Origin: Pseudomonadota bacterium
GTDB taxonomy: Bacteria > Pseudomonadota > Gammaproteobacteria > Steroidobacterales > Steroidobacteraceae
DNA: 7,727 nucleotides
Direction of reading: 5' to 3'
Assembly: GCA_003242275.1 (NCBI GenBank)
Contig: QGUX01000171.1
Coordinates: 1 to 7,727, forward strand
Under the pieces are notes generated by a model. It was not told the origin of the DNA. It saw only the letters and a program-made list of their open reading frames with translations, and did no database searches. Shown here piece by piece: positions 1 through 7,727 of the stretch. Positions within the stretch are counted from its first letter, which is position 1. Every line of letters starts with the position of its first letter. The translations under genes were made by a program, and so were the position numbers.

Positions 1-641
1 AGGTGGGGCCGCGGCTGGTGTCCTTCGCGCGCACCGAGACCGAGCAGATCCGCTGGGGCGGTAACTTCCGCCGTGCCTTCGGGCAGCGTGCCGCCGCAAG
101 TCCCGCCCCGGCGCAGCAGCGCATCGTGTACAGCGAGGTCAGCGGCATGAATGACCTCGAAGGCGCCGGCTGGCGGCTGAACGCCAACTTCACCCACACC
201 TGGCAGCTCGCCAACCGCCGCCTGGCGCGCGCGGGCCTGCCGGAACAGGACCTGCTGTCTGGCGGCGCCGGCAGCGGCACCGGCCAGTCGCGCCACAACG
301 TGCAGTCGCGCGTCGGCCTGGCCTTCAATGGCACCGGACTGCAGCTCACCGTGAACTGGAAGAGCCGCTCGCTCATCACCGCCGGCACGGCGGAGGATCC
401 GAACGACATCGTGTTCGACCCGCTGCTGCGCATCGACCTGAATGCCTTCACGGACCTGGGCATGCTGTTCCCGTCCGCCGGGCTGCTGAAGGGTTCACGC
501 CTGACGCTGGGCGTGGAGAACCTGTTCGACGCCAAGCAGCGCGTGCACGACCAGACCGGCGCGACGCCGCTGCGCTACCAGCCGTACCTGCTGAACGCGC
601 TGGGGCGGACGATCTCGCTGTCGTTGCGCAAGGCGTTCTGA
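1..641 (+). CDS. TonB-dependent outer-membrane receptor, C-terminal part (5' partial)
   Basis: This is the end of a 22-stranded TonB-dependent receptor, which imports large or scarce substrates across the outer membrane using energy from TonB-ExbB-ExbD. The reading frame is open from base 3 to the stop at 639-641, with no start in the window, so the plug and most of the barrel lie upstream. About 212 residues are visible. They alternate in the way of barrel strands, contain the family-typical stretch GVENLFDAKQRVHD near the end, and close with a terminal Phe after SLSLRKA, the usual signal for BAM-dependent insertion. The acidic/aromatic segment NDIVFDPLLRIDLNAF and the phrase RWGGNF resemble receptors of Steroidobacter and sphingomonad type. 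The substrate cannot be inferred. No clear intrinsic terminator follows. Family is confident; subfamily is not. Confidence 0.88.
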   Translation, partial: VGPRLVSFARTETEQIRWGGNFRRAFGQRAAASPAPAQQRIVYSEVSGMNDLEGAGWRLNANFTHTWQLANRRLARAGLPEQDLLSGGAGSGTGQSRHNVQSRVGLAFNGTGLQLTVNWKSRSLITAGTAEDPNDIVFDPLLRIDLNAFTDLGMLFPSAGLLKGSRLTLGVENLFDAKQRVHDQTGATPLRYQPYLLNALGRTISLSLRKAF

Positions 642-776
642 GCCGGCGGGCGAAGGAAGGCAGCGCCTTGGCGGACGGGGGGTGGGGTGATGCCAGCGCC
701 CGCATGAGTCCGGCGCATGCGAGCGACGCGAAACTCGTTTGAAGGCCGGCGGCGCGCAGGCTGTCATGGTTCCACT

Positions 777-781
777 GGAGG
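777..781 (+). promoter_or_regulatory. Ribosome binding site of the DUF2917 gene
   Basis: GGAGG lies 5 bases before the ATG at 787. It decides the start against the in-frame upstream candidates TTG 739 and ATG 766, neither of which has such a site. Confidence 0.7.
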
Positions 782-786
782 ACACC

Positions 787-1167
787 ATGGAACGATTGCA
801 GCTCCCGGCCGAACAGCATTTCCGGCTCGCGGGCGGCGCTGGCTGGCGCATCTCCTGCCTCGACGGCCTGGTGTGGATCACCACGGCGGGCGAGCTTCAT
901 GACTGGGTGCTGCTGCCGGGCGAGTCGGTGGACGTCTCCGGGCGCGGCATCCTGGTCGGTACGCTCGAGCCGAGCGAAGTCGGGATCGAGCCGGTGGCCG
1001 GCGCCGCGGCGGCGCCGTTGCCGAGTGTTTCCGCGGTGGCGCGCTGGCGGGCCCTGCTGGAACTGTTCGCGCGACGCGCATGGAACACGCCGCCGGTGGG
1101 CTGGCCGGCCTTCAGCGCACCGGCAGTGCCGTCATCCGCCCGCGGCGCGGCGCGCGACGCGTCCTGA
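787..1167 (+). CDS. DUF2917 domain protein
   Basis: This 126-residue protein belongs to the DUF2917 family, whose function is not established. The domain covers about residues 8-68: a small beta-rich, cupin-like segment with WRISCLDGLVWITTAGELHD (20-39), then the LLPGESVDV turn (42-50) and GILVGTLEPSEV (54-65). After this comes an Ala-rich linker and a helical, Arg-rich C-terminus (83-100) that tapers into low complexity. There is no signal peptide or membrane segment. The ATG at 787 is chosen because of the GGAGG just upstream. The gene stands 145 bp after the receptor and about 130 bp before the LysR-type gene, on the same strand; I recall DUF2917 genes occurring next to LysR genes, which would suggest a regulatory pair, but this is inference. 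Confidence 0.72.
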   Translation: MERLQLPAEQHFRLAGGAGWRISCLDGLVWITTAGELHDWVLLPGESVDVSGRGILVGTLEPSEVGIEPVAGAAAAPLPSVSAVARWRALLELFARRAWNTPPVGWPAFSAPAVPSSARGAARDAS

Positions 1168-1295
1168 GTGCAGTCCCCGCGGCGCGTAGCCGGTGCGCTT
1201 CCACCACACCGCCGGCGGGCCGCGGGCGCCCGGTCGCGTGGCTCGCGCGCCGCGCGGCGGCATGGCAGGATGCGGCCGTGCACGCAGAAAGCCCC

Positions 1296-1574
1296 ATGAA
1301 CATCGAAGGGCTGTCGCTGGACCAGATGCGGGTGGCGCTGGCGGTGGCATCCACGGGCAGCTTCCCGGCCGCGGCACGGCAGTTCCGGCGCGCACAGTCG
1401 GCCGTGAGCTGCGCCATCACCACGCTGGAGGCACAGCTCGGCACGCGGCTGTTCGACCGCAGCGGGCCGCGCGCCCGCGTCGCGCCCGAGGGCGTGGCGC
1501 TGCTCGCCGAGATGGCGGCCATCGTGGCGCGCGCCGATGCGCTGCGGCAGCAGGCGCAGCAGCAGCAGCAGTAG
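1296..1574 (+). CDS. LysR-type regulator, DNA-binding domain only (truncated)
   Basis: The 92-residue product is the N-terminal third of a LysR-type transcriptional regulator. Residues 6-64 form the winged helix-turn-helix: SLDQMRVALAVASTGSF, AAARQFRRAQSAVS as the recognition region, then LEAQLGTRLFDRSG. Residues 65-88 are the linker helix that normally dimerises. Family members are about 300 residues, so the whole effector-binding domain is missing. The frame stops at TAG 1572-1574 straight after a CAG run giving QQAQQQQQ. ATG 1296 is taken as the start; GTG 1278, behind AGGA at 1267-1270, is a good alternative and would add six residues. The protein could still bind DNA as a short dimer, or the gene may be dead. 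Just after the stop, another frame looks like the beginning of the effector domain, which favours a frameshift followed by deletion. Confidence 0.7.
   Translation: MNIEGLSLDQMRVALAVASTGSFPAAARQFRRAQSAVSCAITTLEAQLGTRLFDRSGPRARVAPEGVALLAEMAAIVARADALRQQAQQQQQ
1552..1573 (+). repeat. CAG-rich microsatellite at the LysR truncation point
   Basis: A run of CAG triplets interrupted by one GCG unit (…CAGGCGCAGCAGCAGCAGCAGTAG) sits exactly where the LysR frame ends. Such tracts slip during replication, so it is a natural site for a frameshift or for loss and gain of the stop. Confidence 0.6.
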
Positions 1575-1642
1575 CCGTTGTCATCGATACCTTCCACGTG
1601 ACCGGCCGGTTGCTGATCGGCGCGTGGCCGGATGAAAATCCA
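1571..1642 (+). pseudogene. Possible out-of-frame remnant of the LysR effector domain
   Basis: In the frame one base back from the LysR gene, the bases after the CAG run read VAVVIDTFHVTGRLLIGAWP. In many LysR proteins the effector domain begins with a strand and helix of the form VVxDTFxPTxRLxxAL, so VVIDTF and GRLL fit that position. The similarity fades after about 24 codons, and that frame ends at TAA 1691. This suggests a frameshift in the CAG tract plus a later deletion of the remaining effector domain. It rests on a short resemblance from memory. Confidence 0.3.
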
Positions 1643-1661
1643 TGCCGCGGGCGGGAACACG

Positions 1662-1708
1662 TGCTAAGTTGGGCAGACCGAGCCCTCCAATAACTACAAC
1701 AACAATCC
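1662..1708 (+). promoter_or_regulatory. Possible promoter and SD-less leader of the desaturase gene
   Basis: TGCTAAGTT at 1662-1670 resembles an extended -10 element (TGn plus TAAGTT), with no convincing -35. It is followed by an AC-rich leader (1690-1708, AATAACTACAACAACAATC) with no Shine-Dalgarno sequence before ATG 1709. The unstructured A/C leader may replace a Shine-Dalgarno site. The -10 assignment is weak. Confidence 0.25.
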
Positions 1709-2701
1709 ATGTCCCGCCCCGCTTCCCCGCAGCTGTCGCGCCGCGACCTGGACCGGCTGCGCACGCCGGTTCCCTTCCACAACCTGACCAAGATTCCACT
1801 GTTCGTGGCGCTGATGGCGCTGCTGACCCTCATGGCATGGGAGGCCGACTCTCCCTGGGTGCTGGTGCCGCTGTATGCCGCCCTCGGCTACCTGTGGATG
1901 GGCATGGTGACCTTCATGCACGATGCGCTGCATTACACGCTGTTCCGCTCGCGCGCGGCGAACTGGATCTTCGGCGTGCTGTGCATGCTGCCCATCTTCG
2001 CCACCTTCGTGGGTTTCCGCGAGGACCACATCGAGCACCATCGCCACAACCGCTCGCCGAGGGACCCGGATGCCTTCACCATGGGCCAGCGCCGCTTCGG
2101 CGACTTCGTGCTGTTCTACGCCTATGCGCTCGCGGGCGGCCTGCTGAGCTTCATCCACTTCAACTTCATCTATCCGTTCAGGCGCTTCGGCCCGAAGCTG
2201 TGGGCCATCCAGCTCTTCGAGCTGGCGCTCAAGGCGCTGGTGTACTGGCTGGTGCTGTCGGCCGCCGCGCGCCACGGCGTGCTGGGCAAGGCGCTGCAAG
2301 TGTGGCTGTGGCCGGTGTTCGTGCTGTCGCTGCTGAATTCGATGCGCTTCATCGCCGAGCACTACGGCACGCCCTGGAATGCCGGGCAGATGGCGGGCAC
2401 GCGCACGGTGGTCTCCAACCGCGTGCACTCGTTCTTCTGGAACAACATCAACTGGCACATCGGGCACCACGTGTATCCCTCGGTGCCCTGGTACAACCTG
2501 CGCCGCCTGCACCGGCTGCTCGAGCCGCAGATCGCCGCCTGCGGCGCGCCCGTGGACAGGAGCTACCTGGCGGTCTACTGGGAGGCCCTGAAGCGCGGCC
2601 CGGAATCCGCCGGGACCGTGGCGGACATGCTGGCCAGGAAAAACCCCGCCGCGGCCGAAGCCCATGCGGCGGGGTGCGCGAAGGCCGCGACGGCGGCCTG
2701 A
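1709..2701 (+). CDS. Membrane fatty-acid desaturase family protein
   Basis: This 330-residue integral membrane di-iron enzyme belongs to the fatty-acid desaturase superfamily, which includes acyl-lipid desaturases and related hydroxylases and ketolases. They use O2 and electrons from a ferredoxin or similar carrier to modify acyl chains in the inner membrane. The three histidine boxes are all present: HDALH at 71-75, HIEHH at 107-111 (with H113 following), and HIGHH at 250-254. An extra conserved-looking His (H218, in RFIAEHYG) may be a further metal ligand. Hydrophobic segments lie near 29-44, 50-70, 86-103, 133-157, 168-186 and 196-212, as expected for the fold. The exact substrate and regiospecificity cannot be read. 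The last 20 residues (KNPAAAEAHAAG...) are low complexity and coincide with a terminator for the opposite strand. The gene converges on the minus-strand PEBP gene with only 6 bp between the stops. Confidence 0.85.
   Translation: MSRPASPQLSRRDLDRLRTPVPFHNLTKIPLFVALMALLTLMAWEADSPWVLVPLYAALGYLWMGMVTFMHDALHYTLFRSRAANWIFGVLCMLPIFATFVGFREDHIEHHRHNRSPRDPDAFTMGQRRFGDFVLFYAYALAGGLLSFIHFNFIYPFRRFGPKLWAIQLFELALKALVYWLVLSAAARHGVLGKALQVWLWPVFVLSLLNSMRFIAEHYGTPWNAGQMAGTRTVVSNRVHSFFWNNINWHIGHHVYPSVPWYNLRRLHRLLEPQIAACGAPVDRSYLAVYWEALKRGPESAGTVADMLARKNPAAAEAHAAGCAKAATAA
2639..2674 (-). terminator. Intrinsic terminator of the PEBP gene, inside the desaturase 3' end
   Basis: Read on the minus strand, CCCCGCCGC (2674-2666) pairs perfectly with GCGGCGGGG (2652-2644) to make a 9-bp GC stem around a 13-base loop, followed at once by TTTTT (2643-2639). 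This is a textbook rho-independent terminator. It lies 33 bp past the stop of the minus-strand PEBP gene. On the plus strand the same bases encode desaturase residues 311-322. Confidence 0.75.
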
Positions 2702-2707
2702 GGCCTG

Positions 2708-3367
2708 CTACTGCTGCGGGCGCGGCGGGGCGCCGGCGCCGGGTCCGCCCCCGCGGCCCGGCATGGGCGCATCACTTTCGTTGCGGAAGCGCCCCACATA
2801 GGCCGCCTTGGCCACGACCTTGCCCTTCATCGCCTCGAGCAGTTCGGCGCGGCTGGCGGTCTCGGGCAGGTCGAGCTTCGAGCTCAGCGCATAGAATTCG
2901 AACACGTAATGGTGGTAGCGCGGGCCGTTAGGCGCGCCCATGCCCATGTAGGCGTTGCCGCGCGCACCGCGGCCGTTCACCGATCCGGCGGGCAGGCTGC
3001 CTTCGGGGATCTCGGTCACCGGGCTGTTCGCCGGGATGTTCCAGGCCACCCAGTGCAGGACGTCATCCGGATTGCCAGCCATCGCGACCTCGATGTCGTG
3101 CATGATGATCGCCATGGTCTCGGCATTGTCCGGGACATTGCTGATCCTGAAATCCGGCTGGCGGTTCTCGCCGTAGTAGCTGAACTTCAGCGGCACCACG
3201 CCGCCGTCGGGGAAGGCCTTGCTCTCGATGAGCAGCGGCACGAGGCCCATGCCTCCGCCGCCACGCGGCGGGCCGCCCGCACCACCACCGGACTGCATGG
3301 CGTGCGCCGGCAGGCCGAACGCGCACAGCGCCAGCAGCACGGCGCCGATCCTGATCCTCGCTCTCAT
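2708..3367 (-). CDS. Secreted YbhB/YbcL-type PEBP (Raf kinase inhibitor-like) protein
   Basis: This 219-residue member of the phosphatidylethanolamine-binding protein family is related to E. coli YbhB and YbcL; the bacterial role is poorly defined. Residues 1-23 are a signal peptide (MRARIRIG, hydrophobic core, AHA cleavage site), so the protein is probably periplasmic. A Gly-rich linker (26-40) leads into the PEBP fold: LLIESKAFPDGGVVPLKFSYYGEN (45-68), then IIMHDIEVAMAGNPDDVLHWVAWNIP with H90/D91 and H105 lining the expected anion pocket, then GAPNGPRYHHYVFEFYAL (144-161) as the second signature. The tail (200-219) is Gly/Pro-rich. The start at 3367 is supported by GAGGGGGA about 7 bases upstream and by the signal peptide; a longer frame reaching 3637 would lose both. 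The pocket DPDAP-like motif is diverged. It is probably monocistronic, with its own promoter and terminator. Confidence 0.87.
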   Translation of the reverse strand: MRARIRIGAVLLALCAFGLPAHAMQSGGGAGGPPRGGGGMGLVPLLIESKAFPDGGVVPLKFSYYGENRQPDFRISNVPDNAETMAIIMHDIEVAMAGNPDDVLHWVAWNIPANSPVTEIPEGSLPAGSVNGRGARGNAYMGMGAPNGPRYHHYVFEFYALSSKLDLPETASRAELLEAMKGKVVAKAAYVGRFRNESDAPMPGRGGGPGAGAPPRPQQ

Positions 3368-3387
3368 GACTGGGTCCCCCTCGTCGT

Positions 3388-3403
3388 GATGGATGGATGG
3401 ATG
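3388..3403. repeat. Four tandem GATG units in the PEBP leader
   Basis: GATG is repeated four times without interruption (seen as CATC on the PEBP-coding strand). It lies between the predicted -10 element and the Shine-Dalgarno site of the PEBP gene, so it would be in the 5' untranslated region. Confidence 0.7.
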
Positions 3404-3412
3404 AGGGGTCCG

Positions 3413-3418
3413 AGTATA
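3413..3418 (-). promoter_or_regulatory. Candidate -10 element of the PEBP gene
   Basis: On the minus strand, TATACT (3418-3413) matches the sigma-70 -10 consensus at five of six positions and lies about 45 bases before the start codon at 3367. No good -35 is found at the usual distance, so an activator or another sigma context may be needed. Confidence 0.4.
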
Positions 3419-3455
3419 GCCAGAGGCACCTGAACCCCGGCCGAATGGTTGCGGC

Positions 3456-3743
3456 TCAGCCGCGGGGCTCGGCGGGCCTGGCCCTCTGTCGCTGCACTTC
3501 CTGCACTTCGGCCAGCTTGAGGCCCGTCTGCTCGGCGACATGCGGCAGCACGGCATGGGCCGGATCCTTGGGCAGGCGCAGCTGGTGGAGCTTCTCCCAC
3601 ATGCGCACGCGCGCTTCGGGCGTGGAACTGGTGTCACGCTGGTCGAGCAAGGCCTGGTGTCTTGCGGCCTCGGCTTCCAGGCGCAGCCGTTCCAGCTGTG
3701 CGCGACGGTCGGTGGCGAAATCGCCGGGCGGCGGATTGATCAT
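3456..3743 (-). CDS. Uncharacterised 95-aa soluble protein, helical
   Basis: I do not recognise a named family. The protein is highly charged and Arg/Glu/Gln-rich. Residues 11-35 (TDRRAQLERLRLEAEAARHQALLDQ) form a likely amphipathic helix or short coiled coil. Residues 40-62 contain STPEARVRMWEKLHQLRLPKDP, and a third helix (66-88) ends in QEVQRQR. There is no signal peptide, membrane segment or Cys. The ATG at 3743 has a good Shine-Dalgarno sequence (GGGAG, about 6 bases upstream). The segment STPEARVRMWEKLH looks like a conserved gammaproteobacterial small protein, but I cannot name its role. The gene begins only 12 bases after the U-tract of the upstream terminator, so it depends on read-through from the RRM gene or on a promoter inside or near that gene. 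Confidence 0.68.
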   Translation of the reverse strand: MINPPPGDFATDRRAQLERLRLEAEAARHQALLDQRDTSSTPEARVRMWEKLHQLRLPKDPAHAVLPHVAEQTGLKLAEVQEVQRQRARPAEPRG

Positions 3744-3755
3744 TTCTTCTCCCGG

Positions 3756-3783
3756 AAAACAAACAGGCCGGCTTGCGCCGGCC
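3756..3783 (-). terminator. Intrinsic terminator of the RRM protein gene
   Basis: On the minus strand GGCCGGC, loop GCAA, GCCGGCC make a 7-bp perfect stem with a GNRA tetraloop, followed by TGTTTGTTTT. It starts 16 bases after the RRM stop codon. Confidence 0.85.
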
Positions 3784-3799
3784 CGTTCGTCGATACTGC

Positions 3800-4108
3800 T
3801 TACCAGCGGTTTCCGCCGCCGCCGTATCCACCGCGGCCACCGCCGCGGTTGCCACCGTTGCCACGGGGCTTGTCCTGCGCCTCGTTGACGCGCAGCGGAC
3901 GCCCGCCCAGGTCCTTGCCATTGACGGCCTGGATGGCGCGCGCCGCATCGGCGCTGCTCATTTCGACGAAGCCGAAGCCGCGCGGGCGGCCGGTCTCACG
4001 ATCACTGGGCAGGGCCACGGACTCGACCGTCCCGTGCTGCGCAAACAGCGCGCGGACCTGGTCTTCGGTGGCGGAAAACGGCAGATTGCCGACATAGATC
4101 TTGGCCAT
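3800..4108 (-). CDS. Glycine-rich RRM RNA-binding protein
   Basis: This 102-residue cytoplasmic protein is a single RNA recognition motif with a Gly/Arg-rich tail, the layout of bacterial and cyanobacterial Rbp proteins. These are thought to act as RNA chaperones and are often cold-responsive. RNP2 is IYVGNL (4-9) and RNP1 is RGFGFVEM (43-50), with the aromatic residues Y5, F45 and F47 that stack on RNA all present. The RRM spans residues 2-76. The tail (81-102) is PRGNGGNRGGGRGGYGGGGN followed by RW, an RGG-like region. The start at 4108 is supported by the MAKIYVGNL opening and by a purine-rich GAGAGAAGAG before it. The gene has its own terminator. A long stretch upstream with alternative hairpins could be a structured leader, as seen for cold-regulated genes, but no promoter was located. 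Confidence 0.92.
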   Translation of the reverse strand: MAKIYVGNLPFSATEDQVRALFAQHGTVESVALPSDRETGRPRGFGFVEMSSADAARAIQAVNGKDLGGRPLRVNEAQDKPRGNGGNRGGGRGGYGGGGNRW

Positions 4109-4218
4109 GTAACTCTTCTCTCTCTAGGACTGTTGATAACGCAATGACAGGGCAACGGGTCGTAGAGAGCCGCTCACACGACGGCAGGACGATCCAGCAA
4201 CCTGACACCTGATCGGCA

Positions 4219-4255
4219 GGCGTTTCGGCTCGAGCGAAGCGCCTTTCCTGGCGCT
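4219..4255 (-). other. Two mutually exclusive hairpins upstream of the RRM gene
   Basis: The arm at 4235-4243 (CGAAGCGCC) can pair with 4219-4227 (GGCGTTTCG; one G-T wobble, loop GCTCGAG), or its part 4238-4243 (AGCGCC) can pair with 4250-4255 (GGCGCT, loop TTTCCT). The two folds cannot coexist. On the minus strand this lies 110-150 bases before the RRM start, in a possible leader. Function is unknown. Confidence 0.35.
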
Positions 4256-4455
4256 GAAGGACGAACGGACGTAAGACGATCAAGGGCAAGTGTACCGGTT
4301 TTCAGGGGGGCCGGGGCGATATTTGCGCGAGGCGCGGGACTGCGCTGCAGCATCGCTGGGCCCCAGGTGAGGGCCGCGGTGCATCCTGGCGGGTACCCGA
4401 TCCTGCGCAACCGCATGAAAACACGGCCTTTCTCGACACGGAGGAGTCGGGGATG

Positions 4456-4488
4456 CACGAGACCGTGCCACTACGTGGCACGTTCGTG
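4456..4488. repeat. Long imperfect inverted repeat in the intergenic region
   Basis: CGTGCCAC (4464-4471) and GTGGCACG (4475-4482) are perfectly complementary around TAC, and outer arms CACGA (4456-4460) and TCGTG (4484-4488) extend the stem after a small internal loop. There is no U-tract, so it is not a terminator. It could be a hairpin RNA, a protein-binding site or a REP-like element. Confidence 0.5.
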
Positions 4489-4635
4489 AGCGTAAGGGAA
4501 CAGGAGCGTGGCATCACCGGGTCAGACCGGAGGACCGCCTTCGGCCGTCATCATCCTGGCACTGAGCTGAAGCAGGGAGCCGCGCAAGCAGACTTTCATC
4601 CAGATCGGTTCTAACCGGGCTTGTCGGGGACAGCT

Positions 4636-4652
4636 GAATCAAGCTTTGATTC
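4636..4652. promoter_or_regulatory. Perfect inverted repeat before the methylase-like gene (candidate operator)
   Basis: GAATCAA (4636-4642), GCT, TTGATTC (4646-4652) form a perfect 7-bp dyad, 14 bases before ATG 4667. A weak promoter-like pair, TTGTCG (4621-4626) and TTTGAT (4645-4650, 18-base spacer), would place the dyad over the -10 region, as expected of a repressor site. Operator function is inferred. Confidence 0.4.
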
Positions 4653-4666
4653 TGCCACGCCTGCCT

Positions 4667-6487
4667 ATGTCGAACTTTCTCGAAGCACACGCTTACCTGG
4701 TCAGGAATTCGGCGCTGCATCCACACGATGCAGCGCTGCTGGTGACGCGTCTTGCCGTCTGGGTTCATCTCACGGCCAGCTTTGAACTGCCTCCCCTCCT
4801 ACGCGCTGATCCGGGGGGCTGGCCGCTGACAAGCAAGGAGCTTGAGTCGATCTTTCTTGAGCTTCTGGAGAATCCGATCCCCGAGGCAGCGCGTTGCGTT
4901 CTTGAGACGGGCGTCCCATCGGAACATGCGGACTTGTCGGAGAAGCAGCTTGGCACATTGCTTCGACACGTGTGGAGAACCGCCAGGTGGGGCAACACCT
5001 TCAGTTCCACCGGCTTTGAAGCATTCCTGGCGAAAGTCTGGAGCGTGGCGCCAAACAGGGAAGTCATTCCGGCGCTGTCAGTGGCGGATCTCCTGGTGCA
5101 ACTGGCAGATTGTCCCGCGAATCAGCCGTTGACGTGCCTGGGCGACGGTGCCCAATCCGTCGCCATCGCGGCGATGAAGCGGAGTCAGCCTGTCATCCTG
5201 TGGACTGAGGACGTTCCGGTCTGGGCAAGTGCTTATGCCGTGCTGTCCGGCAGCCACTTGACGCTCAGGCGCTGCGCGTTCCCGGCTCCTGAGAGCGAGC
5301 TCACCGGCGACTCGGGGATTGGCATCGCCGTTCCGCCATTTGGACTGAACCTGCGCGGCAATACCCGTCATCGGTCAACCCCTGGGTATGTCCGGTACAT
5401 GACTGCCTACCGGCAGGCAGCGCGAAAGAGGCTGGTTTGCGTGACGCCCAATCGGGCGCTGTTCGCGTCCGGTGAAGAGGCGGCGCTACGCCAGGATCTC
5501 GTCAATCGCGGTGAACTCGCGGCGGTTGTTTCATTCCCTCCGGGGCTGCTGACAGGTACATCCGTGCCATTCGCCGTGCTGCTTGTGGAGCCCGGTTGCG
5601 GCGAACGGCAGATCCGCGTACTCAACGTCGATGAAACCGTGCACGTTGATCAAGTGGGCCTCGCACGCCGGCGACACCGTTCATTGACAGACAGCCCCGC
5701 ACTGGTGGAACTGATCCGCAGGCCAGTCCGGCCCTTCGGGCGGGTTGTGCCCATCGAGGAGATTGCACGACATGATTTCATCCTGACTCCGGGGCGCTAT
5801 CTGCATGAGCCGGAGTCTGGTTGGACACGCGGCGCGACACCGCAGTGCATGCACGTGCGCCTGACGGACCTCGTCACCATCCTTCGTCCACAGGCGCTTC
5901 CACCTCCGACATGTGGTGCGCCAGTCCTGGTGGCAGAGATGGGCGCCTCTGATTTGTCGCGAAGCGACTACAGCTCGCCCGCCGGACGGGAACGAGCGAC
6001 AGACGCGCACGCGTTGGAGAAGCGAAAGGACCACCTCCTGAAACCGGGTGATGTGTTGCTGGCTGTCAAAGGCGACACCGGTGCGACTGGCATCTTCGGT
6101 GGCGATGGACGGCCATGCGTAGCGTCACAATCACTGCTGGTTCTCCGGATGCACACCGACCCTCGGGGACGTCCAGGTCCCGGGAAGGCGTTGATCGACC
6201 CGGCCGTACTGCTGATGCTGTTGCGGTCGCCACCGGTACAGGCATACCTGAGATCAGTCACGTCCGTGAGCACCGTGCCTGTCATCAGAGCGCAAGACGT
6301 CGAGCGGATGCGAGTTCCCCTGTTTCCGATCGCGCAGCAGAAGCAGCTGCTGGAGCTGTTTCACGAACTATGCCGTCTGAACAGAGAGATCGTGGCCCTG
6401 GAGCGTAAGCGTTTCGAGGTGGAAGCCTGCTTCTGGGAGTCTGGTGGTTGGACGGGCGAGGCAGGTCGCGCCCAAGACCGGACATAA
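4667..6487 (+). CDS. Degenerate N6-adenine methyltransferase fused to an HsdS-like specificity domain
   Basis: The 606-residue product combines parts of type I restriction HsdM and HsdS. Residues 1-135 are a helical N-terminus. The methyltransferase-like core follows: ADLLVQLADCP (140-150); a motif I counterpart CLGDGAQSVAIAAM (157-170); a motif IV counterpart AVPPFGLN (221-228); then VTPNRALFASGEEAALRQDLV (259-279) and FPPGLLTGTSVPFAVLLVE (290-308), typical of the N6_Mtase family; and the FILTPGRYL end signature (371-379). Residues 396-560 match one type I target recognition domain: LLKPGDVLLAVKGDTGATG (457-475), VASQSLLVL, then VPVIRAQDVERMRVPLFPIAQQ (537-558). A coiled coil (560-590) closes it. 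Motif I lacks the usual DPxCGSG form and motif IV has Val for the catalytic Asn/Asp of NPPF, so activity is doubtful. ATG 4667 is chosen over TTG 4646; neither has a Shine-Dalgarno site, so it may be leaderless. It probably heads an operon. Confidence 0.8.
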   Translation: MSNFLEAHAYLVRNSALHPHDAALLVTRLAVWVHLTASFELPPLLRADPGGWPLTSKELESIFLELLENPIPEAARCVLETGVPSEHADLSEKQLGTLLRHVWRTARWGNTFSSTGFEAFLAKVWSVAPNREVIPALSVADLLVQLADCPANQPLTCLGDGAQSVAIAAMKRSQPVILWTEDVPVWASAYAVLSGSHLTLRRCAFPAPESELTGDSGIGIAVPPFGLNLRGNTRHRSTPGYVRYMTAYRQAARKRLVCVTPNRALFASGEEAALRQDLVNRGELAAVVSFPPGLLTGTSVPFAVLLVEPGCGERQIRVLNVDETVHVDQVGLARRRHRSLTDSPALVELIRRPVRPFGRVVPIEEIARHDFILTPGRYLHEPESGWTRGATPQCMHVRLTDLVTILRPQALPPPTCGAPVLVAEMGASDLSRSDYSSPAGRERATDAHALEKRKDHLLKPGDVLLAVKGDTGATGIFGGDGRPCVASQSLLVLRMHTDPRGRPGPGKALIDPAVLLMLLRSPPVQAYLRSVTSVSTVPVIRAQDVERMRVPLFPIAQQKQLLELFHELCRLNREIVALERKRFEVEACFWESGGWTGEAGRAQDRT

Positions 6488-6505
6488 GGAGCAGGAGGCC
6501 GGTCC

Positions 6506-6511
6506 AGGAGG
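6506..6511 (+). promoter_or_regulatory. Ribosome binding site of the phosphatase gene
   Basis: AGGAGG lies 10 bases before ATG 6522. It fixes the start there rather than at the in-frame GTG 6444, which would overlap the preceding gene by 44 bases and lacks a site. Confidence 0.7.
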
Positions 6512-6521
6512 TAAGGTTGGC

Positions 6522-7589
6522 ATGACGGGTTTGTCCATCGAATCGGCATTTGCAAGGCCGCTTCCCCCGGGTCCGCTCGACATCATTGGAGACGTTCATG
6601 GCGAGATCGGGTCACTCCGACGCCTGCTGACGCTGCTGGGCTATGACGGGCGAGGGGACCACCCGCAAGACAGGACGCTGGTGTTCGTCGGCGATCTCAC
6701 TGATCGAGGCCCGGACAGTGTGGCGGTCGTCCTGCTGGTTCGCGAATTGTGCCGACGCGGCCGGGCGTTCTGCATTGCCGGCAATCACGAACTGAACCTG
6801 CTGCGCTTGGCGGCGAAGGACGGCAACGGCTGGGCCTTTGCCGACAACCATGATCGCAGGGCGGGAAGGTACCTGCAGTCTCGCGATGCGCAGCCGGACG
6901 AACGCCGTCTCGTCGTGGATTTCTTCGCCGGACTGCCGCTGGCGCTGTTGCGCGAGGACCTGCGCATTGTGCATGCGTGCTGGAGCGAGGAGTCCTTGTC
7001 GCGGATCGCCTCTTCTGGCGCCTCCACGCTGCGCGCCGCTTTCGAGCATTTCGAAGCAGAGACGGATCGCCAGCTCGCTGCGCTCGGCCTGCTGGAACGA
7101 TCACGTGCCGAGAAGGACGCTCACGACCTCAGGGATGCCAGCGCCCTGCCGCCCCTGCTGGAGGCTACGGCGCACGTGGATGAACTGCGGCAGATGGGCA
7201 ATCCCGTGCGTGTGGTGACGTCCGGCGTTGAGCGTGTTGCCAGGGTACCGTTCTTCAGCAGCGGCCAGTGGCGGATGGTGGATCGCATTGCGTGGTGGCT
7301 CGAGTACGGCGAGGAGACGCCGGTTGTCGTCGGGCATTACTGGCGCTGGCCTATGGCCGTGGACCGGAAGGCTTTTGGGAAGGACGGCCCGGACCTGTTC
7401 GCGACCGTGCGGCCACATGAGTGGCTCGGGCCCCGCCGCAACGTGTTCTGCGTCGATTTCGGCATTGGCCGCCGCTTCCGTGAGCGTGAGCTTGGCCTCG
7501 CCGAGGGGAGTTGCGGGAGGCTGGGCGCGCTTCGCTGGCCGGAGCGTCAGCTGGTCTTCGACACCGGCCACAGGGCGGCAACGAAATAG
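6522..7589 (+). CDS. PPP-type metallophosphatase (calcineurin-like)
   Basis: The 355-residue protein is a two-metal phosphoesterase of the calcineurin-like superfamily, closest in motif layout to bacterial PPP protein phosphatases and PrpE/ApaH-type enzymes. All signature motifs are intact: GDVHG (23-27), GDLTDRGP (57-64), GNHE (87-90), then H151 in VHACW and H272 in VVVGHYWRW as the later metal ligands, and a closing VDFGIG (311-316). GNHELNLLRLAAKDGNGWAF (87-106) is characteristic of a proteobacterial subgroup. It is longer than PrpE/ApaH (about 245-280 residues) because of a helical insert at about 155-225 between the H151 and H272 motifs, which may set substrate choice. Substrates could be phosphoproteins or dinucleoside polyphosphates. 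It follows the methylase-like gene by 34 bp and has a strong ribosome binding site, so the two are probably co-transcribed. No signal peptide: cytoplasmic. Confidence 0.87.
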   Translation: MTGLSIESAFARPLPPGPLDIIGDVHGEIGSLRRLLTLLGYDGRGDHPQDRTLVFVGDLTDRGPDSVAVVLLVRELCRRGRAFCIAGNHELNLLRLAAKDGNGWAFADNHDRRAGRYLQSRDAQPDERRLVVDFFAGLPLALLREDLRIVHACWSEESLSRIASSGASTLRAAFEHFEAETDRQLAALGLLERSRAEKDAHDLRDASALPPLLEATAHVDELRQMGNPVRVVTSGVERVARVPFFSSGQWRMVDRIAWWLEYGEETPVVVGHYWRWPMAVDRKAFGKDGPDLFATVRPHEWLGPRRNVFCVDFGIGRRFRERELGLAEGSCGRLGALRWPERQLVFDTGHRAATK

Positions 7590-7611
7590 CCTGCGCCAGT
7601 GGCGCGCAGGC
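7589..7611 (+). other. Hairpin between the phosphatase and the next gene
   Basis: GCCTGCGC (7589-7596) and GCGCAGGC (7604-7611) form an 8-bp stem that starts at the last base of the phosphatase stop codon and ends 2 bases before the GGAGG of the next gene. There is no U-tract, so it is more likely an RNA processing or translation-control element than a terminator. Confidence 0.45.
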
Positions 7612-7626
7612 CTGGAGGTATACCGG

Positions 7627-7727
7627 ATGACTGACGAGAATGTATCGGGATGTCCGAGGTGCTGGCCGGAGAGCGCGGAGAATGCTTGGGCTGCGCTAGC
7701 GGGCCTGGTCCCGGAACGCCGGCTCGT
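7627..7727 (+). CDS. Unidentified protein with N-terminal CPRC motif (3' partial)
   Basis: The frame opens with ATG 7627, 8 bases after GGAGG (7614-7618), and stays open to the window end, giving 33 visible residues: MTDENVSGCPRCWPESAENA, then WAALAGLVPERRL. The CPRC pair (C9, C12) could be half of a zinc site. The rest is a likely helix. I do not recognise the family. It lies 37 bp after the phosphatase on the same strand and probably belongs to the same operon. The strong ribosome binding site supports it being real. Confidence 0.6.
   Translation, partial: MTDENVSGCPRCWPESAENAWAALAGLVPERRL

Follow-up and report, generated by a model that had tools for sequence, protein, structure and literature searches.

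We describe a gene whose product joins a type I methylase (M) to one half of a specificity (S) subunit. The gene lies in a stretch of 7,727 nucleotides, the whole of which we refer to as the window; its reading frame is open throughout (Table 1). A metallophosphatase gene begins 34 bp downstream of it, and the rest of the window carries genes for a DUF2917 protein, a fatty acid desaturase, a PEBP protein and an RRM protein, along with a frame that, judged by eye and with no Pfam match, resembles the end of a TonB receptor. There are no type I genes within the 7.7-kb window, and a six-frame profile search of the window gave no match to DUF4258. By eye we had suspected a DUF4258 remnant ahead of the gene, at positions 4453-4614, but the DUF4258 profile gave nothing, and no RNA element was found at the gathering threshold. 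GC3 of the fusion gene is 0.68, as against 0.77-0.93 in the seven other window frames measured, which fits a foreign origin.

Table 1. Positions of the fusion gene, its parts and the nearby palindromes in the window
Feature	Position	Strand	Evidence or remarks
Palindrome CGTGCCACTACGTGGCACG, weak candidate operator	4464..4482		184 bp before the start codon; arm length reached in 12/200 shuffles
Palindrome GAATCAAGCTTTGATTC, weak candidate operator	4636..4652		14 bp before the start codon; shuffle p 0.097; arm length equalled in 9/49 window tiles
Pseudo-methylase M/half-S fusion gene, 606 aa	4667..6487	+	Open frame; 219 bits from held-out family profile, 38 from that of HsdM
Catalytically degenerate methylase-fold region (residues 131-385)	5057..5821	+	Pfam N6_Mtase; family profile matches PacII/EcoR124 M chains
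Motif I (SAM loop) remnant CLGDGAQS, residues 157-164	5135..5158	+	Alignment column counts
Motif IV remnant VPPF (vs N/D-PPF/Y), residues 222-225	5330..5341	+	Alignment column counts
Half specificity subunit: one target recognition domain and C-terminal helix region	5822..6484	+	PADLOC Specificity_I; family profile matches S-subunit chains

A reading made earlier from the sequence alone had claimed that the protein retains methylase fold signatures, and this is borne out by a match to Pfam N6_Mtase (E 1.4e-11), though the match covers only the C-terminal half of the model (residues 254-382, model positions 177-306). PADLOC profiles place type I M at about residues 255-382, followed by type I S hits that fall within residues 396-582, in line with the single target recognition domain (TRD) that this reading had also described; a C-terminal helix region is present as well. 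None of the best 25 of the 40 PADLOC families matching the protein is PglX, these 25 being type I M, type I S, mad5 and a control protein. A sequence search of the PDB matched M chains over residues 240-383, the best being the PacII M chain (E 1.3e-06), and S chains weakly (E 0.045-0.087). Of the five relatives scanned, four had a Pfam Methylase_S hit reported; the window protein had none at E<=1. As set out in PMC3874165, the SAM site of gamma-class methylases is built by motif I and their catalytic site by motif IV, which typically reads NPP(Y/F/W). The window protein has neither the N/D-PP-F/Y/W form of motif IV nor the DxxxGxG SAM loop of motif I by which an active HsdM is recognized. The sequence-only reading was therefore right that both motifs are altered, the glycine loop of motif I being gone, and right that the TP motif is lost: the protein reads REVIPALS at this site (residues 131-138, positions 5057-5080), with A136 in a column that holds P in 97% of the core rows of the family alignment.

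Methylase motifs across the family

Relatives of the window protein were found by tblastn against plasmids (colinear matches) and then by searches from those relatives, with a protein search using the Oscillatoria protein as query adding 58 proteins; about 8000 candidates were scored in each of three protein searches. The alignment has 63 core rows, consisting of 54 proteins and nine genes read from their loci (the window included), and spans cyanobacteria, proteobacteria, Campylobacterota and metagenome proteins. Asp is missing from all of these rows at the motif I position, which is occupied by C in 39 rows, L in 13, I in 7, T in 3 and A in 1. None carries N or D at motif IV, where the residue is F in 49 rows, L in 7, I in 4, V in 2 and C in 1. 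The HsdM rows of the same alignment, by comparison, have the motif I Asp in 7 of 7 and the motif IV N in 7 of 7, and the HsdMs encoded on the relatives' plasmids keep NPPF in all 12 that were checked. The motif I loop is replaced in the family by a new conserved pair, an aromatic residue (60/63) and D or E (62/63), which the window protein retains only partly (G159, D160). The motif II acid is retained in 60 rows (E 59, D 1), and the base-stacking residue that follows PP is F in 37, the remainder being mostly L, I or M. We looked in the alignment for a substitute Asp or Asn at motif IV or for an intact motif I and found neither in any of the 63 rows, so that the proposal of a pseudo-methylase, which had been made from one sequence, now extends to the family.

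Several sequences stand outside these counts. Four partial rows (P0015, P0052, P0054 and P0062) were kept out of both the counts and the tree; P0054 is unreadable at motif IV and the other three have no N or D there. A frameshifted gene from Roseomonas (L004) is a core member by tblastn and lies outside the alignment, and a Synechococcus gene (L033), which joined after the 63-row counts and brings the rows to 64 for the count of conserved residues, is likewise without N or D at motif IV. Five Firmicutes fusions (L005, L008, L025, L026 and L027) make up a separate group outside the 63; two of the five retain N or D at motif IV, and the group includes NFPF or DYPF forms whose motif I resembles that of active enzymes. 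In a quick tree, in which long branches were flagged, the 63 rows form one clade (SH-aLRT 100) apart from the HsdMs and the Firmicutes M/S fusions, and the window protein is scored at 219 bits by a held-out profile of the family, at 73 by a profile of the Firmicutes fusions and at 38 by a profile of HsdM.

Since the motif losses are common to the whole family, we rule out that they reflect a single damaged gene. In the one pair tested at the codon level, the cyanobacterial L022 and L023, dN/dS is 0.36 (0.46 for the N-terminal plus methylase part and 0.21 for the S part), and purifying selection acts in this pair. Judged by alignment and profile, the window protein is a member of an old, maintained family of putative pseudo-methylases.

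The family profile matches the M chains of PacII (7VRU, chain A, 3.4e-30) and EcoR124 (7BST, 7e-29) from about profile position 117 to 400, the earlier part being unmatched in both. The family is thus like HsdM in its methylase fold and in the order of its parts, and unlike HsdM in lacking the motif I Asp and the motif IV Asn or Asp. A different likeness is that of the S-like C-terminal half of the window protein to MAD5 of the MADS system, but here the match is weak, its 22.8 bits lying far below the NCBIfam NF047740 cut-off of 400. Among the papers listed by our searches of the open full-text literature we found no description of a pseudo-methylase M/half-S family.

Other searches added little to the family. 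A protein search with P0001 alone returned nothing besides P0001, contig searches with P0001 and with the Aromatoleum protein gave no matches, and plasmid searches with P0043 and P0058 gave no additional core plasmid among the matches listed. A protein search with profile A2 found the window protein and three others, those three covered only partly. Phage searches yielded no relatives and viral contig searches no family member; the sole viral match (L009) is an ordinary HsdM with intact motifs.

Association with type I and DUF4258-like genes

On plasmids the family is associated with type I genes, a point on which the sequence-only reading had been silent, as it had been on the DUF4258-like gene and on the locking of the recognition domain, both described below. 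At least ten core plasmids exist, and of the ten found nine encode an HsdM besides the fusion and nine an HsdR-type ATPase (PF18766). The Synechococcus plasmid has no PF18766 match, and its sole other N6_Mtase match is partial (22.3 bits, in a 915-aa frame). Among the Firmicutes fusion records, HsdM and the HsdR-type ATPase are both present in the four searched (all but L027). In the plasmid collection as a whole 3322 of 72,556 records (4.6%) match one HsdM query at E<=1e-10; the naive chance of at least nine in ten at 5% is 2e-11, a figure that ignores plasmid size and relatedness and includes one plasmid found through DUF4258.

The fusion adjoins, and lies upstream of, codirectional type I genes in five of the ten (L001, L003, L004, L006 and L007). 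The gap to the type I genes is 75 bp in Aromatoleum (L001), 76 bp in Aliivibrio (L003; spanning the origin of the record), about 80 bp in Roseovarius and about 0.6 kb in Roseomonas, and in Sulfuricurvum the genes overlap. Three Firmicutes loci likewise have the fusion ahead of type I genes, in one case separated from them by a small gene. Elsewhere the arrangement is looser: the fusion is downstream of the type I genes in Oscillatoria, about 4.9 kb upstream of them with other genes between in Annamia, about 23 kb from them in Geminocystis and divergent from an HsdM in Cyanobacterium.

Directly upstream of the fusion there is a DUF4258-like gene in 6 of 11 core loci (L001, L002, L004, L006, L007 and L033), which means that this gene is not a defining feature of the whole family. 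The Synechococcus locus (L033) was found through a search with the small protein itself, and there the DUF4258-like gene is followed by another fusion, whose motif IV reads CPPW; among the ten loci found independently of DUF4258, five have the DUF4258-like gene. Against a Pfam DUF4258 cut-off of 25 bits, the proteins of L001 (26.2) and L002 (25.6) pass and those of L006 (18.2) and L007 (20.3) fall short, and for the L033 protein Pfam DUF4258 is unreported; L006, L007 and L033 are tied to the others by mutual sequence likeness. When the window, L003 and L022-L024 were searched with a profile built from five DUF4258-like proteins, nothing significant came up. Matches to the small protein occur in 23 plasmid records, 18 of them new, and of six new ones that were read one has a fusion (L033) and five do not. 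Neighbors in these non-fusion contexts include an LRAT-type protein and, in Moraxella, a protein that is LRAT-like by eye and is followed by viperin. We note that DUF4258 is counted in PMC11980606 among the BECR-fold toxin families, with its activity unknown, and that the partners of E. coli DUF4258 are described in PMC10790755 as strictly downstream, whereas a table in PMC11980606 places the antitoxin first.

Recognition half and promoter-proximal palindromes

New specificities of ordinary type I systems arise when their recognition domains recombine (PMC3874165). In three Geobacillus systems that served as our control the HsdMs are 97.6-98.8% identical and the S subunits 38.5-41.7%, with 50-residue stretches of S as low as 14% beside conserved ones at 84-100%. 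The recognition half of the fusion appears instead to be locked to its methylase half. The mean pairwise identities of core and recognition domain are 40/40, 51/51, 66/65, 84/84 and 93/92 percent in successive bins, and in the lowest bin conservation is higher in the recognition domain (39.5) than in the methylase core (31.8). In none of the six bins does TRD identity fall more than 1.4 points below M identity, and the TRD is therefore not diverging faster than M; this comparison used 56 rows (54 proteins, L001 and L002, with the window outside), placed 1537 of 1540 pairs in bins and had the Geobacillus systems as its control.

The HsdS of the fusion's own locus is the best match of its recognition half in none of seven loci, and it gives no match at E<=0.1 in five of them (the weak matches are Oscillatoria, 6e-6, and Sulfuricurvum, 0.04). 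We accordingly rejected the idea that the fusion reads the site of the neighboring HsdS. The same result, together with a base-stacking residue that is not strictly kept, makes it unlikely that the fusion would read the marks left by the adjacent type I system. On these comparisons a specificity that tracks the neighboring HsdS is unlikely, and the recognition half is likely to have a fixed site or a fixed partner.

Long palindromes lie close to the promoters of some of these units. In L001 a palindrome of 34 bp (8582-8615 of that locus) covers a -35-like box, with TTGACT at its center, and one as long occurs in 0 of 129 tiles; it also scores as a minus-strand terminator. In L002 a palindrome of 49 bp covers a -10-like CATACT box (as long in 0/129 tiles), at a locus where the promoter match is no better than in shuffles (1 found, mean 1.0), and in L007 one of 17 bp ends 10 bp ahead of the start codon (as long in 0/84 tiles). 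The excess of promoter-proximal palindromes over 11 units (L036 left out) has a Fisher p of 1e-5 and is due mainly to these three loci; L006, L022 and L023 have no notable promoter-proximal palindrome. The arms of the window palindrome CGTGCCACTACGTGGCACG are absent from the 41 loci examined. Palindromes are also in excess at the Firmicutes fusions (p 0.036 over five; 25 bp in L005, as long in 0/86 tiles) and at DUF4258 units without a fusion (p 0.002 over four; 20-bp arms in L032), and, given the latter, the protein that binds them may not be the fusion. One pattern, ATCAR-N3-YTGAT, could be an operator shared by several units: it has five matches in 332 kb, four of them within 350 bp upstream of units. 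Two of the matches defined the pattern, the distance was chosen afterwards and one of the upstream units is a DUF4258 unit without a fusion, and we regard this candidate as only a lead.

Possible roles of the fusion

We tentatively favor, at somewhat less than even confidence, the reading that the fusion is a non-catalytic accessory of type I systems which, as a dimer, would bind a fixed palindrome at its own promoter and control the operon, with DUF4258 as its partner where that gene is present. On this view the protein is a naturally occurring M-half-S fusion, no longer capable of methyl transfer, from a family that accompanies type I restriction-modification operons; only binding would then be left for selection to maintain. 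Dimerization through the S helix would bring together two inverted single recognition domains, and the dimer would recognize one bipartite palindrome, fixed in sequence, in the promoter of the unit that encodes it. From that site the fusion would control the type I operon without catalysis, and at loci with a DUF4258 toxin-like gene ahead of it, it would also serve as the downstream partner of that gene. We infer dimerization, DNA binding, autoregulation and the partnership with DUF4258, and likewise that the window copy still works in this way.

There is precedent for the parts of such a protein. Like the fusion, the EcoR124NT half-S system has a single recognition domain, and it reads a symmetrical site (PMC3320862); by analogy, the parts of the fusion would allow a homodimer with two inverted recognition domains. 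Engineered S. aureus M-half-S proteins also join one recognition domain to M (PMC6158711). Both of these are active, however, whereas the family has no catalytic residues and its recognition domain is not swapped. In PacII-type M1M2S systems a type I operon is likewise accompanied by two distinct M-type chains, but according to PMC9613975 M1 has NPPF and M2 has NPPY, while the second M-like chain of the present family appears to be dead and carries a half-S of its own. The PrrC and PARIS guards and the C proteins discussed in PMC12707154 are accessory genes that watch or control restriction, a likeness that would be one of role only.

Two other readings, each of which we consider unlikely, give the dead methylase a different use. 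In the first, the fusion retains the shape of a type I methylase and so attracts the anti-restriction DNA mimics of phages, such as Ocr and ArdA; binding of a mimic would free DUF4258, an RNase-like toxin of RelE fold, and the infected cell would stop growing. This accounts for a methylase fold retained without catalysis and for the toxin-like partner, and it agrees with the association with type I systems, with the presence of the DUF4258-like gene next upstream in the six loci listed above (one of them found through DUF4258 itself), with the place of DUF4258 among toxin families and with the existence of restriction-system guards. It is weakened by the 5 of 11 core loci, the window included, in which no DUF4258 is detectable, by the precedence of DUF4258-like genes over unrelated genes in five of six further contexts and by the conservation of a recognition domain that a pure decoy would not need. 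A narrower version, in which the fusion is a built-in type I decoy that restrains the toxin at its own operator until a mimic binds, strikes us as more doubtful still. If it were true, a failure of restriction would lead to growth arrest by way of a pseudo-enzyme descended from the restriction system itself.

In the second reading, the dead fusion would join HsdM, HsdS or HsdR complexes and restrain restriction, for instance while a plasmid becomes established in a new host. This accounts for the presence of the family on plasmids, which also carry type I genes and often have the fusion ahead of them, and the description of the engineered S. aureus fusions as active suggests that such chains can fold and assemble. 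The fusion is nevertheless unlike the neighboring HsdS, and its two halves diverge together as a single unit. Control of the operon from a fixed site, by comparison, accounts for the locked recognition domain, for the position ahead of type I genes and for the palindromes, and present evidence favors it over the two readings just described. Were it true, plasmid type I systems would have an overlooked fourth component, one that is non-catalytic and whose DNA target is fixed, unlike the ever-changing target of HsdS. It would also offer a handle on the control of type I systems upon entry into a new cell, or on how bacteria sense blocked restriction.

The window copy needs separate consideration, as it is divergent. 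It retains 41 of 70 residues that are conserved in the family (64 of 67 in Aromatoleum), and with no DUF4258 or type I genes within 7.7 kb its function may have drifted. It is improbable, though conceivable, that decay has set in for this one copy and has left it without a function today. Besides the conserved-residue count and the missing partner genes, such decay would be consistent with an end branch that is the longest in the tree (2.39) and with a GC3 below that of the seven other frames. Against it, the frame is full-length, the protein's cluster in the protein search has 7 member sequences on 8 contigs, and two relatives retain no more of the conserved residues, namely Roseovarius (35/68, in two frames), which adjoins DUF4258 and type I genes, and Synechococcus (37/69), which adjoins DUF4258. 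Least probable by far is a divergent but active methyltransferase with an unusual motif IV, perhaps acting on another base or substrate. The wide retention of the motif II acid speaks for it, as do the Firmicutes NFPF and DYPF forms, which have a motif I like that of active enzymes; against it, the motif I Asp and the motif IV N or D are missing from 63 of 63 core rows, and the M2 subunits of PacII type, which make m4C, have NPPY (PMC9613975).

Genes of the family are mostly annotated as N-6 DNA methylase or as subunit M/S, and methylome and defense surveys may consequently count its members as working enzymes.

A second group of M/half-S fusions in Firmicutes

The Firmicutes hold a second group of M/half-S fusions, separate from the core family and represented by five loci, three of which have type I genes following the fusion. 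Motif IV takes the forms DYPF, NFPF, HPPL, VPPF and FPPI, corresponding to several stages, and an active-looking motif I accompanies the DYPF and NFPF forms. Catalysis looks to have been lost in parallel in this group, or to be in the course of being lost. We note that the Subdoligranulum fusion (L027) lies behind a consensus-like TTGACA/TATAAT promoter, upstream of 6410, with a copy of ATGGTTATTAAAAACCA seen by eye on either side; this pair looks like a putative double operator.

Features beside and among the fusions
Feature	Locus	Coordinates	Strand
M/half-S fusion, Firmicutes	L005	5692-7503	
M/half-S fusion, Firmicutes	L008	5311-7161	
M/half-S fusion, Firmicutes	L025	6878-8776	
M/half-S fusion, Firmicutes	L026	6117-7946	
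M/half-S fusion, Firmicutes	L027	6410-8158	
65-aa gene, ribbon-helix-helix-like (by eye), 3' of fusion	L022	6195-6392	
65-aa gene, ribbon-helix-helix-like (by eye), 3' of fusion	L023	8395-8592	
Calcineurin-like phosphoesterase gene, starting 34 bp past fusion	window	6522-7589	+ (as fusion)

Genes adjoining the fusions

The fusion and the phosphoesterase gene in the window are possibly co-transcribed, and a likely ribosome site was seen by eye ahead of the latter. No calcineurin-like phosphoesterase adjoining the fusion is named in those relatives' loci that have annotation. In two cyanobacterial plasmids (L022, L023) the fusion is followed by the 65-aa gene and then an integrase. On a Synechococcus plasmid (L033, 5001-7816), which yielded no HsdR match and is the sole one without a type I system among the core plasmids found, the fusion has a DUF4258-like gene on one side and, on the other, a HEPN gene of the Swt1 type.

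DUF4258-like genes with and without a fusion

A Roseomonas locus (L004, 7018-9176) is typical apart from apparent frameshifts in fusion and DUF4258-like gene alike. DUF4258-like small genes also occur without a fusion, preceding an LRAT-type protein gene on an Acinetobacter plasmid (L034, 5031-6029) and, on a Moraxella plasmid (L035, 5001-7061), an LRAT-like gene (by eye) and then a viperin-type antiviral gene. Another fusion-less DUF4258 gene (L032) has a 45-bp palindrome with perfect 20-bp arms ahead of it, upstream of 1513.
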